The notes below the pieces were generated by a model, which was not told the DNA's origin, did not search any database, and saw only the letters and a program-made list of their open reading frames with translations. Below are positions 1 to 64,000 of a stretch of 64,000 bases of DNA, one piece after another; position 1 is the stretch's first letter, and the number at the start of each line of letters is the position of its first letter. Position numbers and translations under genes: made by a program. This stretch comes from Ichthyenterobacterium magnum (GTDB taxonomy: Bacteria; Bacteroidota; Bacteroidia; Flavobacteriales; Flavobacteriaceae). The stretch covers positions 682,474 to 746,473 of the forward strand of contig NZ_RAQJ01000001.1 of assembly GCF_003610635.1 (NCBI RefSeq), written 5' to 3'.

Positions 1-1
1 T

Positions 2-505
2 GATGTTGAAGAAGTAATTGCTCATGTTGGCGGAACTCCTGTAATTATTAAATTATTAGAAGGCACTCAAGGTTTAGGTGTTGTTTTAGCTGAAACAAAA
101 AATGCTGCCGAATCTGTTTTAGAAGCCTTTAATGGTTTGCAAGCTAGAGCTCTAGTTCAAGAATATATTGCAGAAGCTAAAGGGGCAGATTTAAGAGCAT
201 TGGTTGTTGATGGACAAGTAGTAGGCGCTATGAAACGCCAAGGAAGAGATGGTGAGTTTCGTTCTAACTTACATCGAGGTGGCACAGCAAAAATAGTAAA
301 ACTTAATGAAGACGAATTAAAAGTAGCCATGAAAGCATCTCGCGCTTTAAAACTACCTGTCTGTGGCGTAGATATGCTACAATCGTCACGAGGTCCTTTA
401 TTATTAGAAGTTAATTCAACTCCAGGACTTGAAGGTATTGAGGCAGCAACAGGACGTAACATTGCAAGAGCTATTATAACTTTTATTGAAAGAAACAGTA
501 AATAA
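2..505 (+). CDS. rimK: RimK-type ATP-grasp ligase, C-terminal part (5' end outside window)
   Basis: ATP-grasp ligase of the RimK family, known for adding glutamates to the C-terminus of ribosomal protein S6. The frame is open from base 2, so the N-terminal pre-ATP-grasp domain lies upstream of the window. Visible ATP-grasp landmarks are the phosphate-binding loop around GTQGLGV, the strand LVQEYI, the RxxVV segment near [14 protein letters not shown], and the metal-binding end [14 protein letters not shown] (E and N ligands). It ends with TAA at 503-505, 29 bases before the deacylase gene that probably shares its transcript. Family assignment is firm; the substrate (S6 or another peptide) is inferred from the family. 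Confidence 0.92.
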
Positions 506-511
506 ATTGAC

Positions 512-527
512 TCCTGCTTTTGCAGGA
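512..527. repeat. Short palindrome between rimK and the deacylase gene
   Basis: Perfect 6-bp arms TCCTGC and GCAGGA around a TTTT loop. It resembles the stem-loops of the GTCA palindrome family found elsewhere in the window but lacks the flanking GTCA, so it may be a truncated or distant member. There is no T-run after it, so it is not a convincing terminator. Confidence 0.45.
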
Positions 528-534
528 AATAAAT

Positions 535-1503
535 ATGAGTGAAAAAGAAGTATTAGAAATACTAGGCGAAAAAGTAGCATTAGGTGAAAGTGCAACTGTT
601 TACTTTAATGTTGCCAAATTACATACACAAAATACAATTGACGTTCCTGTAATTATTGAGCGTTCAAAAAAACCTGGACCAACAGTATTAATTACTGCAG
701 GAATTCATGGTGATGAAATAAACGGCGTAGAAATAGTACGTCAAATAATTGCCAAAGGCATTAATAAACCAAGTCGTGGGACTATTATTTGTATTCCTGT
801 TATAAACGTATTTGGCTTTATACATATGGATCGCGAATTTCCAGATGGCAGAGATTTAAATCGTGTATTTCCTGGAGGAAAAGGAGGATCTCTTGCTAGT
901 AGAGTTGCACACAAACTCATAACCGAAATTGTGCCTCATGCAGATTTAATTATGGACTTTCACACCGGTGGAGCCGATCGCTTTAATGCAGCACAAATTA
1001 GAATTATAAAAAACGAAATTGTTTTAGATGAGTTAGCTCAAGTATTTGGTGCGCCTTTTATTTTTTACTCAAAAAACCTCAACAAATCCTTTAGAAACAC
1101 CTGCTATAAAATGGGGATTCCTATGCTACTTTTTGAAGGTGGGAAATCCTTCAATATAGATGCCAATATCACCAACACAGGAGTTAATGGTGCAAAACGC
1201 GTACTTAACCACTTAGAAATGCTTAACAAAAAATTTAAAGTGTCTCAACCAAAAAAATCTTGTGTTTGTATTAACGATAGTAAATGGTTACGTGCAAAAT
1301 TTTCGGGGATGTTTAAAGCTACAGTTAAAATTAATTCCAAAGTTGAAAAAGACGATGTTATAGGTCATATTACCGATCCTTATGGAAGTTTTAATCATTT
1401 TGTAAAAGCACCTAACAATGGCTATATTTTTAATATTAACGAATCGCCAATAATATATCAAGGTGATGCTATTTTTCATATCTCCATCAAACTCGAAAAA
1501 TAA
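535..1503 (+). CDS. Succinylglutamate desuccinylase/aspartoacylase-family zinc deacylase
   Basis: Zinc carboxypeptidase-fold deacylase of the AstE/aspartoacylase family, 322 residues. Zinc ligands are visible as H58 and E61 in GIHGDEINGVE and H143 in DFHTGG; the substrate-binding GRDLNRVFPG motif is at about 105-114, and the C-terminal beta domain has the usual KAPNNGYIF element. I use the ATG at 535; an upstream in-frame TTG at 520 lies inside the palindrome and would add only MQEIN. A neighbouring rimK is a recurrent arrangement in Bacteroidota, so the natural substrate may be a glutamylated or acylated peptide rather than N-succinylglutamate. The family is clear; the exact substrate is unknown. 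Confidence 0.88.
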   Translation: MSEKEVLEILGEKVALGESATVYFNVAKLHTQNTIDVPVIIERSKKPGPTVLITAGIHGDEINGVEIVRQIIAKGINKPSRGTIICIPVINVFGFIHMDREFPDGRDLNRVFPGGKGGSLASRVAHKLITEIVPHADLIMDFHTGGADRFNAAQIRIIKNEIVLDELAQVFGAPFIFYSKNLNKSFRNTCYKMGIPMLLFEGGKSFNIDANITNTGVNGAKRVLNHLEMLNKKFKVSQPKKSCVCINDSKWLRAKFSGMFKATVKINSKVEKDDVIGHITDPYGSFNHFVKAPNNGYIFNINESPIIYQGDAIFHISIKLEK

Positions 1504-1520
1504 TTTATTTAAAAGTATTT

Positions 1521-1548
1521 GTCATTCCGAATTTATTTCGGAATCTCA
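1521..1548. repeat. GTCA-family palindrome, forward copy
   Basis: Reads GTC, then 8-bp arms ATTCCGAA (1524-1531) and TTCGGAAT (1537-1544) around TTTAT, then CTCA. It forms a head-to-head pair with the inverted copy at 1572-1599, separated by 23 bases. No T-run follows. Confidence 0.8.
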
Positions 1549-1571
1549 TTACAGAACAGAAAAGTAGTATG

Positions 1572-1599
1572 CGACTCTGAAACTAGTTCAGAGTGACGT
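1572..1599. repeat. GTCA-family palindrome, inverted copy
   Basis: 8-bp arms ACTCTGAA (1575-1582) and TTCAGAGT (1588-1595) around ACTAG, followed by GACG, which is the reverse complement of the CGTC that starts forward copies. With 1521-1548 it makes one composite inverted repeat in the gap before the cyclo-ligase gene. Confidence 0.8.
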
Positions 1600-1619
1600 T
1601 TTATTTTTATTTTTACATT

Positions 1620-2189
1620 ATGACCAAACAAGAACTTCGAAAAAAATATAAAACGCTTCGTAAACCAATATCTGAAGAAGCCATTGAAGACATGAGTTTG
1701 CAAATTGCAAACCAGCTATTACAACTAGATATTTGGAAACATTCCTTTTACCATGTGTTTCTACCAATTGTTGAAAACAAAGAAGTAAATACAGAATACA
1801 TTTTAAATATTTTATCAGGAAAAGACAAAAACATTGTGATTTCTAAAAGTGATTTTTCAACACTAAAAATGAAGCATTACTTACTTACAGATAATACAGT
1901 AATTAAAAAAAACAAGTGGAATATCCCTGAACCTCTTAATGGTATTTCTATTGCTTCAAATACTATTGATGTGGTATTTGTTCCGCTTTTAGCTTTTGAT
2001 AAGCAAGGTCAACGTGTTGGCTACGGCAAAGGATTTTACGATACTTTTTTAAATGAATGTAAGCCAGAAACTATTAAAATAGGCTTATCTTTTTTTGAAG
2101 CTGAAGATAAAATAGTAGATGTTTTTGAAAACGATGTTAAGCTAGATTATTGTGTAACACCTAAAAAAAATTATAAATTCTCTTCGTGA
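1620..2189 (+). CDS. 5-formyltetrahydrofolate cyclo-ligase
   Basis: ATP-dependent conversion of 5-formyl-THF to 5,10-methenyl-THF, cytosolic, one-carbon metabolism. 189 residues, the usual length. The N-terminal KxxLRKKYKxLR helix and the C-terminal ATP-binding signature LAFDKQGQRVGYGKGFYD are both present. The ATG at 1620 gives MTKQELRKKYK, a typical start; an upstream GTG/ATG-like extension (from 1593) would be a tract of Phe and Tyr and is not credible. The last 19 bases overlap the end of lspA, which runs the other way. No terminator is visible between the two convergent genes. Confidence 0.93.
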   Translation: MTKQELRKKYKTLRKPISEEAIEDMSLQIANQLLQLDIWKHSFYHVFLPIVENKEVNTEYILNILSGKDKNIVISKSDFSTLKMKHYLLTDNTVIKKNKWNIPEPLNGISIASNTIDVVFVPLLAFDKQGQRVGYGKGFYDTFLNECKPETIKIGLSFFEAEDKIVDVFENDVKLDYCVTPKKNYKFSS

Positions 2190-2833
2190 GTTTCTTTTAA
2201 AATATCAACTTCTTCAACTTCCTTAAACGCTCTTTTATTAAAGAAAATTAATATACCTATTCCTGTGCTTATAGCCATATCTGCTACATTAAAAACAGGC
2301 TCGAAAAATGTAAAATAATCACCTCCAACAAAAGGAATCCAATTTGGTAATACACCACTCCACATGGGGAAATGAAGCATATCTACAACCTTGCCATGAA
2401 ACACAGAATCATAGCCACCAGCTTCTGGTAAAAACGTAGCTACTTGACCGTAGCTATCGTTAAATAAAACACCATAAAATACAGAGTCAATAATATTACC
2501 TAATGCTCCAGCTAAAATGAGTGCGATAGCAAATATGAGTGTTTTTGAACTTTGTTTTTTTATAGATGTAATTAACCAATAGCCAATACCAAAAACAGCA
2601 ACAATTCTAAATAATGTTAAACAAAGTTTTGCTGTTCTGTCTGAAATAAAAGACACAAAATCACTAATTTTTGTTCCCCAAGCCATGCCATCATTTTCTA
2701 CAAAAGCGATTTGAAACCAGTCGAAGATAATTTTTTTGTCGCCAAGTTCAAAGTGCGTTTTTATATACACTTTACTTATTTGGTCAATTAATAAAATAAC
2801 CAGGATTAAAAGTGTGGCTTTTTTTAAAGTCAT
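2171..2833 (-). CDS. lspA: Lipoprotein signal peptidase (signal peptidase II)
   Basis: Aspartic protease of the inner membrane that cleaves the signal peptides of diacylglyceryl-prolipoproteins. 220 residues with four hydrophobic segments; catalytic aspartates are D116 in GNIIDS and D185 in FNVADMAIS, and the N-terminal LLIDQISK motif is at 14-21. It is about 50 residues longer than the proteobacterial enzyme because of an insertion between the two catalytic blocks, which is usual in Bacteroidota. It follows ileS and the DksA-like gene on the same strand, but an intrinsic terminator hairpin stands directly before its start codon. Confidence 0.95.
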   Translation of the reverse strand: MTLKKATLLILVILLIDQISKVYIKTHFELGDKKIIFDWFQIAFVENDGMAWGTKISDFVSFISDRTAKLCLTLFRIVAVFGIGYWLITSIKKQSSKTLIFAIALILAGALGNIIDSVFYGVLFNDSYGQVATFLPEAGGYDSVFHGKVVDMLHFPMWSGVLPNWIPFVGGDYFTFFEPVFNVADMAISTGIGILIFFNKRAFKEVEEVDILKETHEENL

Positions 2834-2839
2834 AGTTAA

Positions 2840-2873
2840 AAAATAAAAAAGCGTCTCAAATAATGAGACGCTT
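2840..2873 (-). terminator. Intrinsic terminator between dksA-like gene and lspA
   Basis: 10-bp perfect stem AAGCGTCTCA / TGAGACGCTT (2864-2873 and 2849-2858) with a 5-base loop; on the minus strand it is followed by a T-rich run (2841-2850). It ends only about 8 bases before the lspA ATG at 2833. Confidence 0.8.
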
Positions 2874-2898
2874 CAAATATATATAATTAATAGTAGTA

Positions 2899-3279
2899 TT
2901 ACTGCATGTTCTTAGCTTCAATACTAAGTGTAGCATGAGGTACTAACTTTAAACGTTCTTTATTTATTAACTTACCTGTTACACGGCAAACACCATAGGT
3001 TTTATTCTCAATTCTAATTAAAGCATTTTTTAAATCACGAATAAACTTTTCTTGTCTAATTGCTAATTGCGAATTAGATTCTTTACTCATTACGGCACTG
3101 CCTTCATCAAAAGCTTTAAACGTTGGTGATGTATCATCTGTACCATTATTATGGTCGTTCATATACGCACTTTTTATAAGCTCTAAATCGTGTTGCGATT
3201 TTTCAATTTTTTCTTGAATTAGTACTCTAAACTCTTCTAAATCTTTGTCAGAATATCTTACTGTGTTATCTCCTGCCAT
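2899..3279 (-). CDS. DksA/TraR-family regulator with degenerate zinc finger
   Basis: 126-residue member of the DksA/TraR family, which binds the RNA polymerase secondary channel. N-terminal two thirds are helical and charged (coiled-coil type); the C-terminal finger region YGVCRVTGKLI (about 95-105) has only one cysteine, C98, where family members usually have CxxC plus a second pair. The second cysteine is Thr here and the distal pair is replaced by residues around KLVPHATLSIEAK. This reduced finger is common in Bacteroidota homologues as far as I recall. The gene starts 4 bases after ileS and ends before a terminator, so it is cotranscribed with ileS. Confidence 0.85.
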   Translation of the reverse strand: MAGDNTVRYSDKDLEEFRVLIQEKIEKSQHDLELIKSAYMNDHNNGTDDTSPTFKAFDEGSAVMSKESNSQLAIRQEKFIRDLKNALIRIENKTYGVCRVTGKLINKERLKLVPHATLSIEAKNMQ

Positions 3280-3283
3280 ATTT

Positions 3284-6200
3284 TTAAATTTTTTGAATAA
3301 ACAATTTGGTATTTACATCATCAAAAGCAATTTCTATACCACTATTTAAGCTATCTAAAATTTCCAATTCATCAGTTAATGTTTCGGTTTTTATATACTC
3401 TAAATTTTTGTTTATCGCGTTAATAATTTGTTCATCTTTTTGAAACTGAACTGCAATACGATCTGTAAGCTCAAAACCAGAATCTTTTCGTAAATTCTGA
3501 ATTCTGTTTACCAACTCTCTTGCAATTCCTTCTTTCTTCAATTCGTCAGTTAAAGTTACATCTAAAGCTACTGTTAATGCTCCTGAACTTGCCACAAGCC
3601 ATCCTTCAATATCTTGTGATGTAATTTCAACATCAGACCGTTCTAAAGTAATAATTTTTCCATTAACTTCAACGTCTAAAACACCTTTTTGCTCGATTTT
3701 TTTAATATCATCTGAAGTAAATACGTTAACTGCCTGAGCAACAGCTTTCATGTCTTGTCCAAAACGCGGCCCTAGTACTTTAAAATTAGGCTTAATTTGT
3801 TTCACTAAAATATCTGAAGCGTCTTCTAAAACCTCAACATCTTTAACATTAACTTCAGATTTTATTAAATCTGCTACTGCTAAAATTTCGTTTTTCTGAA
3901 CTTCACTATCTATAGGAATCATTATTTTTTGCAATGGCTGACGCACTTTAATCTTTTCTTTAGCTCGTAACGATAAAACTAAAGACGATATTGTTTGTGC
4001 ACTTTCCATTTTTCGCTCTAAGCTTTTGTCTACAAACGACGCATCAAAAACTGGAAAATCTGCTAAATGTACGCTCTCAAAACTTTCCTTTTTAGAAACT
4101 GCATTTAAATCTAAATACAATCTATCCATAAAGAAAGGTGCGATTGGCGCTCCAAGCTTTGCAATAGTTTCCATACATGTGTAAAGCGTTTGATATGCAG
4201 AAATTTTATCGGCTTGGTAATCGCCTTTCCAGAAACGTCTTCTACTTAAACGCACATACCAGTTACTTAAATAGTCTTGTGTAAACCCAGAAATTGCTCT
4301 TGCTGCTTTTGTTGGCTCATATTCTGCATAATATTCGTCAACTTTTTGAATAAGCGTATGCAGTTCTGATAAAATCCAACAATCTATTTCTGGTCGTTCT
4401 TCTAATGGAATATCTGCTTCAGAATAACTAAACTCATCTAAGTTTGTATATAATGTGAAGAACGAATAGGTGTTATAAAGCGTTCCGAAAAACTTGCGTT
4501 TTACTTCTTCAATGCCTTCTAGATCAAACTTTAAATTGTCCCAAGGATTGGCATTCATAATCATATACCAACGTGTCGCATCTGCTCCATAGGTATCTAA
4601 CGTTGTAAAAGGATCTGTAGCATTTCCTAAACGTTTAGACATTTTTTGTCCGTTTTTATCTAATACTAGCCCATTTGATACCACATTTTTATAGGCTACA
4701 GAATCGAAAACCATTGTACCAATTGCATGAAGCGTATAGAACCAACCGCGTGTTTGGTCTACGCCTTCTGCAATAAAGTCTGCTGGAAATGATTTGTTTT
4801 CGTCAATCAACTCTTTATTTTCAAAAGGATAATGCCACTGTGCGTAAGGCATTGACCCAGAATCGAACCATACATCAATTAAATCGCTTTCACGTTTCAT
4901 TGGTTGCCCGCTTGGTGAAACTAACACGATATCATCAACAATGTTTTTATGTAAATCTATTTTAGCATAATTCTCATCAGCATTGTTTCCTACTTCAAAA
5001 TCTGCATAGATATCCGCTTTTAAAACACCAGCTTCAACTGCACGTTGCATTTCATTTTTTAATTCTTCAACAGAACCAATACAAATTTCTTCTTTACCAT
5101 CTTCGGTTCTCCAAATTGGTAACGGAATTCCCCAATAACGTGATCTCGATAAATTCCAATCGTTTGCATTTGCTAACCAGTTACCAAAACGTCCAGTTCC
5201 TGTAGATTTTGGTTTCCAATTAATAGTTTCATTAAGTTGAAACATTCTGTCTTTAACATCTGTTACTTTAATGAACCAAGAATCTAACGGATAGTATAAT
5301 ATTGGTTTATCTGTACGCCAACAATTTGGGTAACTGTGTTTATATTTTTCAACCTTAAAGGCTTTATTTTCTTCTTTTAATTTAATAGCGAGTTCAACAT
5401 CTATAGAACGTTCTGGAGCTTCGCCATCGTTATAATATTCGCTCTTTACATACTTTCCTGCAAACTCACCCATTTCTGGTCTAAAACGTCCTTGTAAGTC
5501 TACCAATGGCACTAAATTACCATTCTCATCTTTAACTAACATTGGTGGCACTTCTGGTGTTGCTTGTTTAGCAACCATAGCATCATCTGCTCCAAAAGTT
5601 GGTGCTGTATGTACTATTCCTGTACCATCTTCAGTCGTTACGAAATCACCAGAAATGACTCTAAAAGCATCTTGTGGATTATCGTTAGGAAGTGCATAGG
5701 GCAACAATTGTTCATATGTGGTGCCAACTAAATCTTTTCCTAAAAATTCTTTTACCACATAAAATGGAATCTTTTTATCTCCAGATTTATAAGCTAATAA
5801 TTCTGATTTATCTTCAACTTGGTTAAACTTTCCAGAGAATTGATAATTCACTAATTTTTTAGCCAAAACCACATTCATAGGTTTGTGAGTATATTGATTA
5901 TACGTTTCTACAAGAACGTAGTCTATTTTTGGACCAACCGTTAATGCTGTATTACTTGGAAGTGTCCAAGGTGTTGTTGTCCAAGCTAAAAAATGAATAT
6001 CGCCTTCGTTTTGTAAAAAATCTGGAAGCGAATCTGCATTGGCTTTAAACTGTGCAACAACTGTTGTATCTGTAACATCTTGATATGTTCCTGGTTGGTT
6101 TAACTCGTGTGAACTTAAACCTGTTCCAGCTTTTGGCGAATATGGCTGAATTGTGTATCCCTTATACAACAAACTCTTATTATAGATTTGCTTGAGTAAC

Positions 6201-6688
6201 CACCAAACACTTTCCATATATTTTGGGTCGTACGTAATATATGGATCATCCATATTTACCCAATACCCCATTTTTTGCGTAAGATTATTCCATACATCTG
6301 TATAACGCATTACGGCTTTACGGCAAGCAGCATTATAATCTTCAACAGAAATAGTTTTACCAATATCTTCTTTAGTAATACCTAATTCTTTCTCCACACC
6401 AAGCTCAATAGGTAAACCGTGTGTATCCCAACCTGCTTTACGCTTTACTTGAAATCCTTTCATGGTTTTGTAACGCGGAAAAATATCTTTAATGGCACGT
6501 GCTAAAACATGATGAACTCCAGGCAATCCGTTTGCAGAAGGTGGTCCTTCAAAAAACACAAAAGGTTCTTTGCCTTCTCTTGTAGTTACACTTTTTTCGA
6601 AGATGTTATTTTCTTGCCAATAGCTTAAGATATCATCTGCAACTTTTGGTAAGTCAAGTCCTTTATATTCAGGAAATTTAGCGCTCAT
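3284..6688 (-). CDS. ileS: Isoleucyl-tRNA synthetase
   Basis: Class Ia aminoacyl-tRNA synthetase charging tRNA-Ile, 1134 residues, the length of the long IleRS type found in Bacteroidota and eukaryotes. The HIGH-equivalent is GVHHVLARA at about 57-65 after the PPSANGLP block; KMSKR occurs as QKMSKRLGN; the editing-domain TTPWTLPSN is present; the tRNA-binding tail contains ELVNRIQNLRKDSGF. The ATG at 6686-6688 starts MSAKFPEYKGLDLP, typical. The next gene follows after 4 bases. Confidence 0.98.
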   Translation of the reverse strand: MSAKFPEYKGLDLPKVADDILSYWQENNIFEKSVTTREGKEPFVFFEGPPSANGLPGVHHVLARAIKDIFPRYKTMKGFQVKRKAGWDTHGLPIELGVEKELGITKEDIGKTISVEDYNAACRKAVMRYTDVWNNLTQKMGYWVNMDDPYITYDPKYMESVWWLLKQIYNKSLLYKGYTIQPYSPKAGTGLSSHELNQPGTYQDVTDTTVVAQFKANADSLPDFLQNEGDIHFLAWTTTPWTLPSNTALTVGPKIDYVLVETYNQYTHKPMNVVLAKKLVNYQFSGKFNQVEDKSELLAYKSGDKKIPFYVVKEFLGKDLVGTTYEQLLPYALPNDNPQDAFRVISGDFVTTEDGTGIVHTAPTFGADDAMVAKQATPEVPPMLVKDENGNLVPLVDLQGRFRPEMGEFAGKYVKSEYYNDGEAPERSIDVELAIKLKEENKAFKVEKYKHSYPNCWRTDKPILYYPLDSWFIKVTDVKDRMFQLNETINWKPKSTGTGRFGNWLANANDWNLSRSRYWGIPLPIWRTEDGKEEICIGSVEELKNEMQRAVEAGVLKADIYADFEVGNNADENYAKIDLHKNIVDDIVLVSPSGQPMKRESDLIDVWFDSGSMPYAQWHYPFENKELIDENKSFPADFIAEGVDQTRGWFYTLHAIGTMVFDSVAYKNVVSNGLVLDKNGQKMSKRLGNATDPFTTLDTYGADATRWYMIMNANPWDNLKFDLEGIEEVKRKFFGTLYNTYSFFTLYTNLDEFSYSEADIPLEERPEIDCWILSELHTLIQKVDEYYAEYEPTKAARAISGFTQDYLSNWYVRLSRRRFWKGDYQADKISAYQTLYTCMETIAKLGAPIAPFFMDRLYLDLNAVSKKESFESVHLADFPVFDASFVDKSLERKMESAQTISSLVLSLRAKEKIKVRQPLQKIMIPIDSEVQKNEILAVADLIKSEVNVKDVEVLEDASDILVKQIKPNFKVLGPRFGQDMKAVAQAVNVFTSDDIKKIEQKGVLDVEVNGKIITLERSDVEITSQDIEGWLVASSGALTVALDVTLTDELKKEGIARELVNRIQNLRKDSGFELTDRIAVQFQKDEQIINAINKNLEYIKTETLTDELEILDSLNSGIEIAFDDVNTKLFIQKI

Positions 6689-6770
6689 TTTCTAACTGTT
6701 CTAATAAGACTGCGAAATTAAGGATTTTTAAGGAAATGCAAGTAAAAATGAAAGCAATATCAATAGCAAT

Positions 6771-8129
6771 TTAAACCACAAACCCAACTAAATCTTCAAT
6801 CTTAGAAATTAACTGAATTTTGATTGCTGTATTCTTTAATGAAATTTTATTGTATTTAGACACAAAAATGGTTGAAAACCCTAATTTTTCAGCTTCTAAA
6901 ATACGTTGTTCAACACGTTGTACAGGACGTATTTCTCCTGAAAGTCCAACCTCAGCGGCAAAACAAAAATCTTTTTGTAACGCCTCATCTTCGTTAGAAG
7001 ATAAAATAGCCGCAACCACCGCTAAATCAATTGCTGGGTCATCAACAGTGATTCCTCCTGTGATATTTAAAAACACATCTTTAGCTCCTAAACGAAAACC
7101 AGCTCTTTTCTCTAAAACGGCTAGTAACATATTTAAACGCTTAGCATTAAAACCTGTTGCAGAACGTTGAGGCGTTCCGTAAACTGCAGTGCTTACTAAT
7201 GCTTGTACTTCAATCATTAATGGTCGCATACCTTCAAGAGTTGCTGCAACAGCATTACCAGATAGTTCTTCGTCCTTTTTTGAAATTAAAATTTCAGATG
7301 GATTAGAAACTTCTCGTAAACCAGAACCTTGCATTTCGTAAATACCAAGTTCATTAGTAGAACCGAAACGGTTTTTATTGGCTCTTAAAATTCTAAACAC
7401 ATGATTGCGATCGCCTTCAAATTGTAAAACTGTATCAACCATATGCTCCAATATTTTTGGACCAGCAATATTACCATCTTTAGTAATGTGGCCTATTAAA
7501 ATTACAGGAGTTGCAGTTTCTTTAGCAAATTTTATAAGCTCAGTTGTACACTCTTTAATTTGAGAAATACTTCCAGATGAGGACTCGATATAATCGCTAT
7601 GTAGTGTTTGAATAGAATCTACAACTACAATATCTGGCTCTAACTCTTGAATTTGTTTAAATATATTTTGCGTCTTAGTTTCAGTTAAAATATAGCAGTT
7701 ATTACTTGTTGGATTAATCCGTTCTGCACGCATTTTTATCTGCTTTTGGCTTTCTTCTCCAGAAACATATAGCGTTTTATAAGGTAGTTTTAAAGAAATT
7801 TGAAGCAGCAAAGTACTTTTACCAATACCTGGTTCACCTCCAAGAAGTGTTAATGAACCCGAGACAATGCCGCCTCCAAGTACTCGGTTAAACTCTTCAT
7901 CTAAAGTGTTAAGTCGTGCTTCTTCAGAAACATCAATGTCATTAATTTTTAATGGCCTTGAAATTCGCTTAGTAGCAGAGCTTGAAGCTTTCCAATCACT
8001 CTTTTCTGCCTTTTGAATAACTTCTTCAGCAATCGTATTCCACTCTTTACAAGCAGTACATTGCCCTTGCCATTTAGCATATTGACTCCCACAGTTTTGA
8101 CAAAAAAATGTCGTTTTTACTTTAGCCAT
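6771..8129 (-). CDS. radA: DNA repair protein RadA
   Basis: RecA-like ATPase that helps process recombination intermediates. 452 residues. Order of parts: N-terminal C4 zinc finger CQNCGSQYAKWQGQCTACKEW (split as CQNC and CTAC, residues about 10-31), Walker A GGEPGIGKST near 97, Walker B VVVDSIQT, the RadA-specific KNRFG motif, and a C-terminal Lon-protease-like domain ending with the ILEAEKLGF block. It abuts the preceding esterase-fold gene: its ATG (8127-8129) is directly next to that gene's stop codon. Confidence 0.97.
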   Translation of the reverse strand: MAKVKTTFFCQNCGSQYAKWQGQCTACKEWNTIAEEVIQKAEKSDWKASSSATKRISRPLKINDIDVSEEARLNTLDEEFNRVLGGGIVSGSLTLLGGEPGIGKSTLLLQISLKLPYKTLYVSGEESQKQIKMRAERINPTSNNCYILTETKTQNIFKQIQELEPDIVVVDSIQTLHSDYIESSSGSISQIKECTTELIKFAKETATPVILIGHITKDGNIAGPKILEHMVDTVLQFEGDRNHVFRILRANKNRFGSTNELGIYEMQGSGLREVSNPSEILISKKDEELSGNAVAATLEGMRPLMIEVQALVSTAVYGTPQRSATGFNAKRLNMLLAVLEKRAGFRLGAKDVFLNITGGITVDDPAIDLAVVAAILSSNEDEALQKDFCFAAEVGLSGEIRPVQRVEQRILEAEKLGFSTIFVSKYNKISLKNTAIKIQLISKIEDLVGFVV

Positions 8130-9278
8130 TTAGAATCCGAAGTCTGCTTTAATTTCATCTGCTTTTTCTAACATTAAGTCTTTACTAATGCCACCAATTT
8201 CTTCAAGTACATAGGCAGAACGATAGGTACGCATTGCTTTTTTTGGCTCTCCTGTTTCTTCATAAAAACGTGCTAAATAGTAATGCCCTAATAATGTATC
8301 TGGATATTCTTTTCTAGCCAGCTTTCCTAAGTCTTCAAAGTAATTCCATTTTTCTTTCTTTTTAATTGCAGCAGCAACAGCTTTAAAATCATTTATAAGA
8401 ATAGGTTTTTCTATTCCGAATAAATCTTTAATTGTTTGATATTTTTCTAATAAATAATCAACCGGAGACGTTTCCAATTTTAGAATGGTTTCCTTATACT
8501 CTTTTTTGCTAATGGGTTGAAACACAAAAAAGATACTTTCTAATGCTTTTGGAATTGCATGCGGTGGCAATGCATAGTGTGAAGACCCTTCAAAACTATC
8601 AAAGTTATATAATAGACTTTTATTATCTATTGCAGCAAGACTTGTGTTTAAAGCTTCTGTTTGTTCTTTTATATGCTTAACATCTTTATCTGATGTTGCT
8701 AAATAGTAAAATGTTTTTTGCTCCATTTTTGGTAACCTTTCTACTATATACGTTGCCATTTCTGGTGCTAGATCTGGACTTATTGTAATATACGCTTGAA
8801 ATAATGGAATATCTTTTAACAGGTAGTAATTTATAAAATTAGCCGTTTCGCCATGACCTACTGCAACTTTAAAAACTTCAGTTTTATAATTTTTATCTAA
8901 ATGCGGAATAAGTTCCATGCCTACAAATTCGAAAAAATCAGCTCCTTTTTCAATTGGCAGAGAGTTTTGTTCAGAATACATACAATCATCAAAACGACTA
9001 TCTTCTTGCTTTATACCAACGACTATTGCTTCTGGTATGTCTTCCCAATAGGAATAATAATCGACATTTCCTGCAACGGCTTCAAACAAATAGTCTCCAT
9101 CAAAAACAATAATTAAAGGATATCTTTTATCATCTTCATCACTATAACCTCGAGGTAATAAAATTTTTAATTGCCTGTCTTCTCCTAGTTTTTCAGAGTA
9201 TATAGATTCATATTGAGCTTGTGAGAACATTGAGTTTACTGTAAAACACAATACTATTAATACTATGATTTTCTTCAT
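8130..9278 (-). CDS. Exported alpha/beta-hydrolase-fold protein, esterase-like, nucleophile serine absent
   Basis: 382 residues with a signal peptide (about 1-20, ending MFSQ). The body resembles the Fes/IroE-type esterase family: LLPRGYSDEDDKRYPLIIVFDG, DGDYLFEAVAG, PHLDKNY and a GHGETANF element at 141-148. The C-terminal 80 residues look like TPR helices (YYLARFYEETGEPKKAMRTY). In the usual nucleophile elbow GxSxG the serine is glycine: codon GGC at G143 gives GHGET, so classical serine-hydrolase activity is doubtful unless another residue serves. It precedes radA with no gap. Fold assignment is good; function unknown. Confidence 0.75.
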   Translation of the reverse strand: MKKIIVLIVLCFTVNSMFSQAQYESIYSEKLGEDRQLKILLPRGYSDEDDKRYPLIIVFDGDYLFEAVAGNVDYYSYWEDIPEAIVVGIKQEDSRFDDCMYSEQNSLPIEKGADFFEFVGMELIPHLDKNYKTEVFKVAVGHGETANFINYYLLKDIPLFQAYITISPDLAPEMATYIVERLPKMEQKTFYYLATSDKDVKHIKEQTEALNTSLAAIDNKSLLYNFDSFEGSSHYALPPHAIPKALESIFFVFQPISKKEYKETILKLETSPVDYLLEKYQTIKDLFGIEKPILINDFKAVAAAIKKKEKWNYFEDLGKLARKEYPDTLLGHYYLARFYEETGEPKKAMRTYRSAYVLEEIGGISKDLMLEKADEIKADFGF

Positions 9279-9299
9279 GATGGTAGATTTAAATTATAT

Positions 9300-9314
9300 T
9301 TCCGTTTTACGGAA
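9300..9314. promoter_or_regulatory. Inverted repeat upstream of the esterase-like gene
   Basis: Perfect 6-bp arms TTCCGT and ACGGAA around TTT, 22 bases before the ATG of the minus-strand gene. No T-run follows on that strand, so an operator is as likely as a terminator for the upstream UPF0104 gene. Position is the only evidence. Confidence 0.3.
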
Positions 9315-9337
9315 CGTATGCATGGCAAGTTAAAAAA

Positions 9338-10291
9338 TTATTTTCTTCTATTGAAGATTGGTAGGTATAGAAACGATAAACTTCCGAAAATAATTATCAT
9401 TACTGTTTGCGATGTCCACATAATCCATCCAAAAGCTAAACTTGGTGCTTGCGCAATACCAAAAATTGCAAATGCTTTCATCACCGCAACTGGATACACA
9501 AAAATACCTCCATTGGTAGCTGCTATTGTAAAACTCGCAGCAATAAAGGCTATTAATACTGCGCCAATTGTTATATTATCTAAGTCTGGAAGTGCAAATG
9601 TGGTTACATAAAACATAAGTACATACATTCCCCAAATAAATAGTGTATGACATATGAAAGCCCATTTATGCTTCATTTTAAAAATACTTAAAACACCTTC
9701 TATAAGTCCTTTTAGAAATGACTTTATTTTTAGAGCTAATTTAGATTGACTTCGTTTTAAAACATAAAACAAAATGGTTATTACAGTTAATGCAACGACG
9801 CCTCCAATAATTAGATTTTTTGGCTGAAATGATTTTTCTAAAAGACTATATACATAATCAAACTGAAGAATAAGTGTAATCCCTATAATACCTAGCATAA
9901 CCAACAAATCTGCCATGCGTTCGGCAACAATTGTTCCAAAGCTTTTCTCAAACGGTACGTCTTCATAATTAGTTAAAACAGCCGCTCGCAATACTTCTCC
10001 AGACCTTGGAATACCATAGTTTGCTAAATAGGTTATAAAAACCGCCATGATACTATTTGGCAATTTAACCGAATAACCCATTGGTTCTAACAAATATTGC
10101 CATCTATAGGCACGTGACAAATGACTTAAAAGTCCAAAAAACATTCCTAAAGCAATCCAACCATAATTAGCTGATTTAAAATATGGAACTATCTCAGAAA
10201 CTGGAAGTTTTGAAAATGTATACCATCCAAAAAAGACTGCTAATACAAGCGGAATTAATAGCTTAAGTAATTTCTTGTTTTTTGGATTCAA
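9338..10291 (-). CDS. UPF0104/YbhN-type integral membrane protein (LPG synthase transmembrane-domain family)
   Basis: 317 residues with about eight hydrophobic segments, matching the lysylphosphatidylglycerol synthase transmembrane-domain family (UPF0104, the MprF flippase-like half). Family landmarks include the N-terminal VLAVFFGWYTFSKLP, the RxxRW-like SRAYRWQYLLEPMG and the RSGEVLRA block near 95-103. There is no soluble synthase domain, so it would act as a lipid transporter or flippase if it is active. It starts 3 bases after panD stops, so it is in the panC-panD transcript, an association I recall from other Flavobacteriaceae. Its substrate is unknown. Confidence 0.85.
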   Translation of the reverse strand: MNPKNKKLLKLLIPLVLAVFFGWYTFSKLPVSEIVPYFKSANYGWIALGMFFGLLSHLSRAYRWQYLLEPMGYSVKLPNSIMAVFITYLANYGIPRSGEVLRAAVLTNYEDVPFEKSFGTIVAERMADLLVMLGIIGITLILQFDYVYSLLEKSFQPKNLIIGGVVALTVITILFYVLKRSQSKLALKIKSFLKGLIEGVLSIFKMKHKWAFICHTLFIWGMYVLMFYVTTFALPDLDNITIGAVLIAFIAASFTIAATNGGIFVYPVAVMKAFAIFGIAQAPSLAFGWIMWTSQTVMIIIFGSLSFLYLPIFNRRK

Positions 10292-10294
10292 AAT

Positions 10295-10645
10295 TTACGT
10301 TAATAAATTGGTAGCCTCGTTAGGAAACACCAAAGATGGCTTAAACACTTTAGCTTCTTCAATATCCATAAACGCATAAGTGATTAAAATAAGTGTATCA
10401 CCAACTGCAACTTTACGAGCCGCAGCACCATTAAGCGTTATTTCTCCACTGTTTCGTGGGCCAGGAATTGCATATGTATCTAAACGCTCTCCATTATCGT
10501 TATTAACGATTTGAACTTTCTCGCCTTGAATAATATTTGCTGCTTCCATTAAATCTTCATCGATGGTTATACTTCCGATATAATTTAATTCGGCTCCAGT
10601 AACTTTTACGCGATGAATTTTAGATTTTACTACTTGAATTTGCAT
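10295..10645 (-). CDS. panD: Aspartate 1-decarboxylase
   Basis: Pyruvoyl enzyme that makes beta-alanine from aspartate for pantothenate synthesis. 116 residues, the usual size. The self-processing site is G24-S25 in YIGSITID, where cleavage creates the pyruvoyl group; the [17 protein letters not shown] and [12 protein letters not shown] blocks are typical. It sits 13 bases after panC in the same direction, so beta-alanine supply and its condensation with pantoate are encoded together. Confidence 0.97.
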
Positions 10646-10658
10646 GTGGTAAAGGTAA

Positions 10659-11510
10659 TTAATTTAGTGCGATATTATCTATAAGTCTTATATCATCTGC
10701 ATAGACAGCAATAAACGCTCTGTATGTTTTTTTATTAGATTTTCTTTGCGCTGTTTTTAAAGTTTCAGTATCTGCAATAATAAAATACTCAAGTTCTAAA
10801 AGATTATGCTTTTCAAACTGAGCTGTAACCCATTTGGTTACTTTATTTGTACTCTCATTTTTAAATTTGGCTTTAGCTTCTATAAGTGTTTTGTATATAA
10901 ATGGCGAAGCTGTTCTATATGCTGGTTTTAATCTTACATTACGAGAACTCATGGCTAAACCATCTTTTTCTCTGTGTATAACACAACCAACAACATTAAC
11001 AGGAAGCTTATACTTCTCTGCTAACTTTTTCACAATCATTAATTGCTGAAAATCTTTCTCACCAAAGTAAGCATTATCGGGCTTTATAATTTCAAATAAG
11101 CGTTTAACTATAGTGCCAACACCATCAAAATGCCCATCTCTAAACCTGCCTTCCATCTCATGCTCTAATCCGTCGTATGAAAAATGAGTGGATTTTATGT
11201 TATCGCCATATATATCTTCAACTGTAGGAGCATAAACAAAAACTTTATTTTTTGACACTGTTTTTAATAATTCAACATCATTTTCTAAAGTTCTTGGGTA
11301 CTTTATTAAGTCCTCTTTATTATCAAATTGTGTTGGGTTTACAAAAATACTAACAGCAACAAAGTCATTATTTTGCAAGCCTTTTTTTATCAAACTTAAA
11401 TGCCCTTGGTGCAATGCTCCCATTGTAGGAACAAAACCTAGAGAGTGCTTTTGAGATTTTAAAGTCTCAAGACAATGATTTAAATCTATTTTATTATAAA
11501 AAACATTCAT
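10659..11510 (-). CDS. panC: Pantothenate synthetase
   Basis: ATP-dependent condensation of pantoate with beta-alanine. 283 residues, normal length. Nucleotidyltransferase signatures: [17 protein letters not shown] (HIGH-type, about 27-43), [18 protein letters not shown], and [11 protein letters not shown] (KMSKS-type). First gene of the minus-strand panC-panD-UPF0104 transcript. Its ATG (11508-11510) lies opposite the glycogen-synthase-like gene, with back-to-back -7 boxes in the 110-base gap. Confidence 0.97.
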
Positions 11511-11535
11511 GTTATAACAAAAATTTAACAGCGTG

Positions 11536-11543
11536 CAAACTTA
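11536..11543 (-). promoter_or_regulatory. -7 box for panC
   Basis: TAAGTTTG on the minus strand fits the Bacteroidota -7 consensus TAnnTTTG and lies 26 bases before the panC start codon. No TTG was found at the expected spacing for the -33 element. Confidence 0.45.
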
Positions 11544-11574
11544 ATATTTTACTGGCAATCTGCATAAAATTTTG

Positions 11575-11582
11575 TAATTTTG
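11575..11582 (+). promoter_or_regulatory. -7 box for the glycogen-synthase-like gene
   Basis: TAATTTTG fits TAnnTTTG and lies 38 bases before the ATG at 11621. It is back to back with the panC -7 box 31 bases away. A clear -33 TTG is not seen. Confidence 0.45.
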
Positions 11583-11620
11583 CATGTTTTTTATTTATAA
11601 TTTACAAAACGAACAGATAT

Positions 11621-12430
11621 ATGAAAGATAAGAGAATATTGTATGTGTCATCAGAAGTTGTGCCATATTTACCAGAAACAGAGATTTCTTCAATGTCATT
11701 TGAAGCACCTAAAATGGTAAACAAACAAGGAGGGCAAATACGAATATTTATGCCTCGTTATGGAAATATAAATGAAAGAAGACATCAATTACATGAAGTT
11801 ATTCGTCTATCAGGAATCAACTTGGTAATTAACGATTTAGACATGCCTCTAATTATCAAGGTGGCCTCAATTCCTAAAGAACGAATTCAGGTTTATTTTA
11901 TAGATAATGAAGAATATTTTAAAAGAAAAGCGACGCTTACAGATGAAAATGGCAAGCTTTTTAGTGACAATGACGAACGTGCAATATTTTTTGCAAAAGG
12001 CGTGATTGAAACCGTAAAAAAATTAAACTGGTCTCCAGACATCATACATGTTAACGGATGGTTAGCTTCATTACTACCTCTGTACTTAAAAGAGTTTTAT
12101 AAAAACGAGCCGCTTTTTACAGAAAGCAAAATTGTTACCTCAATATACAATCAAAGCTTTGAAGGAACGTTAGATAAAAACATGATAAAGAAAATAGCAT
12201 TTGACAGTATCGATGAAGAACGTGTAAAAACACTTGAAAAACCAACTTATAATAATTTAATGAAAGTTGCAATTGATAATTCTGATGCATTAATTAAAGG
12301 CTCTGAAGAATTACCCAAAGAACTTGAAGACTATTTAGAAGCTTCAAACAAACCTGTTTTAAAGTATTATGCTCCTGACGAATTTGCAGAACCATATACA
12401 GAATTTTATAATACTGAAGTTTTAAATTAG
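11621..12430 (+). CDS. Glycogen/starch synthase-like protein, GT5 N-terminal half only
   Basis: 269 residues matching the N-terminal Rossmann half of GT5 glycogen synthases: ILYVSSEVVPYLPE, MPRYGNINERRHQLHEVIRL, then DIIHVNGWLASLLPLYLK (the HxHDW region; here HVNGW). The C-terminal GT-B half (about 200 residues) is absent and the next gene starts 12 bases later, so this is not an obvious truncation. The ADP-glucose-binding KxGGL motif is replaced by YLPETEIS. Such stand-alone halves are usual in Flavobacteriaceae next to panC and are annotated glycogen synthase, but catalysis seems unlikely. First gene of a run with DUF4270 and glmS. Confidence 0.8.
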   Translation: MKDKRILYVSSEVVPYLPETEISSMSFEAPKMVNKQGGQIRIFMPRYGNINERRHQLHEVIRLSGINLVINDLDMPLIIKVASIPKERIQVYFIDNEEYFKRKATLTDENGKLFSDNDERAIFFAKGVIETVKKLNWSPDIIHVNGWLASLLPLYLKEFYKNEPLFTESKIVTSIYNQSFEGTLDKNMIKKIAFDSIDEERVKTLEKPTYNNLMKVAIDNSDALIKGSEELPKELEDYLEASNKPVLKYYAPDEFAEPYTEFYNTEVLN

Positions 12431-12442
12431 AATACCCTTTTA

Positions 12443-14080
12443 ATGAAAAATAAAAAAATTGCCCTAAGAAATATTACATTAGTTGCACTAATAATAAGTT
12501 CATTTATTGCTTGCGATAAAGACTTTGCAAGTATAGAATCTGATATTATAAATAATAATAATGCTACTCATTTTAACTCTGAGATAGAAAAATTTAACGT
12601 TATTACTTACAATAAAAAGCTAGATCCTGTACAAACTAACAATCTACCCATAAACATGTTAGGCGTTTATAACGATGATTTATATGGGCAAACAACTGCT
12701 AGCATTGTTACTCAAGTAAGCACCTCTTTACTAAGTCCTGATTTTGGTGAAAACCCTCAATTAGAATCTGTGGTGTTAACCATTCCTTTTTTTAGTACAG
12801 CAACTAGTATAGAAGATGATGGAGAAACAATTTATACGCTTGATTCTGTTTTTGGCAATTCTCCAATAAAACTATCGGTTTATGAGAATAATTATTTTCT
12901 AAGAGATTTTGACCCAAGCTCAGCAATAAATGATGTTCAAAACTATTTTAGTAATGGTTTTACAACCATAGATAATATAAGCGCCTCTCAACTAGAAAGT
13001 GTATTAATTTACGAAACTCCATCTGGCGGTTTTACACCTAGTCCTCTTGAAATCCCAATTTATGAAGATGGCGAAATTATAAGCAGACTAGCACCAGCTA
13101 TTAGAATTGAATTGGACTTAGCTTATTGGCAGCAAAAAATTATTGACAAAGAAGATGACCCAGAGCTTAGCAATTTAAACAATTTTAAAGATTATTTTAG
13201 AGGTATTTACTTTAAAGTTGAGCCTATTGCACCAGATGATGGCAATATGATGCTATTAAACTTAGCTTCAACAAATGCGAACATTACATTAAACTACACC
13301 AACGACCCAATAACCACTGGAGGCGACCGTATTAAAGACACTTATGTTTTAACATTTTCTGGAAACAGAGTTAATCTTTTATCACAACTTAATTTTCCTA
13401 TTCCAGTAGGCAATGAAACTGATGGAGATGAGAAATTATTTTTAAAAGGAGGTGAAGGATCCATGGCAGTTATTAAACTATTTAATGGTGATATTATAGA
13501 TAATAATGACCCAAATGACAATACATTTGAAGCTTTTAAAAACGATTTTGTAGAAACTGATGTTAATGGAAAATTTATTGCTTCAAAAAGACTTATTAAC
13601 GAAGCAAATCTTATTTTCTATGTTGATAACACCAATGCTAACTTAAATGCGAGCCAAGAACCAGAGAGAATATTATTATATGATATAAAAAATAACATTC
13701 CATTAGCAGATTATTTTTTAGATGCTGCAAACACATCTAGTCCTGTTGATTCAAGAATAAATCATTTAGGTAGATTAGAACGTGAAAATGATAACGCAAC
13801 AAGTGATGGTGTTAGATATAAAATTCAAATCACAGAGCATATTAAAAATTTATTATTAAAAGATTCTACAAATGTAAATCTCGGATTGGTCGTTTCAGGA
13901 AACATAAACATTGAGGCTAACAATGCTCAGTTTAGTGTTCTAACAGGTGATGACTCAGAAGAAAGAGTTCCTGCTAGCTCAATAATAACACCACGCGGAA
14001 CAGTTCTTTACGGTAATAACACCACAGATTTAGAAAAAAGGGTATCTTTAGAAATCTTTTATACAGACCCAAATAATTAA
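12443..14080 (+). CDS. DUF4270-family lipoprotein
   Basis: 545 residues with a lipoprotein signal peptide ending in a lipobox-like SFIAC (C24), so probably anchored to a membrane by lipid. The body has the DUF4270 pattern: MLGVYNDDLYGQTTASIVTQ, repeated beta-strand segments, PAIRIEL, and a C-terminal ENDNATSDGVRYKIQITEHI. The molecular function of the family is not known. It lies 12 bases after the glycogen-synthase-like gene and 5 bases before glmS, a gene order conserved in the family as far as I recall, which hints at an envelope role. Confidence 0.85.
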   Translation: MKNKKIALRNITLVALIISSFIACDKDFASIESDIINNNNATHFNSEIEKFNVITYNKKLDPVQTNNLPINMLGVYNDDLYGQTTASIVTQVSTSLLSPDFGENPQLESVVLTIPFFSTATSIEDDGETIYTLDSVFGNSPIKLSVYENNYFLRDFDPSSAINDVQNYFSNGFTTIDNISASQLESVLIYETPSGGFTPSPLEIPIYEDGEIISRLAPAIRIELDLAYWQQKIIDKEDDPELSNLNNFKDYFRGIYFKVEPIAPDDGNMMLLNLASTNANITLNYTNDPITTGGDRIKDTYVLTFSGNRVNLLSQLNFPIPVGNETDGDEKLFLKGGEGSMAVIKLFNGDIIDNNDPNDNTFEAFKNDFVETDVNGKFIASKRLINEANLIFYVDNTNANLNASQEPERILLYDIKNNIPLADYFLDAANTSSPVDSRINHLGRLERENDNATSDGVRYKIQITEHIKNLLLKDSTNVNLGLVVSGNINIEANNAQFSVLTGDDSEERVPASSIITPRGTVLYGNNTTDLEKRVSLEIFYTDPNN

Positions 14081-14085
14081 TTAAT

Positions 14086-15933
14086 ATGTGTGGAATTGTT
14101 GGATACATTGGACATAGAGAGGCTTACCCAATTATATTAAAAGGCCTTAAACGGCTTGAATACAGAGGTTATGATAGTGCTGGTATTGCACTATATGATG
14201 GAAAAGATATAAAGCTCTCTAAAACAAAAGGAAAAGTAGCCGATTTAGAACAACAATTAGAACAACAAATTACTACAAACGGAAACCTAGGTATTGGTCA
14301 CACACGCTGGGCAACTCATGGTGTACCAAACGATATAAATTCACATCCACATTATTCAAACTCAGGAAACTTAGTAATAATCCATAACGGAATTATAGAA
14401 AATTATGATTCCTTAAAAAAGGAGTTAATAAAAAGAGGCTATACTTTTAAGTCAGATACAGATACCGAAGTCCTTATTAATCTTATTGAAGATGTAATGA
14501 TAAAAGAAGGTCTTAAACTCGGCAAGGCTGTTCAAGTTGCATTAAATCAAGTTATTGGTGCTTATGCAATTGCAGTTTTTGATAAAAACAAACCTAATGA
14601 GATAGTAGTAGCAAGGTTAGGTAGCCCTATTGCTATTGGTGTTGGAGATGGAGAATTTTTTATTGCCAGTGATGCTTCACCTTTTATAGAATATACCAAA
14701 AATGCCATTTATCTAGAAGATGAAGAAATGGCTATTATTAGAAAAAATAAAGATTTAAAAATCAGAAAAATTAAAGATGATTCTTTAGTTGATCCTTACA
14801 TTCAAGAATTACAAATAAACCTAGAGCAAATTGAAAAAGGTGGTTATGACCACTTTATGCTTAAAGAAATATTTGAACAACCCAATGCTATACTTGACAC
14901 ATTTAGAGGTCGCCTTTTAACAGACAAAGCCATTATTAAAATGGTTGGTGTTGAGGATAATATGAAAAAATTCCTCAATGCAAATAGAATTATTGTTGTT
15001 GCTTGTGGAACATCATGGCATGCTGGTTTAGTATCAGAATATATTTTTGAAGATTTAGCAAGAATACCTGTAGAAGTAGAATACGCTTCAGAATTTAGAT
15101 ATAGAAATCCTGTCATAAATGAAAACGATGTAGTTATTGCTATTTCTCAATCTGGAGAAACAGCAGATACTTTAGCAGCAATTAAATTAGCCAAATCAAA
15201 AGGTGCATTTGTATTTGGTGTTTGTAATGTCGTTGGTTCATCCATTGCCAGAGAAACTCACGCTGGAGCATATACACATGCTGGCCCAGAAATTGGTGTT
15301 GCATCAACCAAAGCCTTTACAACTCAAATTACAGTCTTAACATTAATTGCCTTAAGACTTGCACGAGCAAAAGGAACTATTTCCAGTTCAGACTTTAGAC
15401 ATCATTTAATTGAATTAGAATTGATTCCTGAAAAAGTAAAAAAGGCTTTAGAATCTGATAATTATGTAAAAACAATCGCTGCTATTTATAAAGACGTAAA
15501 AAACTTTTTATACTTAGGACGAGGTTATAATTTCCCTGTTGCATTAGAAGGCGCTTTAAAACTTAAAGAAATTTCATATATACATGCAGAAGGCTATCCT
15601 GCAGCAGAAATGAAACATGGTCCAATTGCTTTAATTGATGAAAACATGCCTATTGTTGTTATAGCAACAAAAAAAGGGCATTACGAAAAAGTAGTAAGTA
15701 ACATTCAAGAAATAAAATCAAGAAAAGGGAAAATTATTGGTATTGTCACCGAAGGCGATAAACATGTAAAAGAACTAGCAGACCACGTTATCGAAGTTCC
15801 TGAAACCCTAGAATGCTTATCACCTTTACTTACTACAATTCCTTTACAGCTATTGTCTTACCACATCGCAGTTATGTTAGATAAAAACGTAGACCAACCA
15901 CGTAATCTTGCTAAGTCTGTAACAGTAGAATAG
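14086..15933 (+). CDS. glmS: Glutamine-fructose-6-phosphate aminotransferase (isomerizing)
   Basis: Makes glucosamine-6-phosphate, first step to UDP-GlcNAc for peptidoglycan and lipid A. 615 residues, full length. N-terminal Ntn glutaminase domain with C2 after the initiator Met (MCGIVGYIGHREAYP), GHTRWATHG and HNGIIENY; two SIS domains with CGTSWHAG, SQSGETADT and the C-terminal signature DKNVDQPRNLAKSVTVE. No riboswitch is seen upstream because the gene is only 5 bases after the DUF4270 gene. Third gene of the run. Confidence 0.98.
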   Translation: MCGIVGYIGHREAYPIILKGLKRLEYRGYDSAGIALYDGKDIKLSKTKGKVADLEQQLEQQITTNGNLGIGHTRWATHGVPNDINSHPHYSNSGNLVIIHNGIIENYDSLKKELIKRGYTFKSDTDTEVLINLIEDVMIKEGLKLGKAVQVALNQVIGAYAIAVFDKNKPNEIVVARLGSPIAIGVGDGEFFIASDASPFIEYTKNAIYLEDEEMAIIRKNKDLKIRKIKDDSLVDPYIQELQINLEQIEKGGYDHFMLKEIFEQPNAILDTFRGRLLTDKAIIKMVGVEDNMKKFLNANRIIVVACGTSWHAGLVSEYIFEDLARIPVEVEYASEFRYRNPVINENDVVIAISQSGETADTLAAIKLAKSKGAFVFGVCNVVGSSIARETHAGAYTHAGPEIGVASTKAFTTQITVLTLIALRLARAKGTISSSDFRHHLIELELIPEKVKKALESDNYVKTIAAIYKDVKNFLYLGRGYNFPVALEGALKLKEISYIHAEGYPAAEMKHGPIALIDENMPIVVIATKKGHYEKVVSNIQEIKSRKGKIIGIVTEGDKHVKELADHVIEVPETLECLSPLLTTIPLQLLSYHIAVMLDKNVDQPRNLAKSVTVE

Positions 15934-16063
15934 CACCAACACTATCTTATTAAAATACACTAATCTGTATTATTAATTATTTAACAGTCAAATAATTAAA
16001 GAAGCTAACGCTACTGCTTTAAACAACAATATTATAAATAGCTTTATTTTTGTTAAAAACTAT

Positions 16064-16075
16064 TATGCGTGCATA
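16064..16075. promoter_or_regulatory. Palindrome upstream of the TonB receptor gene
   Basis: TATGCGTGCATA has perfect 5-bp arms (TATGC/GCATA) and is followed by a long T-run and a second ATATGCAT. It lies 75 bases before the receptor ATG in a 217-base gap that holds no gene. An operator is possible; only symmetry and position support it. Confidence 0.35.
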
Positions 16076-16150
16076 CTTTTTTTTGAAATATGCATTAGTT
16101 TATCATATAATTATTTATATTGCTATACTAAATTTAACTAATTCCCTAAA

Positions 16151-18976
16151 ATGAAAACAATTTTTAAGATTATGATGCTGTTTTGTTGTGCATTAACTTT
16201 TGCTCAAACAACAGTAAAAGGTAAAGTTATTGATAACACTGGTCAGCCCTTACCTGGAGCAAACATTATTGTTGTAGGAACAACTACTGGTACAATTTCA
16301 GATTTTGATGGAAATTTCACATTATCAGTAGATCAAGAGCCTCCTTTCTCTATAACTGTTAGTAGTGTTGGATTTGAATCTGTTACTCAAGAAGTAACAA
16401 CAAATCCTCAAACTCTAGACTTTACAATGGTAGAAGGTACGTCTTTAGATGAAGTTGTAATTTCTGCATCACGTACGCCTGAACGTGTTTTCGAATCACC
16501 AGTTACTATTGAACGTTTCGGTCTTAAACAAATAAAAAATACAGCATCTGCTGAATTTTATGATGGTTTAGAAAATCTTAAAGGCGTTGATATCAACACC
16601 AATAGTTTAACCTTTAAATCTATTAATACGAGAGGGTTTGCCACATTTGCAAATACAAGGTTTGTACAATTGGTTGATGGCATGGACAACGCCGCGCCAA
16701 CACTTAATTTCCCATTAGGAAACTTGTTGGGTATGATAGAAACAGATGTTCAAAGTGTTGAGCTTCTTCCTGGAGCATCATCAGCGCTATATGGAGCTAA
16801 TGCTTTTAATGGAATTTTATTTATGCAAAGTAAAAACCCATTTGACCATGATGGTATCAGCGGATATTACAAACAAGGCATTACTTCACAAGAAGTTTCT
16901 GGTGATAATAACTATACAGATTTTGGCATTAGAGCAGCTTACAAATTTAGTGAGAAGTTTGCCGCAAAAATTAACTTTTCATATTTAAAAGGAACCGATT
17001 GGGGCGCAAATAACACAGCTGGTAAAGATGACAGAGGCTTTGTTGACGTAAATAGCACTAGAGAAAATGACCCAGATTATGATGGTGTAAATACTTATGG
17101 TGAATTAGCTTCAATAAACATGCAAACAGTTGGAAATGCTTTAGTTGAATTAGGTAGGATCCCTCAAGAAGCACTTGCGTTAATTCCAGATATTAACGTA
17201 AGCAGAACAGGATATGCAGAAGCTGATTTAACAAACTATAATGCAGAAAGCATTAAGGCAGATTGGGGATTATATTTTAGACCATGGGAAAATGATTTTG
17301 AAATTCAATATGTGGGTAAAATAGGCTCTGGTACTACAATATATCAAGGTTCTAACAGGTATAATATTAAGAACTTCTTTTTACAGCAACACAAATTAGA
17401 ACTTAAAAACGATAATTTCTTTTTAAGAGGTTATATAACTGCAGATAACGCAGGTGACTCGTATGACATGGTTTTTACAGGCTTAAACATAAACCGACAA
17501 TGGAAAGATGATGAAACTTGGTTTGGAGAATATACTGGAGCATTTGTTCAAGGAACCCTAGCTGGTTTAAATGCAGATCAAGCCCATGCTAATGCAAGAG
17601 TTGTTGCTGATACTGGTCGTTTAGAACCTGGAACTCCAGGATTTCAAAATGCTTTTAATACTGTTACAACAGACTCTAATGTTCTTACTGGTAGTAAACT
17701 TAGAAGTGAATCTAAAATTTATCATGGTGATGCTAATTATAATTTTAGCCATTTAACCGACTTTGCAGATATTCAAGTTGGTGGTTCATACAGACGATAT
17801 AGCTTAAACTCTTTTGGAGCTGTTTACACAGACGCCTCTGGTTCAATTGATTATTCTGAAACGGGTATATATACTCAAGTTCAAAAAAACTTTTTAGAAG
17901 AAGATCGCTTGAAAGTAACAGCTTCTCTTCGTTATGATAAATCTGAATTATTTGATAGTTTCTTTTCACCTAGAATATCGTTTGGTTATAATATAGGTGA
18001 AAATAAAAACCATAATGTAAGAGCGTCTTTTCAAACAGGATTTAGAAATCCAGACACACAAGCATTGTATATCGGTTTAAATTTAGGTCGTATCGTTTTA
18101 TTAGGTGGAGCACCAGACAATCCTGAAAGAGAATTAAGAGCCTATCCAATTACCAGTCCATTAGGTCAGTCAATTATTGGTGGTTCTAACATACAATTTA
18201 GTGGTACAAATGCTTATAACAACTCATTTACTGCAAGTTCTGCTGCTACTTTTTCACGCTCCTTGAATCCTGCAGATTTAGAAATAGCAAGTCCATCAAC
18301 AGTAGAGCCTGAGCAAGTAAGCTCATTTGAGGTAGGATATAGAGGTAAATTAAAAAATGTGATTATAGACTTTAGTGCATACGTAAACCAATATCAAGAT
18401 TTCATCTCAACCGTAGATGTTGTAGCTCCATTTTATGGCGACGTAGAATTAACTCAAAATGTACCTGGCACTAATATTCCTTTAGCACTTGCTGCATTAG
18501 ACAATGAAGAATTTCAAGCTTATAGAACTTACACTAACACAGATGCAGATGTTAACGCTTATGGTGCTGCTATAGGGATTACTACCAAAGTATTAAACGG
18601 ATTTGACTTAGGTATGAATTATACTTATGCTAAATTAGACTTTGACAGAGAAGCAAACCCTGATTTTCAAACAAACTTTAATACGCCAGAACATAAAGTA
18701 AAAGCTTCTTTTGGTAAAACTAACCTATTTAAAGATTTTGGCTTTAATGTAGCTTGGAGATGGTCAGACACTTATGTATGGGAAGCTACATTTGCAAGTG
18801 GTGTTGTACCAGCTTTTCATGTTATAGACGCACAAATCAATTATAGAGTAAAAAGTTTAAAATCAACGTTCAAAGCAGGTGTTTCAAACTTATTGCAAGA
18901 TGAATATTTTACCGCTGTAGGAACCGGATTAGTCGGATCTCAATACTACGTGTCATGGACTATTAATAACTTATAA
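16151..18976 (+). CDS. TonB-dependent outer-membrane receptor with carboxypeptidase-D-like N-domain
   Basis: 941 residues: signal peptide (1-19, ending TFAQ), a CarboxypepD_reg-like beta-sandwich (about 20-105, TVKGKVIDNTGQPLPGANI...DFDGNFTL), a plug domain with VVISASRTPERVFESPVTIER and VELLPGASSALYGANAFNG, then a 22-strand-type barrel ending in an aromatic-poor YVSWTINNL. The substrate is unknown. The gene for an SGNH-hydrolase lipoprotein follows after 20 bases, so the two probably form one uptake or processing unit at the outer membrane, in the manner of SusC-type receptors with a lipoprotein partner, although the partner is not SusD-like. Confidence 0.93.
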   Translation: MKTIFKIMMLFCCALTFAQTTVKGKVIDNTGQPLPGANIIVVGTTTGTISDFDGNFTLSVDQEPPFSITVSSVGFESVTQEVTTNPQTLDFTMVEGTSLDEVVISASRTPERVFESPVTIERFGLKQIKNTASAEFYDGLENLKGVDINTNSLTFKSINTRGFATFANTRFVQLVDGMDNAAPTLNFPLGNLLGMIETDVQSVELLPGASSALYGANAFNGILFMQSKNPFDHDGISGYYKQGITSQEVSGDNNYTDFGIRAAYKFSEKFAAKINFSYLKGTDWGANNTAGKDDRGFVDVNSTRENDPDYDGVNTYGELASINMQTVGNALVELGRIPQEALALIPDINVSRTGYAEADLTNYNAESIKADWGLYFRPWENDFEIQYVGKIGSGTTIYQGSNRYNIKNFFLQQHKLELKNDNFFLRGYITADNAGDSYDMVFTGLNINRQWKDDETWFGEYTGAFVQGTLAGLNADQAHANARVVADTGRLEPGTPGFQNAFNTVTTDSNVLTGSKLRSESKIYHGDANYNFSHLTDFADIQVGGSYRRYSLNSFGAVYTDASGSIDYSETGIYTQVQKNFLEEDRLKVTASLRYDKSELFDSFFSPRISFGYNIGENKNHNVRASFQTGFRNPDTQALYIGLNLGRIVLLGGAPDNPERELRAYPITSPLGQSIIGGSNIQFSGTNAYNNSFTASSAATFSRSLNPADLEIASPSTVEPEQVSSFEVGYRGKLKNVIIDFSAYVNQYQDFISTVDVVAPFYGDVELTQNVPGTNIPLALAALDNEEFQAYRTYTNTDADVNAYGAAIGITTKVLNGFDLGMNYTYAKLDFDREANPDFQTNFNTPEHKVKASFGKTNLFKDFGFNVAWRWSDTYVWEATFASGVVPAFHVIDAQINYRVKSLKSTFKAGVSNLLQDEYFTAVGTGLVGSQYYVSWTINNL

Positions 18977-18996
18977 AAAATAAAAACTACTTCGAA

Positions 18997-20643
18997 ATGA
19001 AAAATATAAAATATATATGGCTGCTTGTTATCTTAATAGGTTTTAATGCTTGTGAAAGCGATGATGATTTTCCTCCTTCAGCCGATCCCTTACCAGCATT
19101 AATTTCTGGAACAGCTGATTTCTCAAATTATGTTGCAGTTGGAGCATCTTTCACTGCAGGATTTACTGATGGAGCTTTATTTAGAGCTAGTCAAGAAAAC
19201 TCATTTCCAAAGTTATTATCAGATCAATTTGTTTTTGCTGGTGGCGGTACTTTTGCTCAGCCATTATTAGATGAAAATACTGGTGGAATTTTAGCTGGTG
19301 GAGCACCAACTCCTTTTGGTTACAGATTAGTTTTTGGTGGTGCAGGACCAGTCCCATTAGATGCATTTTTAGCAGGTCAAAATTTACCGGTACCTCCTAT
19401 TACATCTGAAGCTGGGAATAACATTGGTAGTGATTTTAATAATTTTGGAATTCCGGGAGCAAAAAGCTTTCATTTAGTAACACCTGGTTACGCAGCTTTT
19501 AATCCTTATTACACGCGAATAGCATCTGGAGCTACTTCAACAGTTATAGGTGATGCTTTAGCTCAAAACCCAACGTTTTTCACATTAAGTGAAGTCGGTG
19601 GAAATGATATTTTACAATATGCTACATCTGGTGGAACTGGTGTTGATCAAACAGGAAATATAGATCCATCAACATATGCTACTAATGATATAACCGACCC
19701 TAATGTATTTGCTGGTGCATTTACAAGTATGGTAACTGCATTAACCCAAAATGGAGCTAAAGGTGTAGTTACTAATGTTCCTGATATTACAAGTTTATCT
19801 CACTTTACAACTGTACCTTACAATCCATTAGATCCAAATAATCCAGATACTGGCGCAGATCTTGTAGCTCAAATTCCATTATTAAATCAAGTATATGGCG
19901 CATTAAACCAAATATTTGCTGTGGCAGATCCATCGCGTATTATTACATTTTCAACTACAGAAACTAATCCAGTGGTAATTAAAGATGAAAATTTAACTGA
20001 CTTATCTGGTGCAATAGCAGCTACTTTAGGTCCAGATCCTGCTTTTGCAGCATTTATTGGACAGTTTGGACTACCTGCTGCTGCTGCTCCAGCAGTAGCC
20101 GCTTATTTAGGAGCTACTTATGGGCAAGCTAGACAAGCTACAGAAAATGATTTATTAGTTTTATCAAGCGGCTCTGTTATTGGAACAGTAAACCAAGATT
20201 ATGCGGCAACTTTAGCAATGTCGCTACCTCCTGCGCTTGCAGGGCAATTTTCAGTTGAAGGCATAACACTTCCATTAGAAGATAAATGGGTGCTAACACC
20301 TCAAGAGCAAACTGCAATTGCAAACGCAACCTCAGCTTATAATGCTACAATTGTATCTGTTACAGACAGTAATCCCAATGTAGCTTTAGCAGATCTAAAA
20401 TCTGTTTTAGAACAAGCATCAACAACTGGTTATCCTTATGATGATTTTATGATGACTACAGATTTAGTGTTTGGAGGTTTAATAAGTCTTGATGGTGTTC
20501 ATTTAACATCTAGAGGATATGGCTTAATGGCTAGAGAGTTTTTAGTTACAATTGATGAAGCTTTTGGATCAAATTTCATAGCTTCTGGTAATACTCCACC
20601 TGCTAATGATTTACCAACAAATTACTCACCTACTTTACAATAG
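18997..20643 (+). CDS. SGNH/GDSL-hydrolase-fold lipoprotein
   Basis: 548 residues with lipobox-type signal FNACES (C19). SGNH blocks are in order: block I VAVGASFTAGF (about 45, with Ser in the GDSL position), block II NNFGIPGAKS, block III SEVGGNDIL (Gly-Asn), and block V DGVHLTSRGYG (Asp-His dyad, about 500). A long Ala/Pro/Gly-rich insertion separates blocks III and V. Predicted to be an esterase or deacylase at the outer membrane, working with the TonB receptor encoded just upstream. A terminator follows 25 bases after the stop codon. Confidence 0.85.
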   Translation: MKNIKYIWLLVILIGFNACESDDDFPPSADPLPALISGTADFSNYVAVGASFTAGFTDGALFRASQENSFPKLLSDQFVFAGGGTFAQPLLDENTGGILAGGAPTPFGYRLVFGGAGPVPLDAFLAGQNLPVPPITSEAGNNIGSDFNNFGIPGAKSFHLVTPGYAAFNPYYTRIASGATSTVIGDALAQNPTFFTLSEVGGNDILQYATSGGTGVDQTGNIDPSTYATNDITDPNVFAGAFTSMVTALTQNGAKGVVTNVPDITSLSHFTTVPYNPLDPNNPDTGADLVAQIPLLNQVYGALNQIFAVADPSRIITFSTTETNPVVIKDENLTDLSGAIAATLGPDPAFAAFIGQFGLPAAAAPAVAAYLGATYGQARQATENDLLVLSSGSVIGTVNQDYAATLAMSLPPALAGQFSVEGITLPLEDKWVLTPQEQTAIANATSAYNATIVSVTDSNPNVALADLKSVLEQASTTGYPYDDFMMTTDLVFGGLISLDGVHLTSRGYGLMAREFLVTIDEAFGSNFIASGNTPPANDLPTNYSPTLQ

Positions 20644-20668
20644 ATTAAGTATAAAAAATAGAATTAAA

Positions 20669-20697
20669 AACGTCTTCAAATTGAAGGCGTTTTTTTA
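20669..20697 (+). terminator. Intrinsic terminator after the SGNH lipoprotein gene
   Basis: 10-bp stem AACGTCTTCA / TGAAGGCGTT (one G-T pair) with a 3-base loop, followed by a run of seven T. It closes the receptor-lipoprotein transcript. Confidence 0.9.
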
Positions 20698-20717
20698 TAC
20701 TTAAAAAAGCAAAAAAA

Positions 20718-20751
20718 TTGATGTGGAAATTAAATTAAACCACTATATTTG
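20718..20751 (+). promoter_or_regulatory. Promoter of atpD
   Basis: TTG at 20718-20720, a 23-base spacer and TATATTTG at 20744-20751 match the Bacteroidota pattern TTG-N17-23-TAnnTTTG. The predicted start is about 55 bases before the atpD ATG, directly after the preceding terminator. Confidence 0.7.
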
Positions 20752-20809
20752 CAGCGCGAAAAAAACAGATTTTTTCGTAAAAATATTAGCAAAAACATTA
20801 AACAAATAA

Positions 20810-22321
<1,512 letters not shown>

Positions 22322-22368
22322 AAACTAGTAGGCAGTTTGCAGACACAGTTAGCAGTTTTGCCACTGAG

Positions 22369-22395
22369 TACTGAATACTGAATACTGAATACTGA
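22369..22395. repeat. Tandem TACTGAA heptamers between atpD and atpC
   Basis: Almost four copies of TACTGAA in a row, ending 7 bases before the atpC start codon. The 40 bases before them (GGCAGTTTGCAG, CAGTTAGCAG) look like a decayed second tandem array. The gap is 80 bases, longer than expected inside a two-gene operon. Confidence 0.85.
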
Positions 22396-22401
22396 TAAAC
22401 T

Positions 22402-22677
22402 ATGTATTTAGAAATTGTATCACCTGAAGCTACTTTATTTAGCGGAGAAGTAACTAGCGTTGCGGTTCCTGGAGTAAATGGCGAATTTGAAATGTTAAAC
22501 AATCACGCACCTATTGTATCTTTATTAAAAGAAGGACATGTAAAGGTTTTTGGAAACATTCAACTTGACGAAGAGGTTGAAGCAAAGTTTACAAAATCTG
22601 ATAAAGGTGTTTCTTTGGCAATCAACTCAGGAACAATAGAAATGAAAGATAATAAAGTTATAGTATTAGCAGACTAA
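22402..22677 (+). CDS. atpC: F1F0 ATP synthase subunit epsilon (short form)
   Basis: 91 residues covering only the N-terminal beta-barrel domain (LEIVSPEATLFSGEVTSVAVPG, NGEFEMLNNHAPIVSLLKEG). The inhibitory C-terminal helical hairpin of about 45 residues is missing, as is usual for this phylum, so ADP-dependent self-inhibition through that domain is not expected. It follows atpD after an 80-base gap that carries tandem repeats. Confidence 0.95.
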   Translation: MYLEIVSPEATLFSGEVTSVAVPGVNGEFEMLNNHAPIVSLLKEGHVKVFGNIQLDEEVEAKFTKSDKGVSLAINSGTIEMKDNKVIVLAD

Positions 22678-22701
22678 TACTAACTTTAGAACTCAATAAA
22701 T

Positions 22702-22732
22702 AAAAAAGCCAACGCAATGCGTTGGCTTTTTT
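22702..22732. terminator. Bidirectional terminator between atpC and the HTH gene
   Basis: Stem GCCAACGC (22708-22715) / GCGTTGGC (22719-22726) with loop AAT, A-run on the left and T-run on the right, so it can end transcripts from both convergent genes. Confidence 0.9.
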
Positions 22733-22741
22733 ATTTAATTT

Positions 22742-22948
22742 TTAGTCTTCTATATATTCTAAAATATCACTTGGCTGACAATCTAATGCTTTACAAATAG
22801 CTTCTAATGTAGAAAACCTTATAGCTTTTGCTTTTCCAGATTTTAATATAGAGAGATTAGCTGTTGTTATACCAATAATTGCTGCCAACTCTTTGCTTTT
22901 CATCTTGCGATTAGCAAGCATAATATCGAGATTTACAATAATTGACAT
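22742..22948 (-). CDS. XRE-family helix-turn-helix regulator (YozG type)
   Basis: 68-residue single-domain Cro/C1-type HTH protein: MLANRKMKSKELAAIIGITTANLSILKSGKAKAIRFSTLEAICKALDCQPSDILEY (given here as the obvious HTH span, residues about 9-64; key helices KELAAIIGIT and ANLSILKSG). It starts 2 bases after the DUF2975 membrane protein gene, a very common pair in Flavobacteriaceae. It probably represses the pair through the inverted repeats around their promoter. Confidence 0.92.
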   Translation of the reverse strand: MSIIVNLDIMLANRKMKSKELAAIIGITTANLSILKSGKAKAIRFSTLEAICKALDCQPSDILEYIED

Positions 22949-22950
22949 AC

Positions 22951-23472
22951 TTAAATGGTTAAATCGTTTTCGGTTTGAATATCAATACCTCGTTTTACAA
23001 TTTGCGCGAAAATAAAAATGATACCTGCAAGAAAAATGAAATCACTTGAGAATAAATCCATCGAAAAACCATGTCTTTTTCCTAAAAACTGAACATGAGC
23101 ATTATGTATAATAGCCAAAACCCATAAATAGAAAATACTATAACTTACTTGTTGTATTAGCACTTGCACTTTGCTATTAAATGGCTCTTGTAAATCTAGT
23201 TGGCTTAATAATTTTATAATTAAAAAAGCAATATAAGCTTCTATAGCATATAACAGTACTTTGTAGCCTACAATAAACGAATATTGTATAAAGCTGTAGT
23301 CTCTATAAGCCAACAAATCTAATCCGTCAAATAAGTTTTTAGAAACCTCACTATTACCTATACTTACAAAATAAGATATAAGTATAGCTCCAGCTTTAAT
23401 CATTAGCCCAATAAAAACCAACCAGGTGATAAAATACATGCCTTTGAGTAATTTTTCTGTTTTATTTTTCAT
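22951..23472 (-). CDS. DUF2975-family membrane protein
   Basis: 173 residues with four hydrophobic segments (about 15-35, 60-85, 110-130, 145-165), matching the DUF2975 family. Function unknown. First gene of a two-gene transcript with the small HTH regulator, with which this family is habitually paired; the pair behaves like a self-regulated membrane protein plus repressor. The promoter with a TTG/TATATTTG pair and flanking inverted repeats lies directly upstream. Confidence 0.88.
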   Translation of the reverse strand: MKNKTEKLLKGMYFITWLVFIGLMIKAGAILISYFVSIGNSEVSKNLFDGLDLLAYRDYSFIQYSFIVGYKVLLYAIEAYIAFLIIKLLSQLDLQEPFNSKVQVLIQQVSYSIFYLWVLAIIHNAHVQFLGKRHGFSMDLFSSDFIFLAGIIFIFAQIVKRGIDIQTENDLTI

Positions 23473-23477
23473 TTTTA

Positions 23478-23529
23478 TTATTGTTTATCGATAACAAATA
23501 TAATAAAATTATTGATAAACAATAATTTT
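23478..23529 (-). promoter_or_regulatory. Promoter and putative operators of the DUF2975-HTH pair
   Basis: On the minus strand, TTG at 23522-23520, a 17-base spacer and TATATTTG at 23502-23495 form a consensus promoter. The -33 side is covered by a perfect inverted repeat (10-bp arms 23505-23514 / 23520-23529, loop ATAAA), and the start-site side by TTGTT-tatcgat-AACAA (23481-23497). The 12-mer TTATTGTTTATC (23478-23489) recurs inverted at 23514-23525, linking the two sites. This is a typical autoregulation layout. Confidence 0.7.
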
Positions 23530-23590
23530 TATAAATATAATAGCAAAATATATTTAAATGCTTTAGCTTTAAAAAGCTTAAAGCTCTTTG

Positions 23591-23598
23591 TATCTTTG
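23591..23598 (+). promoter_or_regulatory. -7 box for bioF
   Basis: TATCTTTG fits TAnnTTTG and ends 5 bases before the bioF ATG, so the leader would be very short or absent. No TTG at normal spacing. No BirA-type operator was recognised. Confidence 0.4.
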
Positions 23599-23603
23599 AT
23601 TTA

Positions 23604-24764
23604 ATGTTTCCTAAAAAACTTCAACAAAAAATTAGTCAACGTGAACAAGAAAATGCTTTGCGTAAACTCGGTACGCAAGATAGTTTAGTCGATTTTTCTT
23701 CAAACGACTACATAGGGTTTTCAACATCTAAAACCCTATTTAATAAAACACACGATTATTTAATTGAACATGATATCGTTAAAAATGGAGCAACCGGTTC
23801 TCGGTTACTCTCTGGAAATCATAAGTTATATGATGTAGTAGAAAACACGCTTTATTATTTTCATAACTGTGAAGCCGCTCTAATTTACAACTCGGGTTAT
23901 GATGCTAATTTAGGGTTCTTTTCATGTATACCTCAACGAGGTGATTTGATTTTATATGACGAATATTGTCATGCTTCAATTAGAGATGGCATTCAGCTTT
24001 CTAATGCAAAAGCATATAAGTTTAAACACAATAATTTAGATGATTTAAAAAAACAGATTCTTCGTACTACTTCTAACGGAAAGGAATCGTACACTGAGCA
24101 TGTCGAAGTGTACATTGTAACCGAATCTGTATTTTCTATGGATGGAGATTCACCAGATTTAGCGACTATATCACAAATAAGCAAACAATATAACGCACAT
24201 TTAATTGTAGATGAAGCACATGCTGTTGGCGTATGTGGGAAAAATGGTGTTGGATTAATTCAAAAATTAGGATTAGAAAAAGACGTTTTTGCACGACTTA
24301 TAACTTTTGGTAAAGCACTTGGATGTCATGGCGCTGCAATTTTAGGAAATCAAAAATTAAAAGATTATCTCGTTAATTTCTCTCGTTCGTTCATATACAC
24401 AACCGCTTTGCCTCCTCATAGTTTAGCAACAATTTTAAATGCCTATAATGAATTATTAATCACATCAGAACTTGAAAAATTGCTGAGCAATATTCAATAT
24501 TTTAAATCTGAACTTAAAAAGCAAAACTTAGAAAAGCATTTTATTAAAAGTGATTCCGCAATTCAAAGCTGTATTATTCCAGGAAATAAAAATGTGAAAA
24601 ATTTAGCAAGTCAATTACAAAACAAAGGCTATGATGTAAAAGCAATAGTGTCACCAACTGTTCCTAAAGAAAAAGAACGTTTAAGGTTTTGTTTACATGC
24701 TTATAATTCTGAAAAAGAAATCGCAGATATCTTATATCTGTTAAGTACTTTTGTAAATGTATGA
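23604..24764 (+). CDS. bioF: 8-amino-7-oxononanoate synthase-type enzyme (biotin synthesis), with in-frame repeat insertion
   Basis: PLP-dependent condensation of pimeloyl thioester with alanine, first committed step of the biotin ring pathway. 386 residues. Landmarks: FSSNDYIGFS, NGATGSRLLSGNH, YDEYCHASIRDG, DEAHAVGVCG (D203/H206) and the PLP lysine K237 in TFGKALGCHG. Residues about 162-170 (SYTEHVEVY) are encoded by a copy of the palindromic repeat family, placed in a loop just before the conserved IVTESVFSMDGD strand. The active-site residues are intact, so the enzyme is probably functional. The stop overlaps the next start by 4 bases. Confidence 0.93.
   Translation: MFPKKLQQKISQREQENALRKLGTQDSLVDFSSNDYIGFSTSKTLFNKTHDYLIEHDIVKNGATGSRLLSGNHKLYDVVENTLYYFHNCEAALIYNSGYDANLGFFSCIPQRGDLILYDEYCHASIRDGIQLSNAKAYKFKHNNLDDLKKQILRTTSNGKESYTEHVEVYIVTESVFSMDGDSPDLATISQISKQYNAHLIVDEAHAVGVCGKNGVGLIQKLGLEKDVFARLITFGKALGCHGAAILGNQKLKDYLVNFSRSFIYTTALPPHSLATILNAYNELLITSELEKLLSNIQYFKSELKKQNLEKHFIKSDSAIQSCIIPGNKNVKNLASQLQNKGYDVKAIVSPTVPKEKERLRFCLHAYNSEKEIADILYLLSTFVNV
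24089..24113. repeat. Palindromic repeat inside bioF
   Basis: 7-bp arms GTACACT (24089-24095) and AGTGTAC (24107-24113) around GAGCATGTCGA. The core TGAGC-TGTCGAA is shared with the copy in the ketosynthase gene at 28099-28124. It is in frame and encodes about nine residues of BioF. Confidence 0.7.
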
Positions 24765-25174
24765 ATGAAACATTTAAAACCATTGCAAAATTTCAATACT
24801 CCTCAGAAGCTCAAATTATAAAAGGTCGCTTAGAGGCAGAAGGGATTCAAGTATTTTTATCAGATAACTTAACTATCGATACAGACCCATTAATAAGTAA
24901 TGCTATTGGAGGCGTTAAACTTAAGGTTTTATCAAGTCAAGAAACAGAAGCAAAAAACATATTACAAACCATAAAAAAATATTCGGTTGATGATGATGGC
25001 AATCAAATGGAATGTCCAAACTGTAACAGCAAAAAAATACAATTGTTTTCAACCATAACAAGTTTAAAATCCTTTTTTGCTTTTCTTATTGGTTTTCTGT
25101 TTGGAACACTTCCTTTTCACACAAGATATAAGTATAAATGTGACCAATGTAAAACCGAATTTAACACTAAATGA
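24761..25174 (+). CDS. DUF2007-domain protein with C-terminal zinc ribbon
   Basis: 137 residues. N-terminal part (1-70) matches DUF2007, a ferredoxin-like signal-transducing domain (FKTIAKFQYSSEAQIIKGRLEAEGI). The C-terminal part has CPNC (about 87-90) and CDQC (about 129-132) around a hydrophobic segment (SFFAFLIGFLFGTLPF), so a zinc ribbon interrupted by a membrane-embedded hairpin or helix is likely. Overlaps bioF and bioD by 4 bases on each side (ATGA), so it is translationally coupled within the biotin operon, but its role there is unknown. Confidence 0.8.
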   Translation: MNETFKTIAKFQYSSEAQIIKGRLEAEGIQVFLSDNLTIDTDPLISNAIGGVKLKVLSSQETEAKNILQTIKKYSVDDDGNQMECPNCNSKKIQLFSTITSLKSFFAFLIGFLFGTLPFHTRYKYKCDQCKTEFNTK

Positions 25175-25788
25175 AAACATATTTTATAACAGGAATTGGA
25201 ACAGACGTAGGCAAAACTGTAGTTTCAGCAATTTTAACTGAAGCTTTACAGGCAGATTATTGGAAACCTATTCAAGCAGGAGAAGTTAATAACTCAGACT
25301 CGCACGTTGTAAAAAGATTAATCTCTAATAACAAATCAAAATTCCATGATAGTGCTTATGTTTTAAATACACCTATGAGTCCTCATGCAGCTGCAGATAT
25401 TGATGGTGTATCAATAAAAACGAAAGATATTATTGAGCCTAAAACTAAAAATAATTTAGTTATAGAAGGTGCAGGTGGCTTATTGGTTCCTATCAATAAT
25501 ACGCAAACCATATTAGATTTAATAAAACCAAATTATAATGTAATTGTTGTTTCTCGCCATTACTTAGGAAGTATAAATCATACACTTTTAACCATAAAAC
25601 TTCTTCAAGAAAAAGGGTTTAATGTATCGATACTTTTTAGTGGAAACGAACATGAAACTACAGAGGCTATTATTCAGAAAATGACTAAGGTTCCTATTAT
25701 AGGAAGAATTAATGAAGAGCCTTACTTTGATAAAAACGTTATTAAAGAATATGCCGAATTGCTTAAAGGTAAATTAACGTCACCCTGA
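25171..25788 (+). CDS. bioD: Dethiobiotin synthetase
   Basis: ATP-dependent closure of the ureido ring, giving dethiobiotin from DAPA and CO2. 205 residues. P-loop GIGTDVGKT at about 7-15, KPIQAGE, the VIEGAGGLLVPI block and VVSRHYLGSINHTLLT. The last three sense codons and the TGA stop lie within a palindromic repeat (25778-25805), so the C-terminal TSP tail derives from the repeat; the true ancestral end may have been slightly different. Start ATG overlaps the DUF2007 stop. Confidence 0.96.
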   Translation: MKTYFITGIGTDVGKTVVSAILTEALQADYWKPIQAGEVNNSDSHVVKRLISNNKSKFHDSAYVLNTPMSPHAAADIDGVSIKTKDIIEPKTKNNLVIEGAGGLLVPINNTQTILDLIKPNYNVIVVSRHYLGSINHTLLTIKLLQEKGFNVSILFSGNEHETTEAIIQKMTKVPIIGRINEEPYFDKNVIKEYAELLKGKLTSP

Positions 25789-25805
25789 ACTTGTTTCAGG
25801 GTCAC
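25778..25805. repeat. GTCA-family palindrome, forward copy (left end of GIY-YIG cassette)
   Basis: Starts CGTCA, with 7-bp arms CCCTGAA (25783-25789) and TTCAGGG (25795-25801) around CTTGT, then TCAC. It contains the bioD stop codon and ends 8 bases before the GIY-YIG start codon. The inverted partner is at 26101-26126. Confidence 0.85.
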
Positions 25806-25812
25806 ACAAACT

Positions 25813-26091
25813 ATGAAAACAAGTTATGTTTACATATTAACTAACAAATATAGAACTACATTTTATATTGGAGTTACTACCAACTTAGAAAAAAGACTTC
25901 AAGAACATCATGAAGAGATAGCTTCAAAATTCACTAAAAAGTATAATACTAAAGATTTAGTTTATTTTGAAACTTTTATAGATATTGAACAAGCAATAGC
26001 TAGAGAAAAACAATTGAAAAATTGGCATAAAGAATGGAAGTTGAATTTAATTAAGACCATAAATCCGACATTAAAAACATTAGATTACTAA
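25813..26091 (+). CDS. Small single-domain GIY-YIG endonuclease
   Basis: 92 residues, the whole protein being one GIY-YIG nuclease domain (YhbQ/UPF0213-like). Catalytic landmarks: Y7 in YVYIL, FYIG (Y18), R28 in NLEKRLQEH, H32, and the metal-binding E65 in AIAREKQLKNW. It lies between bioD and bioA and has no evident role in biotin synthesis. Inverted palindromes flank it closely on both sides, which suggests it travels with them. Alternatively it is a resident DNA-repair-type nuclease beside which the repeats happened to insert. Confidence 0.92.
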   Translation: MKTSYVYILTNKYRTTFYIGVTTNLEKRLQEHHEEIASKFTKKYNTKDLVYFETFIDIEQAIAREKQLKNWHKEWKLNLIKTINPTLKTLDY

Positions 26092-26100
26092 CTAAAATAA

Positions 26101-26126
26101 GATGCTGAATCAAGTTCAGCATGACG
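26101..26126. repeat. GTCA-family palindrome, inverted copy (right end of GIY-YIG cassette)
   Basis: 7-bp arms TGCTGAA (26103-26109) and TTCAGCA (26115-26121) around TCAAG, then TGACG. Its reverse complement starts CGTCA and has the loop CTTGA, so it mirrors the copy at 25778-25805. It ends 4 bases before the bioA start. Confidence 0.85.
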
Positions 26127-26130
26127 AAAA

Positions 26131-27396
26131 ATGACCTTAAACCAACGCGATAAAAAACACCTTTGGCATCCATTAACGCAACACAAATTGCATCCAAACA
26201 ACATTGCTATTACTAAAGCAAAAGACTGCGTACTTTATGATGAAAATGGAAACAGTTACATTGATGCCATTTCATCTTGGTACACATGCATGTATGGTCA
26301 TTGTAATGATTATATAACCAATCGTGTTTCAACCCAAATGCAACAATTACATCATGTGGTTTTTAGCAGTTTAACTCATGAGCCAGCAATAAAACTGTCT
26401 GAAGAATTGATATCGATTCTTCCAAACAATCAAGAAAAATTATTCTTTAGTGATAATGGTTCGACCAGTGTTGAAATAGGAATTAAAATGGCTTTGCAAT
26501 ACCATTTTAATCAAGGTGAAAAACGTAATGTATTAATTGCTTTTGAAGATGGTTTTCATGGTGACACTTTTGGAGCCATGAGTGTTTCTGGATTATCTGT
26601 TTATAATGGTCCTTTTAAAGACTTTTTCTTAGATGTAAAACGCATTCCAACTCCTAATGGCAAAAATCATAATGCTATTTTAAATACACTTCAAGATATT
26701 ATTAAAAATAATAATGTTGCTGGTTTTGTTTACGAGCCATTAGTACAAGGTGCAGCAGCTATGAAAATGCATAATGCTGAAGGCTTAAATGCAATATTAA
26801 AATTATGCAAAGCTCATAATATTATTACTGTTGCAGACGAGGTAATGACAGGCTTCGGAAAAACTGGAACTTATTTTGCTTCAGATCAAATAGAAACTAA
26901 GCCAGATGTAATATGTTTGAGTAAAGCTTTAACTGCTGGTATTATGCCAATGGCAATTACATCATGTTCTCAAAAAATTTATGATGCATTTTATAGTGAT
27001 GACCTTAGTAAAGGTCTATTTCATGGTCATACCTATTCTGCTAATCCGTTAGCATGCACTGCAGCTTTAGCAGGAATTGAATTGCTTAAATCAGAAACCA
27101 TAAAAAATAGCATTAACACTATTATCAACTCGCATAAAAAGTTTAATAAACATATAAAAAGCCATCCAAAGGTAAAATCTACACGACAGCTAGGAATTAT
27201 TTATGCGCTAGACTTAAATATTGAAATGGAACGCTATGGAAATTTACGTGACAAGCTATTCAAATTCTTTTTAGATAATGGTGTGTTTTTACGTCCGCTA
27301 GGAAGTACAATTTATATACAAGCACCTTATATCATAACGCAAACCGAATTACAAAAAATATATCAGGTTATTGAAGACGCTTTAGAAACTCTCTAA
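26131..27396 (+). CDS. bioA: Adenosylmethionine-8-amino-7-oxononanoate aminotransferase
   Basis: PLP class III aminotransferase converting KAPA to DAPA with SAM as amino donor. 421 residues. HLWHPLTQH at the N-terminus, AISSWYTCMYGH, FSDNGSTSVEIGIKMALQYH, DEVMTGFGKTG and the PLP lysine in CLSKALTAG (about 276), followed by FHGHTYSANPLACTAAL. The start codon is 4 bases after the palindromic repeat. Order bioF, DUF2007, bioD, bioA on one strand suggests a common transcript that has to cross the GIY-YIG cassette. Confidence 0.97.
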   Translation: MTLNQRDKKHLWHPLTQHKLHPNNIAITKAKDCVLYDENGNSYIDAISSWYTCMYGHCNDYITNRVSTQMQQLHHVVFSSLTHEPAIKLSEELISILPNNQEKLFFSDNGSTSVEIGIKMALQYHFNQGEKRNVLIAFEDGFHGDTFGAMSVSGLSVYNGPFKDFFLDVKRIPTPNGKNHNAILNTLQDIIKNNNVAGFVYEPLVQGAAAMKMHNAEGLNAILKLCKAHNIITVADEVMTGFGKTGTYFASDQIETKPDVICLSKALTAGIMPMAITSCSQKIYDAFYSDDLSKGLFHGHTYSANPLACTAALAGIELLKSETIKNSINTIINSHKKFNKHIKSHPKVKSTRQLGIIYALDLNIEMERYGNLRDKLFKFFLDNGVFLRPLGSTIYIQAPYIITQTELQKIYQVIEDALETL

Positions 27397-27467
27397 AGTT
27401 TTATCTAATGCATTACTTTTTATTGCAATTGAATTATAAAGTAATATGATATAAAACACATAACTCT

Positions 27468-27475
27468 TACTTTTG
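27468..27475 (+). promoter_or_regulatory. -7 box for the ketosynthase gene
   Basis: TACTTTTG fits TAnnTTTG and lies 16 bases before the TTG start codon at 27492, supporting both a new transcript here and that start. Confidence 0.45.
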
Positions 27476-27491
27476 CTGAAAACAAAATTCT

Positions 27492-28667
27492 TTGAAGCAA
27501 CCTATATCTATAACAACTATTGCATCAATTTCTCCATTAGGGAATTCATCTGAGAGCATTTGGAACAACTACAAAAACAATTCGCATTGTATTGTAGAGA
27601 AAAACGGTGTTTTAATCTCAGAATTATCTAAAAACCTAAAAACTGAAATTGAAAACTTAAAAGCTTCCGAATCAAAATATAAGTCTTTAGATAACTCTGT
27701 TTTATTTGCAATCTATACTTCTAGAAAAGCTATAGAAAAAGCAAATTGGAACGCTTCAGATAATTTCGGAATTAACATTGGATCATCACGAGGAGCCACT
27801 CAGTTATTTGAAACATATCACGAAGATTTCTTAAAAAACAATAAAGCCAAAACACTAAGTTCTCCAACAACAACTCTAGGCAATATATCGTCTTGGGTTG
27901 CTCACGATTTAAAAACTAAAGGCCCAGAAATTAGCCATTCTATAACATGCTCAACAGCATTGCATGCAATGCTAAATGGTATTGCTTGGATAAACTCTGG
28001 TATGTGTAAAAAGTTTTTAGTTGGCGGAAGCGAAGCGCCTCTTACTCCTTTTACTATTGCTCAAATGCAAGCACTAAAAATTTATGCAAATAACAAATGT
28101 CATTCTGAGCCTGTCGAAGAATCTTTCCCATGTCGAGCCTTAGACACTTCTAAAAAAGAAAACACAATGGTTCTTGGAGAAGCTGCTGCTTCATTATGTT
28201 TAGAGCAAGGTGAAACTCCTAATGCATTAGCATCAATAATTGGTATTGGTTATGCAACTGAGTTGTTAGAACATAACGCATCATTATCAGCAAATGCAAT
28301 ATGTTTTCAAGATTCTATGCGTATGGCTTTAGGTAATACAAATCCAGATGATGTAGATATTATAATTACACATACACCTGGAACCATAAAAGGCGATATT
28401 GCAGAATATAATGCTATTAAAAAAATATTTTGTAACAAAGCTCCTTCATTAACGAATAACAAATGGAAACTAGGGCATAGTTTAGGAGCTTCAGGATTGT
28501 TAAGTGTAGAAATGGCTGTTTTAATGCTTCAACATCAAGAGTTTATTTCAGTTCCCTTTTTTGAGGAAAAGCGTCCAAAAAAAATTACTAAAATTTTAGT
28601 AAACGCTGTTGGTTTTGGAGGCAACGCCGTAAGCATTCTTTTAAGTTTACCTAACACAAAAAACTAA
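27492..28667 (+). CDS. Beta-ketoacyl synthase in the biotin cluster, with in-frame repeat insertion
   Basis: Thiolase-fold condensing enzyme, 391 residues. Catalytic triad: C153 in SITCSTALHAM, H294 in THTPGT and H329 in KLGHSLGASG, as in KAS I/II. Its place between bioA and bioB suggests a role in making the pimeloyl precursor, or a side role in fatty-acid chain extension; this is inference. Residues about 204-211 (HSEPVEES) come from a palindromic repeat inserted in frame before the conserved PCRALDTSKKENTMVLGE. The start is TTG (TTG-Lys), since no ATG exists before the conserved ISITTIASISPLG strand and a -7 box lies just upstream. Confidence 0.85.
   Translation: MKQPISITTIASISPLGNSSESIWNNYKNNSHCIVEKNGVLISELSKNLKTEIENLKASESKYKSLDNSVLFAIYTSRKAIEKANWNASDNFGINIGSSRGATQLFETYHEDFLKNNKAKTLSSPTTTLGNISSWVAHDLKTKGPEISHSITCSTALHAMLNGIAWINSGMCKKFLVGGSEAPLTPFTIAQMQALKIYANNKCHSEPVEESFPCRALDTSKKENTMVLGEAAASLCLEQGETPNALASIIGIGYATELLEHNASLSANAICFQDSMRMALGNTNPDDVDIIITHTPGTIKGDIAEYNAIKKIFCNKAPSLTNNKWKLGHSLGASGLLSVEMAVLMLQHQEFISVPFFEEKRPKKITKILVNAVGFGGNAVSILLSLPNTKN
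28099..28124. repeat. GTCA-family palindrome inside the ketosynthase gene
   Basis: Reads GTC-ATTCT-GAGCCTGTCGA-AGAAT-CT; arms ATTCT (28102-28106) and AGAAT (28118-28122). It has the same GTCA head and TCT tail as the intergenic copy at 1521-1548 and is translated as CHSEPVEES. Confidence 0.8.
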
Positions 28668-28734
28668 TTCTACTATTGTTGAAAACAAGTTGAAAATTGA
28701 AAGAACTAATTTCAAATTTCTAATATTATTGATT

Positions 28735-28742
28735 TATTTTTG
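28735..28742 (+). promoter_or_regulatory. -7 box for bioB
   Basis: TATTTTTG fits TAnnTTTG but ends only 4 bases before the bioB ATG, so the transcript would be leaderless or nearly so. It could be chance in AT-rich DNA. Confidence 0.3.
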
Positions 28743-28746
28743 AATT

Positions 28747-29841
28747 ATGAGCGAGACAAGACATAATTGGACAAAAGAAGAAATTCTAGACATATATAAT
28801 AAACCTTTAATGGAGCTGCTTTATGAATCTGCAACAATTCATAGGCAACATCATGACCCAAATACAGTACAAGTAAGCACCTTACTTTCTATAAAAACTG
28901 GCGGCTGCCCAGAAGATTGTGGTTACTGCCCACAAGCTGCACGTTATCATACAGATATTGAAGGTAATGATCTTATGAGTGTACAACAAGTTAAAGCACA
29001 AGCATTACGTGCAAAAGCATCTGGAAGTTCGCGTGTTTGTATGGGAGCTGCTTGGCGAAATGTAAAAGATGGTCAAGAGTTTGATGATGTTTTAGAAATG
29101 GTTAGAACAATCAACAAATTAGATATGGAAGTTTGTTGTACTCTTGGTATGATTACCGAAAATCAAGCACAGCGTTTAGCTGAAGCTGGTTTATATGCTT
29201 ACAACCACAATCTAGATTCATCTGAAGAATACTATAAAGAAGTCATCTCTACTAGAGGTTTTGAAGACAGATTAGAAACAATAGATAATGTTAGAAAAAC
29301 TAATGTTACTGTTTGTTCTGGAGGTATTATTGGTATGGGAGAAAAAGTTGAAGATAGAGCAGGAATGTTAGTTGCTTTATCTACATTAAATCCGCAACCA
29401 GAATCGGTTCCAATTAATGCATTAGTTGCTGTAGAAGGTACGCCTCTTGAAGACCAAAAACCTGTTTCTATTTGGGATATGGTACGTATGGTAGCAACTA
29501 CAAGAATTATTATGCCAGAAACCCAAGTACGTTTAAGTGCTGGGCGAACAGAGATGAGTCGTGAAGGTCAAGCTATGTGTTTCTTTGCTGGAGCAAATTC
29601 AATTTTTGCAGGAGACAAATTGCTTACAACACCAAATCCAGATGTTAATGAAGATATGGAAATGTTTAAACAGTTAGGTTTAAATCCACAAAAACCATTC
29701 ATAAAAAAAATGCAACCAGAAACTGTTGAAGCTCAAGATTCACAATATCAAGCTCTAGGTGAAAAACCTAAATGGACAAGACCTGAGCATACCATAGACC
29801 GTAATGAAGACGCAAAACAAAAAGCAAAGGTTTTAAAATAA
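28747..29841 (+). CDS. bioB: Biotin synthase
   Basis: Radical SAM enzyme inserting sulfur into dethiobiotin. 364 residues. The radical-SAM cluster motif CPEDCGYC is at about 56-63; further Cys in CCTLGMI and CSGGIIGMGE, and the R of VRLSAGR bind the second cluster. It completes the set bioF, bioD, bioA, bioB in the window; pimelate-module genes (bioC/bioH) are not here. The last 30 residues are lysine-rich and variable. Confidence 0.98.
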   Translation: MSETRHNWTKEEILDIYNKPLMELLYESATIHRQHHDPNTVQVSTLLSIKTGGCPEDCGYCPQAARYHTDIEGNDLMSVQQVKAQALRAKASGSSRVCMGAAWRNVKDGQEFDDVLEMVRTINKLDMEVCCTLGMITENQAQRLAEAGLYAYNHNLDSSEEYYKEVISTRGFEDRLETIDNVRKTNVTVCSGGIIGMGEKVEDRAGMLVALSTLNPQPESVPINALVAVEGTPLEDQKPVSIWDMVRMVATTRIIMPETQVRLSAGRTEMSREGQAMCFFAGANSIFAGDKLLTTPNPDVNEDMEMFKQLGLNPQKPFIKKMQPETVEAQDSQYQALGEKPKWTRPEHTIDRNEDAKQKAKVLK

Positions 29842-29896
29842 ATGATCTCTAACTAATTAGAAATAAATAATAAAATAGATTTTAGTAACGTTTTGT

Positions 29897-29904
29897 TAAC
29901 TTTG
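29897..29904 (+). promoter_or_regulatory. -7 box for the JmjC/cupin-like gene
   Basis: TAACTTTG fits TAnnTTTG, 19 bases before the preferred TTG start at 29924. The -33 element is not recognisable. Confidence 0.4.
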
Positions 29905-29923
29905 ACGCACTAAATTTTTGTTG

Positions 29924-30787
29924 TTGAAACTAAACCTTCAAAATATTCCTCGTGTAAAAACGATTACCAAAGAGGATTTTATAAAACACTACTTTAAACC
30001 ACAAAAACCTGTGGTTATAGAACGTTTTATAGAAGATTGGCCAGCGTTTTCAAAGTGGAATTTAGACTACATGAAATCTATTGCTGGAGATAAAATTGTT
30101 CCGCTATACGACGACAGACCTGTAGATTATAAAGATGGTTTTAATGAACCTCATGCCAAAATGAAAATGAGTGATTATGTTAATTTGCTAAAAAGCAAAC
30201 CGACAAAATTCAGGATTTTTCTTTGGAACATATTAAAAGAAGTACCTCAACTTCAAAATGATTTTAGCTATCCTGATTTTGGCTTAAAACTCATGAAAGG
30301 TTTGCCAATGCTCTTTTTTGGCGGAAAAGAATCACATACATTTATGCATTATGATATTGATTTAGCTAATATCTTTCATTTTCATTTTGAAGGCAAAAAA
30401 CAATGCATTCTGTTTGATCAAAAACAAAACAAGTATTTATATAAAATTCCGCATTCTCTAATCGTAAGAGAAGATATCGATTTTTCTAACCCAGATTTTA
30501 ACACTTGGCCAGCTTTACAATATGCTAAAGGTTGGACATGTGAATTAAATCATGGCGAAGTACTTTATATGCCTGAAGGTTACTGGCATTATATGAAATA
30601 TCTAACTCCTGGCTTTTCTATGAGCCTAAGAGCAATAGCTAGAAACCCTAAAAATTTTGGCAAAGCTGTCTATAATCTTTTAATCATGCGAAATTTTGAT
30701 AACGTAATGCGAAAAATTAAAGGTCAAAAATGGATCGACTGGAAAAACAGACAAGCCATTTTAAAAACAAATAAGAGTATTAATTAA
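29924..30787 (+). CDS. JmjC/cupin-like 2-oxoglutarate-dependent oxygenase-family protein
   Basis: 287 residues of the cupin-like (cupin_8/JmjC) family. PVVIERFIEDWPAFSKWNLDYM at the N-terminus is the family's opening motif; iron-binding candidates are the HYD element in FMHYDIDLANIFHFH (H and D) and a distal H in NHGEVLYMPEGYWHYMKY. Possible substrate is a protein or tRNA side chain; unknown here. Three TTG codons in a row precede the body; I choose the third (29924), giving MKLNLQNIPRVKTITKEDF, since it resembles how relatives start. No ATG is available. Confidence 0.82.
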   Translation: MKLNLQNIPRVKTITKEDFIKHYFKPQKPVVIERFIEDWPAFSKWNLDYMKSIAGDKIVPLYDDRPVDYKDGFNEPHAKMKMSDYVNLLKSKPTKFRIFLWNILKEVPQLQNDFSYPDFGLKLMKGLPMLFFGGKESHTFMHYDIDLANIFHFHFEGKKQCILFDQKQNKYLYKIPHSLIVREDIDFSNPDFNTWPALQYAKGWTCELNHGEVLYMPEGYWHYMKYLTPGFSMSLRAIARNPKNFGKAVYNLLIMRNFDNVMRKIKGQKWIDWKNRQAILKTNKSIN

Positions 30788-30814
30788 AAACTACTGGTTT
30801 TTAAAAAGTTATAA

Positions 30815-30822
30815 TATATTTG
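30815..30822 (+). promoter_or_regulatory. -7 box for the small outer-membrane-type protein
   Basis: TATATTTG fits TAnnTTTG, 27 bases before the ATG at 30850. Confidence 0.5.
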
Positions 30823-30849
30823 CCGTCTTAAATTTTAAAAACTCAAATC

Positions 30850-31341
30850 ATGAAAAATTTAATTATAATAATTGCTTTACTTTCGGTTTCTATTGTAAAT
30901 GCTCAAGTTTTTAAAGGTAAAGGAGATACTAAATTTCAAGTTGGTGCAAACTTTCAAAACAATGCAACAGGGCTTAACGTAAGTTACGATTTTGGTGTTG
31001 GAGAAAATATCTCTTTAGGTTTATCATCGACATATGCATTAGGAGTAAAAAGTGCTTTAGATAGTGATTTTGGTGACCGTTTTGATATTAAAGCACGCTT
31101 TAATGCTAACTTAGGAAATGTTGTAAATATTGATAAAAATTTTGACATCTACCCAGGTTTAAATTTAGGGCTAAAAAATTTTGGTGCACACCTTGGGATG
31201 CGCTACTTCTTTACAGATGGATTTGGTGTTTACACTGAATTAAATGCTCCATTAGCAAAATACAATTCGGACAGATTAACTCCTGCTGAAAAATTACACA
31301 ATCAATTTACTATAAGTTTTGGAGCTACATTTAATCTATAA
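30850..31341 (+). CDS. Small exported beta-barrel-like protein (DUF6646-like)
   Basis: 163 residues with a signal peptide (1-18, ending VNAQ). The mature part consists of short amphipathic strands ending in aromatic or hydrophobic residues (FQVGANFQNNATGLNVSYDF, ISLGLSSTYALG, LNLGLKNFGAHLGMRYFF) and a C-terminal strand FTISFGATFNL, the pattern of an 8-strand outer-membrane barrel. I recall the family as DUF6646 with no known function. A bidirectional terminator follows. Confidence 0.7.
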   Translation: MKNLIIIIALLSVSIVNAQVFKGKGDTKFQVGANFQNNATGLNVSYDFGVGENISLGLSSTYALGVKSALDSDFGDRFDIKARFNANLGNVVNIDKNFDIYPGLNLGLKNFGAHLGMRYFFTDGFGVYTELNAPLAKYNSDRLTPAEKLHNQFTISFGATFNL

Positions 31342-31365
31342 TTTACTTAAATAGTAATACAATAA

Positions 31366-31397
31366 AAAAGCGTTTTAATTAAAATTAAAACGCTTTT
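31366..31397. terminator. Bidirectional terminator between the barrel protein gene and recX
   Basis: 15-bp perfect stem AAAAGCGTTTTAATT (31366-31380) / its complement (31383-31397) with a 2-base loop, A-run left and T-run right. The recX stop codon overlaps the right edge of the stem. Confidence 0.88.
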
Positions 31398-31887
31398 ATT
31401 TTATAAGCTCACTTACCTTATCATAAACTAGATGAGTTTCCCAACCTCGATACAACAAGTAATTGGCTAGTTTCTTCTTTTTCTTTTGGGTATTGCTTTC
31501 AGTTATAGAAAGTGATTTTTTTTCAGCTAACTCGTTAAGTGTATCTATGTAATCGACCTCAGGTATTTCTTTTAAGGCACTAGTAATAATTGTTTTACTA
31601 ATTTCTCTAAGTTTTAGTTCTTGAGTTATGCGATATTTGCCCCATTTTTTTATTCTAAACTTTCCTTTTACAAAAGCTTTAGCAAAACGCTCTTCATTTA
31701 AAAAATTATGTTCTAATAAATGAACAATAATAATATCACAAGCTTCAGGAATCATACGCATCGTTTTTAACTTCTGTTTAACCTCTTTATGGCAGCGTTC
31801 TTGGTAAGCGCAATAATGCTCTAACTTTAATTTTGCCTGTTCAACGGTAAAAGTTTTTTCTGAATTCAAAAATGTGTATATTTTCAA
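31396..31887 (-). CDS. recX: Regulatory protein RecX
   Basis: Modulator of RecA filaments. 163 residues, helical throughout, with the RecX triple-helix repeats: AKLKLEHYCAYQERCHKEVKQKL, FLNEERFAKAFVKGKFRIKKWGKYRI and the C-terminal KKKKLANYLLYRGWETHLVYDKV. The start is TTG (TTG-AAA, 31887-31885); there is no ATG before the first repeat. No recA is nearby. Confidence 0.92.
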   Translation of the reverse strand: MKIYTFLNSEKTFTVEQAKLKLEHYCAYQERCHKEVKQKLKTMRMIPEACDIIIVHLLEHNFLNEERFAKAFVKGKFRIKKWGKYRITQELKLREISKTIITSALKEIPEVDYIDTLNELAEKKSLSITESNTQKKKKKLANYLLYRGWETHLVYDKVSELIK

Positions 31888-31940
31888 TTATTTGTTAATA
31901 AACTCAAAACCGCAAGTCGCTGACTTTTAAGTATTTTGCC

Positions 31941-31948
31941 TATATTTG
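31941..31948 (+). promoter_or_regulatory. -7 box for the large T9SS protein
   Basis: TATATTTG fits TAnnTTTG, 37 bases before the ATG at 31986. Confidence 0.5.
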
Positions 31949-31985
31949 CGCGTTTGCGTTTAAAAACAAAATTAAGATTTTCCCT

Positions 31986-34900
31986 ATGATAAAGAAATAC
32001 TCCCTCGTATTAATAGCTTTTCTATGTTTTTTTGTGTCTGGTTTCTCTCAGCCTTGGACTGAAAATTTCAACACTCAAAGCAATAATTCTTATGCTGGAA
32101 CAAGTATTGTTATTAATGGTAGAACATGGACCAAACAAGCTGCAGGCAACTTTTCATATGCAAACACAAATATGTTTTCTCCTGCATTCACTATCAATGA
32201 TGATAATGCTGGTGCTCACATAACAACACCTGTTTTAAATACTTGTGGAACAATTTCATTTGATTACGCTTATATAAATGGGAATGCCACCAATGTTTTT
32301 CAATTACAAACATCTACAGATGGTACAAATTTTACAACTGTTGCCACAAGAGTTTTGGGAGCTGCGGCAAATTTATCTTATGTAAATTATTCATATAACG
32401 TAAATAGCTCAAATGCTACAACTTATGTTAGAATTTTAAGCGATAATCAAAATGCACATTTATTTATTGATAACTTATCAGTTACTGTATTTGCTGCATC
32501 AACACCAACAATAACAGCTACACCAACAAATATTACAGGTTTAGGTTATAGTTTTGGTTCTCCCACATCTGCTTCTCAAAGTTTTGATGTTACAGGAAAT
32601 TTATTAGTTAATGGTACTACAGTAACTTCAAACTCTACAAATTTTGAAGTATCTCTTGATGATACAAGTTTTACAAATTCTGTAAATATACCAGCAGGAA
32701 CATTAAACGGAACCACAACTATTTACACACGTTTAGCAACTGGATTAGCAACAAACACGTATAACAGTACACTTACTATAACTAATACAACAACAGGAAT
32801 AGGAACTATCCCAACAATTAATGTTGAAGGTATTGTAACTCCACCACCACCTGCAAATGATGATTGTATAAATGCTACTAACCTAACAATTGGTGCAGCT
32901 CCAATTGTAGGTGATTTATCGACAGCTTCACCTACTGCAAGTCTTGCCCAACAACAAACAAAAAATGATGTTTGGTATTCGTTTACACCTTCATGTACAG
33001 CTGAGCTTGATATAACCACTACATTCACTACTGGCCCTGATATTGATTTATATGTATACAGCTCTAATTGCCCAGCGTCTGGTAATGCATTATTTTCGTC
33101 AACCACTGGAAATAATACAGCTGAAACTTTAACTCAAACTTTTACAGCTGGAACCACGTATTACATAAGAGTTCTTGATTTTGATACTAATGCAACAACT
33201 TTTAATATAAGTGTAAATGCAGATGGCCCTAATAATGCTACCGCCTTAGAAGCCTGTATAGCAGATACAAGTATAGAACTATCATGGAATGCTTCAACAG
33301 GAACACCACCATCAGGATATATCGTTTTTGCACAACTAGGTGCTACAGTACCAAGTTCTGCAACACCTGGAAATGCATCTAGCTATACTGCCAATTCAGA
33401 TTATTCTTCGGCCACAACATATGGAACATTAGGTAGAGCTGTTTATAAAGGCAATGCTACAACAGCAACAATTACTGGTTTAACCAATACATCTGATTAC
33501 TCTTTTACTGTTGTTGCCTACACTTGTGAAACAGGTACTGGTTGGGCTACGGCAATAAACAATACTGGATCTTGGAGTAATACATATACAATCGACGTTC
33601 CTGAGGCCACAATTACAAGTGCTTCTGTAGCTCCAACATCATCAGTTATTTCTTGGACAAACCCATTGCCAACATCCTGTTACGAGGTTTTAATTGTAGC
33701 TAATCAAGGAAGTAATACATCCTTTATTCCTACAGGAAATGGAGCTGGTTATACTGCTAATGCAACTTATTCTGGATCAGATTCTATTATTTTTAAAGGT
33801 AATGGAATAACAACAACAGTGACTGGTTTAACTACTGGACTTTCATATTGCTATACTATATTTATACGTAATATTAGTACTAATGAATGGAGTACTGGTG
33901 TTTCAACTTGTCAAACAACTGGAGTTTCATATTGTAACTCAAATGGAAATACGGCTTTTTCTACTGGAATTGAAAGTGTTTCTTTTAGCTCTATGAACAA
34001 TCTTAACACATCTACAAATACTGACTATGTAGATTACACAGGTAATCCAGCTCTTTATATTCCCTTAACACTTGGAGAAAGCAATAATTTAAATGTTAGT
34101 ATAACTGTTGATGGAAACAATACAGTGTTTACAAAAGCTTGGATTGATTGGAATAATAATGGAAGCTTTAACGACTCAGGCGAAGAGTATGACTTAGGTA
34201 CTTTCTCTACGGCAAATTCAACTGGAGCTACATCTGCATCTCCGCTAAGCATTAACACTCCTGCAGGAGCTACACTAGGAAACACCAGAATGCGAGTATC
34301 TACAAAATGGGGGAGCTACTCTGCTTCCTGTGAGACAGGCTTTAGTGGTGAAGTTGAAGATTATACAGTTGTTATTACACGTCCTGTTGGCCCAGAAATT
34401 CATGTAAAAGGAAACAATAATACCATCATTTCTGGCTCAAATACAACAACCGGAATAAATAATACAGCGTTTGGCAATAGCAATGTTGGTGTAGCAGATA
34501 CTCCAAACACATTTATAATTGAAAGTATTGGAACTGCAGATTTAGATTTAACTGGTGCTCCTTTTGTAGAAATAAGTGGTGCAAATGCATCAGATTTTGT
34601 TGTCACTACTCAACCATCAAATGACCCAATTACCTCAGGAAGTAGCGAAAGTTTTATTATCACATTCACGCCATCCGAAGCTGGACCTAGAACAGCAACT
34701 GTTACTATTAGGAACAATGACATGACTGATAGTGAAGATGTTTTTACATTTGTTATTAACGGAACAGGTAATGGCCCAGAAATAAATGTAACAGGAAATA
34801 GTTTATCTATTCCTAGCGGTAGCGGAATTCCTGATTTAAGCGTCAATAATTTCACCATTTTAGGAAGTTCAAATATAAGTACAGCGCAATTAGTAACTAA

Positions 34901-37691
34901 AACGTTTACAATACAAAATATTGGAAATCAAACTTTAAGTGTCTCAAACATTGTGCTTTCAGGTCCTGATGCAACAGATTTTACAATAACATCTCCAACC
35001 AACTTATCAATACCAGGAGGTTCTGACGCATCTCTACAAATTGAATTTTTACCAACTACAATTGGAAATAAAGATGCTATTGTTACAATAACACATAATG
35101 ACACAACAGGAAGTGAAAGCCCAGATTATACATTTAGTATTAGAGGAATAGGTATTGATTATGTTATCTGTGATTCTAACGTCGTTCAGACCATAGCAAT
35201 GCAAGATTTTGAAGATGCACCTGCTACTCCTACTTGGAACTACACAAATACACAAACACATGCATCTACAGTTTCTGTAACAGGAGGAACCGGATATGGA
35301 GCTGCTGGAGATATTGGAGGTTCTAACCTATTTTTAGATGGCAAAAGTTTTCAGCTAAACAATACAGTTAATACCACTTGGGCATATGCTTCCTTAAATT
35401 TTGATAGTGTTGACACTCAAGGTTATCAAGATATTGAGTTAAGTATTCGAGTTGGCGCTTTTTCAACATCAAGCGGCACAAGTGGTCTAGATAGCGATGA
35501 TGTTATTGTTGCTATTAGCGAAGACAATGGATCTACTTGGTCTGACGAAGTACGAGTTGCTGGAAACAATAACTCAAGATGGTCATTTTCTTCAGGAACT
35601 GGTATAGCATCTGTTGTATATGATAATGACAACACCTATACTGATTTCACACCTTCTACATCAGGGTTTCAAACAACAGAAGGTTACAGTACAATTAAAG
35701 TAACTGGTCTACCAAGTGTTAGTAATCTTATGGTAAGAATTACATTAAAAAATAATCGTTTTGATGAAGTTTGGTCTATAGACGATGTGCTTTTAACAGG
35801 AAAAACACCTTCTGTAAAAACATGGGATGGTAGTGATTGGAGAGACACAAACAATACTATTACAACGCCGCCTACTTCATCTCAAAAAGCAATATTTGCA
35901 GGAAGTTATAACACAGCAACCAATGGTGGAAGCGTTGAAACTTGCGAATGCGAAATTAATGCAAGTGCGATTTTAACTATAGCAGATAATCAATACGTAG
36001 AAGTACAAAACGATGTAACAGTTGATGGTCAAATTATAGTTAATCCTAAAGGTTCTTTTGTACAAGTTAATGATGATGCTTTAGTAAATGGCTTAGTGTT
36101 ATCTGATAAAACAAAGATTGCTGTAGAAAAAGAAACAGCACCAATGAGTAATTGGTATGAATACACCTATTGGAGCTCACCTGTTGTTGGAGAAAAAATT
36201 GAAGACGGATTAGCAGATGCTACTTTAAATAGACGATTTTGGTTTAACGCTGAAAGGTACTTAGATGATGCAGGAGAATCTAACAACAATAATAATTTAG
36301 ATTATAACATTACTGATGATGTAGATGATGATAACAACGATTGGACGTATGCTCCTGATGGAACAGATATGATTTCAGGTCGCGGTTATGCCTCTACACA
36401 CAATCAAGCTCTTTTTAATAATCCCATGCTTGGATCACCTCCACACCAATTTAAATACACTTTTCGAGGTGCATTTAACAATGGTGTAATTCCAGTTGCG
36501 GCATATAGAAATGATACTCCAACAGCACCTGATAATAATTGGAATTTTATTGGCAATCCTTATCCTTCAGCCATAAGTGTTAAAGCATTTTTTGAAGAAA
36601 ATTTATATCACAATGTAACTAACCCAAATGGTACTATAACTGGATCTATTTATTTATGGTCTCATAACTCACCTTACTCCAACACTAATAATGGCAATGA
36701 GGCTTTAAATTTTTCTGTTTCAGATTATGCCGTTATAAATGTAACTGGTCAAACTACTGCTGGTGATAACACACCTTTTGTAATTGGTCCTGGACCAGAT
36801 TTTGATCGTTATATCCCTTCTTGTCAAGGATTTTTCGTAGCTCTATCTGATGATGCGACAACTATTGATGCTCCATCAAATGCAGATCCAAATGTTAGAA
36901 CAGCAGATATCATCTTTAACAACTCTATGCGTGTTAAAGACTCTAATAGTAATAGTGTGTTTTATAGAAATTCAAATATAAATTTAGAAAACAAACTATG
37001 GGTTGATTTAACATCAGATAATGGTGTGTTCAGTCAAACTCTTATAGGCTACGTTAACGGTGCAACTAATTCGTTTGATGGCATGGCATATGATGCTCCT
37101 CGAGTTGCATCAGCTGGAGCAAATTCAGTCTTATATTCTATAATTCCAAATAATATCAAAAAGTTTGCTATTCAAGGCAAACACCCAAATAGCTTAACAC
37201 TAGATGAAGTAATTCCTTTAGGCTTTAATACATCAATAGATATAGCTACATTATATACACTTTCTATTGCGCAATTAGAAGGTAACTTCCTAAATAATAA
37301 CACCATTTATGTAAAGGATAATCTAATAAATGTAGTTCATAATTTATCTACATCAGATTATACATTTACCTCAGAAACTGGAGAGTTTAATAATCGTTTT
37401 GAAATTGTTTTTAGAGATACAACTTTATCTGTAAACGAAGATGAATTAAATACTGATCAATTAACAATTATTGAACTTAACGATGATAACGTAAAGTTTG
37501 CTATTTCAAATAATAACTTCAGTATCAAGTCTGTTGAAATTATTAATGTATTAGGGCAAGCAATATATAAATTTGAGGGATCGAGTAATTCTGAAATCTT
37601 TAACCTTTCTAGTCTAAGCCAATCAGTATATGTTGCAAAAATTGAATTATCTAATGGTCAAATAATAACTAAAAGAGCTATTAAAAGGTAA
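31986..37691 (+). CDS. Large secreted multidomain protein with type IX secretion sorting domain
   Basis: 1901 residues. Order of parts, approximate: signal peptide 1-21; MAM/lectin-like beta-sandwich 22-170; cadherin-like sandwich 172-282; PPC-like domain after PPPPANDDC 283-415; two fibronectin-III-like domains 415-645; GEVED domain 648-797 (AWIDWNNNGSFNDSGEEYDLG and EVEDYTVVI); two choice-of-anchor-D domains 800-927 and 928-1055 (each starting GPEI.V.GN); a second lectin-like sandwich 1060-1275; a long region of about 500 residues with an LVNGLVLSDKTKI motif; and a T9SS type A sorting tail about 1815-1901 ending KIELSNGQIITKRAIKR. No enzyme domain was recognised, so an adhesin or surface matrix role is likely. 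Confidence 0.9.
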   Translation: MIKKYSLVLIAFLCFFVSGFSQPWTENFNTQSNNSYAGTSIVINGRTWTKQAAGNFSYANTNMFSPAFTINDDNAGAHITTPVLNTCGTISFDYAYINGNATNVFQLQTSTDGTNFTTVATRVLGAAANLSYVNYSYNVNSSNATTYVRILSDNQNAHLFIDNLSVTVFAASTPTITATPTNITGLGYSFGSPTSASQSFDVTGNLLVNGTTVTSNSTNFEVSLDDTSFTNSVNIPAGTLNGTTTIYTRLATGLATNTYNSTLTITNTTTGIGTIPTINVEGIVTPPPPANDDCINATNLTIGAAPIVGDLSTASPTASLAQQQTKNDVWYSFTPSCTAELDITTTFTTGPDIDLYVYSSNCPASGNALFSSTTGNNTAETLTQTFTAGTTYYIRVLDFDTNATTFNISVNADGPNNATALEACIADTSIELSWNASTGTPPSGYIVFAQLGATVPSSATPGNASSYTANSDYSSATTYGTLGRAVYKGNATTATITGLTNTSDYSFTVVAYTCETGTGWATAINNTGSWSNTYTIDVPEATITSASVAPTSSVISWTNPLPTSCYEVLIVANQGSNTSFIPTGNGAGYTANATYSGSDSIIFKGNGITTTVTGLTTGLSYCYTIFIRNISTNEWSTGVSTCQTTGVSYCNSNGNTAFSTGIESVSFSSMNNLNTSTNTDYVDYTGNPALYIPLTLGESNNLNVSITVDGNNTVFTKAWIDWNNNGSFNDSGEEYDLGTFSTANSTGATSASPLSINTPAGATLGNTRMRVSTKWGSYSASCETGFSGEVEDYTVVITRPVGPEIHVKGNNNTIISGSNTTTGINNTAFGNSNVGVADTPNTFIIESIGTADLDLTGAPFVEISGANASDFVVTTQPSNDPITSGSSESFIITFTPSEAGPRTATVTIRNNDMTDSEDVFTFVINGTGNGPEINVTGNSLSIPSGSGIPDLSVNNFTILGSSNISTAQLVTKTFTIQNIGNQTLSVSNIVLSGPDATDFTITSPTNLSIPGGSDASLQIEFLPTTIGNKDAIVTITHNDTTGSESPDYTFSIRGIGIDYVICDSNVVQTIAMQDFEDAPATPTWNYTNTQTHASTVSVTGGTGYGAAGDIGGSNLFLDGKSFQLNNTVNTTWAYASLNFDSVDTQGYQDIELSIRVGAFSTSSGTSGLDSDDVIVAISEDNGSTWSDEVRVAGNNNSRWSFSSGTGIASVVYDNDNTYTDFTPSTSGFQTTEGYSTIKVTGLPSVSNLMVRITLKNNRFDEVWSIDDVLLTGKTPSVKTWDGSDWRDTNNTITTPPTSSQKAIFAGSYNTATNGGSVETCECEINASAILTIADNQYVEVQNDVTVDGQIIVNPKGSFVQVNDDALVNGLVLSDKTKIAVEKETAPMSNWYEYTYWSSPVVGEKIEDGLADATLNRRFWFNAERYLDDAGESNNNNNLDYNITDDVDDDNNDWTYAPDGTDMISGRGYASTHNQALFNNPMLGSPPHQFKYTFRGAFNNGVIPVAAYRNDTPTAPDNNWNFIGNPYPSAISVKAFFEENLYHNVTNPNGTITGSIYLWSHNSPYSNTNNGNEALNFSVSDYAVINVTGQTTAGDNTPFVIGPGPDFDRYIPSCQGFFVALSDDATTIDAPSNADPNVRTADIIFNNSMRVKDSNSNSVFYRNSNINLENKLWVDLTSDNGVFSQTLIGYVNGATNSFDGMAYDAPRVASAGANSVLYSIIPNNIKKFAIQGKHPNSLTLDEVIPLGFNTSIDIATLYTLSIAQLEGNFLNNNTIYVKDNLINVVHNLSTSDYTFTSETGEFNNRFEIVFRDTTLSVNEDELNTDQLTIIELNDDNVKFAISNNNFSIKSVEIINVLGQAIYKFEGSSNSEIFNLSSLSQSVYVAKIELSNGQIITKRAIKR

Positions 37692-37708
37692 TAACAAAGT
37701 CTATAAAT

Positions 37709-37740
37709 AAAAAGCTTCAACTCTTAAGTTGAAGCTTTTT
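37709..37740. terminator. Bidirectional terminator between the T9SS protein gene and tRNA-Leu
   Basis: 14-bp perfect stem AAAAAGCTTCAACT (37709-37722) and its complement (37727-37740), loop CTTA. It can end the T9SS transcript and the oppositely oriented tRNA transcript, whose 3' end is 2 bases away. Confidence 0.9.
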
Positions 37741-37741
37741 G

Positions 37742-37823
37742 TACTCAAGGTGGGAATCGAACCCACACTTCCGAAGAAACTGGATTTTGAATCCAGCGCG
37801 TCTACCAATTCCGCCACTTGAGC
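37742..37823 (-). tRNA. tRNA-Leu (anticodon CAA)
   Basis: 82 bases on the minus strand: acceptor GCTCAAG pairs with CTTGAGT (first pair G-T), D-arm GGCGGAATTGGTAGACGC, anticodon arm CTGGA-TTCAAAA-TCCAG giving anticodon CAA, variable arm with TTCTTCGGAA, and T-arm GTGGGTTCGATTCCCAC. The long variable arm and CAA mean leucine (UUG codons). CCA is not encoded. Confidence 0.96.
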
Positions 37824-37907
37824 AAAAGTGATTGCAAAATTATAAAATATTTTACGACATCCTATCAAAATAGTAGCTTTTATGCTTTTTAAGATCAAAT
37901 AAATTCA

Positions 37908-37915
37908 TAAATTTG
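37908..37915 (+). promoter_or_regulatory. -7 box for prs
   Basis: TAAATTTG fits TAnnTTTG, 51 bases before the prs ATG. No clear -33 TTG. Confidence 0.45.
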
Positions 37916-37966
37916 CACCTCGTTTAGAGAAAACGGTTTAAAACGCTATAAAACAAACTATTACTA

Positions 37967-38908
37967 ATGTCTAGTTTAACTACAGAAGCCAAAATTTTTA
38001 CTTGCAACCAAAGTAAAGAACTTGCTGAAAAAATTGCAGCTACTTTTGGTGTGCCATTAGGTAATGTAATTACGTCTACATATAGTGATGGTGAGTTTCA
38101 ACCATCTTACGAAGAATCTATTAGAGGTACACGAACTTTCATTATAGGATCAACACATCCTGGACCAGAAAATTTAATGGAAATGCTGTTAATGATTGAC
38201 GCAGCAAAACGTGCATCTGCAAGACATATAACAGCTGTTTTACCATACTTTGGTTGGGCAAGGCAAGATAGAAAAGATAAACCTAGGGTTCCTATTGCTG
38301 CAAAGTTAATAGCAAAAATGCTAGAAGCTGCTGGAGCAACCAGAATTATTACAATGGATTTGCATGCAGATCAGATACAAGGCTTTTTTGAAAAACCAGT
38401 AGATCATTTATTTGCATCAACAGTATTTTTGCCATACTTAAGGTCTTTAAATTTAGATAATTTAACTATTGCTTCTCCAGATATGGGAGGTTCTAAAAGA
38501 GCTTATGCTTACTCTAAAGCCTTAGCTAGTGATGTTGTTATCTGTTATAAACAACGTGCAAAAGCCAATGTAATTTCTCATATGGAGCTAATTGGTGACG
38601 TTACTGGAAAAAACGTAGTGCTTGTTGATGATATGGTTGATACAGCTGGAACATTGACTAAGGCAGCAGATTTAATGATGGAAAGAGGAGCTCTTAGTGT
38701 TAGAGCTATTTGTACACATCCTATCTTATCTGGTGATGCTTATAAAAAATTAGAAAACTCAAAATTAGAGGAGTTAATTGTAACAGATTCAATTCCTTTA
38801 AAACAAAAAAGCAGCAAAATTAGAGTTATAAGCTGTGCCGAACTTTTTGCAGATGTCATGCATAATGTACATTACAACAAATCAATTAGTTCAAAATTTA
38901 TAATGTAG
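37967..38908 (+). CDS. prs: Ribose-phosphate pyrophosphokinase
   Basis: Makes PRPP from ribose-5-phosphate and ATP. 313 residues, class I length. Landmarks: YSDGEFQPSYEESIRG, the ATP-binding YFGWARQDRKDKPR, DLHADQIQGFF, and the PRPP-binding loop VLVDDMVDTAGT near 216-227. It precedes rplY by 57 bases on the same strand, a frequent partner in Bacteroidota. Confidence 0.97.
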   Translation: MSSLTTEAKIFTCNQSKELAEKIAATFGVPLGNVITSTYSDGEFQPSYEESIRGTRTFIIGSTHPGPENLMEMLLMIDAAKRASARHITAVLPYFGWARQDRKDKPRVPIAAKLIAKMLEAAGATRIITMDLHADQIQGFFEKPVDHLFASTVFLPYLRSLNLDNLTIASPDMGGSKRAYAYSKALASDVVICYKQRAKANVISHMELIGDVTGKNVVLVDDMVDTAGTLTKAADLMMERGALSVRAICTHPILSGDAYKKLENSKLEELIVTDSIPLKQKSSKIRVISCAELFADVMHNVHYNKSISSKFIM

Positions 38909-38965
38909 CTAAAACAAATTGGTTATCAAAAAAAGTAAATAATTAAATTAATATAAATAACAATT

Positions 38966-39613
38966 ATGAAATCGATTACAATCAACGGATCTCAAAGAGA
39001 AAGCGTAGGCAAAAAAGCAACAAAAGCCTTACGTAATGCTGGTCAGGTTCCTTGCGTATTATACGGAGGAGACAAACCAGTGCATTTTTCTGCAGCTGAG
39101 TTAGCATTCTCTAAACTTGTATACACGCCAAATGCGCATACAGTTGTGATTGCTTTAGAAGGAGGTGAAACTTACAATGCAGTATTGCAGGATATACAGT
39201 TTCATCCTGTAACAGATAAAATCTTACACATAGATTTCTATCAATTATTTGAAGACAAAGAAATTGCTATGGATATTCCTGTACATATCATTGGTACTTC
39301 AAAAGGTGTGTTAAATGGCGGTGTTTTACGTAAAAACAAACGTAAATTAAGAATAAAAGCATTACCATCTAATTTACCAGATTTTATTGAAGCAGATATT
39401 ACACCTTTAAAAATTGGTGGTAAGCTTTATGTAACTGCTTTTGAAAATGACGCATACAAGTTTTTACACCCAGATAATACTGTAGTATGTCAAGTGAAGA
39501 CTGCTAGAACTGCAATTTTAGTAGATGAAGATGAAGATGAATTAGAAGAAGGTGCAGAAGCAACAGCTGAAGGAGGAGATGCTCCAGCAGCAGAAGCAAA
39601 TTCTGAAGCTTAA
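38966..39613 (+). CDS. rplY: 50S ribosomal protein L25 (CTC long form)
   Basis: bL25/general stress protein CTC family, binds 5S rRNA. 215 residues: N-terminal L25 domain (1-95; [25 protein letters not shown]) and the CTC C-terminal beta domain (96-185), followed by an acidic, Ala/Glu-rich tail ([18 protein letters not shown]). The tail is typical for the phylum. Probably cotranscribed with prs and ended by the terminator at 39640-39671. Confidence 0.96.
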
Positions 39614-39639
39614 AAAAGATTCAACTCTTTATAATTTAA

Positions 39640-39671
39640 AAAAGCATTCTGTTTTATCAGGATGCTTTTTT
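39640..39671 (+). terminator. Intrinsic terminator after rplY
   Basis: 12-bp stem AAAAGCATTCTG (39640-39651) / CAGGATGCTTTT (39658-39669, one G-T pair), loop TTTTAT, ending in a T-run. It separates rplY from pth. Confidence 0.88.
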
Positions 39672-39694
39672 ACTTTTACACAAACTGACACAAT

Positions 39695-40324
39695 ATGTGT
39701 AAATTCTTAATAAGTATTTTTAAAAAGAAAGTATTAAATACTGAAGATCACAATACAATGAAAAAATTTCTTATTGTTGGCTTGGGTAATATTGGAGACA
39801 AATACGCAAACACACGCCATAATATTGGCTTTAAAGTTTTAGATTATCTAGCAAAAAAAGAAGAGTTAACTTTTGAAACAAATAAACTTGGAGATATTAC
39901 TACTTATAAATTAAAAGGACGCACATTTATCTTACTCAAACCTAGTACATACATGAATTTAAGTGGTAAAGCTGTTCAATATTGGCTTACTAAAGAAAAA
40001 GTACCTTTAGAAAATTTACTTATTATAACTGATGATTTAAACTTACCTTTTGGAAGCATTCGCCTTAAAACAAAAGGTAGTGATGGAGGTCATAACGGTT
40101 TAAAAGATATACAAGACAAATTACAAACCACTAAATACAATAGGTTTAGATTTGGTATTAGTGATGAATTTAGTAAAGGAAGACAAGTAGATTATGTTCT
40201 TGGAGATTGGACTCAAGATGAAAACGAAAAATTACCAGAACGTTTAAATAAATCTATCGAGCTTATTAAATCTTTTGGTCTATCAGGCATAAACAATACA
40301 ATGAATACATTTAACGGAAAATAA
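39695..40324 (+). CDS. pth: Peptidyl-tRNA hydrolase, possibly with a short N-terminal extension
   Basis: Releases tRNA from peptidyl-tRNA. Core landmarks: FLIVGLGNIGDKYANTRHNIGFKVLD (N and H catalytic), LLKPSTYMNLSGKAV, DDLNLPFGSIRLKTKGSDGGHNGLKDI and YNRFRFGI. The core starts at the ATG at 39758 (MKKFLIVGLGN, 188 residues). An in-frame ATG at 39695 would add 21 basic residues (MCKFLISIFKKKVL...), and similar extensions are annotated in related genomes as I recall; I list the longer form but the start is undecided. Confidence 0.93.
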   Translation: MCKFLISIFKKKVLNTEDHNTMKKFLIVGLGNIGDKYANTRHNIGFKVLDYLAKKEELTFETNKLGDITTYKLKGRTFILLKPSTYMNLSGKAVQYWLTKEKVPLENLLIITDDLNLPFGSIRLKTKGSDGGHNGLKDIQDKLQTTKYNRFRFGISDEFSKGRQVDYVLGDWTQDENEKLPERLNKSIELIKSFGLSGINNTMNTFNGK

Positions 40325-40351
40325 AAAGAGCGACTTAAAGTCGCTCTTTTT
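40323..40351. terminator. Bidirectional terminator between pth and the M43 protease gene
   Basis: AAAAAGAGCGACT / AGTCGCTCTTTTT, 13-bp perfect stem with loop TAA, symmetrical A- and T-runs. It serves both convergent genes; the pth stop codon overlaps its left edge. Confidence 0.9.
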
Positions 40352-40376
40352 ATTTAATATTGAAACGCATTATTTT

Positions 40377-42464
40377 TTATTCAACAACAATTCGTTTTGT
40401 TACTTTTCTATTTCCATCATTAACTGTTACTAAGTACATACCTGATTGTACATTATTTAAGTTAATCGTCTGTTCAAATTCAGATGAAACACTATAAGAA
40501 TTCTTAAAAATTCTACGTCCGCTTACATCATGCACATCAACCTTAATATCATTTCCAGAATTAGAGTTTAACTTAATCGTAAATGTTCCCGAATTTGGAT
40601 TTGGAAAGATTGCAAAGTTATTAAACTCGTTGTCTTCTATGCTTAAAGCTTGTTCTGAACAAATATTTAGTGACCAATCATTTAAAGTCCCTGTATCACC
40701 AGCAAAAAAGTCTGCAATTAAGATTTCCCAATCACCAGCTGCATCTAATCCATTAAATATACTTAAAGCCTCTTCTGGAATAAATGTTCCTGTTGTTGGA
40801 TTAGTATCAGTTGTACACACAATAGCACTACCGTTATCGTCAAAAGTAATATCAAAATCATCAGTACTTCCACAATTACCTGCCCATACATTGGCAAAAG
40901 TTGTGCCATCAGGATGTGTTATGCGTACTAATAAATCACCAACATAAGTATGACTAACATCTATATTAACAGTTAAACTTTCAATTGCACCATTATCTGG
41001 TACATTAATAGTGTGTGTTACTGGAGGTCCATTTACAGGTGTAGTTGTACCTGTTCCATCTGGTATAGCTAAACCTAAATTTTGAGCAGATGCATAATCT
41101 ATACATTGTATAGAGGTACAATTATTTTTTAATAATACATCCACAGTTTCTGTTACTGATGTCGTTCCAGATGTTCCAGTAACTGTAATTATATAATCAC
41201 CAAGTGTTGTTCCAGAAAGATTATTTACGGCCATAGTAAAGTTACCATCTGCAGACATAGAAGTTGGGCTAAAAACTACTGTAGATCCTGGAGGATTACC
41301 AACAGCCGTAAACATTGTAGATTCAGAAAATCCTAATATAGTTGCATACGACAAATTAAAAACAGCTTGATTGTCTGTTGTTGGGCAAGAAAACACAGGG
41401 CTATCATTTGCAGCAATAATAAACCCTGGATCTGGCGCAACGCAAACATTAGGCTTAAATTGCGGCTGAAGAACATTGCCCACATAAGTATTTACAATGG
41501 TCATCTGCTGAGGTGTAAACATATATAAACATCTATCATCTCCATAATCCATATAATTCATAATCAATGCTTTTGTTGCTGGAGCACATCCATCAGGGAT
41601 AACTCCTGGGCAACCATAAGTACTACTTGCTACTTCAGGTGTATCAGCAATACCATCACCTGTGCCACTACCACAAACTGCATTTGGGTCTCCATTTGGT
41701 CCATCACCATTAAACGTATGTCTTAAATTATAAAAATGACCTAACTCGTGAGTTACCGTTCGCCCTAAATCATACTGTCCTCCTGGATCTGGAACGATAC
41801 CAGAACCAGCACAACCAGCGCCAGAACCAAACGCGTTAACATCCATGGTTACTGCTTGACCTGCTGCTATACTTCCCCCTAAAGGCGAAAATCCTAAGCC
41901 TCCAATATCTCTAATAACAAAATTCATATAACCAGACCAAGTAGCATCTGTATTACTTCCTCCACCAAATTCTTCACCTATAGTCACCGCTGGATTTCCT
42001 TCAAGTAATTGTGGGTCAAAACCAACTGGATGGTTTGCAACAGCCATACAAAATGAAATACTTGAAGCTCCAGGAGTTAATCCTGGATAATTACTCATAA
42101 CTGTTTGCCATTGAGATATATCAGTATTTGTAGCAGAATAGTCAGCATTTAAAATATCTATTTGATTTTGTGCTAATGCTTCTAAACATGCTCTATCTGC
42201 CTCATTCCCCGTTGGAAAATGCACAGCAACAGGAACAACAATTGAAGCACCTCTATAGCTAACATCTCCATTTCTAAGCATATTATCAATTTCAGCTTTG
42301 TACTTTGCTTGGTTCTTTTTATGCTCTTTTGCAAATTCTGGATCTTGCATTTGCTCTTCCATATAAGCAACCATCCCACATTTTTCTTGAGAAAAAGCGA
42401 AACAGCTAACTAAAAATATTAAGGCAAACGTTAACGTTCTTGTAATAGTAGTTTTTCTTTTCAT
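40377..42464 (-). CDS. Secreted pappalysin-type (M43) zinc metalloprotease with P-domain and T9SS tail
   Basis: 695 residues: signal peptide (about 1-26, ending CFAFSQ), propeptide, M43 catalytic domain with HELGHFYNLRH (zinc ligands H239, H243, H249; catalytic E240) and Met-turn MNYMDYGDD, a PKD-like segment around 345-445, a proprotein-convertase P-domain about 455-600 (HTYVGDLLVRITHPDG ... GDWEILIADFFAGDTGTLNDW) and a T9SS type A sorting tail from about 612 (FAIFPNPNSGTFTIKL to VTKRIVVE). Predicted extracellular endopeptidase exported by T9SS, single-gene transcript. Confidence 0.95.
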   Translation of the reverse strand: MKRKTTITRTLTFALIFLVSCFAFSQEKCGMVAYMEEQMQDPEFAKEHKKNQAKYKAEIDNMLRNGDVSYRGASIVVPVAVHFPTGNEADRACLEALAQNQIDILNADYSATNTDISQWQTVMSNYPGLTPGASSISFCMAVANHPVGFDPQLLEGNPAVTIGEEFGGGSNTDATWSGYMNFVIRDIGGLGFSPLGGSIAAGQAVTMDVNAFGSGAGCAGSGIVPDPGGQYDLGRTVTHELGHFYNLRHTFNGDGPNGDPNAVCGSGTGDGIADTPEVASSTYGCPGVIPDGCAPATKALIMNYMDYGDDRCLYMFTPQQMTIVNTYVGNVLQPQFKPNVCVAPDPGFIIAANDSPVFSCPTTDNQAVFNLSYATILGFSESTMFTAVGNPPGSTVVFSPTSMSADGNFTMAVNNLSGTTLGDYIITVTGTSGTTSVTETVDVLLKNNCTSIQCIDYASAQNLGLAIPDGTGTTTPVNGPPVTHTINVPDNGAIESLTVNIDVSHTYVGDLLVRITHPDGTTFANVWAGNCGSTDDFDITFDDNGSAIVCTTDTNPTTGTFIPEEALSIFNGLDAAGDWEILIADFFAGDTGTLNDWSLNICSEQALSIEDNEFNNFAIFPNPNSGTFTIKLNSNSGNDIKVDVHDVSGRRIFKNSYSVSSEFEQTINLNNVQSGMYLVTVNDGNRKVTKRIVVE

Positions 42465-42659
42465 TAGTATGTTGTTTTTTTATAATCTATAAAATTATCG
42501 AATTATTAGGCAACTACAAAACTTAAGCACTAAAAACGCACTTATATCTTCTTAAAAAGTAAGCAAACATCTAATTATTAACACAAAATGCTATGAAATT
42601 TTTAACTCTTATTTCATTTAATCACTCTAATACGTATTTTTACACAAAAATCTCTTTTT

Positions 42660-43592
42660 TTGAAACAGCATACCTCATTAGAAGCTTACCCAAATAATCC
42701 ATCTATAGTAACTATTGGAACATTTGATGGTGTACATATTGGGCATCAAAAAATAATTGAACGCCTTATAAAGGCAGCAAAAAAAAAGAAGCTTTCATCT
42801 GTTGTTTTAACGTTTTTTCCTCACCCAAGAATGGTGTTACAAAAGGATTCAAACATTAAACTTTTAAATACAATTGACGAACGTAAAAATATTTTATCAA
42901 GTTCTAATTTAGACCACTTAGTTATACAAAAATTTACTAAAGAATTCGCGAATTTAACTGCTTTAGAATTTGTAGAAACCATTCTTGTAAACCACCTAAA
43001 TGCAAAACACATCATCATTGGTTATGATCATCATTTTGGAAAAAATAGAAGTGCTAATATTGATGATTTAAAAATCTACGGAAAACAATTTGGATTTGAA
43101 GTTGAGGAAATTTCTGCGCAAGATATTAAAGATGTTGCAGTAAGTTCTACTAAAATTAGAAATGCACTTATTAAAGGTGATATTAAAACTGCTAACTCAT
43201 ATTTAGGGTATAATTTTTATATCTCAGGAAGCATAATTAAAGGAAAAGGAATTGGAAAAACAATAAATTTTCCTACGGCCAATCTATCTATAAAAGAAGA
43301 TTATAAACTCATCCCAAAAAAAGGTGTGTATGTTGTAAAATGCTTTATTGACAGTCAAATAATTTTTGGAATGATGAATATTGGTACAAACCCAACTGTT
43401 GGTGGCAAACAACAATCTATAGAGGTTAACTTATTTAATTTTAACAGCAATATTTACAACAAAAACATTAAAGTTGAGTTTTTAAAGCATCTTAGAGGTG
43501 AACATAAGTTTGAATCGCTAAGTCTATTAAAAGAACAATTAGTTATTGATCGAGCAAACGCTAAATTGTTTATAGAAAATACAGATGTATAA
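42660..43592 (+). CDS. ribF: Bifunctional riboflavin kinase/FAD synthetase
   Basis: Makes FMN and FAD from riboflavin. 310 residues. FAD-synthetase half: VTIGTFDGVHIGHQKIIE (HIGH type), TFFPHPRMVL, IIGYDHHFGKNR, SSTKIRNAL; riboflavin-kinase half: GIGKTINFPTANL, KKGVYVVKC, GMMNIGTNPTVGG, VEFLKHLRGEHKF. The start is TTG (TTG-AAA at 42660); no ATG exists before the first motif. The end overlaps the HTTM gene by 8 bases. Confidence 0.96.
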   Translation: MKQHTSLEAYPNNPSIVTIGTFDGVHIGHQKIIERLIKAAKKKKLSSVVLTFFPHPRMVLQKDSNIKLLNTIDERKNILSSSNLDHLVIQKFTKEFANLTALEFVETILVNHLNAKHIIIGYDHHFGKNRSANIDDLKIYGKQFGFEVEEISAQDIKDVAVSSTKIRNALIKGDIKTANSYLGYNFYISGSIIKGKGIGKTINFPTANLSIKEDYKLIPKKGVYVVKCFIDSQIIFGMMNIGTNPTVGGKQQSIEVNLFNFNSNIYNKNIKVEFLKHLRGEHKFESLSLLKEQLVIDRANAKLFIENTDV

Positions 43593-44898
43593 TTTCTTAT
43601 TTAAACATATAGATAATAGTTCGCTTATTGTTTTTAGAATCATTTTTGGCTTACTTATTTTCTTAGAAAGCGTTGGAGCAATATTTACAGGTTGGATTAA
43701 ACGCACACTTATAGAACCTGAGTTTACCTTTAGTTTTATTGGTTTTGAATGGCTACAACCACTTCCAGAAAATTGGATGTATGCCTACTATGCTGTAATG
43801 GGAGTTTTTGGCTTATTTGTTATGGTTGGCTATAAATACAGATGGAGCATGTTTGCATTTACACTAATGTGGTCATGTACATATTTTATGCAAAAATCAT
43901 CATACAACAACCACTATTACCTTTTAATGTTGTTAAGTGCTTTAATGATTTTTCAACCAGCAAATAAATATTTATCTGTAGACTCAAAATCTAAGCCTAG
44001 TATTATTAGTTATTCAATGCCACAATGGTCTCGCTATATATTTATTTTACAAATGTTTATTGTTTATACCTATGCATCAGTTGCTAAATTATATCCTGAT
44101 TGGTTAAATGTTTCTGTTCCTGAATTACTTATGAAAAGTAAACAACACTATTTATTAGTTGGCGAACTATTACAGCAAAAATGGATGCATTATTTTGTAG
44201 CATATGGAGGCATTTTATTTGATGGCTTAATAATTCCGTTATTATTATGGAAACCAACTAGAAAACTAGCATTTATTGCTTCTATTTTCTTTCATTTATT
44301 TAACTCGATTATTTTTCAAGTAGGCATATTTCCTTATCTGTCTCTAGCTTTTGCACTTTTCTTTTTTAACCCTAAAACTATTCAAAAGCTATTCTTAAAA
44401 AAGAAACCTTATTACAATCAATCAGAAATCATAACACCAAAATACAGTTCATTTTTTGTGGCTCTGTTTTTTATTTATTTTGCAGTTCAAATTATACTTC
44501 CGCTAAGGCATCATTTTATTAAAGACAATGTATTATGGACAGAAGAAGGTCATCGTTTATCATGGCGAATGATGTTACGATCTAAAAGTGGTTTTGCTCA
44601 ATATAAAGTTATAGATAAAGCATCTGGCACCATTATTCCTATAAATCTAAATGATTATCTAACCAAAAAGCAACAACGAGGTGCTACAACAAAACCAGAT
44701 GTTATTTGGCAATTTGCTCAACATTTGAAAAAAAAATATGCCGAAAATGGAGTGGACATTCAGGTCTTTGTTAATTGTAATATAAGTATTAATGGTAAAC
44801 CAAGAAAAACACTTATAAATCCTGAAATAGATATCGCAAATGTAGAATGGAGTGTATTTAAGCATAACGATTGGATTTTACCTTCAAAACAAGATTAA
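43585..44898 (+). CDS. HTTM-domain membrane protein (vitamin K-dependent gamma-carboxylase homologue)
   Basis: 437 residues with about eight hydrophobic segments of the HTTM/VKGC family, then a soluble C-terminal part of about 130 residues. The characteristic lysine-bearing motif is YTYASVAKLYPDWL (about 168-181), equivalent to the K-L-N-x-D-W-L of carboxylases; WKPTRKLAFIASIFFHLFNS is another family block. Gamma-carboxylation has not been established for most bacterial homologues, so activity is uncertain. It overlaps ribF by 8 bases and is translationally coupled, but a shared function is not evident. Confidence 0.85.
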   Translation: MYNFLFKHIDNSSLIVFRIIFGLLIFLESVGAIFTGWIKRTLIEPEFTFSFIGFEWLQPLPENWMYAYYAVMGVFGLFVMVGYKYRWSMFAFTLMWSCTYFMQKSSYNNHYYLLMLLSALMIFQPANKYLSVDSKSKPSIISYSMPQWSRYIFILQMFIVYTYASVAKLYPDWLNVSVPELLMKSKQHYLLVGELLQQKWMHYFVAYGGILFDGLIIPLLLWKPTRKLAFIASIFFHLFNSIIFQVGIFPYLSLAFALFFFNPKTIQKLFLKKKPYYNQSEIITPKYSSFFVALFFIYFAVQIILPLRHHFIKDNVLWTEEGHRLSWRMMLRSKSGFAQYKVIDKASGTIIPINLNDYLTKKQQRGATTKPDVIWQFAQHLKKKYAENGVDIQVFVNCNISINGKPRKTLINPEIDIANVEWSVFKHNDWILPSKQD

Positions 44899-44915
44899 AA
44901 TAGCTTTCAATTTCT

Positions 44916-44923
44916 TAAATTTG
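44916..44923 (+). promoter_or_regulatory. -7 box for serS
   Basis: TAAATTTG fits TAnnTTTG, 19 bases before the serS ATG. No -33 TTG seen. Confidence 0.45.
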
Positions 44924-44942
44924 TCGCTTAAATTTTTCAGTA

Positions 44943-46217
44943 ATGCTACAAGTACCTTTTATTAGAAAAAATAAAGAAGATGTTATTAGCCGTTTAACTA
45001 AACGTAATATTGACGCCTCTAAAATGATTGAAGATGTTATTCTTTTTGACGAAGAAAGGCGTGAACTTCAAACACAACTAGATAATACTTTAGCAACATC
45101 TAACAGTCTTTCAAAAGACATTGGAAATTTGTTTAAATCTGGAAAAGCAACAGAAGCAAATGCACTTAAAGAAAAAGCAACACAATTAAGAGACGATTCA
45201 AAAAATTTAACTGAACAACTTAATACAAAAGTTGAAGCACTAAACCAATTACTTTATAAAATTCCTAATGTACCTCATTCTTCGGTTCCAGCTGGAAATA
45301 CAGATGAAGATAATGAAGAAATTTTTAGACAAGGAGACATCCCTAAATTACATAAAAACGCACAGCCACATTGGGAGTTAGCAAAAAAGTATGATATTAT
45401 TGATTTTGAATTAGGTAATAAAATTGCTGGCTCAGGTTTTCCTGTATATAAAGGAAAAGGTGCTAGATTGCAACGTGCGTTAATTGCATATTTTTTAGAC
45501 AAAAATACTGCAGCTGGTTATAACGAAGTACAAGTGCCGCACTTAGTTAATGAAGCCTCTGGTTTTGGCACGGGACAATTACCAGACAAAGACGGTCAAA
45601 TGTATCATGCCACTAATGTAGAACCTAGCTTATATTTAATTCCTACCGGCGAAGTTCCAGCTACAAACATTTACAGAGGTGATTTATTAGATGAATCACA
45701 ATTACCACAAGCCTTAACAACTTACACGCCTTGTTTTAGAGTTGAAGCAGGTAGTTATGGTGCTCACGTTAGAGGATTAAATCGTTTACATCAATTTGAT
45801 AAAGTTGAAATTCTTAGAGTTGAACATCCAAAGCGTTCTTACCAAGCTTTAGATGAAATGGTTAATCACATTAAAGGTATTCTTGAAGAATTAAAATTAC
45901 CTTACAGAATTTTACGCCTTTGTGGTGGCGATTTAGGATTTACAGCTGCTTTAACTTATGATTTTGAAGTATTTTCTACAGCTCAAAATCGCTGGTTAGA
46001 AATATCTTCTGTATCAAATTTTGAAACATTTCAGGCAAATCGTTTAAAATTACGCTTCAAAAACAATGATGGTAAAAATCAATTATGCCACACACTTAAT
46101 GGAAGTTCTTTAGCTTTACCTAGAGTATTAGCAGGTATTTTAGAAAACTATCAAACCGAAGATGGTATACAAATTCCAGAGGTTTTAGTTCCTTATACTG
46201 GATTTGATAGAATATAG
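44943..46217 (+). CDS. serS: Seryl-tRNA synthetase
   Basis: Class II synthetase for tRNA-Ser. 424 residues: N-terminal coiled-coil arm (about 1-105), then motif 2 FRVEAGSYGAHVRGLNRLHQFDKVE and motif 3 HTLNGSSLALPRVLAGILENYQ. It starts with MLQVPFIRKNKEDVISRL, normal for the phylum. A 391-base gap without a clear gene follows. Confidence 0.98.
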   Translation: MLQVPFIRKNKEDVISRLTKRNIDASKMIEDVILFDEERRELQTQLDNTLATSNSLSKDIGNLFKSGKATEANALKEKATQLRDDSKNLTEQLNTKVEALNQLLYKIPNVPHSSVPAGNTDEDNEEIFRQGDIPKLHKNAQPHWELAKKYDIIDFELGNKIAGSGFPVYKGKGARLQRALIAYFLDKNTAAGYNEVQVPHLVNEASGFGTGQLPDKDGQMYHATNVEPSLYLIPTGEVPATNIYRGDLLDESQLPQALTTYTPCFRVEAGSYGAHVRGLNRLHQFDKVEILRVEHPKRSYQALDEMVNHIKGILEELKLPYRILRLCGGDLGFTAALTYDFEVFSTAQNRWLEISSVSNFETFQANRLKLRFKNNDGKNQLCHTLNGSSLALPRVLAGILENYQTEDGIQIPEVLVPYTGFDRI

Positions 46218-46351
46218 ATTTGTAATCTTTTTCCTAAACACTTCCGATTAAATGCTAAAAAAACATGCTGTTTAACGAAAAAATCAATGATTGTTTTGTT
46301 TTTTCATAAATATTATTGAAGTTAGTATTCCAAATAAGAACCAACCTACTT

Positions 46352-46420
46352 ATGAAAAATATTAAACGCATTGTATTACTTATTGCCCTAATTGTTTTAG
46401 CCAGTAAAGTTTTTTTTTAA
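46352..46420 (+). CDS. Possible 22-residue hydrophobic peptide
   Basis: ATG-initiated frame starting MKNIKRIVLLIALIVLASK and ending in two Phe, with a basic N-terminus and a hydrophobic stretch, like a lone signal peptide or a small membrane peptide. It stops at TAA 46418-46420 and a terminator lies 100 bases on. Chance is a real alternative at this length. Confidence 0.25.
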   Translation: MKNIKRIVLLIALIVLASKVFF

Positions 46421-46520
46421 AATAATACAATTTCAATAAACCTTAAAAATGCCGTAGCAGAATAACTGAATCATTTTTAAAAATTATAATGGTTAATAGC
46501 ACATTTATTTTGACTGGTAA

Positions 46521-46550
46521 TGCCTGAACTAACGTTCAGGCATTTTTTTT
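46521..46550 (+). terminator. Intrinsic terminator before the TPR gene
   Basis: 9-bp perfect stem TGCCTGAAC (46521-46529) / GTTCAGGCA (46534-46542), loop TAAC, then a run of eight T. It ends transcription coming from serS or from a short unit in the gap. Confidence 0.88.
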
Positions 46551-46608
46551 ATAAAAACATTCACAATAAGTAGTTATAGCATTTGTTATATTTACATAAA
46601 TTAGTGTT

Positions 46609-48384
46609 ATGCAACGTTTTTTATTATATCTATGTTTACTCTATTTTACTTTTAGTTTTTCTCAAAGTGAACAACTTGCTGATGACTACTTTAAACGTGG
46701 TGAATTTGAGAAAGCTCTAATTGCTTACCAAAAATTAAACTCAAAAAAAGGAAGTAGTAAAAACTTAACAAAAATTATAAAAACACTACAGCAATTAGAA
46801 CGTTATGACGAAGCCCAAGAATTACTTTTAAAACGAATGGCAATAAGTCGGTATCCAGGACTTCTTGTAGAATTAGGTTATAACTACCAATTAAAAGATA
46901 GTCTAGAACTTGCAAATAAATACTATAACGAAGCTATTTTAAAGGTTGATGAGAAACCTGTTTACACCTTTAATATTGCTAGAAAGTTTGAAGAGTTATC
47001 TTTATTAGATAATGCTATTATTGTGTATAAAAAAGGAATGGAGCTTAACCCAGAGAAAAACTTTAGTATACAATTAGCTCGTATTTATGGCGAGCAAGGT
47101 AATATTGAGCAAATGTTTTCTAATTATGTAAATTATATAGAGTTTAAACCAGATTTTATAAATAATGCTAAGCGTGCATTTAGCGATTTTATTTCAGAAA
47201 ACAAGGATAATGAAAACAATATATTTCTAAAAAAAATACTGCTTAAAAAGCTTCAAACACAACCAGACCCATATTGGTATGAGTTATTAAGCTGGTTATT
47301 TGTTCAAGAAAAAGCTTATAACAAATCATTTACACAAGAAAAAGCACTTTATAAAAGAAACCCTGAAAGTTTATCACGTATTATTGAGCTTGCAATTACA
47401 GCTGTAGATAAAAAAGAATACGAAACAGCAAACACCATTTTTAATTATATTATTGATAACTCACAAAACATTAAAACTGTGTTACTGGCACATCAATACC
47501 TTTTAGATATCGAAATTATTAATGCAACAAAAAAACAGTTTAATGATATAGATAAAAAGTATTTAGCTCTATTTAATCAATATGGAACTTACGAACAAAC
47601 ACTAGCTTTACAAATAGCATATGGTCATTTTTTAGCATTCCATTTACATAAACCTAAAGAAGCAAGTGAGTTTTTAAAGAAAACACTAAAACTAGAAACC
47701 TCAGCATTTCAAGAAGCTACAGTAAAATTAAAATTGGCAGATATATTAGTCTATCAAGAAAAATTTAATGAAGCATTAATCTATTATTCGCAAATACAAG
47801 CCAACTTAAAAAACAGTACAATCTCTCAAGAGGCTCGATTTAAAGTTGCAAAAACTAGTTATTATAAAGGTGATTTTGAATGGGCAGAATCTCAACTAAA
47901 AATATTAAAAGCATCTACATCTCAATTAATTGCAAATGATGCTTTAGATTTAAAACTATTGATTTCTGATAATAAATATGAAGATACACTTCATGTCGCT
48001 CTAAAACTTTATGCAAAAGCAGATTTAATGGCATTTCAAAATAAAACCGAAGATGCTATTTTGCTTTTAGATAAAATACTTACCGAACATAAAGGAGAAA
48101 GCATTGAAGACCAAGCCTTATTAAAACAAGCGCAATTGTTTGAAAAACAAAAACAATACACCAAAGCAGCATCCAATTACCAATACATAATAGCTAATTA
48201 TAGAGTTGAGATATTAGCTGATGATGCACACTATTTTTTAGCCGAATTATACAATACACAATTAGGCGAGCCAGAGAAAGCTAAACCACTTTACGAAAAT
48301 ATCATTTTTCAACATGAAGACAGCATCTATTTTGTCGAAGCTCGTAAAAAATATAGAATGCTTCGCGGAGATACAATAAACTAA
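46609..48384 (+). CDS. Exported TPR-repeat protein
   Basis: 591 residues with a signal peptide (1-19, ending SFSQ) followed by TPR units over nearly the whole length, e.g. ADDYFKRGEFEKALIAYQKL, ELGYNYQLKDSLELANKYYNEA, KLADILVYQEKFNEALIYYSQI, QALLKQAQLFEKQKQYTKAASNYQYI and a last unit near AHYFLAELYNTQLGEPEKA. Likely a periplasmic scaffold of the kind annotated as tetratricopeptide protein near serS in relatives. No partner can be named. Confidence 0.85.
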   Translation: MQRFLLYLCLLYFTFSFSQSEQLADDYFKRGEFEKALIAYQKLNSKKGSSKNLTKIIKTLQQLERYDEAQELLLKRMAISRYPGLLVELGYNYQLKDSLELANKYYNEAILKVDEKPVYTFNIARKFEELSLLDNAIIVYKKGMELNPEKNFSIQLARIYGEQGNIEQMFSNYVNYIEFKPDFINNAKRAFSDFISENKDNENNIFLKKILLKKLQTQPDPYWYELLSWLFVQEKAYNKSFTQEKALYKRNPESLSRIIELAITAVDKKEYETANTIFNYIIDNSQNIKTVLLAHQYLLDIEIINATKKQFNDIDKKYLALFNQYGTYEQTLALQIAYGHFLAFHLHKPKEASEFLKKTLKLETSAFQEATVKLKLADILVYQEKFNEALIYYSQIQANLKNSTISQEARFKVAKTSYYKGDFEWAESQLKILKASTSQLIANDALDLKLLISDNKYEDTLHVALKLYAKADLMAFQNKTEDAILLLDKILTEHKGESIEDQALLKQAQLFEKQKQYTKAASNYQYIIANYRVEILADDAHYFLAELYNTQLGEPEKAKPLYENIIFQHEDSIYFVEARKKYRMLRGDTIN

Positions 48385-48393
48385 TAACAATCA

Positions 48394-48624
48394 ATGATTG
48401 CCGAAACTAATAGCTTTATCATTTCAAAATTTACAATTGATAATGCACCTTTCTTTTTAAAACTTCCCAAAGAAGAATTTAAGCTTAAAATCATTTTAGC
48501 AATTACTTCACCTTCAAACAATAACTCAATTAAACTAATAAAAAAATTAGGCTTATCTTATCAAAAAAGAATAAAACCTTTTGATGATGACGAAGAAGTC
48601 CTGTTATTTGCAAAAACATTATAA
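48394..48624 (+). pseudogene. GNAT acetyltransferase remnant with the central part deleted
   Basis: 76 codons that read as the two ends of a GNAT acetyltransferase joined in frame. Residues 1-24 (ETNSFIISKFTIDNAPFFLK) are the usual N-terminus, and residues 25-76 (KEEFKLKIILAITSPSNNNS, IKLIKKLGLSYQKRIKPFDD) are the last third, after the acetyl-CoA loop. About 90-100 residues, including the CoA-binding QxxGxG/A loop, are missing at a junction near 48466. The frame is still open, so a short protein may be made, but not an acetyltransferase. The stop overlaps the DUF4286 start. Confidence 0.7.
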
Positions 48625-48959
48625 TGAAACAGCAAATGTATATATACAATGTTACTGTAAACATAGATGAAAGCATTCATGACGAATGGCTTAAATGGAT
48701 TAAAGAGCACATACCTCAAGTATTAGCAACAGGTAAATTTGAAAAAGCAACACTAACAAAAGTTTTGGTTGGAGAAGATATGGGTGGACTCACCTATTCT
48801 ATTCAATACAGATCATATTCTCGTGAAGCTTTAGATGCATACTATAGAGACGATGCCGAGAAATTACGTAACGAAGGCTTAAAACGCTTTGCAGATAAAT
48901 CATTAGCATTTAGAACCGAATTACAAATTGTTGATGAGTATTCAGTAAATTTTACATGA
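48624..48959 (+). CDS. DUF4286-family protein
   Basis: 111 residues of the DUF4286 family (ferredoxin-like fold expected): YIYNVTVNIDESIHDEWLKWI, GGLTYSIQYRSYSREALDAYY and the C-terminal FRTELQIVDEY. Function unknown. The ATG at 48624 overlaps the preceding TAA by one base; a second ATG at 48636 is possible. It lies just before rsmA, a conserved neighbourhood in Flavobacteriaceae as far as I recall. Confidence 0.88.
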   Translation: MKQQMYIYNVTVNIDESIHDEWLKWIKEHIPQVLATGKFEKATLTKVLVGEDMGGLTYSIQYRSYSREALDAYYRDDAEKLRNEGLKRFADKSLAFRTELQIVDEYSVNFT

Positions 48960-49030
48960 TTTACAACACAATATATTTTTTAAAGATACTATTAGTTAAC
49001 TAACAACTATCGACTAGAAACTAAAGACTA

Positions 49031-49810
49031 ATGACAGTAAAGGCAAAAAAACATTTAGGTCAGCATTTTTTAAATGACGAAACCATAGCAGAACAAATTG
49101 CAGATTCGTTAATGTTAAAAGGCTATAAACATGTATTAGAAATTGGTCCAGGAATGGGTGTTTTAACCAAATACTTACTTAAAAAAGATATTACAACACA
49201 TGTTATTGAAATTGATACAGAATCTGTAGAATACCTTAAAGCCAATTACCTAAACCTAGCTTCTAGAATTATAGAAAAAGACTTTTTAAAGTATGATTTA
49301 AATGAAGTTTTTAAAGAAGAACCCTTTGCTATAATAGGAAACTTCCCATATAATATTTCTACGCAAATCGTATTTAAAACTTTAGAAATGCGCCAACAGA
49401 TACCAGAATTTTCAGGCATGTTTCAAAAAGAAGTTGCGCAACGTATATGCTCAAAAGAAGGCAGTAAAGTTTACGGTATTCTTTCTGTATTAACTCAAGC
49501 ATTTTATAAGGCTGAGTATTTATTTACAGTACCACCAACGGTTTTTAATCCGCCACCAAAAATAGATTCTGGTGTTTTAAGACTCACTAGAAAAGAAAAT
49601 TACACACTTCCTTGCGATGAAAAATTATTTTTTAAAGTCGTAAAAACTGCCTTTCAACAACGTAGAAAAACACTTCGAAATAGCTTAAAGACATTCCATT
49701 TAAGTGATATTTTAAGAGAAGATGTTATATTTGGCAAACGTCCAGAGCAATTAAACGTAGAACAGTTTATCGAGCTGACGACTTTAATTGAAAACGACAA
49801 AACTAACTAG
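49031..49810 (+). CDS. rsmA: 16S rRNA (adenine-1518/1519-N6) dimethyltransferase
   Basis: SAM-dependent dimethylation of two adenines in the 3'-end helix of 16S rRNA. 259 residues. [20 protein letters not shown] at the N-terminus, motif [11 protein letters not shown], motif [10 protein letters not shown] (NxPY) and [13 protein letters not shown]. The stop TAG shares its last base with the GTG start of mgtE. Confidence 0.97.
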
Positions 49811-51180
49811 TGGAAGAACTCAACGAAAATATTCAATTTCAAATAAGTGATGAGCTTATTAAAAAAGTAGAACATTTAATAGATTCTAGAGAGGATAAAA
49901 CAACTCTTGAGTTTTTAAATGAATTCCACTATGCTGATATTGCAGAAATTCTAGACGAGCTAAGCTTTAACCATGCCATTTATGTTATCAAACTTCTTGA
50001 TAGCGAAACCACATCTGATATACTAACAGAATTAGATGAAGATCTTCGTGAAAAGATACTAAAAAATCTCTCTGACAAAGAAATTGCTGAAGAAATTGAA
50101 GAGCTCGACACAGATGACGCAGCAGATATCATTGCAGAACTTCCCGAAGAACGTCAAGAAGAAATTATTGAGTTAATTGAAGACGAAGAACATAAAGCAG
50201 AAATTACCGAGCTACTTGCATATGATAATAATACCGCTGGTAGTCTTATGGCAAAAGAGTTGGTTAAGGTTAACGAAAACTGGACCGTAACTCAATGTGT
50301 ACGTGAAATGCGTGCTCAAGCAGAAAATGTTACTAGAGTACACTCAATTTATGTTATTGATGCTGCTGGAAAATTAATTGGAAGATTATCTTTAAAAGAC
50401 CTATTAATGGCTTCTCCAAAAGCACATATCTCTACTGTATATATCCCAAAAGTAGATTATGTTGATGTTAACGAAGGCGTTGAAGACGTTGCTAAAGTCA
50501 TGCAAAAATATGATTTAGAAGCCATTCCTGTAGTAGATAAAAACCAAACCTTATTAGGTAGAATTACTATTGATGATATTGTAGATGTCATTAAAGAAGA
50601 AGCAGAGAAAGATTACCAATTAGCCGCAGGTATTACACAAGATGTAGAAGCAGATGATAGCATTATAGAACTTACCAGAGCGCGTTTACCTTGGTTGTTT
50701 TTAGGGCTTATTGGTGGTGTTGGTGCTGCACTTATTATGGGAGATTTTGAGCATATGCTAAAAGATCATGCTGTATTATTCTTTTTTACACCATTAATTG
50801 CTGCAATGGCAGGAAATGTAGGCGTGCAATCTAGTGCCATAATTGTACAAGGTTTAGCTAATGATGATGTTAAAGGAAGTATTAATAACCGCTTAATTAA
50901 AGAAATGTTTCTTGCTGCATTAAATGGAGTCATTCTAGCAGCATTTCTTTTTCTTTTCGTTTGGATTTATAAAAATGATGTTTATACGGCATTAGCTATT
51001 TCAATATCTTTAGTAGTAGTTATAATTGTTGCAGGACTCATTGGAACTTTTGTTCCGCTTTTTCTAGATAAAAGAGGAATAGATCCTGCAATTGCTACAG
51101 GTCCATTTATTACAACCAGCAATGATATCTTCGGAATTTTAATTTACTTCTGGATTGCCAAAATGATATTAGGCATATAA
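49810..51180 (+). CDS. mgtE: Magnesium transporter MgtE
   Basis: Mg2+ channel/transporter of the inner membrane. 456 residues: N-terminal acidic superhelical domain (about 15-135), two CBS domains (about 140-265) and five membrane segments (about 290-455) with PLIAAMAGNVGVQSSAIIVQG and the terminal TSNDIFGILIYF. Start GTG at 49810 overlaps the rsmA stop by one base, implying translational coupling. Gating by Mg2+ binding to the N and CBS domains is family knowledge. Confidence 0.97.
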   Translation: MEELNENIQFQISDELIKKVEHLIDSREDKTTLEFLNEFHYADIAEILDELSFNHAIYVIKLLDSETTSDILTELDEDLREKILKNLSDKEIAEEIEELDTDDAADIIAELPEERQEEIIELIEDEEHKAEITELLAYDNNTAGSLMAKELVKVNENWTVTQCVREMRAQAENVTRVHSIYVIDAAGKLIGRLSLKDLLMASPKAHISTVYIPKVDYVDVNEGVEDVAKVMQKYDLEAIPVVDKNQTLLGRITIDDIVDVIKEEAEKDYQLAAGITQDVEADDSIIELTRARLPWLFLGLIGGVGAALIMGDFEHMLKDHAVLFFFTPLIAAMAGNVGVQSSAIIVQGLANDDVKGSINNRLIKEMFLAALNGVILAAFLFLFVWIYKNDVYTALAISISLVVVIIVAGLIGTFVPLFLDKRGIDPAIATGPFITTSNDIFGILIYFWIAKMILGI

Positions 51181-51206
51181 CCCAAAAGCTTTTGTACTTT
51201 TATGGT

Positions 51207-51572
51207 ATGAATGCAATTAATATTAAAAACAAGTTTTCTAAGTTTAATAAAAACTGGCATCCACACCAAATTGCTATCGTTGACAATATGCAAGTCATTT
51301 TAGCAAAACTCAAAGGTGAATTTGTATGGCACAGTCATGATGATGAAGACGAACTATTTCAAGTAATTAAAGGTACTTTATATATGCAATTTCGTGATAG
51401 AACCGAAGTTGTAAATGAAGGTGAGATTATTGTTATCCCAAAAGGTGTAGAACACAATCCTACTACTAAAAACAATGAAGAAGTACATGTGCTTTTATTC
51501 GAAAAATTAACCACAGCTCACACAGGAAACGTACAACACGAAAAAACACAAACAGAATACCCAAAAATATAA
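51207..51572 (+). CDS. Single-domain cupin protein
   Basis: 121 residues forming one cupin barrel. Metal-binding pattern: GEFVWHSHDDEDELFQVIKG (H, H and E) and a second motif GVEHNPT (H). Function unknown; such small cupins often act as isomerases, dioxygenases or regulators. I use the ATG at 51207 (MNAINIKNKF); an upstream TTG at 51192 would add only MYFYG. Confidence 0.85.
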   Translation: MNAINIKNKFSKFNKNWHPHQIAIVDNMQVILAKLKGEFVWHSHDDEDELFQVIKGTLYMQFRDRTEVVNEGEIIVIPKGVEHNPTTKNNEEVHVLLFEKLTTAHTGNVQHEKTQTEYPKI

Positions 51573-51583
51573 TTAGGTAGAAA

Positions 51584-51611
51584 CGTCATGCTAAACTTGT
51601 TTAGCATCTCA
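51584..51611. repeat. GTCA-family palindrome, forward copy
   Basis: CGTC, then 8-bp arms ATGCTAAA (51588-51595) and TTTAGCAT (51600-51607) around CTTG, then CTCA. Solo copy between the cupin gene and the dehydrogenase gene. Confidence 0.82.
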
Positions 51612-51640
51612 TAATCATGCAATTTTCAAATAATCAAAAC

Positions 51641-52618
51641 ATGAAAATTCTTCACATAGATACTAATCATAACTTATTAATCAATCAACTTAACGATTTA
51701 GGTTTTACAAATCATGAAGATTACACATCATCAAAATCTGAAATCGAAGCTAAAATTTCAAATTATGATGGCATCATTATTAGAAGCCGCTTCACTATTG
51801 ATAAACATTTTTTAGACAAGGCTACTAATTTAAAATTCATAGGTCGTGTTGGTGCTGGATTAGAAAATATAGATTGTGAATATGCAGAACAAAAAGACAT
51901 CACTTTAATCGCTGCTCCAGAAGGCAACAGAAATGCGGTTGGCGAACATAGCTTAGCAATGCTATTATCTCTTTTTAATAAATTAAATAAAGCTGATAAA
52001 GAAGTAAGACAAGGCAAATGGTTGCGTGAAGCTAATCGAGGTGTTGAATTAGATGGCAAAACAATTGGTTTAATAGGTTATGGCAATATGGGAAAAGCCT
52101 TTGCTAAAAAGCTTCGAGGTTTTGATGTAAACGTAATTTGCTATGATATAAAACAAAATGTAGGTGATAAAAATGCCACACAAGTAACCTTAAAAGAACT
52201 ACAAGAAAAGGCTGATGTGTTAAGTTTGCATACACCACAAACAGACTTAACCATAAATATGATTAATTCAAATTTTATAAATGATTTTAGAAAACCATTT
52301 TGGTTAATTAATACAGCAAGAGGTAAAAGTGTACTTACTAAAGATTTGGTAAAAGCTCTCGAATCTGGAAAAATTTTAGGCGCTGGTTTAGATGTTTTAG
52401 AATACGAAAAAGCGTCTTTTGAAAACCTTTTTAAACCTCAAGACTCAAGCATAAGATTAATGCGTAAAGGCAAAAAATCTAATTTACCCGAAGCTTTTGA
52501 ATATTTAATTCAAGCAGATAATGTTTTATTATCACCTCATGTAGCCGGATGGACTATTGAAAGTAAAGAAAAACTCGCACAAACTATTGTAGATAAAATA
52601 AAAGCTAAATTTTGTTAA
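51641..52618 (+). CDS. D-isomer-specific 2-hydroxyacid dehydrogenase
   Basis: NAD-dependent dehydrogenase of the SerA/LdhA superfamily, 325 residues without an ACT domain. Rossmann motif GLIGYGNMGKAFAKKL (about 151-166), catalytic R in INTARGKSV, E in GLDVLEYEKAS, and H in LLSPHVAGWT. Substrate cannot be settled; phosphoglycerate dehydrogenase is one option. I choose the ATG at 51641 (MKILHIDTN); an ATG at 51617 would add eight residues. The end overlaps the convergent barrel gene by 4 bases. Confidence 0.9.
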   Translation: MKILHIDTNHNLLINQLNDLGFTNHEDYTSSKSEIEAKISNYDGIIIRSRFTIDKHFLDKATNLKFIGRVGAGLENIDCEYAEQKDITLIAAPEGNRNAVGEHSLAMLLSLFNKLNKADKEVRQGKWLREANRGVELDGKTIGLIGYGNMGKAFAKKLRGFDVNVICYDIKQNVGDKNATQVTLKELQEKADVLSLHTPQTDLTINMINSNFINDFRKPFWLINTARGKSVLTKDLVKALESGKILGAGLDVLEYEKASFENLFKPQDSSIRLMRKGKKSNLPEAFEYLIQADNVLLSPHVAGWTIESKEKLAQTIVDKIKAKFC

Positions 52619-55314
52619 AACTTATAAGCCACTTTAAACATGATTATTCTTGGCAAAATGAATGTTTTACTATCGCTAATTAAAAAACTATTAAATGTGT
52701 TTTGTTGTTTAACTGTTACATCAAATATGTTAGTTGCATTAATTTCAAACCCCCAAGGACTGTCTTCAATTTGATAAAATAACGATGCGTTTGCAGTATC
52801 AAAGGTGTTTTTGGTATTTGCGCTTTTATTAGTATAAGCATCAAAACTATAATCTGCTTTAAAAATAAAATCTTTTAAAAAATCATACTCAACATTTGCA
52901 AAAAAGCGGTCGTTTTCAAATTTGTTAATAACGCTAAAAGAACGGTAATTATTAAAATCTTTAGTATAACCCATTTCTATATTTGGATGGTCTTTAAAAA
53001 ACGTTTCGACACTTAGCGTTGATGATATCCCTTTTGAAATATTTAGGTTGGTATTAGTATTCAAAATTTGAAAAAAATCACTGTAACTAAAACGACCTCT
53101 TATATTGTATTTAATTTTGTTTATCTTCTTAGAGAGTCTTGCACTAATATTAAAATTATGTTCTGGTTGGTCAAATAAAACTGATGTACTAAACTGTTCA
53201 ATGCCTTGCAATTGTGTCGTCGATTTAAGTGTCTTTATTCTTTTATTAAAATTAGTGTTAATATTAAAATTAAGGTTTTTAAACAAGCTAAACTTGTAGT
53301 AGCTCAAACTTACTGTGTGATACAACTGGTTTTCTAAAGTGGCATCACCTTTAAATACACGATTAAAACTATTAAGTATAAAATTATTAGCCAATTGGTT
53401 AATAGCAGGGAATCGTGCATTAAGTTGATATCTAAAATGGAGTTTTTCGTTATTATTAAACTCTACTTTGGTGGTAAACTTTGGTAACAGTAATACTTTT
53501 TTATTAGAATACCTATCGTCTAATTGTTTGGTGTTCCAACTATAAAAATTGTAATACAACATGGGTTTAAATATTGCCTTACCTATTTGAAATTTATATT
53601 CTAAACCAACAAAGGTATTAATAAAGTTATATATAAAATCGTTACCAAAACCTGTTGTGTTAAAATTGTTAATACTACCATTACTTAATTGCTGTACATC
53701 TTGGTTTTCAAAACTGTTAAATGCTGCATTAACTCCAAAACTTGTATAGAGGTGATTAAAATTATTAAGTACCCAATAGTCTTTAAGTATTACATTTGCA
53801 TTATGTGAGTTAGAGCGTTTAGTTTGTAAAATGTTATACACAGTATCATCCTCTAAAGGAATTAAACCTTGTAAAATCTGTTGGTTGGTAAACCATTCTG
53901 TAATAGGTTTATCATTTTTATAATTGTACGTTGCTTGTAAAGTCGCTGTATGGTTTTTTGAGAGTTTACGGCTATAACTTATATTTTGTTTTAGATTCAA
54001 CTCTTTAATATCTGTTAGGGTATTGATACTATTATTTTGTGATGGGTTTATGGTTGTTGTTAAACCATTTGCATCATTATTTGTGAGTTTTACAAAACTA
54101 TTATAAGCAAAATCTTCATCATGACTTGGGTTATAATCTAAGGTTAGTTTAGCTATAGTAAAAAATTTGTTGATGCTATTAGTTGTGTTTCTATCTTCAA
54201 TAAAAGCATCATCAAGATTAAGGTACTCATTTAATGTATTGCTTTGCGTTTCTGTTTTACTCTTTGAGCTAATAATATAACCACTAACATCTGTTTTAGT
54301 ATTAATAGACTGTCTAATATTTAAGGCTCCAAATTGGTTGGTGTTTGCTGTATAATCTTGATTATTTAGGTATTGGGCAAAATCACTGTTATACAAACTA
54401 AAATAATTACCTGCATCACTCATAAGCTTACCAAAACCACCTTCAAAATCTATATAATCTCTAAAACTAAAACTTTTTATCCCTTGATTATTATAATCAC
54501 CAATAAAATTAACGTTGGTTTTTGGGCTGTAATAAAAAAGATTTGGATGTACAAGGTACCTATCTTTAATACCTGCACCTAACTCTACATCTCCAAAGGC
54601 AAACTTCTTTTTATCGGCTTTTAATTTTATATTCATTGCCATGTCTTCACCATCTTGCAAGCCTTTTAGCATAGCAACCTCGCTATAATTGTCTAATACT
54701 TCTACCTTATCTACTGCATCTGCTGGGATATTATTTACAGCTAGCTTGGTATTACCTGTAAAAAAGGTTTTGTTTTCTACCAATACCTTGGTTACTTTTT
54801 TACCTTGTACAGTAACATTACCTGCTTTATCAACTTCTACACCTGGCAATTTTTTTAAAACCTCACGTAATTTACGCTCTTCTCCAGTTTTAAAGCTATC
54901 TACATTATAAGTAATGGTGTCTTTTTTTACTGTTATAGGTGGTGTGTAATTAAGGGTAATCTCATCAAGCTGGTTAGGGTTCTCTCTTAAACTAAAGTTT
55001 TTAGTTAGATTTTGGTTTGTGGTGGTAATCGCTATAGTTTGTGAGGTATAACCTAAATAACTAACGGTTACTTTATAGCTTTGATTTTTTACTAAACCTA
55101 ATTTATAAGTACCATTAGCTTCTGTTATAGCAAAACGCAGGTCTTGGTCATTAGCTTCTGGTATGGCTAAAATATTAGCATAAGCTAGTGGGTTTTGTAA
55201 AGTATCTGTTACCTTTCCAGAAACAATAACAGTTTGCGCATTAAGAGAAAATCCTGCTGTTATAAGCAGGATTAACATAAAAAAATTTAAATGCTTATTA
55301 GCATTATACATCAT
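52615..55314 (-). CDS. TonB-receptor-like outer-membrane barrel protein with carboxypeptidase-D-like N-domain
   Basis: 899 residues: signal peptide (about 1-26, ending SLNAQ), CarboxypepD_reg-like domain (VIVSGKVTDTLQNPLAYANI, about 28-115), plug-like region (ERKLREVLKKLPGVEVDKAG, NNIPADAVDKVEVLDNYSEV) and a large barrel. The plug lacks the classical TonB-receptor LYGANA block, fitting the outer-membrane beta-barrel family 3 group. It is preceded by a GLPGLI protein gene (1-base overlap) and a small exported protein gene. The partners suggest one envelope system; the cargo is unknown. Confidence 0.85.
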   Translation of the reverse strand: MMYNANKHLNFFMLILLITAGFSLNAQTVIVSGKVTDTLQNPLAYANILAIPEANDQDLRFAITEANGTYKLGLVKNQSYKVTVSYLGYTSQTIAITTTNQNLTKNFSLRENPNQLDEITLNYTPPITVKKDTITYNVDSFKTGEERKLREVLKKLPGVEVDKAGNVTVQGKKVTKVLVENKTFFTGNTKLAVNNIPADAVDKVEVLDNYSEVAMLKGLQDGEDMAMNIKLKADKKKFAFGDVELGAGIKDRYLVHPNLFYYSPKTNVNFIGDYNNQGIKSFSFRDYIDFEGGFGKLMSDAGNYFSLYNSDFAQYLNNQDYTANTNQFGALNIRQSINTKTDVSGYIISSKSKTETQSNTLNEYLNLDDAFIEDRNTTNSINKFFTIAKLTLDYNPSHDEDFAYNSFVKLTNNDANGLTTTINPSQNNSINTLTDIKELNLKQNISYSRKLSKNHTATLQATYNYKNDKPITEWFTNQQILQGLIPLEDDTVYNILQTKRSNSHNANVILKDYWVLNNFNHLYTSFGVNAAFNSFENQDVQQLSNGSINNFNTTGFGNDFIYNFINTFVGLEYKFQIGKAIFKPMLYYNFYSWNTKQLDDRYSNKKVLLLPKFTTKVEFNNNEKLHFRYQLNARFPAINQLANNFILNSFNRVFKGDATLENQLYHTVSLSYYKFSLFKNLNFNINTNFNKRIKTLKSTTQLQGIEQFSTSVLFDQPEHNFNISARLSKKINKIKYNIRGRFSYSDFFQILNTNTNLNISKGISSTLSVETFFKDHPNIEMGYTKDFNNYRSFSVINKFENDRFFANVEYDFLKDFIFKADYSFDAYTNKSANTKNTFDTANASLFYQIEDSPWGFEINATNIFDVTVKQQNTFNSFLISDSKTFILPRIIMFKVAYKF

Positions 55315-56072
55315 TAATTTCTTCTTTTAGATTTGGCAAGTTTTCTTCTATTGTCCATAGCTTCTTCTGCCATATCATCTAATTTTTTCTGGGTAATATT
55401 CTCTCCTTTAGCATTTACTTCAATAACAATATCTTCCGCCTTAAACTCGATAACATCAGCAACATATATTATATTATCATCTCTTACTTCTAATATTAAA
55501 CCTGGTAATCCAGAAAAATTTTTAGGACCAAATCTATAAGGGATATCCAATGTATACCAAGCTACTACTTCTTTTCTAAAGACTCCTTTTGGGTTTTTTA
55601 TCTCATAAAATGTTGTAGCCTTAAAACATTTATATTTATTAATAAACTTTGAATCTTTATGTAATATCCATTTTACATTACTTATTAAATTATGAATAAC
55701 AAAATCCTTTTCGAAAGCATTGAACGATTTAGATATAATACCTTCCTTTAAGTTTGTAAAATAAATGTCATCATTGTTTATATATAACTTGGCAAGATTA
55801 AAATATCGTTCATCAGCTCCAGAATTTACTTTATTATCTCCCCAATAAACAGATTCTGTTTGAGTTGCTTTTAGATGCATTCTCATTAGGTTAACTAATT
55901 GAAAGGAATTATTAATCTTTTCTACAACATCAGAATTTCTGTTTTCTGTTTTTTTTTCTATAAAATCTCCATAAGTTATAATCTTATAGTTAACAACTAT
56001 ATGCTGCGAATAGCAATAATTTATTACTGAGAAAACTAAAATAAAAACCAATCTGTTTTTAATCCATACCAT
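55314..56072 (-). CDS. GLPGLI-family exported protein
   Basis: 252 residues with a signal peptide (about 1-22, ending CYSQ). The family signature is RFGPKNFSGLPGLILEVRDD (about 181-200). Other conserved features are YKCFKATTFYEIKN and WYTLDIP. The C-terminal 30 residues are basic (DNRRKLAKSKRRN). The function of the family is unknown. The gene sits between an 81-residue exported protein (4 bases upstream) and a barrel protein, an arrangement that recurs for GLPGLI proteins with outer-membrane barrels. Confidence 0.92.
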   Translation of the reverse strand: MVWIKNRLVFILVFSVINYCYSQHIVVNYKIITYGDFIEKKTENRNSDVVEKINNSFQLVNLMRMHLKATQTESVYWGDNKVNSGADERYFNLAKLYINNDDIYFTNLKEGIISKSFNAFEKDFVIHNLISNVKWILHKDSKFINKYKCFKATTFYEIKNPKGVFRKEVVAWYTLDIPYRFGPKNFSGLPGLILEVRDDNIIYVADVIEFKAEDIVIEVNAKGENITQKKLDDMAEEAMDNRRKLAKSKRRN

Positions 56073-56076
56073 AATA

Positions 56077-56322
56077 TTAATGAGTTAGCCAATATTCTGC
56101 TGCTGCCTCATCAACTGAATCTATACAATCACCTAACTCATCACTAGCATAATTATACGCAAAAGAAGAAGAAGCTCCTTGCTGTAGTAATTGATTTTCA
56201 GTAGCTTCAGCTCTGTCCATACATTGTTCATAACTTGTTGGAATTTCAGTTTTTGCATTCAACGTACTACTCATAAAAAATACAACAGCTAAAACACTAA
56301 ATGTTTTTTTTAATTTTTTCAT
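56077..56322 (-). CDS. Small exported protein, 81 residues, unknown function
   Basis: Signal peptide (about 1-24, ending TLNAK) followed by a 57-residue acidic, helix-prone mature part with two cysteines (C34 in QCMDRAEA and C67 in GDCIDSV) that could form a disulfide. No family recognised. It ends 4 bases before the GLPGLI gene, so it is the first gene of the three-gene transcript and a candidate cargo or ligand of the neighbouring barrel. Confidence 0.65.
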   Translation of the reverse strand: MKKLKKTFSVLAVVFFMSSTLNAKTEIPTSYEQCMDRAEATENQLLQQGASSSFAYNYASDELGDCIDSVDEAAAEYWLTH

Positions 56323-56380
56323 AATTTCTAAAAATTTTAAACCTATGGTTATAGTTTACATAGGTTGGTTAATACAATAA

Positions 56381-56442
56381 ACCGCAAAGTCTAAAAATCA
56401 CAAAGTCTTGGTTGCAAAGCCAAATAATACACCGCAAAGTCT
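56381..56442. repeat. CGCAAAG-type direct repeats
   Basis: ACCGCAAAGTCT occurs at 56381-56392 and 56431-56442, 50 bases apart, with CACAAAGTCT and TTGCAAAGCC between them. Low-complexity CGCAAAG arrays like this turn up in many intergenic gaps of environmental bacteria. Confidence 0.6.
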
Positions 56443-56801
56443 TATAAAAGGTAATAAAAATAACCAACGCTGGTTTTAGATTAATCTATTTGCCTCGATA
56501 ACAATTGGGCGACTTTGCAAATGACCCAAATTGTCACTTTCAACACTCCAAACCTACAAAAAAAAAAACGCTAAACCACAAAATTTATTATGCTAAATTT
56601 TTACATAACTTGTTGTTAATAAGTTTTATAGGTGTTTTTTGCTTTGAGAATAACCACTATACTTATAGAGTACAGAAAAACCGTAACTTTAGATGGAGGT
56701 TTTCCTCTTATTTTAACATTTTTAAGTTTGCATATCTCAAAAACTGTTGAAAAATCTATATAGTAAATCATTTCTAGTTTTAAACTGTTAAAATTGAGTG
56801 A

Positions 56802-56830
56802 TGAGATTCCGAAACAAATTCGGAATGACA
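56802..56830. repeat. GTCA-family palindrome, inverted copy
   Basis: TGAG, then 8-bp arms ATTCCGAA (56806-56813) and TTCGGAAT (56819-56826) around ACAAA, then GACA. Same arm sequence as the copy at 1521-1548 but in opposite orientation. Solo copy. Confidence 0.8.
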
Positions 56831-56905
56831 TTTAAAAAAAACTTACAACATAAAACAGATATACATTTATTTTAGCAAACCATTCTAATTAGCTAATTTT
56901 ATTCA

Positions 56906-57316
56906 ATGAAGAAAACCATTCTTGTTTTTGGCTTACTCATTTTAGCACTGTTATTATTATTCCAGATTAGTAAATACGCCATCATCTCTGGCGATTTAAA
57001 TTCTGAATTTGTTATAGCTACAATTGCCATTGTTTTCTTTTTTATAGGTATATACCTCAACAAAAAGAGTCTTCACAAACAAACAAATGCAACAAAAGAA
57101 ATAGATTATAAAAAAATAGAAGACTTAGATATAAGTAAACGTGAATATGAAGTTCTTTTAGGTATTTCTGAAGGGCTTTCAAACAAAGAAATTGGTGAGA
57201 AACTTTTTGTTTCAGAAAGTACCATTAAAACACATGTATCTAATCTACTCACAAAATTAAATGCAAAGCGACGTACGCAAGCGTTACAAATAGCAAAAGA
57301 TTTTAATATTATATAA
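56906..57316 (+). CDS. Membrane-tethered LuxR-type transcriptional regulator
   Basis: 136 residues: two hydrophobic segments (about 5-23 and 37-54), a short linker, and a C-terminal LuxR/FixJ HTH domain (about 75-136) with SKREYEVLLGISEGLSNKEI and VSESTIKTHVSNLLTKLNAK. No receiver domain, so membrane state or protein partners probably control it. First gene of a same-strand group with two VOC proteins, DUF4199 and DUF1801. An inverted repeat directly after its stop may be its operator. Confidence 0.9.
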   Translation: MKKTILVFGLLILALLLLFQISKYAIISGDLNSEFVIATIAIVFFFIGIYLNKKSLHKQTNATKEIDYKKIEDLDISKREYEVLLGISEGLSNKEIGEKLFVSESTIKTHVSNLLTKLNAKRRTQALQIAKDFNII

Positions 57317-57330
57317 AATCCTTATTTTAA

Positions 57331-57360
57331 ACTAAAGTATGAGTGGTTTGGTACTTTAGT
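57331..57360. promoter_or_regulatory. Inverted repeat after the LuxR-type gene, possible operator
   Basis: 9-bp perfect arms ACTAAAGTA (57331-57339) and TACTTTAGT (57352-57360), and AGTATGAG repeated directly at 57336-57343 and 57358-57365. No T-run follows, so a protein-binding site in the 195-base gap before the VOC gene is more likely than a terminator. Confidence 0.4.
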
Positions 57361-57511
57361 ATGAGCTATATTTTAAAGGCATCTCATAGTTTTGTGTAAT
57401 ATTATAATAGTTAACATTATGAAACATCTATAACCAAAATTTATTCACTAGAATAAAAGAAGATAGTATTAGCTATTTTATATAACCATTAAAAACAATA
57501 AATATATACAT

Positions 57512-57883
57512 ATGAAATTAGGTGCATTTTCATTGAGTTTGAATGTTAAAGACATTCAAATCTCTAAAACATTTTATGAAACTTTGGGGTTTTCAGTCTT
57601 TGCTGGAAACATAGAGCATAATTATTTAATCATGAAAAATGGCGATACAATCATTGGTCTTTTTCAAGGTATGTTTGAGCAAAACATTTTAACATTCAAT
57701 CCCGGTTGGGATCAAAACGCAAATACGCTAGATACCTATGACGATGTTAGAAACATTCAAAAACATCTTAAATCTAATAGTGTAAAATTAGAAAAAGAAA
57801 CAGATAGAAGTGATTCTGGTCCTGCTAGCATTGTGTTCCTTGATCCAGATGGAAACACAATACTTATCGATCAACATATATAA
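57512..57883 (+). CDS. VOC-superfamily (glyoxalase-like) protein
   Basis: 123 residues with two beta-alpha-beta-beta-beta halves: LGAFSLSLNVKDIQISKTFYETLGF and the closing VFLDPDGNTILIDQH. Metal-ligand pattern is incomplete by eye, so the activity (isomerase, dioxygenase or resistance binding protein) is unknown. Downstream of the LuxR regulator and followed after 19 bases by the DUF4199 gene. Confidence 0.85.
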   Translation: MKLGAFSLSLNVKDIQISKTFYETLGFSVFAGNIEHNYLIMKNGDTIIGLFQGMFEQNILTFNPGWDQNANTLDTYDDVRNIQKHLKSNSVKLEKETDRSDSGPASIVFLDPDGNTILIDQHI

Positions 57884-57902
57884 ACATTAAATTAAAACAA
57901 TT

Positions 57903-58412
57903 ATGAAAAACACAATCATTAAATATGGGAGTTACGGACTACTAGTTGCTATTATACTATTTCTATTGGTGCTTTGGTTAGGCCAAGGTATGAGCTACAC
58001 AACGCAGGAAGTTTTTGGCTATATAACCATGCTAGCATCATTATCCTTTATTTTCTTTGGAATTAAACACTATCGAGATCATGTAAACCAAGGTATCTTA
58101 TCGTTTGGTAATGGGTTTGTTATTGGATTGCTTATAGCTGTTTTTGTAGGCTTAGGGATTGGAATAGCAGATTATATTTACACTACAATAATTAATCCAG
58201 ATTTCGCAACTGAATATTTAGACAAGACATTAAGTACAATGAAAGAAACAATGTCTACTGAAGAATTCGAAAAACAAAAAGATATTTTAGTAAAACAAAT
58301 GGACGATTATGGAGGGTCTGGCTTTATGGCTTTCATTATGTTTATAACTGTAGTTATGATAGGTTTAATAATATCATTAATTTCATCACTCATTCTACAA
58401 CAAAAAAAATAA
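57903..58412 (+). CDS. DUF4199-family membrane protein
   Basis: 169 residues with four hydrophobic segments (about 11-30, 38-55, 72-95 and 140-165) and a polar loop between the last two containing EYLDKTLSTMKETMSTEEFEKQK. This is the DUF4199 layout; function unknown. The next gene starts 3 bases after its stop. Confidence 0.88.
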   Translation: MKNTIIKYGSYGLLVAIILFLLVLWLGQGMSYTTQEVFGYITMLASLSFIFFGIKHYRDHVNQGILSFGNGFVIGLLIAVFVGLGIGIADYIYTTIINPDFATEYLDKTLSTMKETMSTEEFEKQKDILVKQMDDYGGSGFMAFIMFITVVMIGLIISLISSLILQQKK

Positions 58413-58415
58413 ATT

Positions 58416-58874
58416 ATGCAATACGAAGCTACATCACCAGAAGACTATATAAGTCAAGTTCCTGAAGAACGCCAAGCTACTTTAAAGAAATTACGACAAG
58501 TAATAAATGATAATTTACCAAAAGGTTTTGAAGAAGGCATGCAATATAAAATGATTGGGTATTATGTTCCACTTTCCACATATCCAGACGGCTATCATTG
58601 CACTCCAAACGAGCCTTTGCCATTTATGAGTTTTGCTTCACAAAAAAACTCAGTAAACTTATACCATAGCGGAATTTACGCAAAACCAGAATTACACGAT
58701 TGGTTTGTTAACGAATACCCTAAACACTGTAAACGTAAGTTAGATATGGGGAAAAGCTGTATTCGATTTAAAAAACTAGAAGAAATCCCTTTTGAGTTAA
58801 TAGCTGAGCTTGTTAAAAAAATGACTGTAGATGAGTGGATTCAGATATACGAATCACGCAACAAAAAACAATAA
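58416..58874 (+). CDS. DUF1801-family protein
   Basis: 152 residues of the YdhG/YjbR-like DUF1801 fold: SPEDYISQVPEERQATLKKLRQVI, PKGFEEGMQYKMIGYYVPL, and the closing CIRFKKLEEIPFELIAELVKKM. Function unknown. Three bases after DUF4199 and 14 bases before the next VOC gene, so all are probably cotranscribed. Confidence 0.88.
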   Translation: MQYEATSPEDYISQVPEERQATLKKLRQVINDNLPKGFEEGMQYKMIGYYVPLSTYPDGYHCTPNEPLPFMSFASQKNSVNLYHSGIYAKPELHDWFVNEYPKHCKRKLDMGKSCIRFKKLEEIPFELIAELVKKMTVDEWIQIYESRNKKQ

Positions 58875-58888
58875 ATAAAACTAATTCT

Positions 58889-59275
58889 ATGAAAAAACGA
58901 GTAACAGGAATTGGCGGTTTATTCTTTAAAACCAAAGATCCAAAAGCAGCAAAAGATTGGTATAAAAAACATCTAGGTTTTAATACAGATGATTATGGTT
59001 GTACCTTTTGGTGGAAAGATAAAGACGGTAAAGACTGCTCAACCCAATGGAGTCCATTTGCAGAAAACACCAAATACTATGAGCCTTCAAAAAAAGACTT
59101 TATGTTTAACTATCGTGTAGAAAACTTACATGAGTTATTAAAAACCTTAAAAGAAGAAGGTGTTACCATTATAGGAGAAGTTGAAGAGTACGAGTATGGA
59201 AAATTTGGCTGGATACTAGATAATGACGGAAACAAAATAGAGCTTTGGGAACCTATAGATAAAGCTTTTATGTAA
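58889..59275 (+). CDS. VOC-superfamily (glyoxalase-like) protein
   Basis: 128 residues, glyoxalase fold: TGIGGLFFKTKDPKAAKDWYKKHLGF at the start and EEYEYGKFGWILDNDGNKIELWEP (closing metal-site strand with E in ELWEP). I use the ATG at 58889 (MKKRVTGIGG); a longer frame from 58835 would overlap the preceding gene and adds unrelated residues. Function unknown. Confidence 0.85.
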   Translation: MKKRVTGIGGLFFKTKDPKAAKDWYKKHLGFNTDDYGCTFWWKDKDGKDCSTQWSPFAENTKYYEPSKKDFMFNYRVENLHELLKTLKEEGVTIIGEVEEYEYGKFGWILDNDGNKIELWEPIDKAFM

Positions 59276-59455
59276 CAAGCAATTCAGAAAAACTTTAAAA
59301 TAAGGTAAAACAACTAAAATCTGAAGTAAATAAAATTTTACGTAAGACTCATTAAAACCAAAAGCTTCCTTAAACACTTTTTTAGTAAATAAGTAAGATG
59401 TATTTATTCTATTTTTTTATTAACTTTATAGTCTAACCAAAAACATAATACAAAT

Positions 59456-59887
59456 ATGTCTGATGATAAAAATTTAAACGATGATCTAAATGATATGTTA
59501 GATGATGCAAAAGATGGCGCAAAAGAGTTTGCAAGTGATGCAAAAGAAAAAGCAAGCGAATTTGCCGAAGATGCAAAAGAAGCCGCATCTGAGTTTGCAG
59601 ATAGTGCCAAGGAAGCATTTACTAGTGCCACTGGAGACAACAAAAAAGTTCTTGCTGGTGTATTAGGAATTGTTTTAGGTTGGGCTGGAGTGCATAAATT
59701 TGTTTTAGGATATAACAAAGAAGGAGCCATTATGCTTGTTTCCTCAATAGTTTTATACTTTTTAACTTGTGGCATAGGAACTCTAGTTGTTAGTATAATA
59801 GGTCTTGTAGAAGGTATTATTTACTTAACAAAGTCTGACGAAGAATTTTATAATACATACCAAGTAGGACAAAAACCTTGGTTTTAA
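59456..59887 (+). CDS. TM2-domain membrane protein with an amphipathic repeat N-terminus
   Basis: 143 residues. Residues 1-60 are a highly charged Ala/Asp/Glu/Lys helix with an 11-residue-like period (DAKDGAKEFASDAKEKASEF, AEDAKEAASEFADSAKEAF), reminiscent of apolipoprotein or LEA-type helices. Residues 62-130 form a TM2 domain: LAGVLGIVLGWAGVHKFVLGY, then a second hydrophobic hairpin. The helix may lie along a membrane surface. Function unknown. A terminator follows. Confidence 0.82.
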   Translation: MSDDKNLNDDLNDMLDDAKDGAKEFASDAKEKASEFAEDAKEAASEFADSAKEAFTSATGDNKKVLAGVLGIVLGWAGVHKFVLGYNKEGAIMLVSSIVLYFLTCGIGTLVVSIIGLVEGIIYLTKSDEEFYNTYQVGQKPWF

Positions 59888-59893
59888 TCACAT

Positions 59894-59929
59894 AATAAAG
59901 TCAATGCAAATAGATGCATTGACTTTATT
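59894..59929 (+). terminator. Hairpin after the TM2 gene, probable terminator
   Basis: 15-bp perfect stem AATAAAGTCAATGCA (59894-59908) and its complement (59915-59929), loop AATAGA, followed by a T-rich stretch. Confidence 0.75.
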
Positions 59930-59942
59930 TTAATATTTTATT

Positions 59943-59966
59943 ATCGTAATATTGCAATATTACGAT
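59943..59966. promoter_or_regulatory. ArsR operator (perfect 24-bp palindrome)
   Basis: ATCGTAATATTG and its exact reverse complement CAATATTACGAT, with no spacer, centred on the -33 TTG of the arsR promoter. The ATCG...CGAT ends with an AT-rich middle match the usual ArsR/SmtB operator style, so a bound repressor would block RNA polymerase directly. Confidence 0.85.
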
Positions 59967-59981
59967 TTAATTGTATCTTTG
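59952..59981 (+). promoter_or_regulatory. Promoter of the ars operon
   Basis: TTG at 59952-59954, a 19-base spacer and TATCTTTG at 59974-59981 give a consensus Bacteroidota promoter. Start codon of arsR is 18 bases further on. Confidence 0.8.
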
Positions 59982-59999
59982 TACCAAACAAATAGACTA

Positions 60000-60323
60000 A
60001 TGGGAGCTTCAAAACTCAATATTTATAATAAAGGCACTACAGATTTAGCCATAATAGCCAAGGTATTTTCGCATCCAGCTCGAGTAGCAATTCTACAATA
60101 CATAAGCAAACAAGACAGTTGTATTTGTAATGATATTGTTGATGAAATTGGCTTATCACAGTCAACTATTTCACAACACTTAAAAGTAATTAATGATGCT
60201 GGTTTACTTAAAGGAACCTACAAAGGCAAAAGTCATTGCTACTGCATAAATATTGAACGTTTTCAAGAATTTCAAACCTTATTAAATTCTTTTTTTAACC
60301 AAACAAAATCAAATTGTTGTTAG
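60000..60323 (+). CDS. arsR: ArsR-family metalloid-responsive repressor
   Basis: 107 residues, winged-helix ArsR/SmtB protein. Metalloid-binding CxC (C41, C43 in SCICNDIV) sits at the start of the DNA-recognition helix region, as in the ELCVCDL motif of classical ArsR; recognition helix LSQSTISQHLKVINDAGLL. A further CxC (C80/C82) and a terminal CC (C106/C107) may add ligands. The ATG at 60000 is used because a longer frame from 59952 runs through the promoter. First gene of the ars operon, self-regulated through the palindrome upstream. Confidence 0.93.
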   Translation: MGASKLNIYNKGTTDLAIIAKVFSHPARVAILQYISKQDSCICNDIVDEIGLSQSTISQHLKVINDAGLLKGTYKGKSHCYCINIERFQEFQTLLNSFFNQTKSNCC

Positions 60324-60368
60324 TAAAAACACATTTAACTATTGTACAAAACTTTAAAATATTAACAT

Positions 60369-60866
60369 ATGAATACTCAAGAATTATTTAACGTATTAGA
60401 ACAAAATCAAGACAAATCTTTACTTTTTGAATATGCTCCAAACTTACTAGTTGGTGCAAATTATCATATTACAGAAGTTAAGCACATATCTATAGACTCT
60501 GTAGATTGTGGATCTCAAACTGATGCTTGGAAAGAAACTATTATTCAACTATGGGAAAGCCCAAGTGAACTTGGTAAAACAGAATTTATGTCTGTTTATA
60601 AAGCTTTAGCTATATTAAAAAAGGTTGGCACAATAAAACCTTATACGCTTGACTCAGAAGTAAAGTTTGAATATAGTAACGCAACATTTCACACAGCGCA
60701 ACAATTTGTTAACGATTACGAAATAAAAGGAAATAACCTTATTATTAAATTAGCTATAGAAAAAACAGCTTGTAAAGCAAAAGAAACTTGTGGCGTTTCT
60801 GAAGAATTAGAAACAGTGTCTTCTAGCGAAGAACCATGTTGCTCACCAAACGGAAATTGCTGTTAA
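60369..60866 (+). CDS. DUF6428-family protein of ars operons, with a Cys-rich tail
   Basis: 165 residues. Residues 1-135 match a family I recall as DUF6428, seen next to arsR in Bacteroidota (LFEYAPNLLVGANYHITEVK, DSVDCGSQTDAWKETIIQLW). The last 35 residues contain six cysteines, including two CC pairs (EEPCCSPNGNCC), suggesting a metalloid- or metal-binding tail. Role unproven: perhaps an intracellular arsenite carrier or sensor. It ends 2 bases before the acetyltransferase start. Confidence 0.75.
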   Translation: MNTQELFNVLEQNQDKSLLFEYAPNLLVGANYHITEVKHISIDSVDCGSQTDAWKETIIQLWESPSELGKTEFMSVYKALAILKKVGTIKPYTLDSEVKFEYSNATFHTAQQFVNDYEIKGNNLIIKLAIEKTACKAKETCGVSEELETVSSSEEPCCSPNGNCC

Positions 60867-60868
60867 AA

Positions 60869-61360
60869 ATGACCACAATAATACTTAGACCATTATTAGA
60901 AAATGATTGGGATTCGGTTTCAAAAATCTATGCTGAAGGTATTTCTACTGGATTAGCTACTTTTGAAACCGAAATTCCTAATTGGAAGCAATGGGACTCT
61001 AAGTATATAAATTCATGTAGAATTGTTGCAACTAAAAGAAATAAGGCTTTAGGCTTTGCTGTTTTGTCTCAAGTTTCAAAACGTGAAGTTTATAAAGGTG
61101 TTGCTGAAGTAAGTGTTTATGTCGCTAAAAAATTTAGAGGCCGAAATATAGGTGAAGCACTACTTAAACAGCTCATTAAAGAAAGTGAACATAACGGTTT
61201 TTGGACCTTACAAGCTGGAATTTTTTCTAAAAACTTGGCAAGTATAAATTTGCATAAAAAGTGTGGCTTTAGAGTTGTTGGTATTAGAGAAAAAATTGGT
61301 CAATTAAACGGAAAATGGTATGACAATCATCTTCTTGAAAAACGAAATAAAAACATATAA
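60869..61360 (+). CDS. ArsN-like N-acetyltransferase (phosphinothricin/arsinothricin family)
   Basis: 163-residue GNAT of the Pat/Bar family that contains ArsN: RPLLENDWDSVSKIYAEGIS, GLATFETEIPNWKQWD, VYKGVAEVSVYVAKKFRGRN, IGEALLKQLI (acetyl-CoA loop at about 90-96), and QAGIFSKNLASINLHKKCGF. ArsN enzymes acetylate arsinothricin or phosphinothricin; the ars neighbours favour the arsenical. I use the ATG at 60869, 2 bases after the DUF6428 stop, rather than an in-frame upstream start that overlaps it. Confidence 0.82.
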   Translation: MTTIILRPLLENDWDSVSKIYAEGISTGLATFETEIPNWKQWDSKYINSCRIVATKRNKALGFAVLSQVSKREVYKGVAEVSVYVAKKFRGRNIGEALLKQLIKESEHNGFWTLQAGIFSKNLASINLHKKCGFRVVGIREKIGQLNGKWYDNHLLEKRNKNI

Positions 61361-61365
61361 ATTAA

Positions 61366-61785
61366 ATGAAAAACATCTTAGTACTTGCACAGGAAATTCA
61401 TGCTGAAGCCAAATGGCACATGGTTATTTAAATTACTTTTTAGATAATCGCTCCTTCAATATTTATAGCGCAGGTATTGAAACTCATGACTTTAAATCCA
61501 GGCGCATTAGCAATTATGAAAGAAGACGGTTTAGATATTAGGCATCACACATCTAATCATGTTGATGAATATGCAGCCATCGATTTTAATTACATAATCA
61601 CTGTTTGTAATTATGCTAATGAAAACTGTCCTTATATACCAAGTAAAAATGCTGTAAGATTACAGCATAACTTTTTTGATCCTTCAAAAGTTAACGGAAC
61701 TGACGCCAAAAAACATGCTGCTTTTTTAAAAGCTAGAAATGAAATTAAACAGTATTGCGAAGATTTTGCGAAACGAAATTTTTAA
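61366..61785 (+). pseudogene. arsC: arsC pseudogene (thioredoxin-type arsenate reductase)
   Basis: The DNA is a full-length ArsC of the low-molecular-weight-phosphatase type, but broken. The frame starts MKNILVL, then a T is missing at about 61386, before the P-loop; with the T restored the sequence reads CTGNSC and then TGA (61404-61406) where the P-loop arginine codon belongs; the frame continues SQMAHGYLNYFLDNR to about 61490, where an extra T (61491-61493) shifts it again; from there LNPGALAIMKEDGLDIRHHT to the end is intact, including the redox pair CNYANENC. Three independent lesions mean no active enzyme. It is 5 bases after the acetyltransferase gene. Confidence 0.85.
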
Positions 61786-61790
61786 GGATC

Positions 61791-63632
61791 TTATTCTTGT
61801 TCGCCATTACCTGAGAACTTGCGTTCTAATTCAGCTTGAAATTCTTCCATAACCGGTCGAACGGTACTTTCTGGTAAGTCGGCAATTTTAATATACATTA
61901 AACCATCAACTGCATTATTAAATAATGGATCTACATTAAACCCAATAAGTTTACAATTTTGCTTAATGTATTTTTTAAGAAGTACTGGCATTCTAAGTGC
62001 TCCAGGTTCAACCTCATCAATAATCTTATCAAACTTGTTTAAATCGGCTTCAGTGGCATCAAAAACAAAGTCTTTGTCTGCATCTTTTAGCTTTACTTTA
62101 AACTCTTTTTTAGGATGCACATATTGAGCAACATAAGGATCGTAATAATGTGATTTCATAAACTCAATCATTAACGATTTTGAGAAATTTGAAAATTGAT
62201 TACTAATGCTAACGCCTCCAATTAGATATTTATGTTCTGGGTAACGTAATGTAGTATGTACAATGCCTTTCCATAATAAAAATAAAGGCATAGGTTTTTG
62301 TTGGTATTCTTTAATAATGAATGCACGTCCCATTTCTATAGCTTCGCTCATCATCTTATGCAACTCTGGTTCAAAACGAAATAAATCTTGAAGGTAAAAC
62401 CCATCAATCCCATGAACTTCAAATATTTTAGAACCTAATCCCATTCTATAAGCTCCTGCAATTACTTTTTTATCATCATCCCAGAGAAACATATGATGGT
62501 AATAGGTATCAAAAGTATCTAAGTCTATAGCTTCATTTGTGCCTTCACCTACTTCTCTAAATGTAATCTCACGAAGCCTTCCTAATTCTCTTAAAATGTT
62601 AGGTATTTTTTTAGCCGAAGCTAAATACACTTCATAATTTTTACTTTTAAGTAATCTACTATCATCCTTTTTTAAAGCTTCAACCTCCTTAATCATAACA
62701 TCAGAATCTACTGGTGTTACAATCTTTTTAGGAACCTTAGGAATAATTGGTGTTTTTAAAGTTGATGAAATATTTTTTAATACCTTTTCTTTATCATCAA
62801 ATGAATTAGAAAGCATATAGGTTTTCTTTCTTAAAAATTCAGAAAAATCATGAAGCGAAACATGTTCCTTTTGAGCTTTTACCGAAATAGATTTACCTAT
62901 TCTTACTTTAATAGTTCTATGCTTTTGAGTTAATAACTCAGAAGGTAATTTGGCTGTTCTAAACGTATCACTAATCTTAGAAAGCTTATAGAATAACTTA
63001 CTGTTTTTTGCATGAAAATAAATAGGAACAACTGGTACTTCTGCTTTTTGAATAAGCTTCATTGCAGCATCTTCCCAAGGTTTGTCTACTACTAATTTTC
63101 CATCTCTATATGTAGATACTTCTCCTGCTGGAAAAACACCAAGAGGATGTCCTTCTCTTAAATGCAAAATTGCGTTTTTAAAACCTGCAATACTAGATTT
63201 AACATCCTTTCGGTCTTCAAAAGGATTAACTGGCATTATATAAGGCTTTAATGGCTCAATACGATGCAATAAAAAATTGGCTATGATTTTAAAATCTTTT
63301 CGTTGCTCGAGCATTAATTTTAACAATAAAATACCATCAATGCCTCCGAGTGGATGATTAGACACAGTAATATAAGCACCATCTTTAGGCAAACGCTTAA
63401 GGTCTTCTTCTGGGATTTCAAATTTTATTTGAAAATCGTCAAGTATCCCATCTAAAAACGGAACGTCATTAAGATGTTTGTTTCGTTTATATATTTTATT
63501 AAGTGTAGATATTTTAAGTACTTTCATTAATATCCATCCAAAAAAAGTGCCTATAAAACCATATTTATCTGCATGAATAGCTTTTGCTACTTCTTTAGCG
63601 GTTACTAATCCAATATCTTGTTGTTTAGCCAT
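61791..63632 (-). CDS. Bifunctional acyltransferase, OlsF-like (aminolipid synthesis)
   Basis: 613 residues with two acyltransferase modules: an N-terminal PlsC-like domain (about 60-280; SNHPLGGIDGILL with H93 and D99, and FPAGEVST at 167-174) and a C-terminal GNAT-type hemolysin-like domain (about 315-560; REITFREVGEG, YHHMFLWDDDKKVIAGAYRMG, EMGRAFIIKEYQ). This order matches OlsF, which makes ornithine or related aminolipids by N-acylation then O-acylation in Flavobacterium johnsoniae. The PlsC box is HX5D rather than HX4D. Starts 22 bases after the aspartate kinase stop codon. Confidence 0.85.
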   Translation of the reverse strand: MAKQQDIGLVTAKEVAKAIHADKYGFIGTFFGWILMKVLKISTLNKIYKRNKHLNDVPFLDGILDDFQIKFEIPEEDLKRLPKDGAYITVSNHPLGGIDGILLLKLMLEQRKDFKIIANFLLHRIEPLKPYIMPVNPFEDRKDVKSSIAGFKNAILHLREGHPLGVFPAGEVSTYRDGKLVVDKPWEDAAMKLIQKAEVPVVPIYFHAKNSKLFYKLSKISDTFRTAKLPSELLTQKHRTIKVRIGKSISVKAQKEHVSLHDFSEFLRKKTYMLSNSFDDKEKVLKNISSTLKTPIIPKVPKKIVTPVDSDVMIKEVEALKKDDSRLLKSKNYEVYLASAKKIPNILRELGRLREITFREVGEGTNEAIDLDTFDTYYHHMFLWDDDKKVIAGAYRMGLGSKIFEVHGIDGFYLQDLFRFEPELHKMMSEAIEMGRAFIIKEYQQKPMPLFLLWKGIVHTTLRYPEHKYLIGGVSISNQFSNFSKSLMIEFMKSHYYDPYVAQYVHPKKEFKVKLKDADKDFVFDATEADLNKFDKIIDEVEPGALRMPVLLKKYIKQNCKLIGFNVDPLFNNAVDGLMYIKIADLPESTVRPVMEEFQAELERKFSGNGEQE

Positions 63633-63654
63633 AGGTGTAAATGTACTAAATTGT

Positions 63655-64000
63655 TTATTTAGTTACGATTTGTACTGTTTCTCTAGTTAATTGCTTTAAG
63701 ATTACTGTTTTATCTTTTTCTAGTTGCTTAATTGCTTGCTCATTATAATGCCTTACAGTATAAAGACTCACTTTTTTATGAAATGTTACTCTAAATTTTG
63801 CTTTTAAATGAAGTAGTAATTTTTCTAAATTATTATAACTATCCTCAAAACATACAGAAAAACTAATAGCTGAGTTTTGAATAACATCAACTTTCATTTT
63901 ATATAAATGTAGTAAGCTAAAAATTTCACTTATATTTTCTTCAACAACATATGAAAAATCTAATGAAGATAGTGACACCAATACTTGATTCTTTTTAACT
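63655..64000 (-). CDS. Aspartate kinase, C-terminal ACT part (5' end outside window)
   Basis: The last 115 residues of a monofunctional aspartokinase: tandem ACT-domain segment with VSLSSLDFSYVVEENISEIF, MKVDVIQNSAISFSVCFED and FHKKVSLYTVRHYNEQAIKQ, then the tail KQLTRETVQIV. The frame is open to the right edge of the window, so the kinase domain lies outside. Upstream of olsF in the same direction. The identification rests on resemblance of these tail motifs to flavobacterial LysC-type enzymes. Confidence 0.8.
   Translation of the reverse strand, partial: VKKNQVLVSLSSLDFSYVVEENISEIFSLLHLYKMKVDVIQNSAISFSVCFEDSYNNLEKLLLHLKAKFRVTFHKKVSLYTVRHYNEQAIKQLEKDKTVILKQLTRETVQIVTK

Follow-up and report, generated by a model that had tools for sequence, protein, structure and literature searches.

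A gene for a 92-residue, single-domain GIY-YIG nuclease lies between two inverted palindromic repeats of the CGTC type at the bioD-bioA junction of the window (the whole stretch of DNA analysed, 64,000 nt; the genome to which it belongs, Flavobacteriaceae-like judging from its closest matches, comprises 3.0 Mb on 16 contigs and is called the host genome below). Small GIY-YIG nucleases and CGTC REPs are genuinely and widely associated. The locus is probably a REPtron-like element, i.e. the gene of a site-specific GIY-YIG nuclease between inverted CGTC REPs that are recognised by the enzyme, with gene-less REP pairs as non-autonomous derivatives; the enzyme would bind and cut these REPs and drive their spread. 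This reading draws on anatomy, non-random association, oriented pairing, matching of nuclease clade and stem class, and genome-level co-occurrence. It further draws on one junction found both with and without the gene, on an intermediate in decay, on purifying selection, and on the fold and the conserved residues of the protein. CGTC REPs were defined in a 2013 survey (Di Nocera, De Gregorio and Rocco, PMC3733652), in the consulted sections of which they have a CGTC or TGTC tag, a stem of 8–9 bp with A-T at positions 1 and 2 'almost invariably', a loop of 4–5 nt and a 3-nt tail, occur mainly as head-to-head dimers in Proteobacteria, Chlorobi, Bacteroidetes, Spirochaetes and Thermotogae, and 'apparently lack a dedicated transposase'; the mobiliser was left open there, and CGTC elements near other transposase genes were regarded as fortuitous links. 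Our data point to the GIY-YIG family as the missing partner of these widespread, small, scattered repeats, and with an enzyme family inside CGTC REPs with matching stems the question of the mover becomes directly testable.

Coordinates of all features are given in Table 1. The ORFs, the hairpins and the ends of the initial annotation were confirmed, with CGTCA starting at 25778 and TGACG ending at 26126. The hairpins proper (25782–25802 and 26102–26122, both with 8-bp arms and a 5-nt loop, as in the CGTC REP range) are of opposite orientation, the left unit (25778–25802) reading CGTC-ACCCTGAA-CTTGT-TTCAGGGT and the right unit (26102–26126) ATGCTGAA-TCAAG-TTCAGCAT-GACG; the CGTC tag is outside the stem at 25778–25781 and, inverted, at 26123–26126. 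The first two stem pairs are both A-T in the right REP, and the first only in the left REP. Hairpin and gene are separated by 10 nt on both sides (25803–25812 and 26092–26101; 11 nt with the shorter stems used before), and the distances of 8 and 9 nt given previously were corrected. The bioD stop codon (25786–25788), overlooked in the initial annotation, is inside the left palindrome, so that the end of bioD appears altered by insertion (where the junction is empty, bioD and bioA overlap by ATGA, see below). Of the bioF-DUF2007-bioD-bioA series described around the element, bioD and bioA stood, with NCBIfam scores above cut-off; the bioF-like ORF had bioF as top NCBIfam model with 337 bits, below the cut-off of that model, and the second ORF was marginally below cut-off for DUF2007 (24.9 vs 25.7 bits).

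Table 1. Positions of the element, its neighbouring genes and related repeats in the window.
Feature	Position	Strand	Description or source
Element	25778-26126		CGTCA start to TGACG end; read from sequence
bioD, host gene of junction	25171..25788	+	C-terminus and stop codon in left REP
Left CGTC-type REP	25778..25805	+	CGTC tag, 8-bp stem ACCCTGAA/TTCAGGGT, 5-nt loop CTTGT, 3-nt tail; bioD stop codon within
GIY-YIG nuclease gene, 92 aa, single domain	25813..26091	+	ORF and Pfam PF01541
Right CGTC-type REP, inverted	26099..26126	-	Stem ATGCTGAA/TTCAGCAT, plus-strand loop TCAAG, GACG at end
bioA, next gene 3' of element	26131..27396	+	NCBIfam
Gene-less head-to-head REP pair, REPIN-like, 77 nt	1521..1597	.	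Hairpin scan
REP-like repeat, other stem class (GTCATTCTGAGCCTGTCGAAGAATC)	28099..28123	+	Within beta-ketoacyl synthase-like ORF 27492-28667
Lone dispersed REP-like hairpin, GTC + ATGCTAAA/TTTAGCAT	51585..51607	+	Hairpin scan
Lone dispersed REP, GTCATTCCGAATTTGTTTCGGAATC on minus strand	56805..56829	-	Hairpin and pattern scan

The 92-aa ORF was matched by Pfam GIY-YIG (PF01541) with E 5.2e-17, as expected from the domain described originally, and otherwise just by an overlapping T5orf172 match. An AlphaFold2 model (47 sequences) had a mean pLDDT of 89.5, and the columns invariant in the 47 aligned sequences include Y7, Y18, G20, R28, H32, E65 and N84. The Pfam domain over cut-off, the conserved Tyr/Tyr/Arg/Glu and the GIY-YIG fold place the protein in the GIY-YIG nuclease superfamily. 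The top PDB match of the model in Foldseek was the UPF0213 protein 1zg2 (E 2e-4), and structures of Slx1, a nuclease of branched DNA, were also among the neighbours, with weaker E-values (0.012 and above). UPF0213 and single-domain GIY-YIG proteins (PDB 1zg2, 1ywl) resemble the window protein in fold, size and domain; the PDB titles of these two entries state neither function nor a repeat link. Purifying selection was evident from seven gene copies, with dN 0.08–0.19 vs 45–85% of synonymous sites changed. By Pfam and fold comparison of the protein, the HUH motif with catalytic tyrosine (IS200/IS605-like) was absent. Of the RAYT-like layout with a GIY-YIG enzyme proposed initially, the inverted REPs and dispersed copies hold; RAYT identity of the enzyme itself was ruled out by its GIY-YIG domain and fold. 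An intron- or intein-borne GIY-YIG homing endonuclease was also rejected, as the ORF is free-standing between bioD and bioA and the group I intron endonuclease model scored 24.8 against a cut-off of 56.05 bits.

Homologues were collected by one peptide-pattern scan of the GTDB species collection, and the best 80 of at least 555 confirmed relatives were taken as a non-random sample. By title these belonged to Bacteroidota, Ignavibacteriae, Chloroherpetonaceae, Treponema, Mesoaciditogaceae, Alpha-, Gamma- and Deltaproteobacteria, Gastranaerophilales, Clostridia, candidate phyla and others. Chloroherpetonaceae, Treponema and Mesoaciditogaceae were taken by us to represent Chlorobi, Spirochaetes and Thermotogae; so placed, all five phyla of the 2013 survey are found among the homologue loci. 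L076 was left out of the flank tests (flank too short), giving 79 usable genes. A strict motif, defined as GTCA plus a perfect hairpin of at least 6 bp at most 120 nt from the gene, was present as a correctly oriented pair on both sides of 22/79 small GIY-YIG genes vs 0/204 other ORFs in the same loci, and in 0 of 790 mono-shuffled flank pairs. Counted by side, the motif was upstream forward at 38, upstream reverse at 8, downstream reverse at 36 and downstream forward at 24 of the 79 genes (7, 2, 4 and 6, respectively, at the 204 control ORFs), and the orientation bias was significant upstream (38:8, p 9e-6) and non-significant downstream (36:24, p 0.16). For a stem-blind test, the upstream flank was locally aligned with the downstream flank in reverse complement; a score of at least 12 was reached by 45/79 small genes vs 3/204 neighbouring ORFs. 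Mis-paired flanks (96/395 mis-pairs reached score 12) were discarded as null because the loci have the repeat in common, and neighbouring ORFs were taken instead. Long GIY-YIG proteins (456–629 aa; 19 loci, about 1.5 kb covered on each side of the domain) had 1 motif in total, off the repeat consensus. Among 13 small-gene loci run beside them, the strict motif was near the gene in 5 and absent in 8, some of the latter having other GTCA-type repeats by eye and two being at apparent tRNA genes. That GIY-YIG genes lie between inverted palindromes beyond chance, as had been proposed, is thus well founded; the anticipated objection of homologues without palindromes applies in part, small genes being flanked far above control, while 34/79 scored below 12 and 8/13 were without strict motif.

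Dispersal of the palindrome family was likewise above chance in pattern counts against reversed controls. The A-type pattern had 24 exact copies in the host genome (13 forward, 11 reverse) vs 0 for the reversed-pattern control, and 72 vs 9 with up to 2 mismatches (overlapping matches counted); a second repeat pattern had 75 vs 0. The broad palindrome pattern TGAA-N3..7-TTCA was rejected as uninformative, with 635 matches per strand vs 585 for the control. The gene-less head-to-head pair formerly placed at 1521–1599 is real and ends at 1597. A PF01541 search of the host genome gave eight loci, of which six are small genes and the other two code for long proteins, with open frames of 602 and 458. 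By eye, each of the small genes is between inverted repeats with a stem of its own, GTCATTCCGCGC at L004, GTCATTCCTGCG at L005 and GTCTTTCCCACG at L006 (L002 is the window gene), the repeats at L003 (GTCATTCTGA) and L001 (TTCGACAAGCTCAG type) being imperfect; in the strict automatic test the motif was on both sides of 2, on one side of 1 and on neither side of 3. The 14 gene-less pairs viewed in the host genome had the left tag CGTC in 7 and TGTC in 7, with some right tags degraded, and were diverged; recent near-identical copies were absent among them. Chimeric gene-less pairs, in which left and right stem classes differ, were seen in the same genome at L234, L235 and L221.

The bioD-bioA junction was compared among 149 genomes of the same family, 84 of which had bioA, and the best 30 loci were read; bioD was upstream of bioA on the same strand in 27. 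Eight of these 27 junctions had no insert and an overlap of bioD and bioA by ATGA, one had an overlap of 46 nt, five (host genome included) had an intact GIY-YIG gene between REPs, one (L129) had both REPs with the gene reduced to an 18-residue remnant, and 12 had other intergenic DNA; these 12 include REP pieces without the gene in L138, L139 and L145, pairs of other-class stems at L128 and L131, and a single one at L134. Three more genomes (G085, G143, G063) have a GIY-YIG gene between bioD and bioA, and in G144 and G113 a 74–79% identical gene with REPs on both sides is placed before bioD instead, i.e. one nuclease lineage occupies two junctions of the bio operon. The varied junction states (empty, full, decayed, repeat-only) and the placement in G144 and G113 show that the bioD-GIY-YIG-bioA order is not fixed, an order that would have spoken against the element; the empty junction looked for in genomes without the gene is present as the eight bare ATGA overlaps. 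The clean 4-nt overlap probably represents the ancestral empty site, although the junction states are compatible with gain as well as with loss. Inspection of the bioD-bioA junction by eye established no target-site duplication.

Repeat load was determined in the same 149 genomes, no two of which share a genus code; matches to alignment A1 with E at most 1e-10 were taken as small GIY-YIG genes. Such genes were present in 100/149 genomes, with 1 to 8 per positive genome and internal stops in some copies. The pattern GTCANNCNGAAN5TTCNGNNTC was present in 62/149 genomes, and its reversed control had 0 matches in all 149. In total, 693 copies were counted in the 100 nuclease-positive and 15 in the 49 nuclease-negative genomes. 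At least one copy was found in 54/100 genomes with vs 8/49 without nuclease (the latter retaining 1–4 repeats), 46/100 nuclease-positive genomes having zero repeats of this stem type; at least five copies were found in 35/100 vs 0/49 (p 1.6e-7, uncorrected for phylogeny), or 35/90 vs 0/31 for genomes of at least 2.6 Mb. Gene-less head-to-head pairs occurred in 24 of all 149 genomes, split as 24/100 with vs 0/49 without nuclease (p 3e-5, uncorrected for phylogeny). At least three A-type copies were found in 27/31 genomes encoding a nuclease closely related to that of the window (uncorrected for phylogeny; the A-clade cut-off of about 90 bits was picked post hoc from the score list), in 15/69 with other small GIY-YIG genes only and in 2/49 with none. 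Equal abundance of the palindromes in genomes lacking the nuclease, named beforehand as a contrary outcome, is therefore not what these counts give.

Clade-stem matching was analysed on a tree of 108 proteins with few columns and mostly weak forks; 7 of the 115 loci in the labelled set were left out (5 broken genes, 2 by length), and four row pairs are identical proteins, one each from the GTDB scan and the family genomes. The GAA-N5-TTC stem class (A) required 17 changes vs 36.1 when shuffled and the other stem class (B) 15 vs 28.5, with 0/500 shuffles as low in each case, a signal that is inflated by near-copies and shared ancestry. A weakly supported group of 37 rows contained 33 A, 3 mixed and 1 B, and a second group of 17 rows 15 B, 1 A and 1 none. 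Upstream/downstream labels at the 115 loci were A/A in 43, B/B in 19, discordant in 5, one-sided in 36 and neither in 12; since the class-B detector is permissive and without control, the 103/115 labelled loci are descriptive only. Nuclease clade predicts stem class, and both stem kinds occur in the host genome (L002 vs L004 and L005), so that host background alone does not explain the matching. The co-variation of nuclease subfamily and palindrome that had been suggested as a check is thus present, and the link between nuclease and repeats, originally an inference, is now supported by flank, co-occurrence and clade-stem data.

Outside the family, a plasmid search gave the homologue in 33 records at 37 places, from which 18 loci were chosen, some of them near-duplicates (Shinella, Sphingobium); gene bounds were estimated for the unannotated L241, L243, L244, L245, L249 and L253. 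A forward REP was upstream in 10, a reverse REP downstream in 10 and both in 9 of the 18 loci, the nine with an oriented pair all being from Alphaproteobacteria (six Rhizobiaceae, two Sphingobium, one Azospirillum). Tags at these nine were CGTC in 9 upstream, and CGTC in 6 and TGTC in 3 downstream (e.g. CGTCATCCTCGGGCTTGACCCGAGGATCCA). The strict motif was on neither side in 6/18, including the locus of Novosphingobium aromaticivorans, which is named as a CGTC-REP species in the consulted sections of the 2013 survey (PMC3733652). A homologue from Neisseria gonorrhoeae (L249, NZ_CP119140.1; 43.5% identical) lies amid CGTCATTCCCGCG-type CGTC REPs, whose orientation (reverse upstream, forward downstream) is contrary to most. 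In Azospirillum lipoferum, the gene separates sufB from sufC and is between CGTCATCCCCGCG REPs. In Sinorhizobium, one record has the gene and a remnant in tandem between gltA and lpxB, where another record has REPs only; this comparison (S. meliloti vs Sinorhizobium K101) gives gene presence/absence at one site, which by itself does not demonstrate excision, because direct repeats within REPs permit simple deletion. On a Planktothrix agardhii plasmid (L240, NZ_LR882964.1), a homologue with GTCATTCTGAG-type repeats around it was seen between an MmeI-like restriction-modification gene and the DISARM gene drmA.

Known REPtrons, as described in the consulted parts of two papers (PMC6006769, PMC3733652), have a RAYT (TnpA-REP) gene coding for an HUH-Y1 enzyme and mostly GTAG REPs, and apparently do not transpose as a unit. 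The element described here is like them in the enzyme gene between inverted REPs, in further, dispersed members of that REP class, in subclass-specific REPs, in gene-less inverted pairs and in patchy distribution, and unlike them in its enzyme (GIY-YIG vs HUH-Y1), in its tag (CGTC vs GTAG) and in the number of small genes, which is 1 to 8 in positive genomes; several stem classes are represented among these genes. Tag, stem, loop and tail agree with CGTC REPs, and head-to-head dimers occur in both; the GIY-YIG gene between them is a difference, as the survey reports no enzyme in the sections consulted (PMC3733652). At record level, no paper was found joining GIY-YIG to REP, REPIN, RAYT, palindromic repeats or transposases, and by title none retrieved with the core sequence GAACTTGTTTC was about such repeats. 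In the portions of text consulted, 'palindrom' is absent from a 2006 GIY-YIG phylogenomics paper (PMC1564403), and GIY-YIG from RepRanger (PMC12306157), PMC6006769 and PMC3733652. Neither the CGTC-REP link nor the REPtron-like element was found in the literature searched. Small GIY-YIG enzymes named Ssn, said to have been reported in Nat Commun in 2025, first in Neisseria and with stress on NTS and transformation, reportedly cut ssDNA at cognate repeats with many genomic copies. Ssn would thus be the closest known kind, likewise a small GIY-YIG enzyme tied to multi-copy repeats; part of the nuclease-repeat link would then already be published, and there would be a precedent for the enzymatic step. 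The points raised here are the identity of the repeats as CGTC REPs, the anatomy of a REPtron and the states of the junction.

For the REPtron-like element, the following course may be envisaged: a REP turned single-stranded (on the lagging strand, by transcription or by uptake) would fold as a hairpin, the GIY-YIG enzyme would cut the hairpin or the DNA next to it, and repair by the host would copy the REP sequence to new intergenic sites. Repair could alternatively delete the gene and leave the REPs, or occasionally re-insert the entire unit. A wider proposal, made tentatively, is that CGTC-REP/GIY-YIG units might be undescribed autonomous mobile elements of about 350 bp, with a hydrolytic GIY-YIG nuclease as sole enzyme, in several phyla and as the source of mover-less CGTC REPs. 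Should GIY-YIG enzymes indeed act on CGTC REPs, at least two unrelated enzymes would serve REP systems in bacteria, and a context would be given to many orphan genes annotated as 'GIY-YIG nuclease family protein'.

REP pairs amid larger repeated units, many with palindromic GAGGCTGTCTnAAAAG-like ends, were seen in G084, G138 and G123 (L184–L203, L227–L233); they are either nested mobile units or the result of a preferred palindromic target. In G084, 12 of 31 pairs were fetched and were inside larger repeated units, as were 8/8 pairs fetched in G138, and most of 7 fetched pairs (of 8) in G123 had similar outer ends. G084 is an exception in having the most A-type repeats (93), yet its sole small GIY-YIG gene is flanked by other stems, which together with the larger units indicates that other movers or targets exist. 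Because of these units, none of the pairs in the three genomes serves as proof of REPIN mobility, and the gene-less copies that are nearly identical within G084 and G138, at first sight suggestive of recent REPIN transposition, were rejected as cases of it. A homing-type parasite, i.e. a nuclease gene that cuts REPs spread by others and copies itself via REP homology without dispersing them, would accord with REPs inside other repeated units in these genomes, with REPs that persist without the gene, with the homology supplied by REPs at both ends, and with the S. meliloti locus, where a tandem gene remnant and the intact gene are between REPs; we regard it as doubtful, since repeat load strongly follows nuclease presence and clade, which a pure parasite predicts less well. 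The enzyme might also be a resident site-specific ssDNA nuclease with genomic REPs as marks, for example in tuning DNA uptake or transformation (reportedly the role of Neisseria Ssn), and mobility a side effect. Purifying selection, a GIY-YIG fold close to UPF0213 and Slx1, and the N. gonorrhoeae homologue between CGTCATTCCCGCG-type REPs are consistent with such a role, which we consider rather unlikely because the number of small genes (as many as 8 in a genome), internal stops and junction presence/absence are element-like. Movement of a MITE-like unit by a separate DDE or HUH transposase, with the GIY-YIG gene as passenger, would fit the fetched pairs of G084, G138 and G123, mostly inside larger units and many with GAGGCTGTCTnAAAAG-like ends, and is nevertheless very improbable: 14/14 host-genome pairs viewed are by eye without such outer ends, tracking of stem class is unexpected for a passenger, and the consulted sections of the 2013 survey describe merely fortuitous CGTC-transposase links (PMC3733652). 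Chance neighbourhood, in which a gene happens to be between two repeats frequent in intergenic DNA, has dispersal of the repeats in its favour and can practically be dismissed in view of the neighbouring-ORF, shuffled-flank and long-GIY-YIG controls.

Several further arrangements were observed. A tandem array of five GIY-YIG ORFs (mostly 136-aa open frames) with 391-bp spacing is present in G123 (L205, G123:C1:1215154-1216930), with a further copy beyond it at 1224197. Two GIY-YIG genes with equal scores, 512 bp apart and with repeats of a further class around them (L204, G108:C1:200562-201355), suggest tandem duplication of the entire unit. At L159 (G036) and L167 (G031), small GIY-YIG genes are by eye beside or inside apparent tRNA genes, and part of the tRNA sequence is repeated across the gene, as if tRNA genes replaced REPs in another branch. 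In the window itself, the GTCATTCTGAGCCTGTCGAAGAATC repeat is translated in frame within the beta-ketoacyl synthase-like ORF, giving the peptide CHSEPVEES.
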